A stretch of 36,116 nt of DNA from Alphaproteobacteria bacterium. GTDB taxonomy: Bacteria > Pseudomonadota > Alphaproteobacteria > Puniceispirillales > Puniceispirillaceae. Of this stretch, positions 1 to 36,116 are shown in pieces; the stretch's first letter is position 1, and each line of letters starts with the position of its first letter. A program made the position numbers and the translations under genes. Under the pieces are notes generated by a model. That model did no database searches, was not told the origin of the DNA, and saw nothing but the letters and a program-made list of their open reading frames with translations. The DNA lies in NCBI GenBank assembly GCA_022425485.1, contig JAKMFL010000056.1:1-36116 (forward strand). The letters run 5' to 3'.

Positions 1-61
1 ATATGTATAAATCCTATAAATTACTGATAATATTATAAATACTTGTAATTTTTTGAATTAA

Positions 62-115
62 AGCACCACGTTGACATCGTGGGGGTCACTGGTTCAATCC
101 CAGTACGCTCCACCA
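62..115 (+). tRNA. 3' fragment of tRNA-Val(GAC), probable attachment-site remnant
   Basis: The anticodon stem (66-70 with 78-82) closes a seven-base loop carrying GAC at 73-75. A five-base variable loop follows, then a perfect T arm (88-104), the 3' acceptor strand (105-111), discriminator A and an encoded CCA. The 5' acceptor strand and D arm are missing: the sequence before about 62 is AT-rich and cannot pair with the acceptor strand. A 3' tRNA half abutting foreign-looking DNA is what site-specific integration into a tRNA gene leaves at one end. The break lies in the D arm, not the anticodon loop, so a group I intron does not explain it. The fragment identity is seen; the integration history is inferred. 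Confidence 0.82.
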
Positions 116-130
116 TCTGAAAGCAAAGAA

Positions 131-160
131 AACAGCGCCTTTCGGCGCTGTTGTGCTTTT
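131..160 (+). terminator. Rho-independent terminator after the tRNA-Val fragment
   Basis: A perfect nine-base-pair GC-rich stem (131-139 with 144-152) with a TTTC loop is followed by a T-rich run. It lies 15 bases after the encoded CCA, so it is probably the native terminator of the tRNA gene. On the other strand it could also stop transcription of the minus-strand gene that ends at 181. Confidence 0.8.
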
Positions 161-180
161 TGGGGTGTTTTCAAAAAAGT

Positions 181-1491
181 TTAGTCTTCATCTTCACTAG
201 AATCTATTTCAATAGGCTTCGGCGCCTTTGCGACCCATGACTTCAAATTTTGGCCATAATTGTCATAGAATTTTTCTACTGTTCCTTCTAATTCACTTAT
301 AAACCGCTTTCGTGATTTAAAAACCCGCGTATCGTGCACCCTGATCTGTGGCATAAAAAAAGCGATAGTTGCTGTTTTGCTCTGTAGACTAGGGTTGTCC
401 TTTGTTAAGCGGTTTAGCGTCACAAAGTCATCTTTGGCTCTGGAACTCCAGCGAACTTTAATTAGAAAACTCTCATCATCATGTTCAACCAATTGCCGGC
501 GCATCCAGTTAACTTTTCCCGCAACCGTTTTTTTATCTTTTGGAGCTTGAAGTTCCATCCCGACCACGAATGTGCTTCTTGAAATATCTATTTCAACAGA
601 TAAGGTAGACGCTGCATTTGGTATATTATATTGGCAGACAATTGATTTGCCATCCGCTATGGTACGCATGATAGATTTTTGCCAAAGAGTCTTGTCATTT
701 ATAAAGCTCGTAGCAAGCTTTGTTGTGCAATTGACGCCTAGATGGTCGGTTAAATTTAAAGCAATCTCTGAAAACTCTTCAACGAGTGCGTTTGCCGTCT
801 CTTCTAAGTGAATATTATTCGCATCCGAAGCCATATTAGAGGTTATTGATGTCCAGCTAGGTGGCATCATTGAAAAACTTTTATTGCCAACGGAATCATC
901 ACGCAAGAACCGGATAAGCTCCTCAATCACATATAATTTTTCTCTATCTTCTAATTCATTGTCGCGCTTTAACAGGGAGGCTTCAGACAAGATTAAACGC
1001 CATGAGAAATGGTATAATGTAACCTTATTCAAAAACTTCTTTGGTATGTTAACAGGCGATTGAACCACTCGAGGTGAGAATTCATTTGAAATCGTTATGA
1101 TTGCGTCAATATTATTTATTTTTGCAGCTTCTAAATATCGGCAAATTTGCTCTGGATCTAGTTTACTATTCCCTACTTTTGCCTCTATCAGAGCAGACCA
1201 TTCATTCCGATTTTTGATATATAGATATCCATCTGGCCTGTTTATCTTTGATGCAGTTTCCTTCGATAAATTTACTTCCGTAAATGTTTTGAATTTTGTT
1301 TTATCGGTAATGCGTAGCCCAACATCTTTTATAAGCTGGCCTAATAGCTCAGGTACAATATGAAAGGTAGCTAATAGCGTAGAGACGGCTATCTGCTCTT
1401 TGTTTGTAGCTTTTAACGAAGGGAATAATCGCGCTCTATTTCCTCTAGCTATATGCTTAGGGTAGCTATTTTTATTTTCAACTTTTTGCAT
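181..1491 (-). CDS. PD-(D/E)XK nuclease-like protein of unknown role
   Basis: A 436-residue protein. Residues 80-120 show a PD-(D/E)XK nuclease core: RPDG with Asp87, a strand ending in Glu103-Ala-Lys105, then QxxxY (Gln115, Tyr119), the arrangement of RecB/Cas4-type nucleases. An N-terminal segment beginning around ARGNRARLFP and a long conserved-looking C-terminal half are not assigned to a known domain. The C-terminus is acidic (SSEDED). An upstream in-frame start at 1605 exists, but its extra 38 residues look non-coding and overlap the region in front of arsH, so the ATG at 1491 is preferred; no clear SD supports either. The gene is visibly more AT-rich than the DNA to its right and lies beside a tRNA-derived island junction, which suggests transfer. 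A defence or DNA-processing role is possible but not shown. Confidence 0.85.
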   Translation of the reverse strand: MQKVENKNSYPKHIARGNRARLFPSLKATNKEQIAVSTLLATFHIVPELLGQLIKDVGLRITDKTKFKTFTEVNLSKETASKINRPDGYLYIKNRNEWSALIEAKVGNSKLDPEQICRYLEAAKINNIDAIITISNEFSPRVVQSPVNIPKKFLNKVTLYHFSWRLILSEASLLKRDNELEDREKLYVIEELIRFLRDDSVGNKSFSMMPPSWTSITSNMASDANNIHLEETANALVEEFSEIALNLTDHLGVNCTTKLATSFINDKTLWQKSIMRTIADGKSIVCQYNIPNAASTLSVEIDISRSTFVVGMELQAPKDKKTVAGKVNWMRRQLVEHDDESFLIKVRWSSRAKDDFVTLNRLTKDNPSLQSKTATIAFFMPQIRVHDTRVFKSRKRFISELEGTVEKFYDNYGQNLKSWVAKAPKPIEIDSSEDED

Positions 1492-1702
1492 ATTTAAAAA
1501 TAAATAATTCAATTTTAGATTACTATCAATAAAATGAATAATACAACTTTGCAACGTAATACTGAATTGTAGGATTCTTAAGTCAACCATTAGATTGACG
1601 GGCACTAAAGCTGTTTTATATCCGTATTTCTCTAGCGTGAGCCTAGGTGAGTGTGGTAATTTCTGCCTCTCATTAAATATTCGCGTAGATGGTAACTGCC
1701 TG

Positions 1703-2410
1703 ATGACAACACCTAACCTTGATAAAGCTAACTTGCCTCCAATTCAGTATGACCAGCTTGCCTCAGATGGCCAAACTCCCGTGAAAATTGCGCTTCTTTA
1801 TGGCTCTTTGCGGGAGCGATCTTATAGCCGCCTGCTGGTCGAAGAAGCGATGCGTATTCTTGAGGTATTAGGCGCAGAATGCCGCATTTTTAATCCATCT
1901 GGTCTGCCCCTGCCAGATGATGGGGTGGATGCCAGCCATCGAAAGGTGGCCGAGCTGCGAGAGCTTATTAGCTGGTCTGAAGGGATGGTTTGGTGCTCAC
2001 CCGAACGGCATGGTGCAATGACTGGCATTATGAAATCACAAATAGACTGGATACCGCTGTCAATAGGCTCGGTGCGGCCCACGCAAGGCAAAACGCTGGC
2101 GGTCATGCAAGTGTCTGGCGGCTCACAAAGTTTTAATAGCGTAAATCAGCTGCGGATTTTAGGGCGCTGGATGCGATGCCTGACCATCCCCAACCAGTCT
2201 TCTGTGCCAAAAGCATTTCAGCAGTTTGATGAGGAAGGACGGATGCTTGCTTCTGCCTATTATGACCGGGTGGTGGATGTGATGGAAGAGTTGGTCAAAT
2301 TTACCCACTTAACCAGAGGGCGGAGCGACTATCTAACCGATAGATATAGCGAGCGTGTCGAAAGCGCTGAAGCACTATCTAGCCGCGTTAGGGGTACGAG
2401 CGCATCTTAA
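1703..2410 (+). CDS. arsH: ArsH-type NADPH-dependent FMN reductase
   Basis: The 235-residue product carries the flavodoxin-like ArsH signature: GSLRERSYS near residues 34-42 (FMN phosphate loop), the segment [20 protein letters not shown], and later [11 protein letters not shown] and [12 protein letters not shown]. ArsH enzymes reduce FMN, azo dyes and quinones with NADPH and can oxidise trivalent organoarsenicals, so they are linked to arsenic and oxidative-stress resistance. The frame is open from 1595, but the ATG at 1703 gives the usual family length and N-terminus. No arsR, arsB or arsC is nearby, so this is a stand-alone copy. The next small gene begins directly after its stop codon. 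Confidence 0.93.
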
Positions 2411-2584
2411 ATGATTAAAATCGTTCTGCTATCTGTGTTTTCTGGCGTTGTAGTGCTTCTGCTGTTTATGGCAAGCAAGCGCTTACGGGCAGGCTTCTCA
2501 CGGATAGCGCAAAACCCTTTGGTCAGAGGCTTGCTGTTTCGGGGTATCTGGCGGTTAATTAGGTTGCTCATTTTCAGGCGATAA
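2411..2584 (+). CDS. Small (57-residue) single-pass membrane protein
   Basis: An ATG immediately follows the arsH TAA, which would allow translational coupling. The protein starts MIKIVLLSVFSG, has one hydrophobic helix of about 18 residues (4-21), and ends in a strongly basic, amphipathic tail with many Arg and Lys (MASKRLRAGF, then RGIWRLIRLLIFRR). The charge pattern suggests an N-out, C-in anchor with a membrane-surface tail. I do not recognise a family. Coding status rests on the junction with arsH, the hydrophobic-then-basic composition and absence of another gene in the gap. Confidence 0.55.
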   Translation: MIKIVLLSVFSGVVVLLLFMASKRLRAGFSRIAQNPLVRGLLFRGIWRLIRLLIFRR

Positions 2585-2654
2585 TCATACTCTAATTTAG
2601 GTATAGCGCCTTAACAGGCTAGGCTCTGGCCAGTAAATCTAAAGGGGATGAAAG

Positions 2655-3389
2655 ATGAATAGTTTGAAAAAGGCAGTGATAACGGGGGCAACAAGCGGTA
2701 TTGGCTTTGCGTTGGCGCGCGCACTCGCTAGCTCTGGCAGAGAAGTCTTAGCCATTGGCCGAAACACAGAGCAACTTCAACTGCTAGCAGAAGCACCCGC
2801 AATTACGACGCTCTGCGCAGATATCCGTGAAAATGAGGGCATAATTCCAGACATCCTCGCTTTTACCCCTGATATTTTGGTGAATAATGCTGGGGTTGGG
2901 CATGGGATAGATGGGCTGGATAATCTGCCCCTTCACCTGATTCAAGAAGCGATAGATATTAATGTTACGGCACCGATTACGCTAACCGCGGCTCTGATGG
3001 AACAGATGAAGACGCAAAAGCGCGGTCATATCGTTAATATTGGCTCTATAGCTGGATTACATAATTTATATTCAGCTCTCTATGGTGCAACAAAATCAGC
3101 CCTTCATTTGTTTAGCCAGAATTTGCGCACAGAGCTTAGCGGCTCAGCCGTCCGCGTTACTGAAATCTGCCCGGGGCGGGTTTCTACTGGTTTTTTTCAG
3201 GCCGCATCTGGCAATCAAGAACGCCTTGATAGTCTTAGCCAGTCTGGCATTGCTGAATTAACACCAGAAGATGTCGCCAATGCCGTTTTATATGCGCTGG
3301 ACGCCCCTATGCATGTAAATGTTGCCACCATTGAGATATTGCCCCTGCAACAGGCGGTGGGCGGCATGAAGCTGAGCCCTTCTGAATAG
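2655..3389 (+). CDS. Short-chain dehydrogenase/reductase (SDR)
   Basis: A 244-residue classical SDR. The Rossmann glycine motif TGATSGIG is at residues 10-17, NNAG at 77-80, and the catalytic Ser131, Tyr143 and Lys147 lie in GSIAG and YGATK. PGRVSTGF follows, where the cofactor loop sits. An Arg at the end of the second strand (GRN, about residue 36) suggests NADP(H) preference. Overall it resembles YdfG-type 3-hydroxy acid/serine dehydrogenases, but the substrate cannot be read from sequence. A good SD (AAGGGGA) lies 8-14 bases before the ATG. It stands alone and converges on the GFA gene. Confidence 0.93.
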   Translation: MNSLKKAVITGATSGIGFALARALASSGREVLAIGRNTEQLQLLAEAPAITTLCADIRENEGIIPDILAFTPDILVNNAGVGHGIDGLDNLPLHLIQEAIDINVTAPITLTAALMEQMKTQKRGHIVNIGSIAGLHNLYSALYGATKSALHLFSQNLRTELSGSAVRVTEICPGRVSTGFFQAASGNQERLDSLSQSGIAELTPEDVANAVLYALDAPMHVNVATIEILPLQQAVGGMKLSPSE

Positions 3390-3435
3390 GCATATTAAAG
3401 CAGGCCTACGGGCTAGCGCGGGCTCTTTACTGCCC

Positions 3436-3903
3436 TCACGCGGGGTTCTGTCTATCCTCATCCTCTTTAATCGGCTTATAGGTGCCAGAGGTTTCAAACT
3501 TATTCACCGCATCTATTTCAACAAAATCAGCCTTTGTGCGCATAAATATCTCTCTGTTAACATCAAACCAGAATGAAGGGGGATCAAACGTACCTGCGGC
3601 GATCGCTGTCTTGCCACTTAGAAATTCTGAATCGATCTGCCAGTGGGTAGTTGTCCCGCATTTTTTGCAAAAACAGGTGGTTACATTGTTTCCAGATTGA
3701 GTCTTATATTTATGCTCAGACAAGTCTCCAGAAAGCAAAGTGACATCAGTGTCTGGGAAATAGGCGCCTACACCAAAGGCTGATCCCGTGCGCAGCTGGC
3801 AATATCGGCAATGACAAACAGCATGTATTTCTGGCTGGCCGGCTGTGCGATACCGTACCGCCCCACAGGCACATCCACCTTCATGAGTTTCCATTTCTGC
3901 CAT
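3436..3903 (-). CDS. GFA family (CENP-V/GFA domain) zinc protein
   Basis: A 155-residue protein with the full cysteine set of the GFA fold: Cys11/Cys13 in GGCACGAVRY, Cys30/Cys32/Cys35 in CHCRYC, and Cys77/Cys79/Cys82 in CFCKKCGT, which bind two zinc ions. The founding member was named glutathione-dependent formaldehyde-activating enzyme, but most paralogues have unknown substrates. The ATG at 3903 has a GGGAG-like SD; a second ATG three codons in is also possible. No glutathione or formaldehyde pathway gene is adjacent, so the role stays open. Confidence 0.93.
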   Translation of the reverse strand: MAEMETHEGGCACGAVRYRTAGQPEIHAVCHCRYCQLRTGSAFGVGAYFPDTDVTLLSGDLSEHKYKTQSGNNVTTCFCKKCGTTTHWQIDSEFLSGKTAIAAGTFDPPSFWFDVNREIFMRTKADFVEIDAVNKFETSGTYKPIKEDEDRQNPA

Positions 3904-4009
3904 TGTCCGCGCTCCCGAAAATTAAAAAAACAATATCTGAAAGTAAAGTCTAGCTGAGATGCGTTTGTTGTCAATTGAAGATAGAGATGCGCCTTAGCAC
4001 GCTTTTCCA

Positions 4010-4057
4010 GCATCCGCGTTTGATATTTTCTCGTAAAGAAAATAAGCGGCGGGATGC
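4010..4057 (+). promoter_or_regulatory. Two-part stem-loop in the leader of the TPR gene
   Basis: A perfect eight-base-pair hairpin (4024-4031 with 4037-4044, five-base loop) is nested inside a second helix made by GCATCC at 4010-4015 and GGATGC at 4052-4057. There is no T tract after it, so it does not look like a simple terminator. It ends about 35 bases before the ATG of the TPR gene and could act in its mRNA leader. Confidence 0.35.
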
Positions 4058-4091
4058 GTTGGTAGGACTTTTAAAATTCAGGAGCGACATT

Positions 4092-4577
4092 ATGCAAAGC
4101 AAACCTCTATTAACCCGTTTTTTTGCCGTAATAAGTCTAATATTATCGGGGCTTTTTATCCTTCCAACAGCTTTTGCGGCTGGCGGCGGCGGCGGCGATT
4201 CCTACAGCTCTAGCCCCTCTAAGCCTTATGGCTATAATAAAGCATTGAAGTTGGTGAAGGCACAGAAGTTTGCAGAAGCCATACCCGCATTATTGAAAAT
4301 TTCTGCCTCTGCCAAAGAAGATGCAGATGTTCAAAACTTGCTTGGCTTTTCCTATCGTAAGACAAAGCAATATGACAAAGCTGCCAAACATTATGAACGC
4401 GCGCTAAACCTTGACCCCAAACATAAAGGCGCACTGGAATATCAAGGGGAGTTGTTTTTGACATTAAAGGATAGGGCTGCGGCTGAGGCTAATCTTGAAA
4501 AGCTGAAAAAGATTTGCTGGCTTGGATGTAGCGAGCTTGATGACCTTGAAGAAGCGTTGAAAAACTATAAAGGCTAG
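4092..4577 (+). CDS. Exported TPR-repeat protein
   Basis: A 161-residue protein with a Sec signal peptide (basic MQSKPLLTRF, hydrophobic core to about residue 26, then AFA-A cleavage) followed by a Gly/Ser-rich stretch and three tetratricopeptide-like helical pairs: one around YNKALKLVKAQKFAEAIPAL, a canonical repeat in DADVQNLLGFSYRKTKQYDKAAKHYERALNL that continues into DPKHKGALEYQGELFLTLKD, and a final partial repeat with two cysteines. TPRs mediate protein contacts, so this is likely a periplasmic adaptor. The frame is open upstream to 3975, but the ATG at 4092 has a good SD (AGGAGCG) and begins the signal peptide. It converges with the small membrane gene ending at 4619. Confidence 0.85.
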   Translation: MQSKPLLTRFFAVISLILSGLFILPTAFAAGGGGGDSYSSSPSKPYGYNKALKLVKAQKFAEAIPALLKISASAKEDADVQNLLGFSYRKTKQYDKAAKHYERALNLDPKHKGALEYQGELFLTLKDRAAAEANLEKLKKICWLGCSELDDLEEALKNYKG

Positions 4578-4618
4578 AGACAAAAAGAAGACAATATTGT
4601 CCTTATAAAATCTGGCTA

Positions 4619-4825
4619 TTAAAATATCTGCGTTGCGCCCCAGACAATATAGACCAGAATTAATCCGGCAATAATCAGGTTAAATCTAGTCAGTAGCGGC
4701 TTTTGGACTCTCGGCTGCGGCGCCATTTTTTGACGGGAAGGCAGGCCAAGCTTTGCGGATAGTTTGGATGCACCTGCCCATACCAACATTCCTAAAATAA
4801 TGAGAATTATCGCTTTTCCGAGCAT
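4619..4825 (-). CDS. Small two-helix membrane protein
   Basis: A 68-residue protein starting MLGKAIILIILG, with a hydrophobic helix at residues 2-17, a basic middle (SRQKMAPQPRVQKP), and a second helix at about 48-65 ending near the C-terminus. The two helices with a positively charged linker predict a hairpin with the linker inside the cell. The frame is open to 4888, but the extra residues are not protein-like and the ATG at 4825 begins the first helix. It is the last gene of a minus-strand run behind the histidine phosphatase and the 61-residue membrane protein. Family not recognised. Confidence 0.65.
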   Translation of the reverse strand: MLGKAIILIILGMLVWAGASKLSAKLGLPSRQKMAPQPRVQKPLLTRFNLIIAGLILVYIVWGATQIF

Positions 4826-4890
4826 TGTATCTATGGCCTTTTTTGCCGGCTGGCAGGTTAGGGTCTGTTGGTGAGGCGAGCAGGACAATG

Positions 4891-5076
4891 TTAGTTTGAA
4901 AACCCGCTACCCAACCCTTGAAAAATCCCTTTCAAGCGCGGCGATGTGGCTTGTGAAGGTGTTTCTGGCGCAAACGCTGTATTGTTTGGCTTTAAATAGG
5001 GCTGAATTTTTATCAACCCAAATATAAGCACAGCTAACACTAAAACGGTAACTAATATTTTGCCCGCAATTCGCAT
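4891..5076 (-). CDS. Small single-pass membrane protein
   Basis: A 61-residue protein: one N-terminal transmembrane helix (about residues 4-24), then a polar tail rich in Pro, Thr and Ser ending GLGSGFSN. Start and stop fit the operon: its ATG is seven bases after the stop of the phosphatase gene, with an AGGGGA SD inside that gene's end, so the two are probably co-translated. The tail would face the periplasm or cytoplasm depending on topology, which the sequence does not decide. No family recognised. Confidence 0.65.
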   Translation of the reverse strand: MRIAGKILVTVLVLAVLIFGLIKIQPYLKPNNTAFAPETPSQATSPRLKGIFQGLGSGFSN

Positions 5077-5083
5077 AATTTGC

Positions 5084-5632
5084 TTAATCCCCTATTACTT
5101 TCGCAACCCCTGTTTGTGGGTTATAGCTAACCATTCCGCCACTAGAAACACCAATCCCTGTAATAGCTGAAATAGTCACAAAATGGGTAACCATGATGGT
5201 GATACCATCACGGCCATCTAGGCTATCCAGTCTTTTGGTTAAGCTGGCAAGGGTCTCTTTTTTTGGCACAATTCCCTGATAAAAAGAATTAAGGCCGGGG
5301 GCCGAGCTAACAGGGCCTAGCCCCATTTCAGTAGCGGTGTCTTTGCACCGGCACCATTGGCTAGTTAGAATAGCAGAAATCTGTAATTTCGCGGCACGCA
5401 GCCTTGCGCCAATTTTGCGTGCTTGTTCTCTTCCGGCTGCACTTAGGTTGCGCTGTGTTTGGCAATCTTCCACTTTAAAATGCGATGGATCGCCAGACCC
5501 GGGTGCGAGTGCATGGCGAATAAACAACACATGACCATCTGGATTGGCAGCATACTCATCAAGGCTTAACGCATGGCTAATAGATGGCCAACACGCCAGA
5601 AAGAACAATAATATTAATCGTCTAAATACCAT
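5084..5632 (-). CDS. Periplasmic histidine phosphatase superfamily protein
   Basis: A 182-residue protein with a signal peptide (MVFRRLILLFFLACWPSISHA) and the branch 1 histidine phosphatase catalytic set: Arg39-His40 in LFIRHA, an Arg in TQRNLSAAG, another in SQWCRCKDTA, and the second His in MVTHFVT. The usual RHG is RHA here, as in several exported members. The family transfers phosphate through a phosphohistidine; SixA and Ais are relatives, but the substrate is unknown. Cys58 plus a CRC pair could form disulfides in the periplasm. It leads a three-gene minus-strand run with two tiny membrane proteins, which may anchor or assist it. Confidence 0.88.
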   Translation of the reverse strand: MVFRRLILLFFLACWPSISHALSLDEYAANPDGHVLFIRHALAPGSGDPSHFKVEDCQTQRNLSAAGREQARKIGARLRAAKLQISAILTSQWCRCKDTATEMGLGPVSSAPGLNSFYQGIVPKKETLASLTKRLDSLDGRDGITIMVTHFVTISAITGIGVSSGGMVSYNPQTGVAKVIGD

Positions 5633-5667
5633 AACTAAGCCTTGTTGATTCGCATATATGACGCGCG

Positions 5668-5859
5668 CTATTTGGATTTCATCATTTCAGATAAAGCAGA
5701 TTGAATGCGCCCCTTATCTAGCTGGTGGGCCGTGCGCAAACTGGCGATTTTATCTTCTAAATTCTTGGCCTTACTATCAATCAGCGTCTTTATCTGCTGT
5801 TGACGTTTGTCTTTTTTCGTCTGCAATTTTTCTACATTCAGGGTGTCTTTATCGCTCAT
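5668..5859 (-). CDS. Small charged coiled-coil protein
   Basis: A 63-residue, very hydrophilic protein starting MSDKDTLNVEKLQ and rich in Lys, Gln and Asp, with a heptad-like pattern over residues 8-45 that predicts a coiled coil. The ATG at 5859 has a GGAG eight bases upstream; a GTG three codons earlier is less likely because it would sit on the SD. It lies 35 bases upstream of the histidine phosphatase gene on the same strand and may be co-transcribed. No family recognised. Confidence 0.62.
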   Translation of the reverse strand: MSDKDTLNVEKLQTKKDKRQQQIKTLIDSKAKNLEDKIASLRTAHQLDKGRIQSALSEMMKSK

Positions 5860-5951
5860 AGCTGTCACTCCATCCAGACGTAAACGCTCTTTTGCTAGCC
5901 TAACATCCTTCTCTCTCTACATGAATGCTCTAAATTAGATTTATGTATTCG

Positions 5952-5996
5952 GCTAGTCTGGCCTATCTGGCTAATCTGACTAGTCTGCCTAAATTG
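5952..5996. repeat. 9-bp degenerate tandem repeat, about five units
   Basis: Units GCTAGTCTG, GCCTATCTG, GCTAATCTG, ACTAGTCTG and the decayed CCTAAATTG run head to tail in the non-coding gap between the coiled-coil gene and the Pro-rich membrane protein gene. No spacer separates the units. Confidence 0.75.
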
Positions 5997-6084
5997 AGAG
6001 ACATAAAGTAAAGTAAGCATTTTTATAATCCTGTCGTTTTAAACGGAGAGGGAAATAGCCGGCGCTGGTTAGGGCGGCTCTGTG

Positions 6085-6666
6085 ATGGATAAATTTATGC
6101 AAAGAGTTAAAATAAAGCGCCTGTTTTTTGCAGCTGGCATTTTGCTGGTATCGGCTTTTGGTTGGTTTTTGCTCCCGCCCCCCTTTCACGGCGCGGGGAG
6201 TGCCGCGCTTGCCTGTTGTTATGACCCGCCAGCCGCCACTATCACACCAGACGCTCCGTCAGCTTCGAGTGAGCCCTCTACGCCAGATTCTGATACGCCG
6301 CCGTCAACGCCCGCGAGCGAGAAATCTACGAAAACAGATGCTGCTGGTCAGGCAGATGATGAAACCCCGCCACCACCTAGCTTAGCAGAGATGCTTTTGC
6401 AGCCCGCCCGCAAGGCTATCGCTAGCGGTGAATGGCTAAAGGCACAAATTATTGTTGATGCGGCACAAGGAAGGCTAGGGGCGGAGCCTGAATTACAAAG
6501 GCTGAAAGCAGAAATTAACACCCATTTTGGCCTAGCAGCGCCGCAAGCCTCGCCGCTTGTAGCACCGCCGCCCTTTATGACAGGAAAATTACAGGCTCTT
6601 GCATCCAGCAGTGACCCGTTAAACGCAGTCTTGTCTGAATTAGGGGCAGGGCGCTCACTGCCCTAA
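6085..6666 (+). CDS. Membrane-anchored protein with Pro/Ser/Thr-rich linker
   Basis: A 193-residue protein: basic N-terminus, one hydrophobic segment (about residues 12-30, FFAAGILLVSAFGWFLLP), a low-complexity region rich in Pro, Ser, Thr and Asp (about 45-98), then a short helical domain from SLAEMLLQPARKAIASGEW to about residue 150. The layout, anchor-linker-small domain, suggests an envelope protein reaching across the periplasm. The Cys pair after the anchor does not fit a lipobox. Start is uncertain: GTG 6082, ATG 6085 and ATG 6097 are all in frame and none has a strong SD. Family not recognised. Confidence 0.68.
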   Translation: MDKFMQRVKIKRLFFAAGILLVSAFGWFLLPPPFHGAGSAALACCYDPPAATITPDAPSASSEPSTPDSDTPPSTPASEKSTKTDAAGQADDETPPPPSLAEMLLQPARKAIASGEWLKAQIIVDAAQGRLGAEPELQRLKAEINTHFGLAAPQASPLVAPPPFMTGKLQALASSSDPLNAVLSELGAGRSLP

Positions 6667-6673
6667 GCTGGCA

Positions 6674-6727
6674 CAGCCTCTCAGCTCTATGGCCTTTCAA
6701 ATTGGCGAGAGGCTGAGGGTTTGTTTT
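6674..6727 (+). terminator. Possible terminator between convergent genes
   Basis: CAGCCTCTC (6674-6682) pairs perfectly with GAGAGGCTG (6707-6715) around a 24-base loop, followed by GGGTTTGTTTT. It follows the plus-strand gene ending at 6666 and overlaps the last codons of the minus-strand DUF1028 gene. The long loop lowers confidence. Confidence 0.45.
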
Positions 6728-7436
6728 CGGCTTTGCGTGCCTCCTCACCTGCCTTAATCAACGCCTCTATTTTGCTTCTATCGGCATGGCCGCTAAAATT
6801 TGCGCTACTCCCCATCATTTCAGTAAAATGGATATAACGCTCGCCTGCCACATCAAGCAGACGCCGGATTTCTATCAGGGGCTCTGCATCATCATCACAG
6901 CGCAGATCAAGCCATGGAAATGCCTCGCCGCGATGAATAGTCAAGCTAGCGGATTGCCGCCCACGCTTATCCCCGCCTGCCGCCTCACCCGCTTCCATTG
7001 CCAGCAATAGGCGCTCAGCAAAGGGCACGCTTTTTGTGTCGAGATAGCAGCTTAGCATATCTTCTAGAACGCGCTCTCCTGCCAGCATATTGCCCGCAAC
7101 AGAGATATTTTCCGCTGTCTTATGGCCAGCCCAATCAATACATTCGCTTCCCGTAAATCCCGCGCTCTGCCCATCTGCTGTCATTAGATGAACTTGTCTT
7201 TGATGGTGCCCGCTATCTTTGCTTTTCAAGGTCTTTAGTACCGTTTCTGGAAAATCACCTGCTGCTAAGAGCTTGCCTCCCTCCACCCCCCAAACAGGAT
7301 TGACCAAAGCTTGGCTAGCAATGGCGCCAAATGGGGTGATAAAAGGGATTGTGGCGCCAACAGCAAAAAACCGACTGGCAACGGCAACGCCGAGGTGACC
7401 TGTCTCTGGCTCGCGGGCGATAAGGGAAAAGGTCAT
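6687..7436 (-). CDS. DUF1028 family (Ntn-hydrolase-like) protein
   Basis: A 249-residue protein that matches DUF1028 from its first residues: MTFSLIAREPETGHLGVAVASRFFAVG, then FGAIASQALVNPVWG, and GEAAGGDKRGRQSASL later. The fold is thought to resemble N-terminal nucleophile hydrolases, but no enzyme activity is generally accepted for the family. The C-terminal 40 residues are charged and probably variable. A GTG four codons upstream is in frame, but the ATG at 7436 gives the standard family start. It is divergent from the mmcB-like gene across an 89-base gap. Confidence 0.9.
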   Translation of the reverse strand: MTFSLIAREPETGHLGVAVASRFFAVGATIPFITPFGAIASQALVNPVWGVEGGKLLAAGDFPETVLKTLKSKDSGHHQRQVHLMTADGQSAGFTGSECIDWAGHKTAENISVAGNMLAGERVLEDMLSCYLDTKSVPFAERLLLAMEAGEAAGGDKRGRQSASLTIHRGEAFPWLDLRCDDDAEPLIEIRRLLDVAGERYIHFTEMMGSSANFSGHADRSKIEALIKAGEEARKAENKPSASRQFERP

Positions 7437-7525
7437 TTTGTTATACACTTTCTGTGGTTAATTTTGTTAGATTTAAGAGTAGCGCGGCAGCGCCAATTGC
7501 CAAGTCCGAATAGTAGGGGGATGCC

Positions 7526-7945
7526 ATGTCAGAGACTTGTCTGCCGACTGAAAAAATTACCAAAGCCACGGCAAAACTATTTTTGGATGCAGGGGAAGCG
7601 GTTTTAAAAGAATTCACCTTGAAAAATAGCCGCCGCGCTGACCTGATTGCGCTTAGCCCAAAACAAAAGCTCTCTATTATTGAGGTAAAATCTTCTCGCC
7701 GTGACTTTACAAGTGATCATAAGTGGCCTGAATATATCGGGTTTGCAGATTATTTTTATTTTGCGGTAGCAGAGGATTTTCCGCAGGAAATTCTGCCGGA
7801 TGAGGGTATGTGCGGTATTATTCTGTCGGATGGGTTTGATGCGCTGATCACCCGGCCAGCCCCGTTCCGCCCTCTAGCTAGTGCGCGGCGTGCACATCTT
7901 ATCCGGCAATTGGCTGTAACGGCGATGCGGCGACTGGAAATTTAG
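7526..7945 (+). CDS. mmcB: MmcB-family DNA repair protein
   Basis: A 139-residue protein with a PD-(D/E)XK-type core: RRADLIAL (Asp39), then IIEVKSSRRDF (Glu53, Lys55), followed by KWPEYIGFADYFYFAV, typical of the alphaproteobacterial MmcB family. In Caulobacter, mmcB is a DNA-damage-induced gene whose role is inferred to be DNA repair. I saw no clear GTTC-N7-GTTC SOS operator in the short upstream region. The SD is strong (AGGGGG, five bases before the ATG). It converges on the methyltransferase gene with no gap between the two stop codons. Confidence 0.9.
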   Translation: MSETCLPTEKITKATAKLFLDAGEAVLKEFTLKNSRRADLIALSPKQKLSIIEVKSSRRDFTSDHKWPEYIGFADYFYFAVAEDFPQEILPDEGMCGIILSDGFDALITRPAPFRPLASARRAHLIRQLAVTAMRRLEI

Positions 7946-8587
7946 CTACTTTTGAATGATGAAGGTAGCATCATTATCGACATAGCGGGTTGGGCTAGCG
8001 GTGGTGCGGCCGAAATGACGCTCTAGCAGGCTTTTGAATTTTTCAGGCTGGATATAGAAAATATCATTATGGATTTTAGCCTCTGGCAGGCTCGTAATAT
8101 TGATAGCCATGCCCTTATTTACGCGCTTCCAACTCAAATCCATTTGCCGCAGGATATAATCTTGCCACAAACTATAATCATCACAGTGACATAAATTAAA
8201 CGTGCCTACAAAAACTGCATAATCAGGCTTGTCTGCAGGCTGACGGCCCAAGTGGAAACGCTGCTCACCATCTGAAAAATGCTGTTTGCAATGGCTGATC
8301 ATTGCAGAATTAATATCATACCCAGAATACGAAAAATGCTGGAAGCGTTCTGTTGCTTGGATAAAATTCCACAAAGCGCCATATCCGCAGCCAATATCGG
8401 CAAGCTGAATGCGCTTTGCCTTTTCACGCGCCGTAATCTGCGCTAGGAGGTGGTCAAAGCGTGCGGTTTGGCTCAAGCGAGATGCCCAAAACACCCCCTC
8501 TGCTGCGGCACCTTTCTGCTGGAACCGTTTGGTATAGGCAGACCGGATTGAGTTCTCAAATAACTGTTGGCTGATACGCTTGAACAT
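7946..8587 (-). CDS. Class I SAM-dependent methyltransferase
   Basis: A 213-residue protein. The SAM-binding motif I is IQLADIGCGYGALWNFI (about residues 60-76), followed by the acidic loop in YSGYDINSAMI and motif IV-like FVGTFNLCH. The C-terminal part carries NITSLPEAKIHNDIFYIQPEKF. The substrate is not evident; the general shape is of a small-molecule methyltransferase. Its ATG lies nine bases after the stop of the HD-domain gene, so the two almost certainly form an operon and probably act on related compounds. Confidence 0.9.
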   Translation of the reverse strand: MFKRISQQLFENSIRSAYTKRFQQKGAAAEGVFWASRLSQTARFDHLLAQITAREKAKRIQLADIGCGYGALWNFIQATERFQHFSYSGYDINSAMISHCKQHFSDGEQRFHLGRQPADKPDYAVFVGTFNLCHCDDYSLWQDYILRQMDLSWKRVNKGMAINITSLPEAKIHNDIFYIQPEKFKSLLERHFGRTTASPTRYVDNDATFIIQK

Positions 8588-8596
8588 AAGATGGCT

Positions 8597-9193
8597 TTAG
8601 ATGTCGCCTTCGCTAAGGATGCTTTTATCAAAGGCTGGGCGGCTAAAGATTTCCTGAACCATCGGCATAAAATGAGCTAGCGGCTTGGTCGGATAGTCTG
8701 GGTCAAATGAGGCCTGATCCCATTCACCGCAGAATTTTTCAGTTATATCAAACCATTTATGGCCACGATAGCGCTCTCGCTCATCTTTGTTTAGCCCAAC
8801 CTTGTCTGCGTAATAATACATCTGGAAAATACCATGATGTTCGAGCACCCAGGTAACTTCTTCACGCACATAGGGCCGGATAATGGATGCCGCCATTTGA
8901 GAGTGATTCTCTGGGGCTAAATCATCGCCAATATCATGAATAAGCGCGGCCACAATCAGCTCTATATCTGCCCCATCTTCTTGCGCTCTTGTTGCGGTTT
9001 GCAAGGAATGCTCAAGCCGCGTGACCTGATACCCCCCTAATGTGTCCTCTAGATTTTCCAAAGCGGATAAAATGCGCTCGGGCAGGGTGCTGATATAGGC
9101 CTTTTCCAATTTTTCAAGCAGGGCATAATCTTGTGCTGTGCCCCTATCCATTCGGGTGAAAGAGACTGTATTTTCTGGCGATATATCTCTCAT
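8597..9193 (-). CDS. HD-domain protein resembling PhnZ-type diiron oxygenases
   Basis: A 198-residue protein with the HD metal ligand pattern: His62 in TRLEHSLQTA, His86-Asp87 in AALIHDIGD, further His at 97 (PENH) and 119-120 (LEHHG), and Asp164 in SFDPDY. The segment LEHSLQ-x-A-GAD-AAL-HDIG, with 24 residues between the first two ligands, closely parallels PhnZ, which oxidatively cleaves a C-P bond with a mixed-valent iron pair, and its relatives TmpB and myo-inositol oxygenase. A plain phosphohydrolase is the alternative. No phosphonate transporter or PhnY-like dioxygenase is nearby, so the substrate is unknown. An AGAGAG SD precedes the ATG, and a methyltransferase follows in an operon. 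Confidence 0.85.
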   Translation of the reverse strand: MRDISPENTVSFTRMDRGTAQDYALLEKLEKAYISTLPERILSALENLEDTLGGYQVTRLEHSLQTATRAQEDGADIELIVAALIHDIGDDLAPENHSQMAASIIRPYVREEVTWVLEHHGIFQMYYYADKVGLNKDERERYRGHKWFDITEKFCGEWDQASFDPDYPTKPLAHFMPMVQEIFSRPAFDKSILSEGDI

Positions 9194-9291
9194 ATCTATC
9201 TCTCTGGTAAATCTTTTTAGCTTATTGGCATTGCACCTAGCTATTGAGTTTTGCCGCCTCTTATTTGCCGCGTCTATAAAAAAATTGTCGC

Positions 9292-9347
9292 CCCAGCTAA
9301 AAAATGCCCAGCTTAGCTAAAAAAAGTCCAGCTTAATTAAAAAATTT
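9292..9347. repeat. Degenerate tandem repeat (15-21 bp units)
   Basis: Three head-to-tail units start (C)CCAGCT and end in an A-rich run, at 9292-9306, 9307-9327 and 9328-9347; the second and third carry an extra TAGC or TAAT insertion. They lie in the gap between the divergent HD-domain gene and the SHOCT-like gene. Confidence 0.6.
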
Positions 9348-9368
9348 AGGCGAAACCAAATCGGCACG

Positions 9369-9396
9369 TTCATTTCTGTAGAATTTTTGATATAAG
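9369..9396 (+). promoter_or_regulatory. Candidate promoter for the SHOCT-like gene
   Basis: TTCATT (9369-9374) and TATAAG (9391-9396) are separated by 16 bases and sit 55 bases before the ATG at 9451. Both hexamers are imperfect, so this is only a candidate. Confidence 0.3.
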
Positions 9397-9450
9397 AGAT
9401 GCATAGAAAAAGTTTTCAGCAACAGCGCGTCAGGTAACTTCAGAGTAATA

Positions 9451-9993
9451 ATGGGCAACACGCAGATAAATGATTGGGTGATGGAAATTCTTAGCGGCGC
9501 GCAAAGCGGCGATCCGCAAGCAATGATAATCGCTGGTTTGTCTGGCGCGTTAGCGCTGATCTTGATTCTAATGGTCATTATCGCTGTTATGGGCCGAAAA
9601 GATAAATCAGCTGTAAACCAAGCTGAGCCTGAAAAGGAAGGTGCGCCTAAAAGCGCCGAGCCTGAAATAGCTATGCAAGCTGAAACTGCGGACACCTCCG
9701 CTGATGTAAATAAACCTGTATATGCCGAGAGCGATGATAGCCAGAATGCTGAAATGCCGCAGACAGATGATTTCATGATATTTAGGCGCGGCGAGCGGCA
9801 AACAACACAGCGCAAAGACGAAATAATGCCAACCGCTGAAGGCTTGAGTATTGAGGATAATTTGCAGCTGATTGAGCGTGAGATGATAAAATTGCGTGAT
9901 ATGTTTAAACAAGGGCATGTCACGCGAGATGTTTACGTTGATGAAACCCGTAATCTTTATCATCAAGCTAGGGCAATATCTGCGTTAAAATAA
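9451..9993 (+). CDS. Membrane-anchored protein with SHOCT-like C-terminus
   Basis: A 180-residue protein. After a short polar N-terminus there is one transmembrane helix (about residues 27-48, SGALALILILMVIIAVMG), then a long acidic, Ala/Glu-rich linker (50-105). The end, from about residue 133 (DNLQLIEREMIKLRDMFKQG, then HVTRDVYVDETRNLYHQA), has the helix-turn-helix spacing of SHOCT motifs: L..L..L...G.IT...Y......L. SHOCT segments are thought to help oligomerisation. Function unknown. The ATG has a weak SD (CAGAG). Confidence 0.75.
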   Translation: MGNTQINDWVMEILSGAQSGDPQAMIIAGLSGALALILILMVIIAVMGRKDKSAVNQAEPEKEGAPKSAEPEIAMQAETADTSADVNKPVYAESDDSQNAEMPQTDDFMIFRRGERQTTQRKDEIMPTAEGLSIEDNLQLIEREMIKLRDMFKQGHVTRDVYVDETRNLYHQARAISALK

Positions 9994-10063
9994 AATCTCT
10001 TTAGCACTGGAAAAATGCGCACAAAAGACGGTTTTAAGTTTCGTTTTGCCCGTGAATATTGAG

Positions 10064-10095
10064 TAGATGCAAGTGTGGGTAGGCGCAAGTGTGGC
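10064..10095. repeat. 16-bp tandem duplication at a gene start
   Basis: Two 16-base units (10064-10079 and 10080-10095) both contain GCAAGTGTGG. Each copy carries a potential GTG start in that string, and the first also spans the ATG used as start of the following gene, so the duplication has altered the translation start region. Confidence 0.65.
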
Positions 10096-10783
10096 AAAGA
10101 TAAGCAAACAGCTAGCTGAAAATAAACAAGCCGGACAAGGCGGCTCTGCTTTTCCGGGCTTAAGCTTTGTTGAAAGGTTGTTTATTTGCCTGACGATTGG
10201 TGCGCTATTTTTTGGCCTCATTATCAGCTGGTATACGCAATCCACAGAGACAAAGCTTACGCAAACCAAGCAAAGTGGAATTGCTGTCAGCCAATGGATA
10301 CAGTCAGCCTATCGGTTAAAGAATACGCGTTTAAACCTTTCTGATGAAACAGGAGAGACGCGCTATTGTGCGGGAACGGAAAAGCTGATTAGCAAGGCCT
10401 GTATTCTGGAATTAATCCAAGAGAACAACATATTTAAAAGCCTGGAAAATCCGTTTTTTCCAGAAAACAGGAATGCGTCGTTAATTGCTGTCTTTGATAG
10501 TCAGGCAGGCATACCAGAAGATGTTAGCCCGTGCGCCAGCCTGTCGGATTCGTTTTCACTATTCACCGCGTCAGGTCTGTTTAATGGCAAGCCTAAAGCA
10601 TGGCGGGGAACAATAATGCTATATGTGCCCCTATCAGATAAAAAAACATCAGATAAAAAAACATCAGATAAACAAACGTCAGATAGTAAAACATCAGATA
10701 ATAAGGCAGAGCTCATTACCGGATATTGCAATGAAGGCGGGCGATATGAGCGGCTGGTAGGTGAAATTCAATTTTCTAAATGA
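10067..10783 (+). CDS. Single-pass membrane protein of unknown function
   Basis: A protein of up to 238 residues with one transmembrane helix (about residues 38-56, RLFICLTIGALFFGLIISWY) near the N-terminus and the rest probably outside the cytoplasm. Four or more cysteines (YCAG, ACIL, PCASL, GYCNEGG) could form disulfides. Near the end is a low-complexity run of five SDKKT-type pentapeptides made by an exact 15-bp tandem repeat. The N-terminal anchor is loosely pilin-like, but there is no pilin processing motif. Either the ATG at 10067 or the GTG at 10091 could be the start; the GTG has a better spaced G-rich SD. Family not recognised. Confidence 0.65.
   Translation: MQVWVGASVAKISKQLAENKQAGQGGSAFPGLSFVERLFICLTIGALFFGLIISWYTQSTETKLTQTKQSGIAVSQWIQSAYRLKNTRLNLSDETGETRYCAGTEKLISKACILELIQENNIFKSLENPFFPENRNASLIAVFDSQAGIPEDVSPCASLSDSFSLFTASGLFNGKPKAWRGTIMLYVPLSDKKTSDKKTSDKQTSDSKTSDNKAELITGYCNEGGRYERLVGEIQFSK
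10634..10708 (+). repeat. In-frame 15-bp tandem repeat, five units
   Basis: The units run from 10634 in exact 15-base steps. The first two are identical (TCAGATAAAAAAACA); later ones differ by one to four bases. They encode repeated SDKKT-like pentapeptides inside the membrane protein gene and keep the reading frame. Confidence 0.9.
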
Positions 10784-10877
10784 AATAAATTATTGCAAAA
10801 TGGTAGGTGAACAAAATGGGCACAATATATTCTGATTTACTAACCAAATGGGGAATTGTGTCGATTAGATAACTGAA

Positions 10878-10906
10878 ATATGTGATGATTAACCTAAAAC
10901 TATAAT
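10878..10906 (+). promoter_or_regulatory. Candidate promoter close to the parA-like start
   Basis: A perfect -10 hexamer TATAAT lies at 10901-10906, with a poor -35 region about 17 bases upstream. Transcription would begin near 10913, only a few bases before the TTG taken as the start of the ParA-like gene, so the message would be nearly leaderless. Confidence 0.4.
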
Positions 10907-10919
10907 CTTTTTTTCAATT

Positions 10920-11648
10920 TTGAAACAGTCAGGCATATCATTGGAACAGGGACAGTCTATTTTTGTTGGAAATATCAAAGGCGGTGTCGGTAAAAGTACG
11001 CTTACCAGCCTGCTGTTTGACTATTTTATGAAAAAAAGAGGAGAGCGCAAAGTTCAGATGGTAGATGCCGACAGGCAAGGCACCTCTTTTGAGCTGCTAG
11101 CGCCGCTGGCAAGTGGGGATAATATCCGCCATGTGCCTGTATCTGACCGTTTTGACGGGCTTTCGCTGGTAACGCTAGATAGCATATTAAGGCGGATGCG
11201 CTCTAATCCTGACACGCTGACCATTGTTGATACAGGGGCAGGCTGGCCGGGAAATGTCTGGCAAATCGCCATGTTATGCGAGTGTATTATCATCCCAACA
11301 ACATTATCTTGGGCAGATTTGCGCCCAACAATTGAATTTGTACGCGAGATGGATGAGCGCAAACAAAGTCTAGATACGGTTAACCCGCATTTGATTATCG
11401 TGCCGAACAAAGTGCCACCATCTCAGCGGGATATGTCTATGCTGAGCGAAAACCTAAAGGATCTAAATGTGGTGGTTGCACCGCCCCTATCTGATTTGTC
11501 CGTGGTTCGCCATATGTCTGCCGAGTTTAAAGGCTTGGAGCCCGCCAAGGGCACACGCTTTTATGATGAATTTACCCGCCTAGGAGATTTCATTAATGAT
11601 TATGTGCTCTCTGGCCGCTTAAACCAGATGTATGATGCCCAGATATAG
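10920..11648 (+). CDS. Orphan ParA/MinD-like ATPase
   Basis: A protein of up to 242 residues with a deviant Walker A KGGVGKST at residues 20-27, the ParA motif VDADRQGT at 48-55, and a Walker B position TIVDTGAG in place of the usual DTPP or DAPP. IVPNKVPPSQRD and PPLSDLSVVRHM fit ParA motif 3 and the C-terminal helices. ParA proteins dimerise on ATP and position DNA or protein cargo. No ParB, MinE or cargo gene is adjacent. The only start before Walker A is the TTG at 10920, without an SD, directly after a good -10 box. The Met at about residue 37 would remove Walker A, so it is excluded. Confidence 0.85.
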   Translation: MKQSGISLEQGQSIFVGNIKGGVGKSTLTSLLFDYFMKKRGERKVQMVDADRQGTSFELLAPLASGDNIRHVPVSDRFDGLSLVTLDSILRRMRSNPDTLTIVDTGAGWPGNVWQIAMLCECIIIPTTLSWADLRPTIEFVREMDERKQSLDTVNPHLIIVPNKVPPSQRDMSMLSENLKDLNVVVAPPLSDLSVVRHMSAEFKGLEPAKGTRFYDEFTRLGDFINDYVLSGRLNQMYDAQI

Positions 11649-11653
11649 GATAC

Positions 11654-11674
11654 TAAGTCATAAGTCATAAGGCA
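11654..11674. repeat. 7-bp tandem repeat, three units
   Basis: TAAGTCA, TAAGTCA and TAAGGCA follow one another in the 36-base gap between the convergent parA-like and Rieske oxygenase genes. Confidence 0.6.
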
Positions 11675-11684
11675 TAAATTATTT

Positions 11685-12821
11685 TTAGCCCTGCATTTGG
11701 CTAGCAACCCATTTATGAAAATGATGGGTAGGGGTGTCCATCTTTGGCGAGAATTTGCCGCCATCATAAGAAGGTGCATAGCGGCCCCGCTGCATACCTT
11801 CAACAACCCCGATATCTTCAATAAAGATACCTTTCCATAAGCGGGTATTAGCGCTCCGCATATCTGCAAAAGAAGGGCTATAGGCGGCCTCTTCACTGGC
11901 GTAATAGATACTGACACGCTCGGTTGTTTTGCCTTGACCATTTGGGGTAAGCAAAATCGCATAACAGTGATCTTTATGCACGCCAAACAACACATTAGGG
12001 AAAAAGGCACAATATTCAGCAGCCATATCCCATTTATCTGTTATCCCTTCAAAGGCAGGGAAGCAGCGACCCTCTTCATCCAGCTGTGGTTTGTAGACAT
12101 AAGAGCCTTGCCCTGCATAAATGTCTTCATCCAGAATATTATAGTGATCTTCTAGGCGTGAATAGCTGTTCAGGCCCGGATGGATAAAAGGCAGATGATA
12201 AGCCTCACAGTAGTTTTCCACTGCCAATTTCCAGTTACAATCAACCTCTAGGCTGAACATAGAATCAGTGCCGCCGCCAAATATAGGTCTTTCAAACTCC
12301 GACCATCTGTCGCGCAAGGGCTGTGCAACGATATCGAATGAAGCTGCCTTGCCAGATAGATTCACAAACACCACATCGCGCCAGACAAAAGACCTCACAC
12401 GGTTCAGAGACAGGCTTTCACAAATCACCGTCTTATCTTTGTGAATATTGGGGCCGCCAACATGGGGGGTAGCTTTCAGATGACCTTCTAAATCATATGA
12501 CCAAGCATGATAGGGACAGGTTATCGGGCCGTTTAGCTGGGCAGGCTCTTCAACAAGTATCATGCCGCGATGACGGCAGACATTTTCAAAAACATGCACC
12601 TCATCATTTTTTGTGCGCACCATCAGCAAGGGAATGCCCAGCATATCAATAGGGTATACACATCCCGGCTTTGGCACATCACAGCCAAAACCTATTGCCG
12701 CCCAGCCTTGTTTAAAAATTGCATCTGCTTCTTTAGCATGCATATCTCTGTCGATATAACAGGCATTTGGCAGGCCATGTGCCTGTTCAATGGGCTGTAA
12801 TACAGAAACTAAATCATCCAT
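11685..12821 (-). CDS. Rieske non-heme iron oxygenase, alpha subunit
   Basis: A 378-residue ring-hydroxylating-type oxygenase. The Rieske [2Fe-2S] ligands are Cys82-x-His84 (NVCRHRG) and Cys102-x2-His105 (CPYHAW). The mononuclear iron site uses His209 and His214 in ENYCEAYHLPFIHPGL, with the third ligand probably the Asp in FIEDIGVVEGMQRG. These enzymes insert oxygen or demethylate quaternary amines and aromatics. The general look is closer to the choline/glycine-betaine/carnitine monooxygenase side than to classic aromatic dioxygenases, but the substrate is not decided. No reductase or ferredoxin gene is next to it, so electrons must come from elsewhere. A strong AAGGAG SD precedes the ATG. 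Confidence 0.92.
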   Translation of the reverse strand: MDDLVSVLQPIEQAHGLPNACYIDRDMHAKEADAIFKQGWAAIGFGCDVPKPGCVYPIDMLGIPLLMVRTKNDEVHVFENVCRHRGMILVEEPAQLNGPITCPYHAWSYDLEGHLKATPHVGGPNIHKDKTVICESLSLNRVRSFVWRDVVFVNLSGKAASFDIVAQPLRDRWSEFERPIFGGGTDSMFSLEVDCNWKLAVENYCEAYHLPFIHPGLNSYSRLEDHYNILDEDIYAGQGSYVYKPQLDEEGRCFPAFEGITDKWDMAAEYCAFFPNVLFGVHKDHCYAILLTPNGQGKTTERVSIYYASEEAAYSPSFADMRSANTRLWKGIFIEDIGVVEGMQRGRYAPSYDGGKFSPKMDTPTHHFHKWVASQMQG

Positions 12822-13015
12822 CCAATAGCTCCTTCTAGCTTTGCAAGCCTAAAAACCTATCTGACCAGATTGTCTGTCTGGGCTTGACGGCGTCACCGCA
12901 ATCCATGACAGAGTAAAAGAAGAAAGATTTTTGTGTCTGTCCCTTTCGCGCCCAAAAAGTCGGCTTTTGACAAGGTTATGAATTTCAGTTCTGGAATCTG
13001 CTAAGGTGAGATGGA

Positions 13016-13075
13016 TTTAATACTGGTGCGTTTAATATTGGTGCGTCTAATAATGGTGCATCAAATTCTGGGGTA
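13016..13075 (+). repeat. 15-bp tandem repeat, four units, upstream of selO
   Basis: Units at 13016, 13031, 13046 and 13061 are 15 bases each and share the pattern TTTAATAnTGGTGCG; the fourth has diverged to end TCTGGGGTA. That last unit supplies the G-rich SD five bases before the selO ATG. Confidence 0.85.
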
Positions 13076-13080
13076 AGTTA

Positions 13081-14484
13081 ATGTTTGCATATCAGCCCAA
13101 ACCTATTCATTTGCAGCTTGGCTCTGCCTTTTATGATCCTGTCAAGCCAGCTAAATTTCCCAAACATATTTTGCGTTATCGTAATGATGTTGCGGCAAGC
13201 AATATCGGTTTGCAGGCACTTTCAGACGCTGATTTCATCCGGCATTTTGGGGCGTTTGAGCCGCTTGACGATAATATCCCGGCGCCCATTGCCTTGCGAT
13301 ATCATGGTCATCAATTTGGCGTTTATAACCCTGAGATTGGGGATGGGCGTGGTTTTTTGTTTGCGCAATGTGAGGAGGCGGAAACAGGGCGTATTTTGGA
13401 CTTAGGCACGAAGGGCTCTGGGCGTACCCCTTATGCCCGCACTGCAGATGGCCGCCTGACCTTAAAAGGCGCGGTGCGCGAAATATTAGCGACCGAAATG
13501 TTGTCTGCGCTGAATGTGCCGAGCTCTGCCACATTTTGTGTTATCGAAACAGGGGAGGCACTAGAGCGCCATGATGAGCCGTCACCCACACGCGCAGCCG
13601 TTTTAACGCGTTTATTGCATAGTCATATCAGGATAGGCAGCTTCCAGCGCCTAGCCTATCTTCAGCAAACAGATAATCTGGAAATTTTGCTACGACACGC
13701 CATAAGCTATCACTATCCAGAGTTGGATGCGCAGGCGCCAATGGCAGAATTAGTTCCAGCCTTTCTATCCAAACTTGCCTCTAAAATTGCAAAGATGGTG
13801 GCTGGGTGGATGGCGGCTGGATTTGTACATGGTGTCTTGAATACCGACAATTTCAACATCACGGGAGAGAGTTTTGACTATGGCCCGTGGCGGTTCTTGC
13901 CAGCCATGCAGCCAGACTTTACCGCTGCTTATTTTGACCAGCAGCAACGCTATGCCTATGGACGCCAGCCAGAGGCAGCCTTATGGGCGCTTTGCCGTCT
14001 GGCAGATTGTTTTCAGCATGTGCTAGATACCGAAGCTTTGGGGGCAGCGCTTGGTGATTACTGGCCAGAGGTTGAGGCTGAGATTGCGCGCGCAATATGT
14101 TGGCGACTTGGCGTAAAGGCAGATGATAAGGCCGCCCAAGAGATAACCTCTCAGCTATTTCAGGCAGCAGGGCAAAGCCATATCGGCTGGGATCAGCTCT
14201 TTAAAGACCTTTACGGCGGTCAGCTTGTGCCAGATGCGGTGTCCGCCCATCTCTGGGCAGAACATAGCGGGCTTCAAGCGCTCGCGGCCCATACCGCCAA
14301 ATTTCCATCTCGCCAGAAAAATCAGTCAGCAATTGCCCAAATTAAACAGCGGCCACTTGTGACAATGGAAATATCAGCTATGGAAGGGTTGTGGTCGCCA
14401 ATCGCTGAAAAAGATGACTGGCAATTTTTTGAAGCTGCGCTTGCCGCTATTCGGGCACATGGCGCCGCTTTAAAAGAGGCCTAG
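13081..14484 (+). CDS. selO: SelO protein adenylyltransferase (YdiU/UPF0061)
   Basis: A 467-residue pseudokinase-fold protein, close to the E. coli length. Visible motifs are YHGHQFGVYNPEIGDGRG (residues 74-91), LGTKGSGRTPYAR (109-120) with the ATP-binding Lys111, HGVLNTDNFNITG (250-262) with the metal-binding Asn and Asp, and DYGPW (266-270). SelO transfers AMP from ATP to Ser, Thr or Tyr of target proteins and is linked to redox homeostasis. The C-terminal selenocysteine of eukaryotic SelO is absent, as in other bacteria. It is divergent from the Rieske gene and convergent with the Lrp-type regulator. Confidence 0.95.
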   Translation: MFAYQPKPIHLQLGSAFYDPVKPAKFPKHILRYRNDVAASNIGLQALSDADFIRHFGAFEPLDDNIPAPIALRYHGHQFGVYNPEIGDGRGFLFAQCEEAETGRILDLGTKGSGRTPYARTADGRLTLKGAVREILATEMLSALNVPSSATFCVIETGEALERHDEPSPTRAAVLTRLLHSHIRIGSFQRLAYLQQTDNLEILLRHAISYHYPELDAQAPMAELVPAFLSKLASKIAKMVAGWMAAGFVHGVLNTDNFNITGESFDYGPWRFLPAMQPDFTAAYFDQQQRYAYGRQPEAALWALCRLADCFQHVLDTEALGAALGDYWPEVEAEIARAICWRLGVKADDKAAQEITSQLFQAAGQSHIGWDQLFKDLYGGQLVPDAVSAHLWAEHSGLQALAAHTAKFPSRQKNQSAIAQIKQRPLVTMEISAMEGLWSPIAEKDDWQFFEAALAAIRAHGAALKEA

Positions 14485-14492
14485 GAAGCGCC

Positions 14493-14951
14493 TTATAGCT
14501 CTTCTGCGGAGAGGCCGCGATTGACAACTTCGCGCAGGGCAAAATTACTCTCCATGCGTAAAACATGCGGCAATGCAGATAGATATTCACTGTGGATACG
14601 CCCGTAATCCGTGACATCGCGGGCGGCTATCCGCAACAAATAATCGCTTTCACCGGCAAGCAGGAAACAGGCCAGAACCTGCGGTACTTTCCTTACCGCC
14701 TGTTCAAAGTCAGATAGCATATCAGCAGATTGGCCATGCAGCGTTATATGCACCAATACCAATACCGAATGGCCCAGCTTTTCATGGCTAAGCCGCGCAT
14801 TATAGCCAGTTATAAGGCCAGATTGTTCGAGCTGCGCAACACGGCGCAAACAGGCAGAGGCGGATAAGCCAACCTTGTCTGCTAGCTCAACATTTGGAAT
14901 GCGGGCGTTTTCCTGCAAAATAGACAGGATAGACCTATCAATCTTATCCAT
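14493..14951 (-). CDS. Lrp/AsnC-family regulator, AldR-like
   Basis: A 152-residue Lrp/AsnC protein: an N-terminal winged helix-turn-helix (DKIDRSILSILQENARIPNV, then ELADKVGLSASACLRRVAQL, residues 2-41) and a RAM effector domain with LAGESDYLLRIAARD. The ATG at 14951 has a strong AGGAGG SD; the longer frame to 14990 is not needed. It is transcribed away from ald, and such paired regulators (AldR, BkdR types) commonly sense alanine or another amino acid and control the divergent dehydrogenase. That pairing is inferred from position. Confidence 0.93.
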   Translation of the reverse strand: MDKIDRSILSILQENARIPNVELADKVGLSASACLRRVAQLEQSGLITGYNARLSHEKLGHSVLVLVHITLHGQSADMLSDFEQAVRKVPQVLACFLLAGESDYLLRIAARDVTDYGRIHSEYLSALPHVLRMESNFALREVVNRGLSAEEL

Positions 14952-15011
14952 AAGGCAACCTCCTAAATCTATATTGGATAATATTGCCACCTTTAGATAA
15001 ATCGCACAATA

Positions 15012-15042
15012 AATTTTATATTTTATTAATTATTATAAAATT
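15012..15042. promoter_or_regulatory. AT-rich inverted repeat between the Lrp-type gene and ald
   Basis: AATTTTAT (15012-15019) and ATAAAATT (15035-15042) form perfect inverted arms around an AT-only centre. Lrp-family proteins bind AT-rich, loosely palindromic sites, and this one lies in the shared control region. A stray AAGGAGG at 15053-15059 has no usable start codon at the right distance. Confidence 0.45.
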
Positions 15043-15185
15043 AAATAGTGAAAAGGAGGCTTTATAAGCATAAATAAGCGCACAAATTTTGTATGAAACC
15101 AGATATTCTAAGTTTAGGAATAAAGGCAGGGTTTAAAACAGCCAAGAGGGGCGATGTATGCCGCTTGGAAAAGGGAGGGTTTGAA

Positions 15186-16280
15186 ATGCTTATTGGATTG
15201 CCAAAGGAAATAAAAAATAATGAGTTCCGTGTCGGGCTTATTCCAACATCAGTTTCAGAGCTGGTGAAATCAGGCCATCAGGTACTGGTGCAGTCAGGTG
15301 CGGGCGCAGGGATTGGCGCAGCAGATGCGGCTTATCAAGCTGCTGGCGCAATGATTAGCCCAACTGCAGAGCAGGTTTTCCAAGATGCAGAGATGATTGT
15401 GAAGGTCAAAGAGCCGCAAAAACAGGAATGGGCGCAATTATCATCACATCAGATTCTCTTCACCTATTTGCATCTAGCTGCTGATATGGCGCAAACGCAA
15501 GGTCTAATGCGCTCTGGCTGTACGGCAATAGCGTATGAGACCATCACCGATGATGCAGGGGGATTGCCTTTGCTTGCCCCTATGTCCGAAGTGGCCGGCC
15601 GGCTCTCTGCGATTGAGGGAGCGGCTCATCTAAAGGCTGTGAATGGCGGGCGCGGTTTGCTGGTGTCTGGTGTACCCGGCACGGAAGCCGCTAAAATTGT
15701 CGTGATAGGTGGCGGTGTTGTTGGAACAAATGCCGCTAAAATGGCGGTTGGTCTGGGCGCTGATGTCACGATATTTGACCGCTCTCTGGTGCGTTTGCGT
15801 GCCTTGTCGGATATTTTTGGTGCGTCTGTTGCCACCCGCTATTCTACGCATGAGGCGTTGGCAGAGGCTGTGCGCGAGGCAGATATCGTCATTGGTGCGG
15901 TTCTTATTCCCGGGGCAAGTGCACCAAAGCTTGTATCAAAGGCGCAGCTAAAAGAAATGAAATCTGGTGCGGTGATAGTAGATGTTGCCATTGATCAAGG
16001 CGGTTGTTTTGAAACCTCTAGGCCGACCACCCATGAAGAGCCGACTTATGTTATTGATGATGTGGTACATTATTGTGTAGCGAATATGCCAGGGGCGGTG
16101 CCGCTAACCTCATCACAGGCCCTTAATAATGCGACCCTGCCATTTGTTTTGGCGTTGGCAAATAAGGGTCTGGCCGCCCTAGATAGCGATCCGCATCTGG
16201 CAAATGGGCTGAATGTACGCGGCGGAGAATTGATGCATCCAGCTGTTATCGATGCGCTGGGAAGTTTGTCTGCTGCGTAA
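15186..16280 (+). CDS. ald: Alanine dehydrogenase
   Basis: A 364-residue enzyme that converts L-alanine to pyruvate and ammonia with NAD+. The N-terminus MLIGLPKEIKNNEFRVGL is that of the family; Lys75 in VKVKEP and His96 in TYLHLAAD are the catalytic pair, and VVIGGGVVGTNAA (172-184) is the NAD-binding loop. DVAIDQGGCFETSRPTTH and NMPGAVPLTSSQALNNATLPF complete the signature. The frame is open from 15093, but the ATG at 15186 has an AGGGAGGG SD and the right start. Its control is probably by the divergent Lrp-type regulator. Confidence 0.96.
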   Translation: MLIGLPKEIKNNEFRVGLIPTSVSELVKSGHQVLVQSGAGAGIGAADAAYQAAGAMISPTAEQVFQDAEMIVKVKEPQKQEWAQLSSHQILFTYLHLAADMAQTQGLMRSGCTAIAYETITDDAGGLPLLAPMSEVAGRLSAIEGAAHLKAVNGGRGLLVSGVPGTEAAKIVVIGGGVVGTNAAKMAVGLGADVTIFDRSLVRLRALSDIFGASVATRYSTHEALAEAVREADIVIGAVLIPGASAPKLVSKAQLKEMKSGAVIVDVAIDQGGCFETSRPTTHEEPTYVIDDVVHYCVANMPGAVPLTSSQALNNATLPFVLALANKGLAALDSDPHLANGLNVRGGELMHPAVIDALGSLSAA

Positions 16281-16320
16281 AAGCAGGTGGGGATACCTAA
16301 ATATCAAAAAAAACTGTGCT

Positions 16321-16347
16321 GTTAGGTCAAAAGAGGCTTGACCTGAC
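16321..16347. other. Inverted repeat between ald and tRNA-Ala
   Basis: A ten-base-pair stem (16321-16330 with 16338-16347, one G-T pair, seven-base loop) follows ald by 40 bases. It lacks a T tract. TTGACC at 16338 with AATAAA 17 bases further on could also be a weak promoter for the tRNA gene, so its role is unclear. Confidence 0.4.
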
Positions 16348-16420
16348 AGGCCATTTAATGAATAAACACGACTATTCTGAAAAGATGGGTTTCTTGCTAT
16401 CTTGGAAGGTAAAGGTTTAC

Positions 16421-16496
16421 GGGGCCATAGCTCAGCTGGGAGAGCGCGTGCTTTGCAAGCATGAGGTCGTCGGTTCGATCCCGTCTGGCTCCACCA
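16421..16496 (+). tRNA. tRNA-Ala(TGC)
   Basis: A complete 76-base cloverleaf: acceptor GGGGCCA pairing with TGGCTCC (with a G-T pair), D arm with AGCTCAGCTGGGAGAGC, anticodon loop TTTGCAA with TGC at 16454-16456, T arm CGTCGGTTCGATCCCG, and an encoded CCA. In many bacteria this isoacceptor lies in an rRNA operon; here it stands alone upstream of rpmF. Confidence 0.97.
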
Positions 16497-16630
16497 ACCC
16501 TTTATCTTATCAGAAATAACGCCAGTAATTATTTGGCCAATGCTATTCGCCAGTTGATAATCTCAACGCTGCTTTATTTAATAGCGTCGATGCGGATAGG
16601 TTAAGGCACAGATTAGAGGAAGTTATAGAA

Positions 16631-16816
16631 ATGGCTGTTCCAAAGCGCAAAGTGACAAAATCAAAGCGTGATATGCGCCGCGCCCATGACGCGCTTAGCG
16701 CTGATGCCTATGTTGAAGATAAGGTAACAGGTGAGCTTCATCGCCCACACCATATCGATCTGAAAACAGGTATGTACAAAGGCAAGCAGGTGCTCAAAGT
16801 TAAAGAACGGTTCTAG
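16631..16816 (+). CDS. rpmF: 50S ribosomal protein L32
   Basis: A 61-residue basic protein with the typical start [20 protein letters not shown] and the segment CxxC-less middle seen in alphaproteobacterial L32 ([18 protein letters not shown]). It is a component of the large ribosomal subunit. The missing zinc cysteines place it among the C-minus forms of the protein. AGAGGA lies about 10 bases before the ATG. It is followed closely by hspQ, not by the plsX-fabH genes seen in many bacteria. Confidence 0.95.
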
Positions 16817-16833
16817 GGATAAATACCTATCTG

Positions 16834-17181
16834 ATGGGCCATTTGACCAACGCTAAAAATAAATTTCCGGCATTTTGTATTGGCGATGTTGTCCGGCATC
16901 GCCTTTATCCATTTCGCGGTGTTATCGTGGATGTAGATCCAGAATTTGATAATACAGAAGAATGGTATGCATCTATTCCAGAAGATGTGCGCCCGGCACG
17001 TGAGCAACCTTTTTACTATTTGCTCGCCGAAAATTCAGAAACCTATTACTCGGCCTATGTCTCGCAGCAAAATCTGCTGTCCGATACGGAAAATGGCCCC
17101 GTTAACCATCCTGATATCGAAGATGTGTTTGACGGGTTTGAAGAAGGCCGTTACCAGTTGCGTGCCGAATCCTATAACTAG
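16834..17181 (+). CDS. hspQ: Heat shock protein HspQ (YccV family)
   Basis: A 115-residue protein with the HspQ/YccV domain: FCIGDVVRHRLYPFRGVIVDVDPEF, EEWY, and QPFYYLLAEN, followed by YVSQQNLLSD. In enterobacteria HspQ promotes degradation of mutant DnaA and is a specificity factor for Lon; it also binds hemimethylated DNA. It lies 17 bases after rpmF and is probably co-transcribed. The spaced GGGAT SD is weak, so coupling to rpmF may help. Confidence 0.93.
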   Translation: MGHLTNAKNKFPAFCIGDVVRHRLYPFRGVIVDVDPEFDNTEEWYASIPEDVRPAREQPFYYLLAENSETYYSAYVSQQNLLSDTENGPVNHPDIEDVFDGFEEGRYQLRAESYN

Positions 17182-17322
17182 CTGAGCGAAAAATTTGGCA
17201 TAGATTAATGCCTCGCTTGTTTGCTTGCTTTCATTTCCATCTTTTGAAAAATATCAGCCTAGTCTGACGAAAAATCAGGGTTTCAGCTCTTGTATTTTTC
17301 TGTTAAGACCCTAGCTATAGGT

Positions 17323-17347
17323 AAACAAGACCAAAATAGTCTTGTTT
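17323..17347. promoter_or_regulatory. Perfect inverted repeat upstream of the SUF regulator
   Basis: AAACAAGAC (17323-17331) and GTCTTGTTT (17339-17347) are perfect nine-base arms around a seven-base AT-rich centre, 48 bases before the sufR start. It could be the operator of the Rrf2 regulator or a hairpin in its leader. Confidence 0.5.
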
Positions 17348-17348
17348 C

Positions 17349-17363
17349 TGATAATCATTCGCA
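17349..17363. promoter_or_regulatory. Fur-box-like site upstream of the SUF operon
   Basis: TGATAAT-C-ATTCGCA matches the 7-1-7 Fur consensus TGATAAT-n-ATTATCA with a perfect left half and five of seven in the right. It directly abuts the inverted repeat at 17323-17347. Iron control of suf operons by Fur or Irr is common, but in alphaproteobacteria the regulator differs between lineages. Confidence 0.45.
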
Positions 17364-17395
17364 ATTTCAATAAATAAGAAAGCTGAACTTAGCAG

Positions 17396-17860
17396 ATGTT
17401 ACGGCTAAACCGGATGACAGATTACGCTATCTTAGTGCTGGGTGTTTTACATGGACGGCCCGGGCAGTTGTTATCAAGTGCGCAAATAGCCCAGCATGCC
17501 CAGCTTACGCAAGCGACGGTGGCAAAGACCATCAAGGCGTTGGTTGCGGCCGGGCTGATAACCACTATCCGCGGTACTAAGGGTGGGTGTGCGTTGGCCA
17601 TTCCTGCTAGCAAGATCAGTATTGCGGATGTTATCGAAGCGATTGAAGGGCCGATTGCCCTAACCGCTTGTGTAGAAGGCGCTGATGAGCCGTGTTCGGT
17701 TCAGCAGGGCTGTTTTATGAGCGGCAGTTGGAACCAGATCAATGGGGCTATTCGGTCGGCCTTGGATGGGGTTAGCCTTTCCGATCTGTTTAATCCAACA
17801 AATTTATTTCCAGCTGCGTTGGAAATGCCAAAACATACTGAAACTCCATCTCAAACTTAA
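17396..17860 (+). CDS. sufR: Rrf2-family SUF operon regulator
   Basis: A 154-residue Rrf2 protein: MLRLNRMTDYAILVLGVL, a winged helix (SAQIAQHAQLTQATVAKTIKAL), the wing RGTKGGCALA, then ACVEGADEPCSVQQGC, whose three cysteines probably bind an Fe-S cluster, as in IscR-type sensors. Its position right before sufB fits the proteobacterial SUF assembly regulator. It probably represses the operon when clusters are plentiful. The symbol follows this usage and is unrelated to cyanobacterial SufR. An inverted repeat and a Fur-like box lie upstream. The SD is unremarkable. Confidence 0.93.
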   Translation: MLRLNRMTDYAILVLGVLHGRPGQLLSSAQIAQHAQLTQATVAKTIKALVAAGLITTIRGTKGGCALAIPASKISIADVIEAIEGPIALTACVEGADEPCSVQQGCFMSGSWNQINGAIRSALDGVSLSDLFNPTNLFPAALEMPKHTETPSQT

Positions 17861-17875
17861 GGTCTGATAGAAGAT

Positions 17876-19327
17876 ATGGTAGCCACAACTGAAACAATTG
17901 CCGCTGTAGAAGATGCCACAGGTGCCTATAAATATGGATTTGTGACAGATATCGAAACAGAAAAAGCGCCAAAGGGGCTGAATGAGGATATTATTGCCTT
18001 CATCTCGGCAAAAAAGGATGAGCCAGAATGGATGCTAGAATGGCGATTAAAGGCGTATCGCCATTGGCTGAAAATGGCATCACCTGATTGGGCAAAGCTG
18101 AACATTCCCGCGATAGATTATCAGGATGTTTATTATTATGCCGCGCCGAAATCAGCCGAAGGGCCGAAATCGTTAGATGAGGTTGACCCTGAATTGCTGG
18201 CAACATACGAAAAGCTTGGCATCCCGCTGAATGAGCAAAAGATGCTAGCAGGCGTTGCGGTTGATGCTGTGTTTGATTCTGTGTCTGTTGCTACCACATT
18301 CCGTGAAGAGCTGGCTAAATCTGGTGTCATTTTTTGCCCAATATCTGAGGCGATACGCGAATATCCAGAGCTTATCAAAAAATATATGGGCTCAGTTGTG
18401 CCGGTTGCGGATAATTATTTCTCGGCCCTAAACGCGGCTGTTTTCACCGATGGCTCGTTTGTTTATATCCCTAAGGGGGTGCGATGCCCTATGGAGCTAT
18501 CCACCTATTTTCGAATTAATGAGAAAAATACAGGCCAGTTTGAGCGTACGCTTATCATTGCCGAAGATAACTCTTATGTAAGCTATCTTGAGGGGTGCAC
18601 AGCCCCGCAGCGAGATGAAAATCAGCTGCATGCGGCGGTTGTTGAATTGGTCGCGATGGAAGATGCAGAGATTAAATATTCAACCGTGCAAAACTGGTAT
18701 CCGGGTGATGAAACGGGTAAGGGCGGAATTTATAATTTTGTGACCAAGCGCGGTATTTGCCGCGGGGATCGGGCAAAAATTTCATGGACACAGGTAGAGA
18801 CCGGTTCTGCGATTACGTGGAAATATCCGTCTTGCATCCTAAAGGGTAAGGATAGTGTTGGTGAATTCTATTCGGTTGCGGTGACCAATGGCGCACAGCA
18901 AGCCGATACAGGCACCAAGATGATCCATCTAGGGGAAGGCTCGCGTTCAACCATCATTTCCAAAGGCATATCTGCGGGTAAATCGCAAAACACGTATCGT
19001 GGCCTTGTTGAGGTTCATAAGCCTGCTGAGGGTGCGCGTAATTTTACCCAATGTGACTCGCTGCTGGTAGGGGATACATGCGGGGCGCATACCGTACCTT
19101 ATATCGTCTCTCGCAACCCATCTGGCAAAATTGAGCATGAAGCGACAACGTCTCGAATTTCAGAGGATCAGCTTTTCTATTGTTTGCAGCGCGGTATGGA
19201 TGAGGAAGAATCCGTCTCGCTTATTGTGAACGGCTTCTGCAAGGAAGTGATGAAAGAGCTGCCGATGGAATTTGCGGTAGAGGCTCAGAAATTAATTGGA
19301 ATTAGCCTTGAAGGCTCTGTTGGTTAA
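17876..19327 (+). CDS. sufB: Fe-S cluster scaffold subunit SufB
   Basis: A 483-residue SufB. Recognisable segments include [72 protein letters not shown] and [20 protein letters not shown], ending with [18 protein letters not shown]. SufB joins SufC2 and SufD as the cytoplasmic scaffold on which Fe-S clusters form, taking sulfur from SufS. It begins 15 bases after sufR and leads the structural genes. The cysteines in EGCTAP and CDSLLVG are those that fit proposed sulfur-acceptor and cluster positions. Confidence 0.97.
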
Positions 19328-19348
19328 ATAAAATACAGGTAAGAGATA

Positions 19349-20101
19349 ATGAATCTGCTAGAAATTAAAAATTTACATGCCTCAATCGGCGACACAAAAA
19401 TCCTGCATGGGATTAACCTGACCATTAATCGTGGTGAGGTGCATGCCATTATGGGGCCAAACGGATCTGGTAAATCTACCTTATCTTATGTGCTATCTGG
19501 GCGGGATGGTTATGAGGTTACCGACGGCGAGATTCTGCTGGATGGTGAGTCTGTTCTGGAAATGGAAGCTGATGAGCGTGCACGCGCTGGTATGTTCCTA
19601 GCCTTTCAATATCCTGTGGAATTGCCAGGCGTTACAGGCATGTCTTTTTTGCGTGCAGCGGTCAATGCGCGTCGCCGTGAAGCAGGCCAAGATGAAGTAG
19701 ACCAGTTAGAGTTTGTTAAATTAGTTCGCGCGGCGGCGGCCGATTTAGGCGTTGATAATGAGATGCTTAAGCGGGCGGTGAATGTCGGTTTTTCTGGCGG
19801 TGAGAAAAAGCGCTATGAGATTTTGCAAATGTCGCTTCTGAAGCCAAGTCTGGCGGTGCTGGATGAAACCGATTCAGGGTTGGATGTGGATGCGCTGAAG
19901 ATTGTGTCTGACGGGGTTAATGCCCAGCGTGGCGGGGATTGCGGAATGCTAGTCATCACGCATTATCAGCGCCTGTTATCCCATATCGTACCAGACTTTG
20001 TGCATATTCTGGCCGGCGGTCGTATCATCAAATCTGGTGATAAGTCGCTTGCGCTTGAAGTTGAAGAAAATGGTTATGCGGGGTTGGTCGATGCCGCATA
20101 A
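19349..20101 (+). CDS. sufC: Fe-S assembly ATPase SufC
   Basis: A 250-residue ABC-type ATPase without membrane domain: Walker A GPNGSGKS (residues 36-43), the SufC-specific signature FSGGEKKR (148-155), Walker B LAVLDETDSGLD (168-179) and the switch His in VITHYQRLL. It binds SufB and SufD, and its ATP cycle opens the SufBCD complex. It has a GGTAAGAG leader 21 bases after sufB, and its last codons overlap the start of sufD by 11 bases, a sign of coupled translation. Confidence 0.97.
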   Translation: MNLLEIKNLHASIGDTKILHGINLTINRGEVHAIMGPNGSGKSTLSYVLSGRDGYEVTDGEILLDGESVLEMEADERARAGMFLAFQYPVELPGVTGMSFLRAAVNARRREAGQDEVDQLEFVKLVRAAAADLGVDNEMLKRAVNVGFSGGEKKRYEILQMSLLKPSLAVLDETDSGLDVDALKIVSDGVNAQRGGDCGMLVITHYQRLLSHIVPDFVHILAGGRIIKSGDKSLALEVEENGYAGLVDAA

Positions 20102-21320
20102 ATTATCTGAAATCATCAGCTGGCCAGAACAGCGTGAAAAAGCCAAAACGTATTTTGACAGCTATGGCTGGCCAGATAACCGCAATGAAGCTTGGAAATA
20201 CACCTCTCTTGCGCATTTAAAAGAGGGGAAATTTACCGCATCTAGCGATAGTGCGCCTATCGATAGTGCACAGGTTATTGATAGTGCAGCACAGCTAGAA
20301 GGGTTTTATGTTGAAATCTCTGGCAGTGCAGTGCAATTACCGCCGCAAGACGCCCTGCCAAATGGCATATCCATAACCGATATTACAGCAGATGATAATG
20401 CCCGCGCTGCGGCCTTCACCCATCTTGCTGATAATCATCTCTTGCCAGCTTTGTCAGCGATGCACCAAACAAGCGCTATCGCTATTGATATCGAAAAGAC
20501 GGACAGCGCAGCCCCGCTTCCTGCTGTCATTTTAAACCTGACAGGCAGTAACAAAGAAGGCGCCTGCTATCCGTTTGTTATTGTGCGGGTGCATAAAGGG
20601 GCAGAAGCGCGTATCGCTGAGATACATAGCTCTCATGCTGGCCTGTCTTGTCCCTTGATGGTCTATGAGGTGGCAGATGATGCGAAATTACAGCATATCC
20701 GCCTGCAAGCAGAAGCCAGCTACACCACACATCTTGGTTTAAATCAGATGCAAATGGGAAAGAATAGCCAGATTAACAGTTTTGCTATTTCGATGGGCGG
20801 CGCCTTATCACGGCTGGAAACCCATAGTCTGTTTTTGGGTTCTGATGCAGAGTTAGCGCAATCGGCTATTTATCTTGGCCGCGATCGTCAACATCATGAT
20901 ATTACGAGCTTTGTTGCCCATGAAATTCGGGACTGCGCGTCACGCCAGCTTATCCGAGGGGTATTAGATGATAAAGCGCGAGGCGTGTTTCAAGGTAAAG
21001 TTCGGGTGGCGCCAGATGCCCAGAAAACCGATGGTCAGCAAATGAGCCGGGCGCTGTTACTTTCGCGTGATGCTGAAGCTGATGCGAAGCCAGAGCTAGA
21101 AATTTTTGCAGATGATGTGGTTTGCTCTCATGGGGCAACGGTTGGTGAGCTTGATGAAAATTTAATGTTCTATCTGAAAAGTCGCGGTATCGCAGAAGAG
21201 GATGCTCGCAATATGTTGATAGATGCCTTTTTAGTGGACACGTTAGATGAAATTGAAGATCCAGATTTTGCGGCTTTCATGACATCTCAAATTAACCGCT
21301 GGTCACTAGCCAGACGCTAG
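20091..21320 (+). CDS. sufD: Fe-S cluster assembly protein SufD
   Basis: A 409-residue SufD. The C-terminal beta-helix part holds the diagnostic FADDVVCSHGATVGELDENLMFYLKSRGI, with the conserved Cys-Ser-His, and RGVLDDKARGVFQGKVRVAPDAQKTDG before it. The N-terminal half is variable and includes a small imperfect repeat (SDSA/IDSA) from a 15-18 bp tandem repeat. SufD pairs with SufB in the scaffold. The frame is open from 19998, but the ATG at 20091, inside the end of sufC, gives the normal N-terminus (SWPEQREKAKTYFDSYGWP). Confidence 0.95.
   Translation: MPHKLSEIISWPEQREKAKTYFDSYGWPDNRNEAWKYTSLAHLKEGKFTASSDSAPIDSAQVIDSAAQLEGFYVEISGSAVQLPPQDALPNGISITDITADDNARAAAFTHLADNHLLPALSAMHQTSAIAIDIEKTDSAAPLPAVILNLTGSNKEGACYPFVIVRVHKGAEARIAEIHSSHAGLSCPLMVYEVADDAKLQHIRLQAEASYTTHLGLNQMQMGKNSQINSFAISMGGALSRLETHSLFLGSDAELAQSAIYLGRDRQHHDITSFVAHEIRDCASRQLIRGVLDDKARGVFQGKVRVAPDAQKTDGQQMSRALLLSRDAEADAKPELEIFADDVVCSHGATVGELDENLMFYLKSRGIAEEDARNMLIDAFLVDTLDEIEDPDFAAFMTSQINRWSLARR
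20247..20294 (+). repeat. In-frame tandem repeat in sufD (15/18/15 bp)
   Basis: Three units each start GATAGTGC (20247, 20262, 20280), the middle one three bases longer, all in frame. They encode DSAPI, DSAQVI and DSAAQ in the variable N-terminal region of SufD. Confidence 0.6.
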
Positions 21321-21340
21321 CCCAGCTAGGAGCTTAAGGC

Positions 21341-22594
21341 ATGACAGCAGAACCCAAAAAGCAGGCCATCAATCCGTTTGATGCAGATGCGATCCGGCGT
21401 GAATTTCCAATTTTGAGCACGAAAGTGCATGGCAAGCCTCTAGTCTATCTTGATTCTGCTGCCTCTGCACAAAAACCGCAATGCGTTCTAGATGCTTTAA
21501 GCTCTGCCTACTCAGAAACCTATGCGAATGTGCATCGCGGCCTGCATTATCTATCAGAAGCCTCAACAGATGCCTATGAAGCGGTCAGAGGCAAGGTTGC
21601 CAGCTTAATCAATGCAACTGACCCGGCAGAGGTGGTTTTCACTTCTGGGGCAACCATGAGCCTTAATTTGATTGCTCATGCCTATGGTAATACCTATCTC
21701 AGCGAAGGCGATGAAGTGCTTATTACGGTAGCTGAGCATCACGCCAATATCGTGCCATGGCATTTGCTGGGGGACAGGGTAGGCTCTGCCACCATCGCTG
21801 CACCGGTAAATGAAGATGGCAGTTTTGATCTGGATATTTTTAAATCCTATATTACTGAGCGAACCAAAATCATTGCCATCCCGCATGTCTCTAATGTGTT
21901 GGGGACGGTGTTTCCGGTGAGTGAAATTGCTGCTCTCGCACATGAAAATGGGGCTATTTGTGTGGTGGATGGCTGTCAGGGCGTTACCCATATGCCTGTA
22001 GATGTCAATGAATTGGGATGTGATTTCTATGTCTTTTCAGGGCATAAGCTATATGGGCCTAGCGGGATTGGTATCTGTTGGGGCAGGGGTGATATTTGGG
22101 CAGAACTGCCCCCCTTTATGGGCGGCGGGGATATGATTGATGACGTAGAAACAGATACGTCTACCTATGCGCTCCCGCCACACCGTTTTGAGGCTGGAAC
22201 ACCCCCTATTGCTGAAACTATCGGACTGGGCGCCGCCATTGATTTTGTGCAATCTATTGGTATGGAAGCCTTGCGCGATCATGAAATGGATTTATTGCGC
22301 TATGGCCATCAACGCCTTGCTGCGGTTGAAGGGTTGAATTTTATTGGTCAAGCAGTGGGTAAATCAGGGGTTATTTCCTTCACCCTTGATGAGGTGCATC
22401 CGCATGATATTTCCACCTTGATTGACCAAGATGGGGTTGCCATACGCGCGGGTCATCATTGTGCGCAACCTTTGATGAAATTCTATGGGCTTAGCTCTAC
22501 TGCGCGGGCATCAGTGGCTGTTTATAATCAGCGCTCAGACTTCGACCAGCTTGCGGAGTCTTTGGAGAAAGTTAACCGGATTTTTAAAGGCTGA
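21341..22594 (+). CDS. sufS: Cysteine desulfurase SufS
   Basis: A 417-residue class II cysteine desulfurase. The PLP lysine is Lys236 in FSGHKLYGPSGIG, His133-134 in AEHHANIVPW stack on the cofactor, and the persulfide cysteine is Cys374 in RAGHHCAQPLM, on the short loop typical of SufS. It removes sulfur from L-cysteine, giving alanine, and passes it towards SufBCD. SufS enzymes need SufE or SufU to work well, and neither is encoded here. The start is 20 bases after sufD, with a TAGGAG SD. Confidence 0.97.
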   Translation: MTAEPKKQAINPFDADAIRREFPILSTKVHGKPLVYLDSAASAQKPQCVLDALSSAYSETYANVHRGLHYLSEASTDAYEAVRGKVASLINATDPAEVVFTSGATMSLNLIAHAYGNTYLSEGDEVLITVAEHHANIVPWHLLGDRVGSATIAAPVNEDGSFDLDIFKSYITERTKIIAIPHVSNVLGTVFPVSEIAALAHENGAICVVDGCQGVTHMPVDVNELGCDFYVFSGHKLYGPSGIGICWGRGDIWAELPPFMGGGDMIDDVETDTSTYALPPHRFEAGTPPIAETIGLGAAIDFVQSIGMEALRDHEMDLLRYGHQRLAAVEGLNFIGQAVGKSGVISFTLDEVHPHDISTLIDQDGVAIRAGHHCAQPLMKFYGLSSTARASVAVYNQRSDFDQLAESLEKVNRIFKG

Positions 22595-22596
22595 AA

Positions 22597-23019
22597 ATGA
22601 TGAGCGGCAAAGATAATATCTTTGATGAAAACGGCCCGGGGTTGGCAGATTTTCTGCCCGATACCTCATCTGGCTATACCGCGCATGCGGGCGCGCCCCT
22701 TGAGCGTCCTGCGCCTGCTGATGAGGCACAGGTAATCGCAGCATTAAAAACCGTAAAAGACCCTGAAATCCCAGTGAATATTTATGATTTGGGGTTGATT
22801 TATGAAGTTGTATGGCGCGCTACTGGTGATGTGGAAATCAGCATGTCTTTGACCGCTCCGGGCTGTCCTGTGGCTGGCGAAATGCCGCAAATGGTTGCGG
22901 ATGCGGTGGCGCAGATAGATGCGGTGGGGCGCGTATCTGTAACGCTGGTCTGGAGCCCTGCTTGGACACCTGCGCGAATGAGTGAAGATGCTAAACTGGC
23001 GCTTGATTTTGATTTCTGA
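22597..23019 (+). CDS. sufT: DUF59 (MIP18-type) SUF protein SufT
   Basis: A 140-residue protein with the MIP18/DUF59 domain from about residue 41: VIAALKTVKDPEIPVNIYDLGLIYEV, SMSLTAPGCPVAGEMPQMV and VSVTLVWSPAWTPARMSEDAK. The Cys in APGCP is the conserved reactive residue. SufT-type proteins assist maturation of Fe-S proteins, probably in cluster transfer. A variable 40-residue N-terminal arm precedes the domain. It starts two bases after the sufS stop; the ATG at 22600 is an alternative start. Confidence 0.93.
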   Translation: MMSGKDNIFDENGPGLADFLPDTSSGYTAHAGAPLERPAPADEAQVIAALKTVKDPEIPVNIYDLGLIYEVVWRATGDVEISMSLTAPGCPVAGEMPQMVADAVAQIDAVGRVSVTLVWSPAWTPARMSEDAKLALDFDF

Positions 23020-23056
23020 TACCCTTAACAGGGTGCAGAAAATTATCTGCCTTAAA

Positions 23057-23090
23057 TTAAATGCCGGAAATTAAAAGCCGGAAATTAAAC
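23057..23090 (+). repeat. 14-bp tandem repeat between sufT and sufA
   Basis: TTAAATGCCGGAAA and TTAAAAGCCGGAAA are adjacent (23057-23070, 23071-23084), followed by the truncated TTAAAC. They fill much of the only sizeable gap in the suf operon, next to the sufA start. Confidence 0.75.
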
Positions 23091-23117
23091 AATGTCCAAT
23101 AAAGGGCTGTTTTGACG

Positions 23118-23474
23118 ATGATGAATGCAAGCTTTGATAAACCTATTCTGACCTTAACAGACGCGGCGGCTATACAAGCCAAGAAGCTGATGGATAAGGG
23201 GGCTGAGAGCGCGGCTATTGGTCTGCGTGTAGGCATTAAAACAGCTGGTTGTTCTGGGCTGCAATATCAGGTTGAATTTGCACAAGAACAAAAGCCCTTT
23301 GAAGACAAAATCGAAGAAAAAGGCGTAACTATTTTCATTGATCCCGCTGCTGTTATGTTTTTGATTGGCTCGGAGATGGATTGGCAAGAAGATAAGTTTG
23401 CGTCTTCTTTTACCTTTAATAATCCCAATGAGACAGCTAAATGCGGGTGTGGTGAGAGTTTTTCAGTCGCCTAA
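23118..23474 (+). CDS. sufA: A-type Fe-S carrier SufA
   Basis: A 118-residue A-type carrier with the three ligands Cys45 (KTAGCSGLQY) and Cys109 and Cys111 (AKCGCGESF). It accepts clusters from the scaffold and hands them to target proteins. TTG at 23112, ATG at 23118 and ATG at 23121 are all in frame; AAAGGG sits at a spacing of 11 from the first ATG, which is chosen. Its stop overlaps the start of the exporter gene by one base (TAATG). Confidence 0.95.
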   Translation: MMNASFDKPILTLTDAAAIQAKKLMDKGAESAAIGLRVGIKTAGCSGLQYQVEFAQEQKPFEDKIEEKGVTIFIDPAAVMFLIGSEMDWQEDKFASSFTFNNPNETAKCGCGESFSVA

Positions 23475-25324
23475 TGTCTGATAGCTTGCCAAAGCCAACC
23501 CCAAAACCTTCCCTGCCTAAGCGTACCATTCTAGCCTTATTGCTGGAAATTGCCGCCTATGCTGCGCCGCGCGGTAATAAACAAATACGCTACCGCATTA
23601 TTGGTGCCTTTACCTGTCTTGTCCTCGCCAAATCATCTAATATTTTTACCCCTCTTTTATATGGGGGTGCGGTAGATTATGTGAACGGGGATGCGGGTTT
23701 TTCAGCGCTTATCCTATGGTATATTTTAGGCGCTTATGCGCTTAGTCGTCTAGGTCAGCAGGTCTTTTCAGAAGGCAAAGAATATCTTTTTAGCCGTGTA
23801 GCGCAGCGTGCGGTGCGCGGGGCGGCAATGACGGCATTCCGGCATTTGCATTTATTGTCGATGCGCTTTCATTTGGACCGGCAAACGGGCGGGTTAACAC
23901 GCGCGATTGAACGTGGTGCAAAGGGAATGGAATTTATTATGACCAGCGCCGCCTTTGAGGTGGTGCCGCTTTTGGTGGAAGTGGTATTGGTCAGCATTCT
24001 GCTATGGGCTATGTTTGGCTGGCCCTACGCGGTAATTACCTTCGCAACGGTTGCGATTTATGCCCTGTTCACCATAAAGGTGACGGAATGGCGAATGAAG
24101 TTCCGCAGACAAATGAATAAAGCAGATGAGCAAGCTGCAACCAAGGCTGTGGATAGCCTCATTAATTACGAAACAGTGAAATATTTTAACGCGGAAGAGC
24201 ATGAAGCACGACGTTTTGATGTTTCTATGCGTCAATATGAAGATGCGGCAGTGCTGTCGCGCACTTCGCTAGCGGCAGTGAATATTGGCCAAGGGGCGGT
24301 TATCGCGCTTGGTCTTGTTCTGATAATGGGCATTGCTGGACATGATATTCAAGCTGGCAAGCTTAGCGTTGGCGATTTCGTAGCGGTAAATACCTATCTT
24401 TTGCAATTATATCTGCCCTTGAATTTTTTGGGATGGGTTTACCGTGAAATACGCCAATCTTTAATTGATTTAGAACGGATGTTTGGCTTGCTGGATGAGC
24501 ATCCTGATGTTCAGGATAAACAAGGCGCGGCGAGCCTAACCCTTCAAGATGCTCAGATAGAATTTAAAGATGTGCATTTTGCCTATAAGGACAGGGCTAT
24601 TTTAAAAGGGGTTAGCTTTACTGTACCCGCGGGCAAGAAAGTTGCGATTGTTGGGCCAAGCGGCGCTGGAAAATCAACCATATCGCGGCTGTTATTTCGT
24701 TTTTATGACCCGCAAAAAGGCGCTATTGAAATAGATGGCCAGAATGTCCAAGATGTTCAGCAAGCGAGTGTGAGGGGGGCTATTGGCGTCGTGCCCCAAG
24801 ATAGTGTTATGTTTAATGCTAGTATCGGTTACAACATCAATTATGGCCGTGCAGAGGCCAGCCAAGATGAAATTGAAGAAGCGGCTAAACTTGCTTCTAT
24901 AGACAGCTTTATTAAACAATTACCAGAAGGCTATGAGGCCTTGGTTGGCGAGCGCGGCTTAAAGCTGTCTGGCGGCGAGAAACAGCGGGTTGCCATTGCC
25001 CGAGCCATTTTGAAAAAACCATCTATTTTCCTTTTTGATGAGGCCACTTCCGCACTGGATAGCCAGACAGAAAAGCAGATACAATCTGCGTTAAATGAGG
25101 TGTCAGAAAGCCGAACAACACTTATCATTGCGCACCGTCTATCAACCATTGTTGATTGTGATGAAATTCTGGTAATGCGAGAAGGTCAGATAGCTGAGCG
25201 CGGTACCCATGCAGACCTTATTGCAATGGAAGGGCTTTATGCTGCGATGTGGGCTCGCCAAGCGAGTGGCTTTGATATTGAACGGGGACAGACCGCTTTA
25301 TATGAAGCGGCTATCCAGCAATAA
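23474..25324 (+). CDS. Atm1/ABCB7-type ABC exporter
   Basis: A 616-residue half-transporter: a six-helix membrane domain (about residues 40-330) then an ATPase domain with Walker A GPSGAGKS (394-401), signature LSGGEKQR (498-505) and Walker B FLFDEATSALD (519-529). NYETVKYFN (231-239) and the TYLLQLYLPLNFLGWVYREI stretch are characteristic of the Atm1/ABCB7 group, which exports glutathione-linked or persulfide species tied to Fe-S metabolism and heavy-metal detoxification. Its start overlaps the sufA stop by one base, so it is very probably translated with the SUF proteins. The inner-membrane homodimer is the working form in relatives. Confidence 0.93.
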   Translation: MSDSLPKPTPKPSLPKRTILALLLEIAAYAAPRGNKQIRYRIIGAFTCLVLAKSSNIFTPLLYGGAVDYVNGDAGFSALILWYILGAYALSRLGQQVFSEGKEYLFSRVAQRAVRGAAMTAFRHLHLLSMRFHLDRQTGGLTRAIERGAKGMEFIMTSAAFEVVPLLVEVVLVSILLWAMFGWPYAVITFATVAIYALFTIKVTEWRMKFRRQMNKADEQAATKAVDSLINYETVKYFNAEEHEARRFDVSMRQYEDAAVLSRTSLAAVNIGQGAVIALGLVLIMGIAGHDIQAGKLSVGDFVAVNTYLLQLYLPLNFLGWVYREIRQSLIDLERMFGLLDEHPDVQDKQGAASLTLQDAQIEFKDVHFAYKDRAILKGVSFTVPAGKKVAIVGPSGAGKSTISRLLFRFYDPQKGAIEIDGQNVQDVQQASVRGAIGVVPQDSVMFNASIGYNINYGRAEASQDEIEEAAKLASIDSFIKQLPEGYEALVGERGLKLSGGEKQRVAIARAILKKPSIFLFDEATSALDSQTEKQIQSALNEVSESRTTLIIAHRLSTIVDCDEILVMREGQIAERGTHADLIAMEGLYAAMWARQASGFDIERGQTALYEAAIQQ

Positions 25325-26393
25325 TTTCGCCAGTACTAATTTCGCCGGCAATAATTTCGCCAGCAATAATTTAGTAGGCAATAAATTTGAAGATTTAACG
25401 CAAATGAATACAGCCATAACAGATGATAATGAAGGCCAATTTGATACCAGCTTTGTGGGTAAATTGGGCGGGGAAGATATTATATTGCCAGCTACCACCG
25501 CGCGTCCCTATCCTTTGCGGGCGCATTTCTGGCCAACAACGGCCCCTTTTAAGGGCTATTTTTTAATTCTGCCAGGCTTTACAGAATTTTGTGAAAAATA
25601 CGCATTAACAGCGCGTCGTCTGGTCAAACAAGGCTATAGCTGCCTGATTATTGACTGGCCGGGGCAGGGGCGTTCTGGCCATCTGGGAAGCCTCCCGGAA
25701 CTAGTGCATTGCACGCATTTCAGCCAGCATATGGAAGCGCTGGAATTATTACTGGCAGAGGCAGGTTTTACAGAGAAACAATTTACTATTTTAGGACATT
25801 CCATGGGCGGATATTTTGCCCTGCGGACTGCCCATCTCTATCGCCAGCAGGTAAAAGCGGCTATTCTGCTCTCTCCGATGATTGTCCCGCTTTCCCCGCC
25901 TATTTGGTTTACACGCGCGCTGGCACGTCTGCTCATTAGCTTTGGCTATAGTCAAAAATTAGTGCCCTTTAGCCAGATTACGCCGCTAGCAGAAGCCCGT
26001 CGCTTCCGGCTAGATAATGTGCTGACCCGCTATCCAGAAGGGTATGACAGGCAATATCAGATTTTTGAAAAGCACCCTGAATTACGCCGATTTCGTCCCT
26101 CAGTTGGGTGGATATCTGCGGCGTTTGATGCTTGTAAACAAACCAGCTTAAACCCAGAATGGATGGCGCAAATTCATATTCCTGTCTTAACGCTCCTAGC
26201 AGCAGATGAACAGGTGGTGAATCTCGCGCGGGCAAAACAGATGCTGCATCATTTGCCACATCATAGCCAAGTGCTTTTCCCAGATGCACGCCATGAATTA
26301 CTGAACGAATTACCAGAGACCGTGCGCCGCTTGTTTGGCGAGCTAGACCAGTTTTTAGAAGAACTGGAAGGTCGGCCTGATTCTGTTTATTAA
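25302..26393 (+). CDS. Alpha/beta hydrolase, lysophospholipase/monoacylglycerol lipase type
   Basis: A 363-residue protein if it starts at 25302. The nucleophile elbow is GHSMGG, with an oxyanion-side LPGFTEFCEKY, acid candidate in LLAADEQVV and catalytic His in DARHELLNELPE, all fitting the PldB/monoglyceride lipase group (Ser-Asp-His). It probably hydrolyses lysolipids or acylglycerols. The start is uncertain: ATG 25302 lies inside the exporter gene and makes an N-terminus of NNFAS-type pentapeptides from a 15-bp repeat, while ATG 25404 would leave the repeat untranslated. Neither has a good SD. It is downstream of the SUF operon without evident functional link. Confidence 0.88.
   Translation: MKRLSSNNFASTNFAGNNFASNNLVGNKFEDLTQMNTAITDDNEGQFDTSFVGKLGGEDIILPATTARPYPLRAHFWPTTAPFKGYFLILPGFTEFCEKYALTARRLVKQGYSCLIIDWPGQGRSGHLGSLPELVHCTHFSQHMEALELLLAEAGFTEKQFTILGHSMGGYFALRTAHLYRQQVKAAILLSPMIVPLSPPIWFTRALARLLISFGYSQKLVPFSQITPLAEARRFRLDNVLTRYPEGYDRQYQIFEKHPELRRFRPSVGWISAAFDACKQTSLNPEWMAQIHIPVLTLLAADEQVVNLARAKQMLHHLPHHSQVLFPDARHELLNELPETVRRLFGELDQFLEELEGRPDSVY
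25320..25390 (+). repeat. 15-bp tandem repeat at the exporter/hydrolase junction
   Basis: Units at 25320, 25335, 25350 and 25365 follow AATAATTTCGCCAGC with one to five changes, and a fifth partial unit starts at 25380. The first unit contains the stop codon of the exporter gene. Read in the hydrolase frame they give NNFAS, TNFAG, NNFAS, NNLVG. Confidence 0.9.
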
Positions 26394-26417
26394 GATTAAG
26401 TGTGCGCTAGCAGCTTA

Positions 26418-27176
26418 TTAAGCGGTGAATTGCTCAGAAATAATCCGCTTGGACAGCCCATGTCCCTCATCATGCAGAAGCGGGATAGTAATATTATCAT
26501 CCTGCGTGATAAGGGCGCTGCCGATATCACGAAATTCTATATTATCTGCGGTTACGGATTGCGGACGAAAATCAGCTTCTAGCACTTCAAAACGAACCTT
26601 GCTTCCTGCGGGTAACAGGGCGCCGCGCCACCGCCTTGGCCGGAAAGGGGAAATAGGGGTCAGGGCAAGCAGATCGGCGCCAATGGGCAGAATAGGGCCA
26701 TGTGCAGATAAATTATAGGCGGTAGAGCCAGCAGGGGTTGCAACCAACACCCCATCACAAACCAGCATATCCATTTCCAGCACGTCATTTATGTAAATCG
26801 CACAATGCGCTGCATTGTGGGTTTGGCGCAATAATGACACTTCATTAATGGCAATAGCCGAATGGGTAACGCCGCTAATATCTGTTGCGTGTAAACGCAG
26901 CGGGTGCAAGGGTGCTGTTTCGGCTGTTTTGATACGCTCTAGCAAATCAGCATCGCTAAAATCATTCATTAAAAAGCCAACACGTCCACAATTCATGCCA
27001 AAAAGGGGCTTCCCATGGCGGATACTCTCGCGCATCGTGTGAAGCATTTGGCCATCACCGCCTAAAACAACAATAACCTCCGCTTCTTCAACGCTATACT
27101 GACCGTATTGCTGGCTCAAAGCGTCTAGCCGACTGATGGATTCAGCATGGGTGGAGGCAACAAAATGAAGCTTCAT
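26418..27176 (-). CDS. nadK: NAD kinase
   Basis: A 252-residue NAD kinase that makes NADP from NAD and ATP. The GGDG motif is at residues 39-42, GMNCGRVGFLMN follows, then NEVSLLR and the substrate loop TPAGSTAYNLSAHGPIL. The length is at the short end of the family, as in other alphaproteobacteria. Its ATG at 27176 lies 13 bases inside a possible upstream ORF that has the better SD, so translation may be controlled or coupled there. It converges on the hydrolase gene across a 24-base gap. Confidence 0.95.
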   Translation of the reverse strand: MKLHFVASTHAESISRLDALSQQYGQYSVEEAEVIVVLGGDGQMLHTMRESIRHGKPLFGMNCGRVGFLMNDFSDADLLERIKTAETAPLHPLRLHATDISGVTHSAIAINEVSLLRQTHNAAHCAIYINDVLEMDMLVCDGVLVATPAGSTAYNLSAHGPILPIGADLLALTPISPFRPRRWRGALLPAGSKVRFEVLEADFRPQSVTADNIEFRDIGSALITQDDNITIPLLHDEGHGLSKRIISEQFTA

Positions 27177-27189
27177 AATTAACTCTCAT
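27142..27189 (-). other. Possible overlapping upstream ORF at nadK
   Basis: An ATG at 27189 with GGAG seven bases upstream opens a 15-codon frame (MRVNYEASFCCLHPC) that ends inside nadK, out of frame with it. The nadK ATG itself has only GAGAG nearby. This could be a leader ORF, chance, or a sequence error. Confidence 0.3.
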
Positions 27190-27395
27190 AAGCCAGCTCC
27201 TTATTTGTGCATAAAAGGGGGCTGGCCAGACGATAATTTACATCAAAATTTATGTTTAAATGAACATATAGAACTCTGATGTTTTACGCAAACCAGCGCT
27301 GCTTTGGACTTGTCATTAGCTTCCCTGTTTGCCATCTGATAGAGTGGGGGTGCATAAAGCTATAAGCTAAACAAAGTTTTAAAGGAGTTTCAGCA

Positions 27396-28283
27396 ATGAG
27401 CGGCTTTGATATTGCTCCTGAACCCGATGCAGAAGGCCTGACAGCTAATTTGCAAGGTCTAGATGCGCAAGGTCAGCCCATCAGCCTGCCTGTTGTGCAA
27501 GAGCGTCCGTTGACCATTTACCTGAACCGCCAAGAAATTATCACCGCCATGACACTTGGGGATAGGCCCAAGGAAATGGCGGTTGGCTTCTTATTTAACC
27601 AAAATATGCTGAAACGCGGCGATGTCATCATAGGCATTGATTATGATGATGACATTGATGTGGTGGTTGTCCGTACGGCTCATGAAACCGATTATGAAGC
27701 CAAGCTGCAAAAAAAGATACGCACCAGCGGCTGTGCGCAGGGCACTGTATTCGGGGATATTATGGAACGGTTTGAGGCGATATCGCTCGCCTCGGATACC
27801 CAGCTATCCACCAGCCAACTCGTAGCTTTATCCAAACAGATAAACACTGTGCCTAGCCTGTATTTAAAGGCCGGGGCCATACATGGGTGTGTTTTATGTA
27901 CGCCGAATCGTCCGCTTGTCTATATTGAGGATATTGGCCGTCATAATGCGGTAGATAAAATTGCTGGGCATATGTTTTTAAACAATGTTTCTGGCCATGA
28001 TAAGATTTTTTACACCACGGGCAGGCTAACCAGTGAGATGGTCATTAAAACGGTGCTGATGGAGGTGCCTATTCTGGTCTCTAGGTCTGGTTTTACCCAA
28101 AAAGGGGTAGAGCTTGCGCAGCAGGCAGGTCTTACCCTTATAGGCCGCGCAAGAGGCAGCCGTTTTATCGCGCTTTCTGGCACGGAGCGTATAATTTTTG
28201 ACCAAACCGAAAATTCAGAGGACGCAGGAGATTTCTCTGAAAAAGCTTCTGCGCAGCGCGCCTTTTATGATCAAAATAGATAG
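27396..28283 (+). CDS. fdhD: Formate dehydrogenase accessory sulfurtransferase FdhD
   Basis: A 295-residue FdhD. Diagnostic parts are RPLTIYLNRQEI, PKEMAVGFLFNQ, SGCAQGTVFGD with Cys113, AGAIHGCVLC and YIEDIGRHNAVDKIAG (178-191). FdhD moves sulfur to the molybdenum cofactor so that formate dehydrogenase becomes active. The E. coli protein has a CxxC at the Cys113 position; here a single Cys followed by AQG is present, as in another clade of the family. A good AAAGGAG SD precedes the ATG. mobA follows five bases after its stop, while no formate dehydrogenase lies in the window. Confidence 0.94.
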   Translation: MSGFDIAPEPDAEGLTANLQGLDAQGQPISLPVVQERPLTIYLNRQEIITAMTLGDRPKEMAVGFLFNQNMLKRGDVIIGIDYDDDIDVVVVRTAHETDYEAKLQKKIRTSGCAQGTVFGDIMERFEAISLASDTQLSTSQLVALSKQINTVPSLYLKAGAIHGCVLCTPNRPLVYIEDIGRHNAVDKIAGHMFLNNVSGHDKIFYTTGRLTSEMVIKTVLMEVPILVSRSGFTQKGVELAQQAGLTLIGRARGSRFIALSGTERIIFDQTENSEDAGDFSEKASAQRAFYDQNR

Positions 28284-28288
28284 GCTTA

Positions 28289-28921
28289 ATGCGCAAAATG
28301 TATGACCAAAATGAGATTGCGGTAGGGTTTTTGGCTGGCGGGTTAGCGCGGCGTATGGGCGGCAGGGCAAAGGCTATGCTGCAGGTTGGCGGGCGCACGG
28401 TTCTAGATCGGCAATTATCAGCAACATCCCAGCATTCTATCCGGCTGCTAAATGTAAATGGGGATGCTGTTCAATATCAGGCAGTTGGACTGCCGATTGT
28501 GCCAGATAATATTGAGGGGTATCCCGGCCCGCTAGCAGGTATTCTGGCTTGCCTTGACTATCTGGCTGACCATCATGCGGATGTCTTATATCTGCTCTCT
28601 TGTGCAACAGACGCCCCCTTTATTCCTGCAGATTTAGCCCAAAGGCTGGCTGCCGGAATGGATAAGCAGAAGGCCATATTAGCGCAAGCAAGATCGAATG
28701 GGCAACGTCATCCTGTCTTTGGCTTGTGGCCAGTGTCGCTTCGGGGGCATCTGCGCACAGCCCTTACAGAAGATGGCTTGCGCAAAATTGACGATTTTAC
28801 GGCCTTTTATGCGACCGCAATTATAGATTTTCACGATAAGCCTGACCCGTTTCTAAATGTTAATCGGCCAGAAGATTTGGAACGCGCCGAAGCTATGCTC
28901 GCTGACAAGCATGATGGTTAA
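28289..28921 (+). CDS. mobA: Molybdenum cofactor guanylyltransferase MobA
   Basis: A 210-residue nucleotidyltransferase with the family loop FLAGGLARRMGGRAKAML (residues 14-31), where Lys28 takes the place of the usual DK lysine, PDNIEGYPGPLAGILACLDY, CATDAPFIP and RHPVFGLWP. It attaches GMP to molybdopterin to give the bis-MGD cofactor used by formate dehydrogenase and related enzymes. It lies five bases after fdhD in the same operon, which fits joint service to a molybdoenzyme coded elsewhere. The ATG at 28298 is an alternative start. Confidence 0.94.
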   Translation: MRKMYDQNEIAVGFLAGGLARRMGGRAKAMLQVGGRTVLDRQLSATSQHSIRLLNVNGDAVQYQAVGLPIVPDNIEGYPGPLAGILACLDYLADHHADVLYLLSCATDAPFIPADLAQRLAAGMDKQKAILAQARSNGQRHPVFGLWPVSLRGHLRTALTEDGLRKIDDFTAFYATAIIDFHDKPDPFLNVNRPEDLERAEAMLADKHDG

Positions 28922-29024
28922 AATATTCGCCTTTTTTCCCTGTTCCTGTTAGATAACAAGCAAGGGTGCACGCGTTTGAGATTACCGCCTATTTGGTGCG
29001 CATTTTACAAGAGAGTAAGAAGTA

Positions 29025-29963
29025 ATGGCAGATAAAGCAGATGAAATCCTAACCACCATGTTTGATGTGTATCAAGTGGCTTTGCGCGATCTGCAGGGGC
29101 GGTGCGATAATGCCCTGCAACAGGCCCGTGATATGATTTTATCTGCTCAGGGCAGCGTAATTGTTTGTGGTATGGGAAAATCAGGTCTGGTTGGGCGTAA
29201 AATATCTGCGACCTTATCCTCAACTGGCACCCCGTCTGTGTTTCTACATCCTGCTGAAGCTATGCATGGCGACCTTGGGGTTGTGCGTAAAGGGGATGTG
29301 ATGATCCTCATCTCTTATTCTGGCGAAACAGAAGAAATTGTGCGCTTACTGCCTGCTTTACGGCGGTTAGAGGTGAAGATTATTGCGATTGTTGGGCAGG
29401 TGAATTCATCTCTTGGTAAGGCGGCCTCTATTTGTCTGGATGCAGCAGTGGATAAAGAAGCATGTCCGCTGAATCTAGCGCCAACCACCTCTACCCTGAC
29501 CACTTTGGTGTTAGGGGATGCGCTGGCCATATTATTGATGCGCGAACGTGGTTTCCAGTCGGTTGATTTTGCCGCTACCCATCCGGGCGGTAAGCTTGGC
29601 AAAAAGCTTTTAAATACCGTAGGCGATGTCATGCGCACACATGAATTGCCCTTTGTTAGCGCAGATACGCCGATGACTGATGTGATTTTGAAAATGACGG
29701 AAGGGCGCTTGGGGCTAGCGCTGATAGGAGCGCCTGATAAGCTGCAAGGTATTATTACCGATGGTGATTTGCGGCGGATGCTGGTTGAAGGGGGGAGCCT
29801 TTCAGACACCAAAGCACATCAAGTAATGAACCCTGCACCGCAAACTATTCCCGCTGACATGCCTCTAGGTTCAGCTGAAGAGCTGATGACAGATGCTAGA
29901 ATTCAATGTCTGGTGGTAACCGATAAAGCTGGCACGGTAGCTGGCGTTATTCAGATTTTCTAG
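29025..29963 (+). CDS. kdsD: Arabinose-5-phosphate isomerase (KpsF/GutQ/KdsD family)
   Basis: A 312-residue protein: an SIS sugar isomerase domain with VCGMGKSGLVGRKISATLSSTG, HPAEAMHGDLG and ISYSGETEE (about residues 45-104), APTTSTLTTLVLGDALA, the His-Pro-Gly-Gly in THPGGKLGKKL, then two CBS domains (about 205-312). It converts ribulose 5-phosphate to arabinose 5-phosphate, the first step to KDO of lipopolysaccharide, so the organism probably makes a KDO-containing outer membrane. The gene is followed by queA after 22 bases. Confidence 0.95.
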   Translation: MADKADEILTTMFDVYQVALRDLQGRCDNALQQARDMILSAQGSVIVCGMGKSGLVGRKISATLSSTGTPSVFLHPAEAMHGDLGVVRKGDVMILISYSGETEEIVRLLPALRRLEVKIIAIVGQVNSSLGKAASICLDAAVDKEACPLNLAPTTSTLTTLVLGDALAILLMRERGFQSVDFAATHPGGKLGKKLLNTVGDVMRTHELPFVSADTPMTDVILKMTEGRLGLALIGAPDKLQGIITDGDLRRMLVEGGSLSDTKAHQVMNPAPQTIPADMPLGSAEELMTDARIQCLVVTDKAGTVAGVIQIF

Positions 29964-29985
29964 CGCTTCTTCTTTCGTGGTTCTT

Positions 29986-31053
29986 ATGCTTGATAAGCTA
30001 TCTGATTTTGATTTTGAATTGCCAGCAAAGGCAATTGCGCAAAAACCTGCTGACCCTAGGGAGGCGGCACGCTTGCTGTATCCGCAGGGTGAGCGTTTTA
30101 GGGATCATGTAATTGCTGACTTACCGGATTTGTTGCGTGCAGGGGATTTGCTGATCGTCAATAATACCCGCGTCATTCCGGCTCAGTTAACAGGGCGCAA
30201 AGGCGAGGGGCGTATCCGTTTCACCCTGCATAAGCGTGAAGCTAGCGATAGCTGGCAGGCCTTTGCAAAGCCCGCTAAGAAATGTATTCCCGGTACGATT
30301 ATCTCTTTTGAAGAGGGCTTATCTGCTGAGGTAGCTGAGAAGTTAGCAGATGGTGCGGTTAATCTGCGTTTTAACCGTTCTGGTGAAGCCCTAGATGCCG
30401 CTATAGAGGCAGTTGGGGCTATGCCCTTGCCGCCCTATATAAAACGCCCAGATGGCGCGGATGACGCCGATAAACAAGACTATCAAACTGTCTTTGCACG
30501 CCATACTGGCGCGGTAGCTGCCCCCACAGCTGGCTTGCATTTCACCGATAGCTTGAAACAGCGTTTAATGGAAAAAGGGGTTCGTTTTAGCGAGGTTACT
30601 TTGCATGTTGGGGCAGGAACGTTTTTGCCGGTAAAGGTGGACGCTATCCATCAGCACCAGATGCATTCTGAATGGGGCGAGGTTAGCGCAGGCGTGGTAA
30701 CCTCTATTCAGGAAACAAAGGATAAGGGTGGGCGCGTTATATGTGTCGGCACTACGAGTTTAAGGATCCTAGAAGCGGCCTATCAGGCCAATGGCGAGCT
30801 AGCCCCCTTTACCGGTGAGACAGATATTTTTATCACGCCGGGCTATCAGTTTGGCGTCGTAGATATGCTGCTTACTAATTTTCATCTGCCGCGCTCAACC
30901 TTGCTCATGCTCGTTAGCGCCTTTTCTGGTCATGAACAGATTCTGTCTGCCTATCATTATGCTATAGAACAGGGATATCGCTTTTTCAGCTATGGGGATG
31001 CCTGCTTGCTAAGCTGTATGCATAAAGCAGCCTCTGATAGCAGGCCGAAATAG
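29986..31053 (+). CDS. queA: S-adenosylmethionine:tRNA ribosyltransferase-isomerase QueA
   Basis: A 355-residue QueA. LSDFDFELPAKAIAQKPADPREAARLL starts the protein; LLIVNNTRVIPAQLTGRKG, YQTVFARHTGAVAAPTAGLHFT, TLHVGAGTFLPVK and ITPGYQFGVVDMLLTNFHLPRSTLLMLVSAF are family blocks. It moves the ribose of SAM onto the preQ1 base in tRNA to form epoxyqueuosine. A GTG three codons upstream is in frame, but the ATG at 29986 fits the family N-terminus. There is no clear SD, so coupling with kdsD is possible. It is followed by tgt and queG, in chemical order of neighbours. Confidence 0.96.
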   Translation: MLDKLSDFDFELPAKAIAQKPADPREAARLLYPQGERFRDHVIADLPDLLRAGDLLIVNNTRVIPAQLTGRKGEGRIRFTLHKREASDSWQAFAKPAKKCIPGTIISFEEGLSAEVAEKLADGAVNLRFNRSGEALDAAIEAVGAMPLPPYIKRPDGADDADKQDYQTVFARHTGAVAAPTAGLHFTDSLKQRLMEKGVRFSEVTLHVGAGTFLPVKVDAIHQHQMHSEWGEVSAGVVTSIQETKDKGGRVICVGTTSLRILEAAYQANGELAPFTGETDIFITPGYQFGVVDMLLTNFHLPRSTLLMLVSAFSGHEQILSAYHYAIEQGYRFFSYGDACLLSCMHKAASDSRPK

Positions 31054-31080
31054 GCTTAAATAGAACCGGAGCTTGAATGG

Positions 31081-32265
31081 ATGCCAGATAATCAGTCAAA
31101 AGATAATCAGTCAAAAGACAAACACCCAGAAATCAAACGCCCAGAATTTAATTTTACTATTCACGCAACCGATGGCAAGGCGCGGCGCGGTGTGGTACAG
31201 ACCGCATGGGGAGCAGTCGACACGCCTGTATTCATGCCGGTCGGCACAGCTGCATCTGTAAAGGCGATGATGCCATGGCAGGTAGCTGAAACTGGTGCAC
31301 AGATTATTTTATCAAATACCTATCATTTGATGTTGCGTCCGGGCGCAGATCGGATTGAAAAACTAGGCGGTGTGCGTAAATTGATGGGGTGGGATGGGCC
31401 CCTTCTGACCGATTCTGGCGGTTTTCAGGTAATGTCATTAGGCCCGCTTCGTAAAATTGACGAAGAAGGGGTAACCTTTAAATCTCATCTTGATGGTAGC
31501 CGTTATAAATTAACGCCCGAGAGTTCAACCGAGATCCAGCATAAGCTGGATGCTACCATTACAATGGCTTTTGATGAATGCACCCCCTATCCGTGCACCA
31601 AAGAAGAGGCAGAAGAAAGCATGGCACTTTCGATGCGCTGGGCAGAGCGGTCACGCAATGCGTTTGTTGCGCGCACAGGCTATGGCCAATTTGGCATTGT
31701 GCAAGGTTCTGTCTTTGAAGATCTGCGTCAGAAATCTGTTAATCAGCTAACGAATATTGGATTTGAAGGCTATGCCATTGGCGGGTTAGCTGTAGGAGAG
31801 GGGCAGGAATTAATGTTCGACACGCTGGATTTTACCACCCCGATGATGCCTGAAGATAAGCCGCGCTATTTGATGGGCGTTGGTAAGCCTAGCGATATTG
31901 TTGGGGCGGTGATGCGCGGGGTGGATATGTTTGATTGCGTGTTGCCAACGCGTTCTGGGCGCACGGCACAAGGCTTTACCCGCAGAGGGGCTGTGAATAT
32001 TCGCAATGCTCGCCATGCTGAGGATACACGCCCCCTTGATAGTGAATGCGGCTGCCCTGCCTGTTCTAAATTTAGCCGTGCTTATTTACATCACCTATTC
32101 AAAGCAGATGAAATTCAAGGCTTAATGCTCCTTACTTGGCATAATTTGAGATATTATCAGGACTTAATGGCGGGTTTGCGCTACGCTATTGAGCAGGGGC
32201 AATTAGCTGATTTTGCAGCAGATTTTGATGCCCAACAGGCACGCGGAGATATCGACCCGCTTTAA
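31081..32265 (+). CDS. tgt: tRNA-guanine transglycosylase
   Basis: A 394-residue enzyme that swaps the guanine of position 34 in GUN tRNAs for preQ1. [33 protein letters not shown] and the nucleophile Asp285 in [10 protein letters not shown] are present; zinc ligands are Cys323, Cys325, Cys328 and His354, offset by 21 from E. coli. The difference is an N-terminal arm of about 20 residues carrying the exact repeat [10 protein letters not shown] from a 15-bp duplication. A GGAG SD is 10 bases before the ATG. It begins 27 bases after queA. Confidence 0.97.
31087..31146 (+). repeat. In-frame 15-bp tandem repeat at the start of tgt
   Basis: Two identical units GATAATCAGTCAAAA (31087-31101, 31102-31116) are followed by two related 15-base units, GACAAACACCCAGAA and ATCAAACGCCCAGAA. 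All are in frame and lie in an N-terminal extension of Tgt. Confidence 0.85.
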
Positions 32266-32286
32266 TAAAAAACGGCGATAAAAAAA

Positions 32287-33414
32287 ATGGCAACCGATAA
32301 TTTATCTGATGAATTAAAGAGCTGGATTGCGGCGCGTGGCCGCAAATATGGCTTTGAGAGTTGTCAGATAACACAAGCACGCCTGCCCGCGCCTGTTGGC
32401 GCAGGTTTGGATGCGTTTGTGGATGCTGGCCATCATGGGGAGATGCGCTGGCTAGAAGAGACACGCCAGCGCCGCTATACGCCCCAAGCTATGTGGGATG
32501 AGGCCGAAACAGCGATTATTTTTGGCTGTAATTATGGCCCTGACCATAACCCGCTAGAGACGTTGGAACATCGGCAAAAAGCGAATATATCTGTTTATGC
32601 GCGCGGGCGGGACTATCATGAAGTGCTCAAAGGCCGGCTAAAGCAAATTGCCTCACAATTGCATGCTAAATCGGGCTGGCAGGTGAAAATTTTTGTTGAT
32701 ACAGCGCCGTTGATGGAAAAGCCTCTTGCTGCCCGTGCTGGTTTGGGATGGCAAGGTAAACATACCAACCTTGTATCGCGCGAGTTTGGCTCTTGGTTGT
32801 TTTTAGGAACGATACTGACAAGTGGCAAATTAGAGCCTGATAGGCCAGAAAAAGATAATTGCGGCAGTTGCACCGCCTGTCTTGATATCTGCCCAACCAA
32901 TGCATTCCCCGCGCCCTACAAGCTGGATGCGCGGCGCTGTATATCCTATCTCACTATTGAGTTTGATGGACATATCCCGCTAGAATTCAGGGCACCGATG
33001 CAAAATCGTGTCTTTGGCTGTGATGATTGTTTGGCGGTTTGTCCTTGGAATAAATTTGCGGCCGCCTCCAGCGATATAAAGCTTGCCTCTGGGGATAAAA
33101 CTTTGCCAGATTTGTCTGTTTTACTCCGCTTTGATGATAGCGAATTCCGCGCATTCTTCTCGAAAACGCCTGTTAAACGAACAGGTTATCTGCGGTTTAT
33201 GCGCAATGTGTTGATAGCGGCAGGTAATGCGGGCCAGCCTAGCCTTATCCCGCTTATCACACCGTATCTTGAGCATGTGGATGCACGCTTGCGTGCAATG
33301 GCGGTATGGGCGCTATCTTGTTATATGAGTAAAGCTGATTTGGGCGAATTGTGTTCCGAGGAAGAGGCAGATAGCCAAGTAATAGCAGAATGGCAAAACG
33401 CCCTGTCCCAATGA
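32287..33414 (+). CDS. queG: Epoxyqueuosine reductase QueG
   Basis: A 375-residue cobalamin- and Fe-S-dependent enzyme that reduces epoxyqueuosine to queuosine in tRNA. FVDTAPLMEKPLAARAGLGWQGKHTN (137-161) is the cobalamin/active-site block; the two [4Fe-4S] sites use Cys192, 195, 198 and 202 (CGSCTACLDICP) and Cys218, 245, 248 and 252 (CDDCLAVCPWN). A short C-terminal HEAT-like helical stretch (LRAMAVWALSC) ends the protein. Its stop codon lies in the loop of a strong terminator. It completes the queA-tgt-queG cluster. Confidence 0.96.
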   Translation: MATDNLSDELKSWIAARGRKYGFESCQITQARLPAPVGAGLDAFVDAGHHGEMRWLEETRQRRYTPQAMWDEAETAIIFGCNYGPDHNPLETLEHRQKANISVYARGRDYHEVLKGRLKQIASQLHAKSGWQVKIFVDTAPLMEKPLAARAGLGWQGKHTNLVSREFGSWLFLGTILTSGKLEPDRPEKDNCGSCTACLDICPTNAFPAPYKLDARRCISYLTIEFDGHIPLEFRAPMQNRVFGCDDCLAVCPWNKFAAASSDIKLASGDKTLPDLSVLLRFDDSEFRAFFSKTPVKRTGYLRFMRNVLIAAGNAGQPSLIPLITPYLEHVDARLRAMAVWALSCYMSKADLGELCSEEEADSQVIAEWQNALSQ

Positions 33415-33440
33415 GGGTGAACAGGGCGTTTATCAGGTTT
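33396..33440 (+). terminator. Terminator embracing the queG stop codon
   Basis: AAACGCCCTGT (33396-33406) and ACAGGGCGTTT (33421-33431) form a perfect 11-bp stem; the 14-base loop holds the queG TGA at 33412-33414. T runs follow on the plus strand, and the symmetric A/T ends would also serve the convergent amtB gene. Confidence 0.8.
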
Positions 33441-33457
33441 TTTATGGTTTTGAGCTG

Positions 33458-33514
33458 TTAGCTATTATGGAAGCCTTTAGCTGTTATGGAAGCCTTTAGC
33501 TATTATGATAGCCG
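33458..33514. repeat. 19-bp tandem repeat over the amtB stop region
   Basis: TTAGCTATTATGGAAGCCT (33458-33476) and TTAGCTGTTATGGAAGCCT (33477-33495) are followed by a third related unit at 33496 that carries the amtB stop codon and last codons. The extra copies therefore lie just beyond the amtB reading frame. Confidence 0.85.
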
Positions 33515-34779
33515 CGCTCACCATGTTGGGCGATATCAAGACCTTCAACTTCATCATCATCGCTTACCCGCAGGCCGCCAAAGACGCCAGCAATTTTCAA
33601 AATCACATAGCTGGCAATAGCCGTCCAGATTACCGTAATGCCGACGCTTATCGCTTGCACAGAAAGCTGAGATGTAATGCTCATCCCTTCTGCTAGACCA
33701 AGACCTGAGAAGGTGTCGGTTGCTAAAACAGCGACCAGCAAGCTGCCCAGAATACCGCCAACACCATGCACGGCAAAAACGTCCAAGCTGTCATCAATAT
33801 TCAAACGGTTGCGGATAATATCCACAGCAACATAACAGAAATACCCCCCAACTAGGCCAAGGATAATGCCGCCCGGCACCCCAATAAAGCCAGAGGCAGG
33901 TGTTACGGTTGCCAAGCCTGCAACCATACCCGTTGCAATACCCACAAGAGATGGACGGCCAAATTTCTTCCATTCAATAACCATCCATACAAGCGACGCT
34001 ACTGCAGCGGAAATATGTGTCACCAGCAACGCCATTGCCGCACCTTGACCAGCCGCAAGGGCTGAGCCGCCATTAAAGCCAAACCAGCCAACCCACAACA
34101 TACAGGCGCCAACCATGGTCAGAACGGGGCTGTGAGGGGGCTGAACGCTTGCTGGGAAATTGCGGCGACGCCCAATAACCACAGCGGCGACGAGCGCTGC
34201 TGTACCCGCAGTGGCGTGAACCACAATACCGCCAGCAAAATCCATAACACCCATAGCTGCCATAAAGCCGCCGCCCCAAACCCAATGGGTAACCGGTGCA
34301 TAGACAACAAGTAACCACAGGCCAGAGAAAATCAGAACAGCAGAAAAACGAATACGCTCAACATACGCCCCAATAATCAAAGCAGGGGTAATCACTGCAA
34401 AAGTCATCTGAAACGCCCCAAATAAGCTTTCTGGAATGGTGCCAGATAAACTGTCAATGGTTATCGCGGACATGAATAGATTGCCTAAATCGCCCAAATA
34501 GGCACCGTCGCCCGAAAAGGCGAGTGAATAGCCAGCAACCACCCACAATACCGACATCAGACAGGCAATGGCGAAATGATGCATTAATACCGATACGATA
34601 TTCTTGGGCTGAACAAGCCCAGCATAAAACAGAGCCAATCCCGGCAATGTCATAAATAGCACCAATGCGGTGGCGGTTAAAATCCAAGCAGTGTCACCTG
34701 TATCTACACTGGCAAAAGCTAATCCCGGCCAAATGATAAGGCCGATAGCTGCCATAATTCCCTTTACTGCGTTTGACAT
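33496..34779 (-). CDS. amtB: Ammonium transporter (Amt family)
   Basis: A 427-residue inner-membrane protein with a cleavable signal sequence (AIGLIIWPGLAFASVD) and about eleven transmembrane helices. VWGGGFMAAMGVMDFAGGIVVHATAG carries the first pore His and the DFAGG signature; FAVHGVGGILG holds the second His of the twin-His pair. It conducts ammonium into the cell. The ATG at 34779 has GGGGAG four bases upstream; an in-frame TTG at 34791 is less likely. Amt genes are often paired with glnK, which is not next to it. I saw no convincing sigma-54 (GG-N10-GC) promoter in the 314-base gap before it. Confidence 0.96.
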   Translation of the reverse strand: MSNAVKGIMAAIGLIIWPGLAFASVDTGDTAWILTATALVLFMTLPGLALFYAGLVQPKNIVSVLMHHFAIACLMSVLWVVAGYSLAFSGDGAYLGDLGNLFMSAITIDSLSGTIPESLFGAFQMTFAVITPALIIGAYVERIRFSAVLIFSGLWLLVVYAPVTHWVWGGGFMAAMGVMDFAGGIVVHATAGTAALVAAVVIGRRRNFPASVQPPHSPVLTMVGACMLWVGWFGFNGGSALAAGQGAAMALLVTHISAAVASLVWMVIEWKKFGRPSLVGIATGMVAGLATVTPASGFIGVPGGIILGLVGGYFCYVAVDIIRNRLNIDDSLDVFAVHGVGGILGSLLVAVLATDTFSGLGLAEGMSITSQLSVQAISVGITVIWTAIASYVILKIAGVFGGLRVSDDDEVEGLDIAQHGERGYHNS

Positions 34780-35093
34780 AATACTCCCCAAAGCTAATTC
34801 ACGCGGTCAAAATTTTGGCTAGTCTATTGATCCCGCTTCGCCTCGCCAGAGAAGGATAAAAAAACATACAAAAATCAGGCATTTGTATAAAAAATGTGCA
34901 GTTTATTTCTTAAATGATTAAAATCTATTCAAAAATAGAGAGAAGTCACAATAAAAGCCTGTTTTTTTTGCAAAAATTAACAGCGGCAAGGCCTGAAAAT
35001 CTTTTTGGTAGGTTCAAAAGAGAATCAATTGCTCGCTTGCACGGGCTTTGAAATTTAGGTTCACTTAAGCTCTAGCAAGTGAGGAGCATATCT
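34780..35093. other. Divergent intergenic region between amtB and the deacetylase gene
   Basis: A gap of 314 bases without a gene. It is AT-rich around 34860-34980, with a run of eight T's at 34963-34970. It must carry the promoters of both divergent genes. No perfect promoter pair, riboswitch or inverted repeat stands out on reading. Confidence 0.6.
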
Positions 35094-36029
35094 ATGGCCA
35101 TAATTTTAAGCGATGAAAGTGCTGGTCGCCATCAAACCCCTGCTGGCCATCCAGAAAGAGCGGAGCGCTATGAAGCTGTGATCACAGCTGTGAGCGCATC
35201 TGACTTGCCTGTAGAAGGCGCGCCCGCTGCTAGCCGTGATGCGCTAGCTCTGGTGCATAGCACGCGCTATCTAGATATGATTTTTGATATGCTTGATGAG
35301 CATGACTTTGCCGATGGAAGGCTGGTTCAATTGGATGGGGATACCTATGCTGGGCCGGATAGTCTGGAAGCCGCCTTGCGCGGGGTAGGGGCGGCCTTGC
35401 TTGGCGTTGATAAGATAATGTCGGGGCAAGAAAATGCTGTCTTTAGTGCGATGCGTCCACCCGGCCATCATGCAGAGCCTGAACGTGCGATGGGTTTTTG
35501 TTTGTTTTCTAATGCCGCGATAGCTGCGTGCCATGCGATGAAGAGGTGGGATGCAAAGCGGGTGGCGGTGCTGGATTTTGATGTGCATCATGGTAATGGA
35601 ACGCAGGCCGCTTTCTGGCACGAGCCAGATTTATTCTATGCTTCCTCTCACCAGATGCCGCTTTATCCCGGTACAGGCGCGGCTGAGGAGCGCGGCGCGT
35701 TTGATAATATACGGAATCTCCCCTTGGCTGAAGGTACAAAAGGGGCAGAGTTTCTGGCTGGCTGGCGCGAAGAATTGCTGCCCTTTATTGCTGCGGCGCG
35801 TTGCGATCTCATTATTATTTCCGCAGGCTTTGATGCGCATAGCCGTGATCCCCTTGGCGGTCTAAATATCGAGGCGGAGGATTTTGCCGCCCTAACACAA
35901 GACATCATAGCCCTTGCCCAGCAGACAAGCGCAGGCGGGCTGCTTAGCTTGCTAGAAGGGGGGTATGATCTACAAGCTCTGGAACAAAGCGTTGCTGCCC
36001 ATTTGCAGGTGCTGGCAGGCCTAAATTAA
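35094..36029 (+). CDS. Histone-deacetylase-family amidohydrolase (AcuC/acetylpolyamine type)
   Basis: A 311-residue zinc hydrolase. The family blocks are GHPERAERY (18-26), RPPGHHAEPERAMGFCLFSNAA (121-142) with the catalytic His pair, VLDFDVHHGNGTQ (159-171) with zinc ligands Asp163 and His165, SAGFDAHSRDPLGG with the third ligand Asp, and LLSLLEGGYDL. Bacterial members remove acyl groups from polyamines, acetylated lysines or other amides; the substrate cannot be told. The ATG at 35094 has AGGAG seven bases upstream and is preferred over the in-frame GTG at 35079. It stands alone, divergent from amtB. Confidence 0.94.
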   Translation: MAIILSDESAGRHQTPAGHPERAERYEAVITAVSASDLPVEGAPAASRDALALVHSTRYLDMIFDMLDEHDFADGRLVQLDGDTYAGPDSLEAALRGVGAALLGVDKIMSGQENAVFSAMRPPGHHAEPERAMGFCLFSNAAIAACHAMKRWDAKRVAVLDFDVHHGNGTQAAFWHEPDLFYASSHQMPLYPGTGAAEERGAFDNIRNLPLAEGTKGAEFLAGWREELLPFIAAARCDLIIISAGFDAHSRDPLGGLNIEAEDFAALTQDIIALAQQTSAGGLLSLLEGGYDLQALEQSVAAHLQVLAGLN

Positions 36030-36062
36030 CAAGGGTGCAAGGCTCGGCATTAGCGCTCAGCG

Positions 36063-36090
36063 TTACTTTGATTTAGAATTTGGGTACAAT
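36063..36090 (+). promoter_or_regulatory. Candidate promoter at the right end
   Basis: TTACTT (36063-36068) and TACAAT (36085-36090) are 16 bases apart and point to a gene beyond the window. The -10 is good, the -35 poor. Confidence 0.3.
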
Positions 36091-36116
36091 TAAAGGCACA
36101 GGATTTATCGAACATA

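Follow-up and report, generated by a model that had tools for sequence, protein, structure and literature searches.

A half tRNA-Val(GAC) gene at the edge of a Puniceispirillaceae contig as the very probable footprint of an integrated mobile element

That a tRNA gene may be split and then restored by the element integrating into it is textbook knowledge. According to the Islander description, integration splits the tRNA gene and the island restores it, so that the ends of the island are marked by the gene thus regenerated and by the displaced fragment, and the criteria for an island include an integrase gene inside it and a length of 2–200 kb (PMC4383910). The window analysed here, which is the whole of contig C4 (36,116 bases) in the draft genome of an alphaproteobacterium that may be SAR116-like (G000; 1,988,073 bases in 90 contigs, rated 99.86% complete), begins with part of a tRNA-Val(GAC) gene, and the locus to which it belongs is like the islands described by Islander in having an intact tRNA gene at one end and a displaced 3′ fragment at the other, both in the same orientation, with a repeat that spans the anticodon arm and is compatible with the anticodon-centred attachment class described there (PMC4383910). 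Unlike those islands (PMC4383910), this one shows neither integrase nor interior in the draft, and for that reason the island cannot be delimited. It is also like the tyrosine recombinase elements of two other genomes of the order, G135 and G036, which have tRNA-Val(GAC) as their target and, directly after the tRNA, about 46 bases in common with G000; unlike them, it has an EamA-like gene, and not an integrase, after the shared arm. We class the locus among the tRNA-borne genomic islands already catalogued by Islander, as a new but ordinary instance of low surprise. Our literature search on SAR116 islands and tycheposons had no title on a tRNA-Val site among its listings, by which we do not claim that there is none.

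The half gene, its chromosomal flank, and the intact copy

The bases at positions 62–115 of the window read, just as the original prediction had them, as an anticodon arm (GAC), variable loop, T arm, and 3′ acceptor strand with encoded CCA. The repeat that had been placed at the same positions is present, but it really runs from 62 to 117 (+ strand): it is an attR-type direct repeat whose 56 bases are identical to the 3′ end region of the intact gene (maximal exact repeat), comprising the last 54 tRNA nucleotides plus two bases after them. It begins at tRNA nucleotide 22, in the D arm, and thus extends a little beyond the anticodon-to-3′ half. ARAGORN calls no tRNA at 62–117, and the Rfam tRNA model gives the half only 20.4 bits by cmscan, under the gathering score of 29. 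With a 46-base pattern of the tRNA 3′ part, two copies were found in the genome, and none with the reversed control.

The 5′ part of the gene is replaced by AT-rich DNA, as had been claimed, and bases 1–61, the right arm and putative element end, have a G+C content of 13.1%, the window from 1701 on having 47.7%. On the other side, positions 118–180 (+ strand) are original chromosomal flank that aligns with the sequence after tRNA-Val in the sister species G001, and they contain the terminator that had been read after the half, a displaced terminator-like hairpin with a short T run at about 131–161, seen by eye. Beyond the junction, the first chromosomal gene (181–1605, − strand) encodes 474 amino acids, and G001 has the same gene in the same place with 98% protein identity. 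Neither Pfam nor PADLOC has a family that it matches; 5/61 genomes, counting G000 and G001, have relatives at E ≤ 1e-10, and among plasmid records there are 11 matches at 24–25% identity, of which 10 bear the annotation “TerD family protein”. DNA identity to G001 in 250-base bins is 96.8–100% from base 62 to about 1500, the bins rightward being at 70–90%. This gene looks recently exchanged, and it is perhaps the cargo of an earlier event at tRNA-Val.

The intact tRNA-Val(GAC) gene with the identical 56 bases lies on another contig of the same assembly, C71, 591 bases from the contig end. To the left of it are der and an N-formylglutamate-amidohydrolase-like gene (named from reading translations), and to the right, within the 591 visible bases, there is a partial EamA-like transporter gene. 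The repeat of the half-tRNA bases that had been anticipated is therefore this exact copy within the intact gene, and the predicted intact tRNA-Val(GAC) does exist, although the integrase foreseen beside it was not found there in G000. Neither the 591-base tail of C71 nor bases 1–61 of the window (E ≤ 0.001) have a second match in the assembly, and the interior of the element consequently appears to be missing from it. What is visible of the element amounts to 591 bases on the C71 side and 61 on the C4 side.

The unoccupied site in sister species

An unoccupied site in relatives, a test that we added beyond the Islander filters, was found in two sister species, one in a single contig (G002) and the other in two overlapping contigs (G001). 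The G002 contig carries, in this order, der, the amidohydrolase gene, intact tRNA-Val, two other genes, and then the FMN-reductase, SDR, GFA, and following genes of the window; the 474-aa first gene of the window is not at this site, the two other genes being in its place. The FMN-reductase gene, which may be ArsH, is too widespread to be informative, with 80 loci in the contig scan. In G001, the end of contig C8 and the start of contig C40 are the same 139 identical bases around the tRNA, and across this overlap the order is the left flank of C71 (80% identity in an alignment of 364 positions that includes the tRNA), the intact tRNA, and the right flank of the window (98% over 900 positions). 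The alignments of both unoccupied sites begin at base 62 of the window.

These two genomes provide the comparison with element-free relatives that had been proposed, and they join the C71 left flank, an intact tRNA-Val, and the window right flank, in agreement with the claim that the element lies to the left of the window and off it. It follows that the element is very probably located between C71 and the window. An intact tRNA gene with its cognate 3′ fragment downstream, in the same assembly and in the same orientation, is thereby found, the order and orientation being deduced from G001 and G002, with C71 and C4 as separate contigs. Among the 21 loci read, we saw no relative having the half-tRNA with the same flanks on both sides and the element absent, the arrangement that had been named as contradicting the prediction.

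The tRNA-Val(GAC) gene is intact in 18 of these 21 loci, the exceptions being the window, G027, and C40 of G001, where it is incomplete merely through the contig start; an intact gene does not mean an empty site, given that G036 has an intact tRNA and is occupied. The 46-base pattern, with up to three mismatches, was matched in 14/61 genomes of the relatives search and 19/61 of the family search, two sets that overlap and each include G000, and it misses diverged genes such as that of G066, which has tRNA-Val(GAC) and no pattern match. The half gene of G027 begins at tRNA nucleotide 22, as in the window, and has on its element side a terminase-small-subunit-like gene (phrog_2538, E 5.5e-9); no intact copy was found in G027 with the 46-base pattern (≤3 mismatches) in the relatives and family searches. 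Homology between the right arms of the window and G027 was considered and rejected: BLAST aligned bases 8–116 of the window, but the similarity outside the tRNA is at shuffle level, and the score of the 61-base right arm against that of G027 is reached by 383 of 2000 shuffles, that is, no better than chance.

The arm shared among elements and the integrases

The sequence that follows the tRNA in C71 differs from the native flank of both G001 and G002. In an ungapped comparison of its first 46 bases, G036 has 42 matches and 12 other sequences have 12–20, and in gapped alignment G036 scores 78 vs. a highest shuffle of 25. Six of the 12 others (G007, G001, G002, G016, G030, and the window) also score 31–45 against highest shuffles of 24–28 in gapped alignment, a result that these native-type sequences owe to a comparable terminator-like hairpin often found after tRNA-Val. 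Judged by these alignments, the C71 sequence after the tRNA resembles an element arm more than a native flank, part of it being a terminator-like hairpin that native flanks also have. In addition, from the tRNA start C71 agrees with G073 in 130 of 131 bases (55 of the 56 after the tRNA) and then diverges. Searched with up to three mismatches, a 38-base arm occurs in four of the 136 genomes of the order, namely, G000, G073, G036, and G135, and G000 thus has the left arm shared by the elements with the G036/G135 integrase.

What stands next to this arm differs among the four genomes: a tyrosine integrase follows in G036 and G135, the EamA-like transporter gene in C71, where the integrase of that element family would be adjacent to the arm, and a HAD-type hydrolase gene as first cargo in G073 (locus L144, contig C302, 1472–2295). 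It is conceivable, though we consider it unlikely, that elements with wholly different adjacent cargo have in common a conserved attachment arm, made of the tRNA-Val 3′ part and its own terminator, some of these elements possibly being non-autonomous islands moved by the integrase of a relative. The EamA-like fragment of C71 is 82% identical to the proteins of G014 and G022, 74% to that of G036, and 71% to that of G032; these four genomes belong to genus g8. Among the matches listed, the best from another genome of its own genus is at 37% (G005); G027, also of genus g8, has no close EamA relative among the matches listed. These identities suggest that the fragment may have been transferred from outside the genus.

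No integrase of G000 could be assigned to a tRNA-Val element, and the visible 591 + 61 element bases hold none. The genome has five PF00589 matches, all on contigs other than C71 and C4, three of them near tRNA-Leu(CAG), tRNA-Leu(GAG), or tRNA-Pro(GGG), and it has no match to PF13356, to the G036 integrase at E ≤ 1e-20, or to the G135 integrase at E ≤ 1e-50. The integrase genes of G000 on contigs C18, C48, and C6 (loci L029, L027, and L028) are accompanied in their stretches by tRNA-Pro(GGG), tRNA-Leu(CAG), and tRNA-Leu(GAG), respectively, and G000 therefore probably holds other tRNA-borne elements.

At E ≤ 1e-50, 6/136 genomes of the order have a relative of the G135 integrase, and in all six cases the locus, extended by no more than 1,500 bases to each side of the match, contains one tRNA gene: tRNA-Val(GAC) in G135, G036, and G066, and tRNA-Pro(GGG) in G013, G067, and G075. 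The G135 integrase has the domains Arm-DNA-bind_3, Phage_int_M, and Phage_integrase, the first two of which are visible in the G036 protein, truncated by a contig end. The integrases of L155 (G135, contig C75) and L041 (G036, contig C79), both at tRNA-Val(GAC), are 94% identical, their genomes belonging to two families of the order, and this likeness apparently reflects a recent cross-family transfer. Of the records in a phage collection, 162 match the G135 integrase, each with its best place under 60% identity and those listed at 22–28%, and on this comparison it appears to have no close phage relative in the collection. Viral contigs searched with 48 bases of the tRNA half gave no exact match, and three stretches in them fitted the peptide pattern of the G036 integrase, none of which was confirmed.

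Probable origin of the half gene and apparent repeated use of the site

The reading that we favour, at a probability of roughly 93%, is that a mobile element integrated site-specifically into tRNA-Val(GAC) and that C71 and the start of the window are its two ends. Integration would have taken place between the N-formylglutamate-amidohydrolase-like gene and the first genes of the window, by an element whose attP presumably bore the 3′ part of the tRNA gene; with such an attP, the intact tRNA would be rebuilt at the left end (C71) and the original 3′ part displaced to the right end (window 62–117). What we observe directly are the two ends, the direct repeat of 56 bases, and the empty site of G001 and G002. 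We infer that a single continuous element stretches from C71 to C4 and that a tyrosine recombinase was the agent, the size and cargo of the element being likewise a matter of deduction.

Both junctions are near contig ends, with 61 bases before the repeat in C4 and 591 after the tRNA in C71, and neither of these ends matches the assembly a second time, as would also suit a mixture of strains, in which some cells have different DNA beside tRNA-Val and others do not, or chimeric contig ends, with the half gene partly a product of assembly. We hold this to be quite improbable, given that the junction falls at tRNA nucleotide 22, where a 3′ tRNA repeat is expected and where the half gene of G027 also begins, and that the tail of C71 bears the arm common to G036, G073, and G135; moreover, a strain mixture would still imply the element in some cells. 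Even less credible is the duplication of a tRNA 3′ fragment through ordinary recombination or transposition and not by a site-specific element. It would fit the lack of a visible integrase at the tRNA-Val site in G000, but the order and orientation are those of an integration, with the 3′ fragment on the downstream side, the chromosome is continuous in the sister genomes, foreign-looking DNA comes right after the rebuilt tRNA, and integrases stand at tRNA-Val(GAC) in three other genomes. Most likely, the half tRNA is the ordinary footprint of a mobile element that rebuilt a working copy of the gene at its other end.

The case also illustrates how a break in the assembly at such a tRNA can conceal an island, here one absent from a genome with a completeness rating of 99.86%. 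With integrases beside it in three genomes, a prophage-like half in G027, and the present case in G000, tRNA-Val(GAC) seems to be an insertion site used repeatedly in the order.
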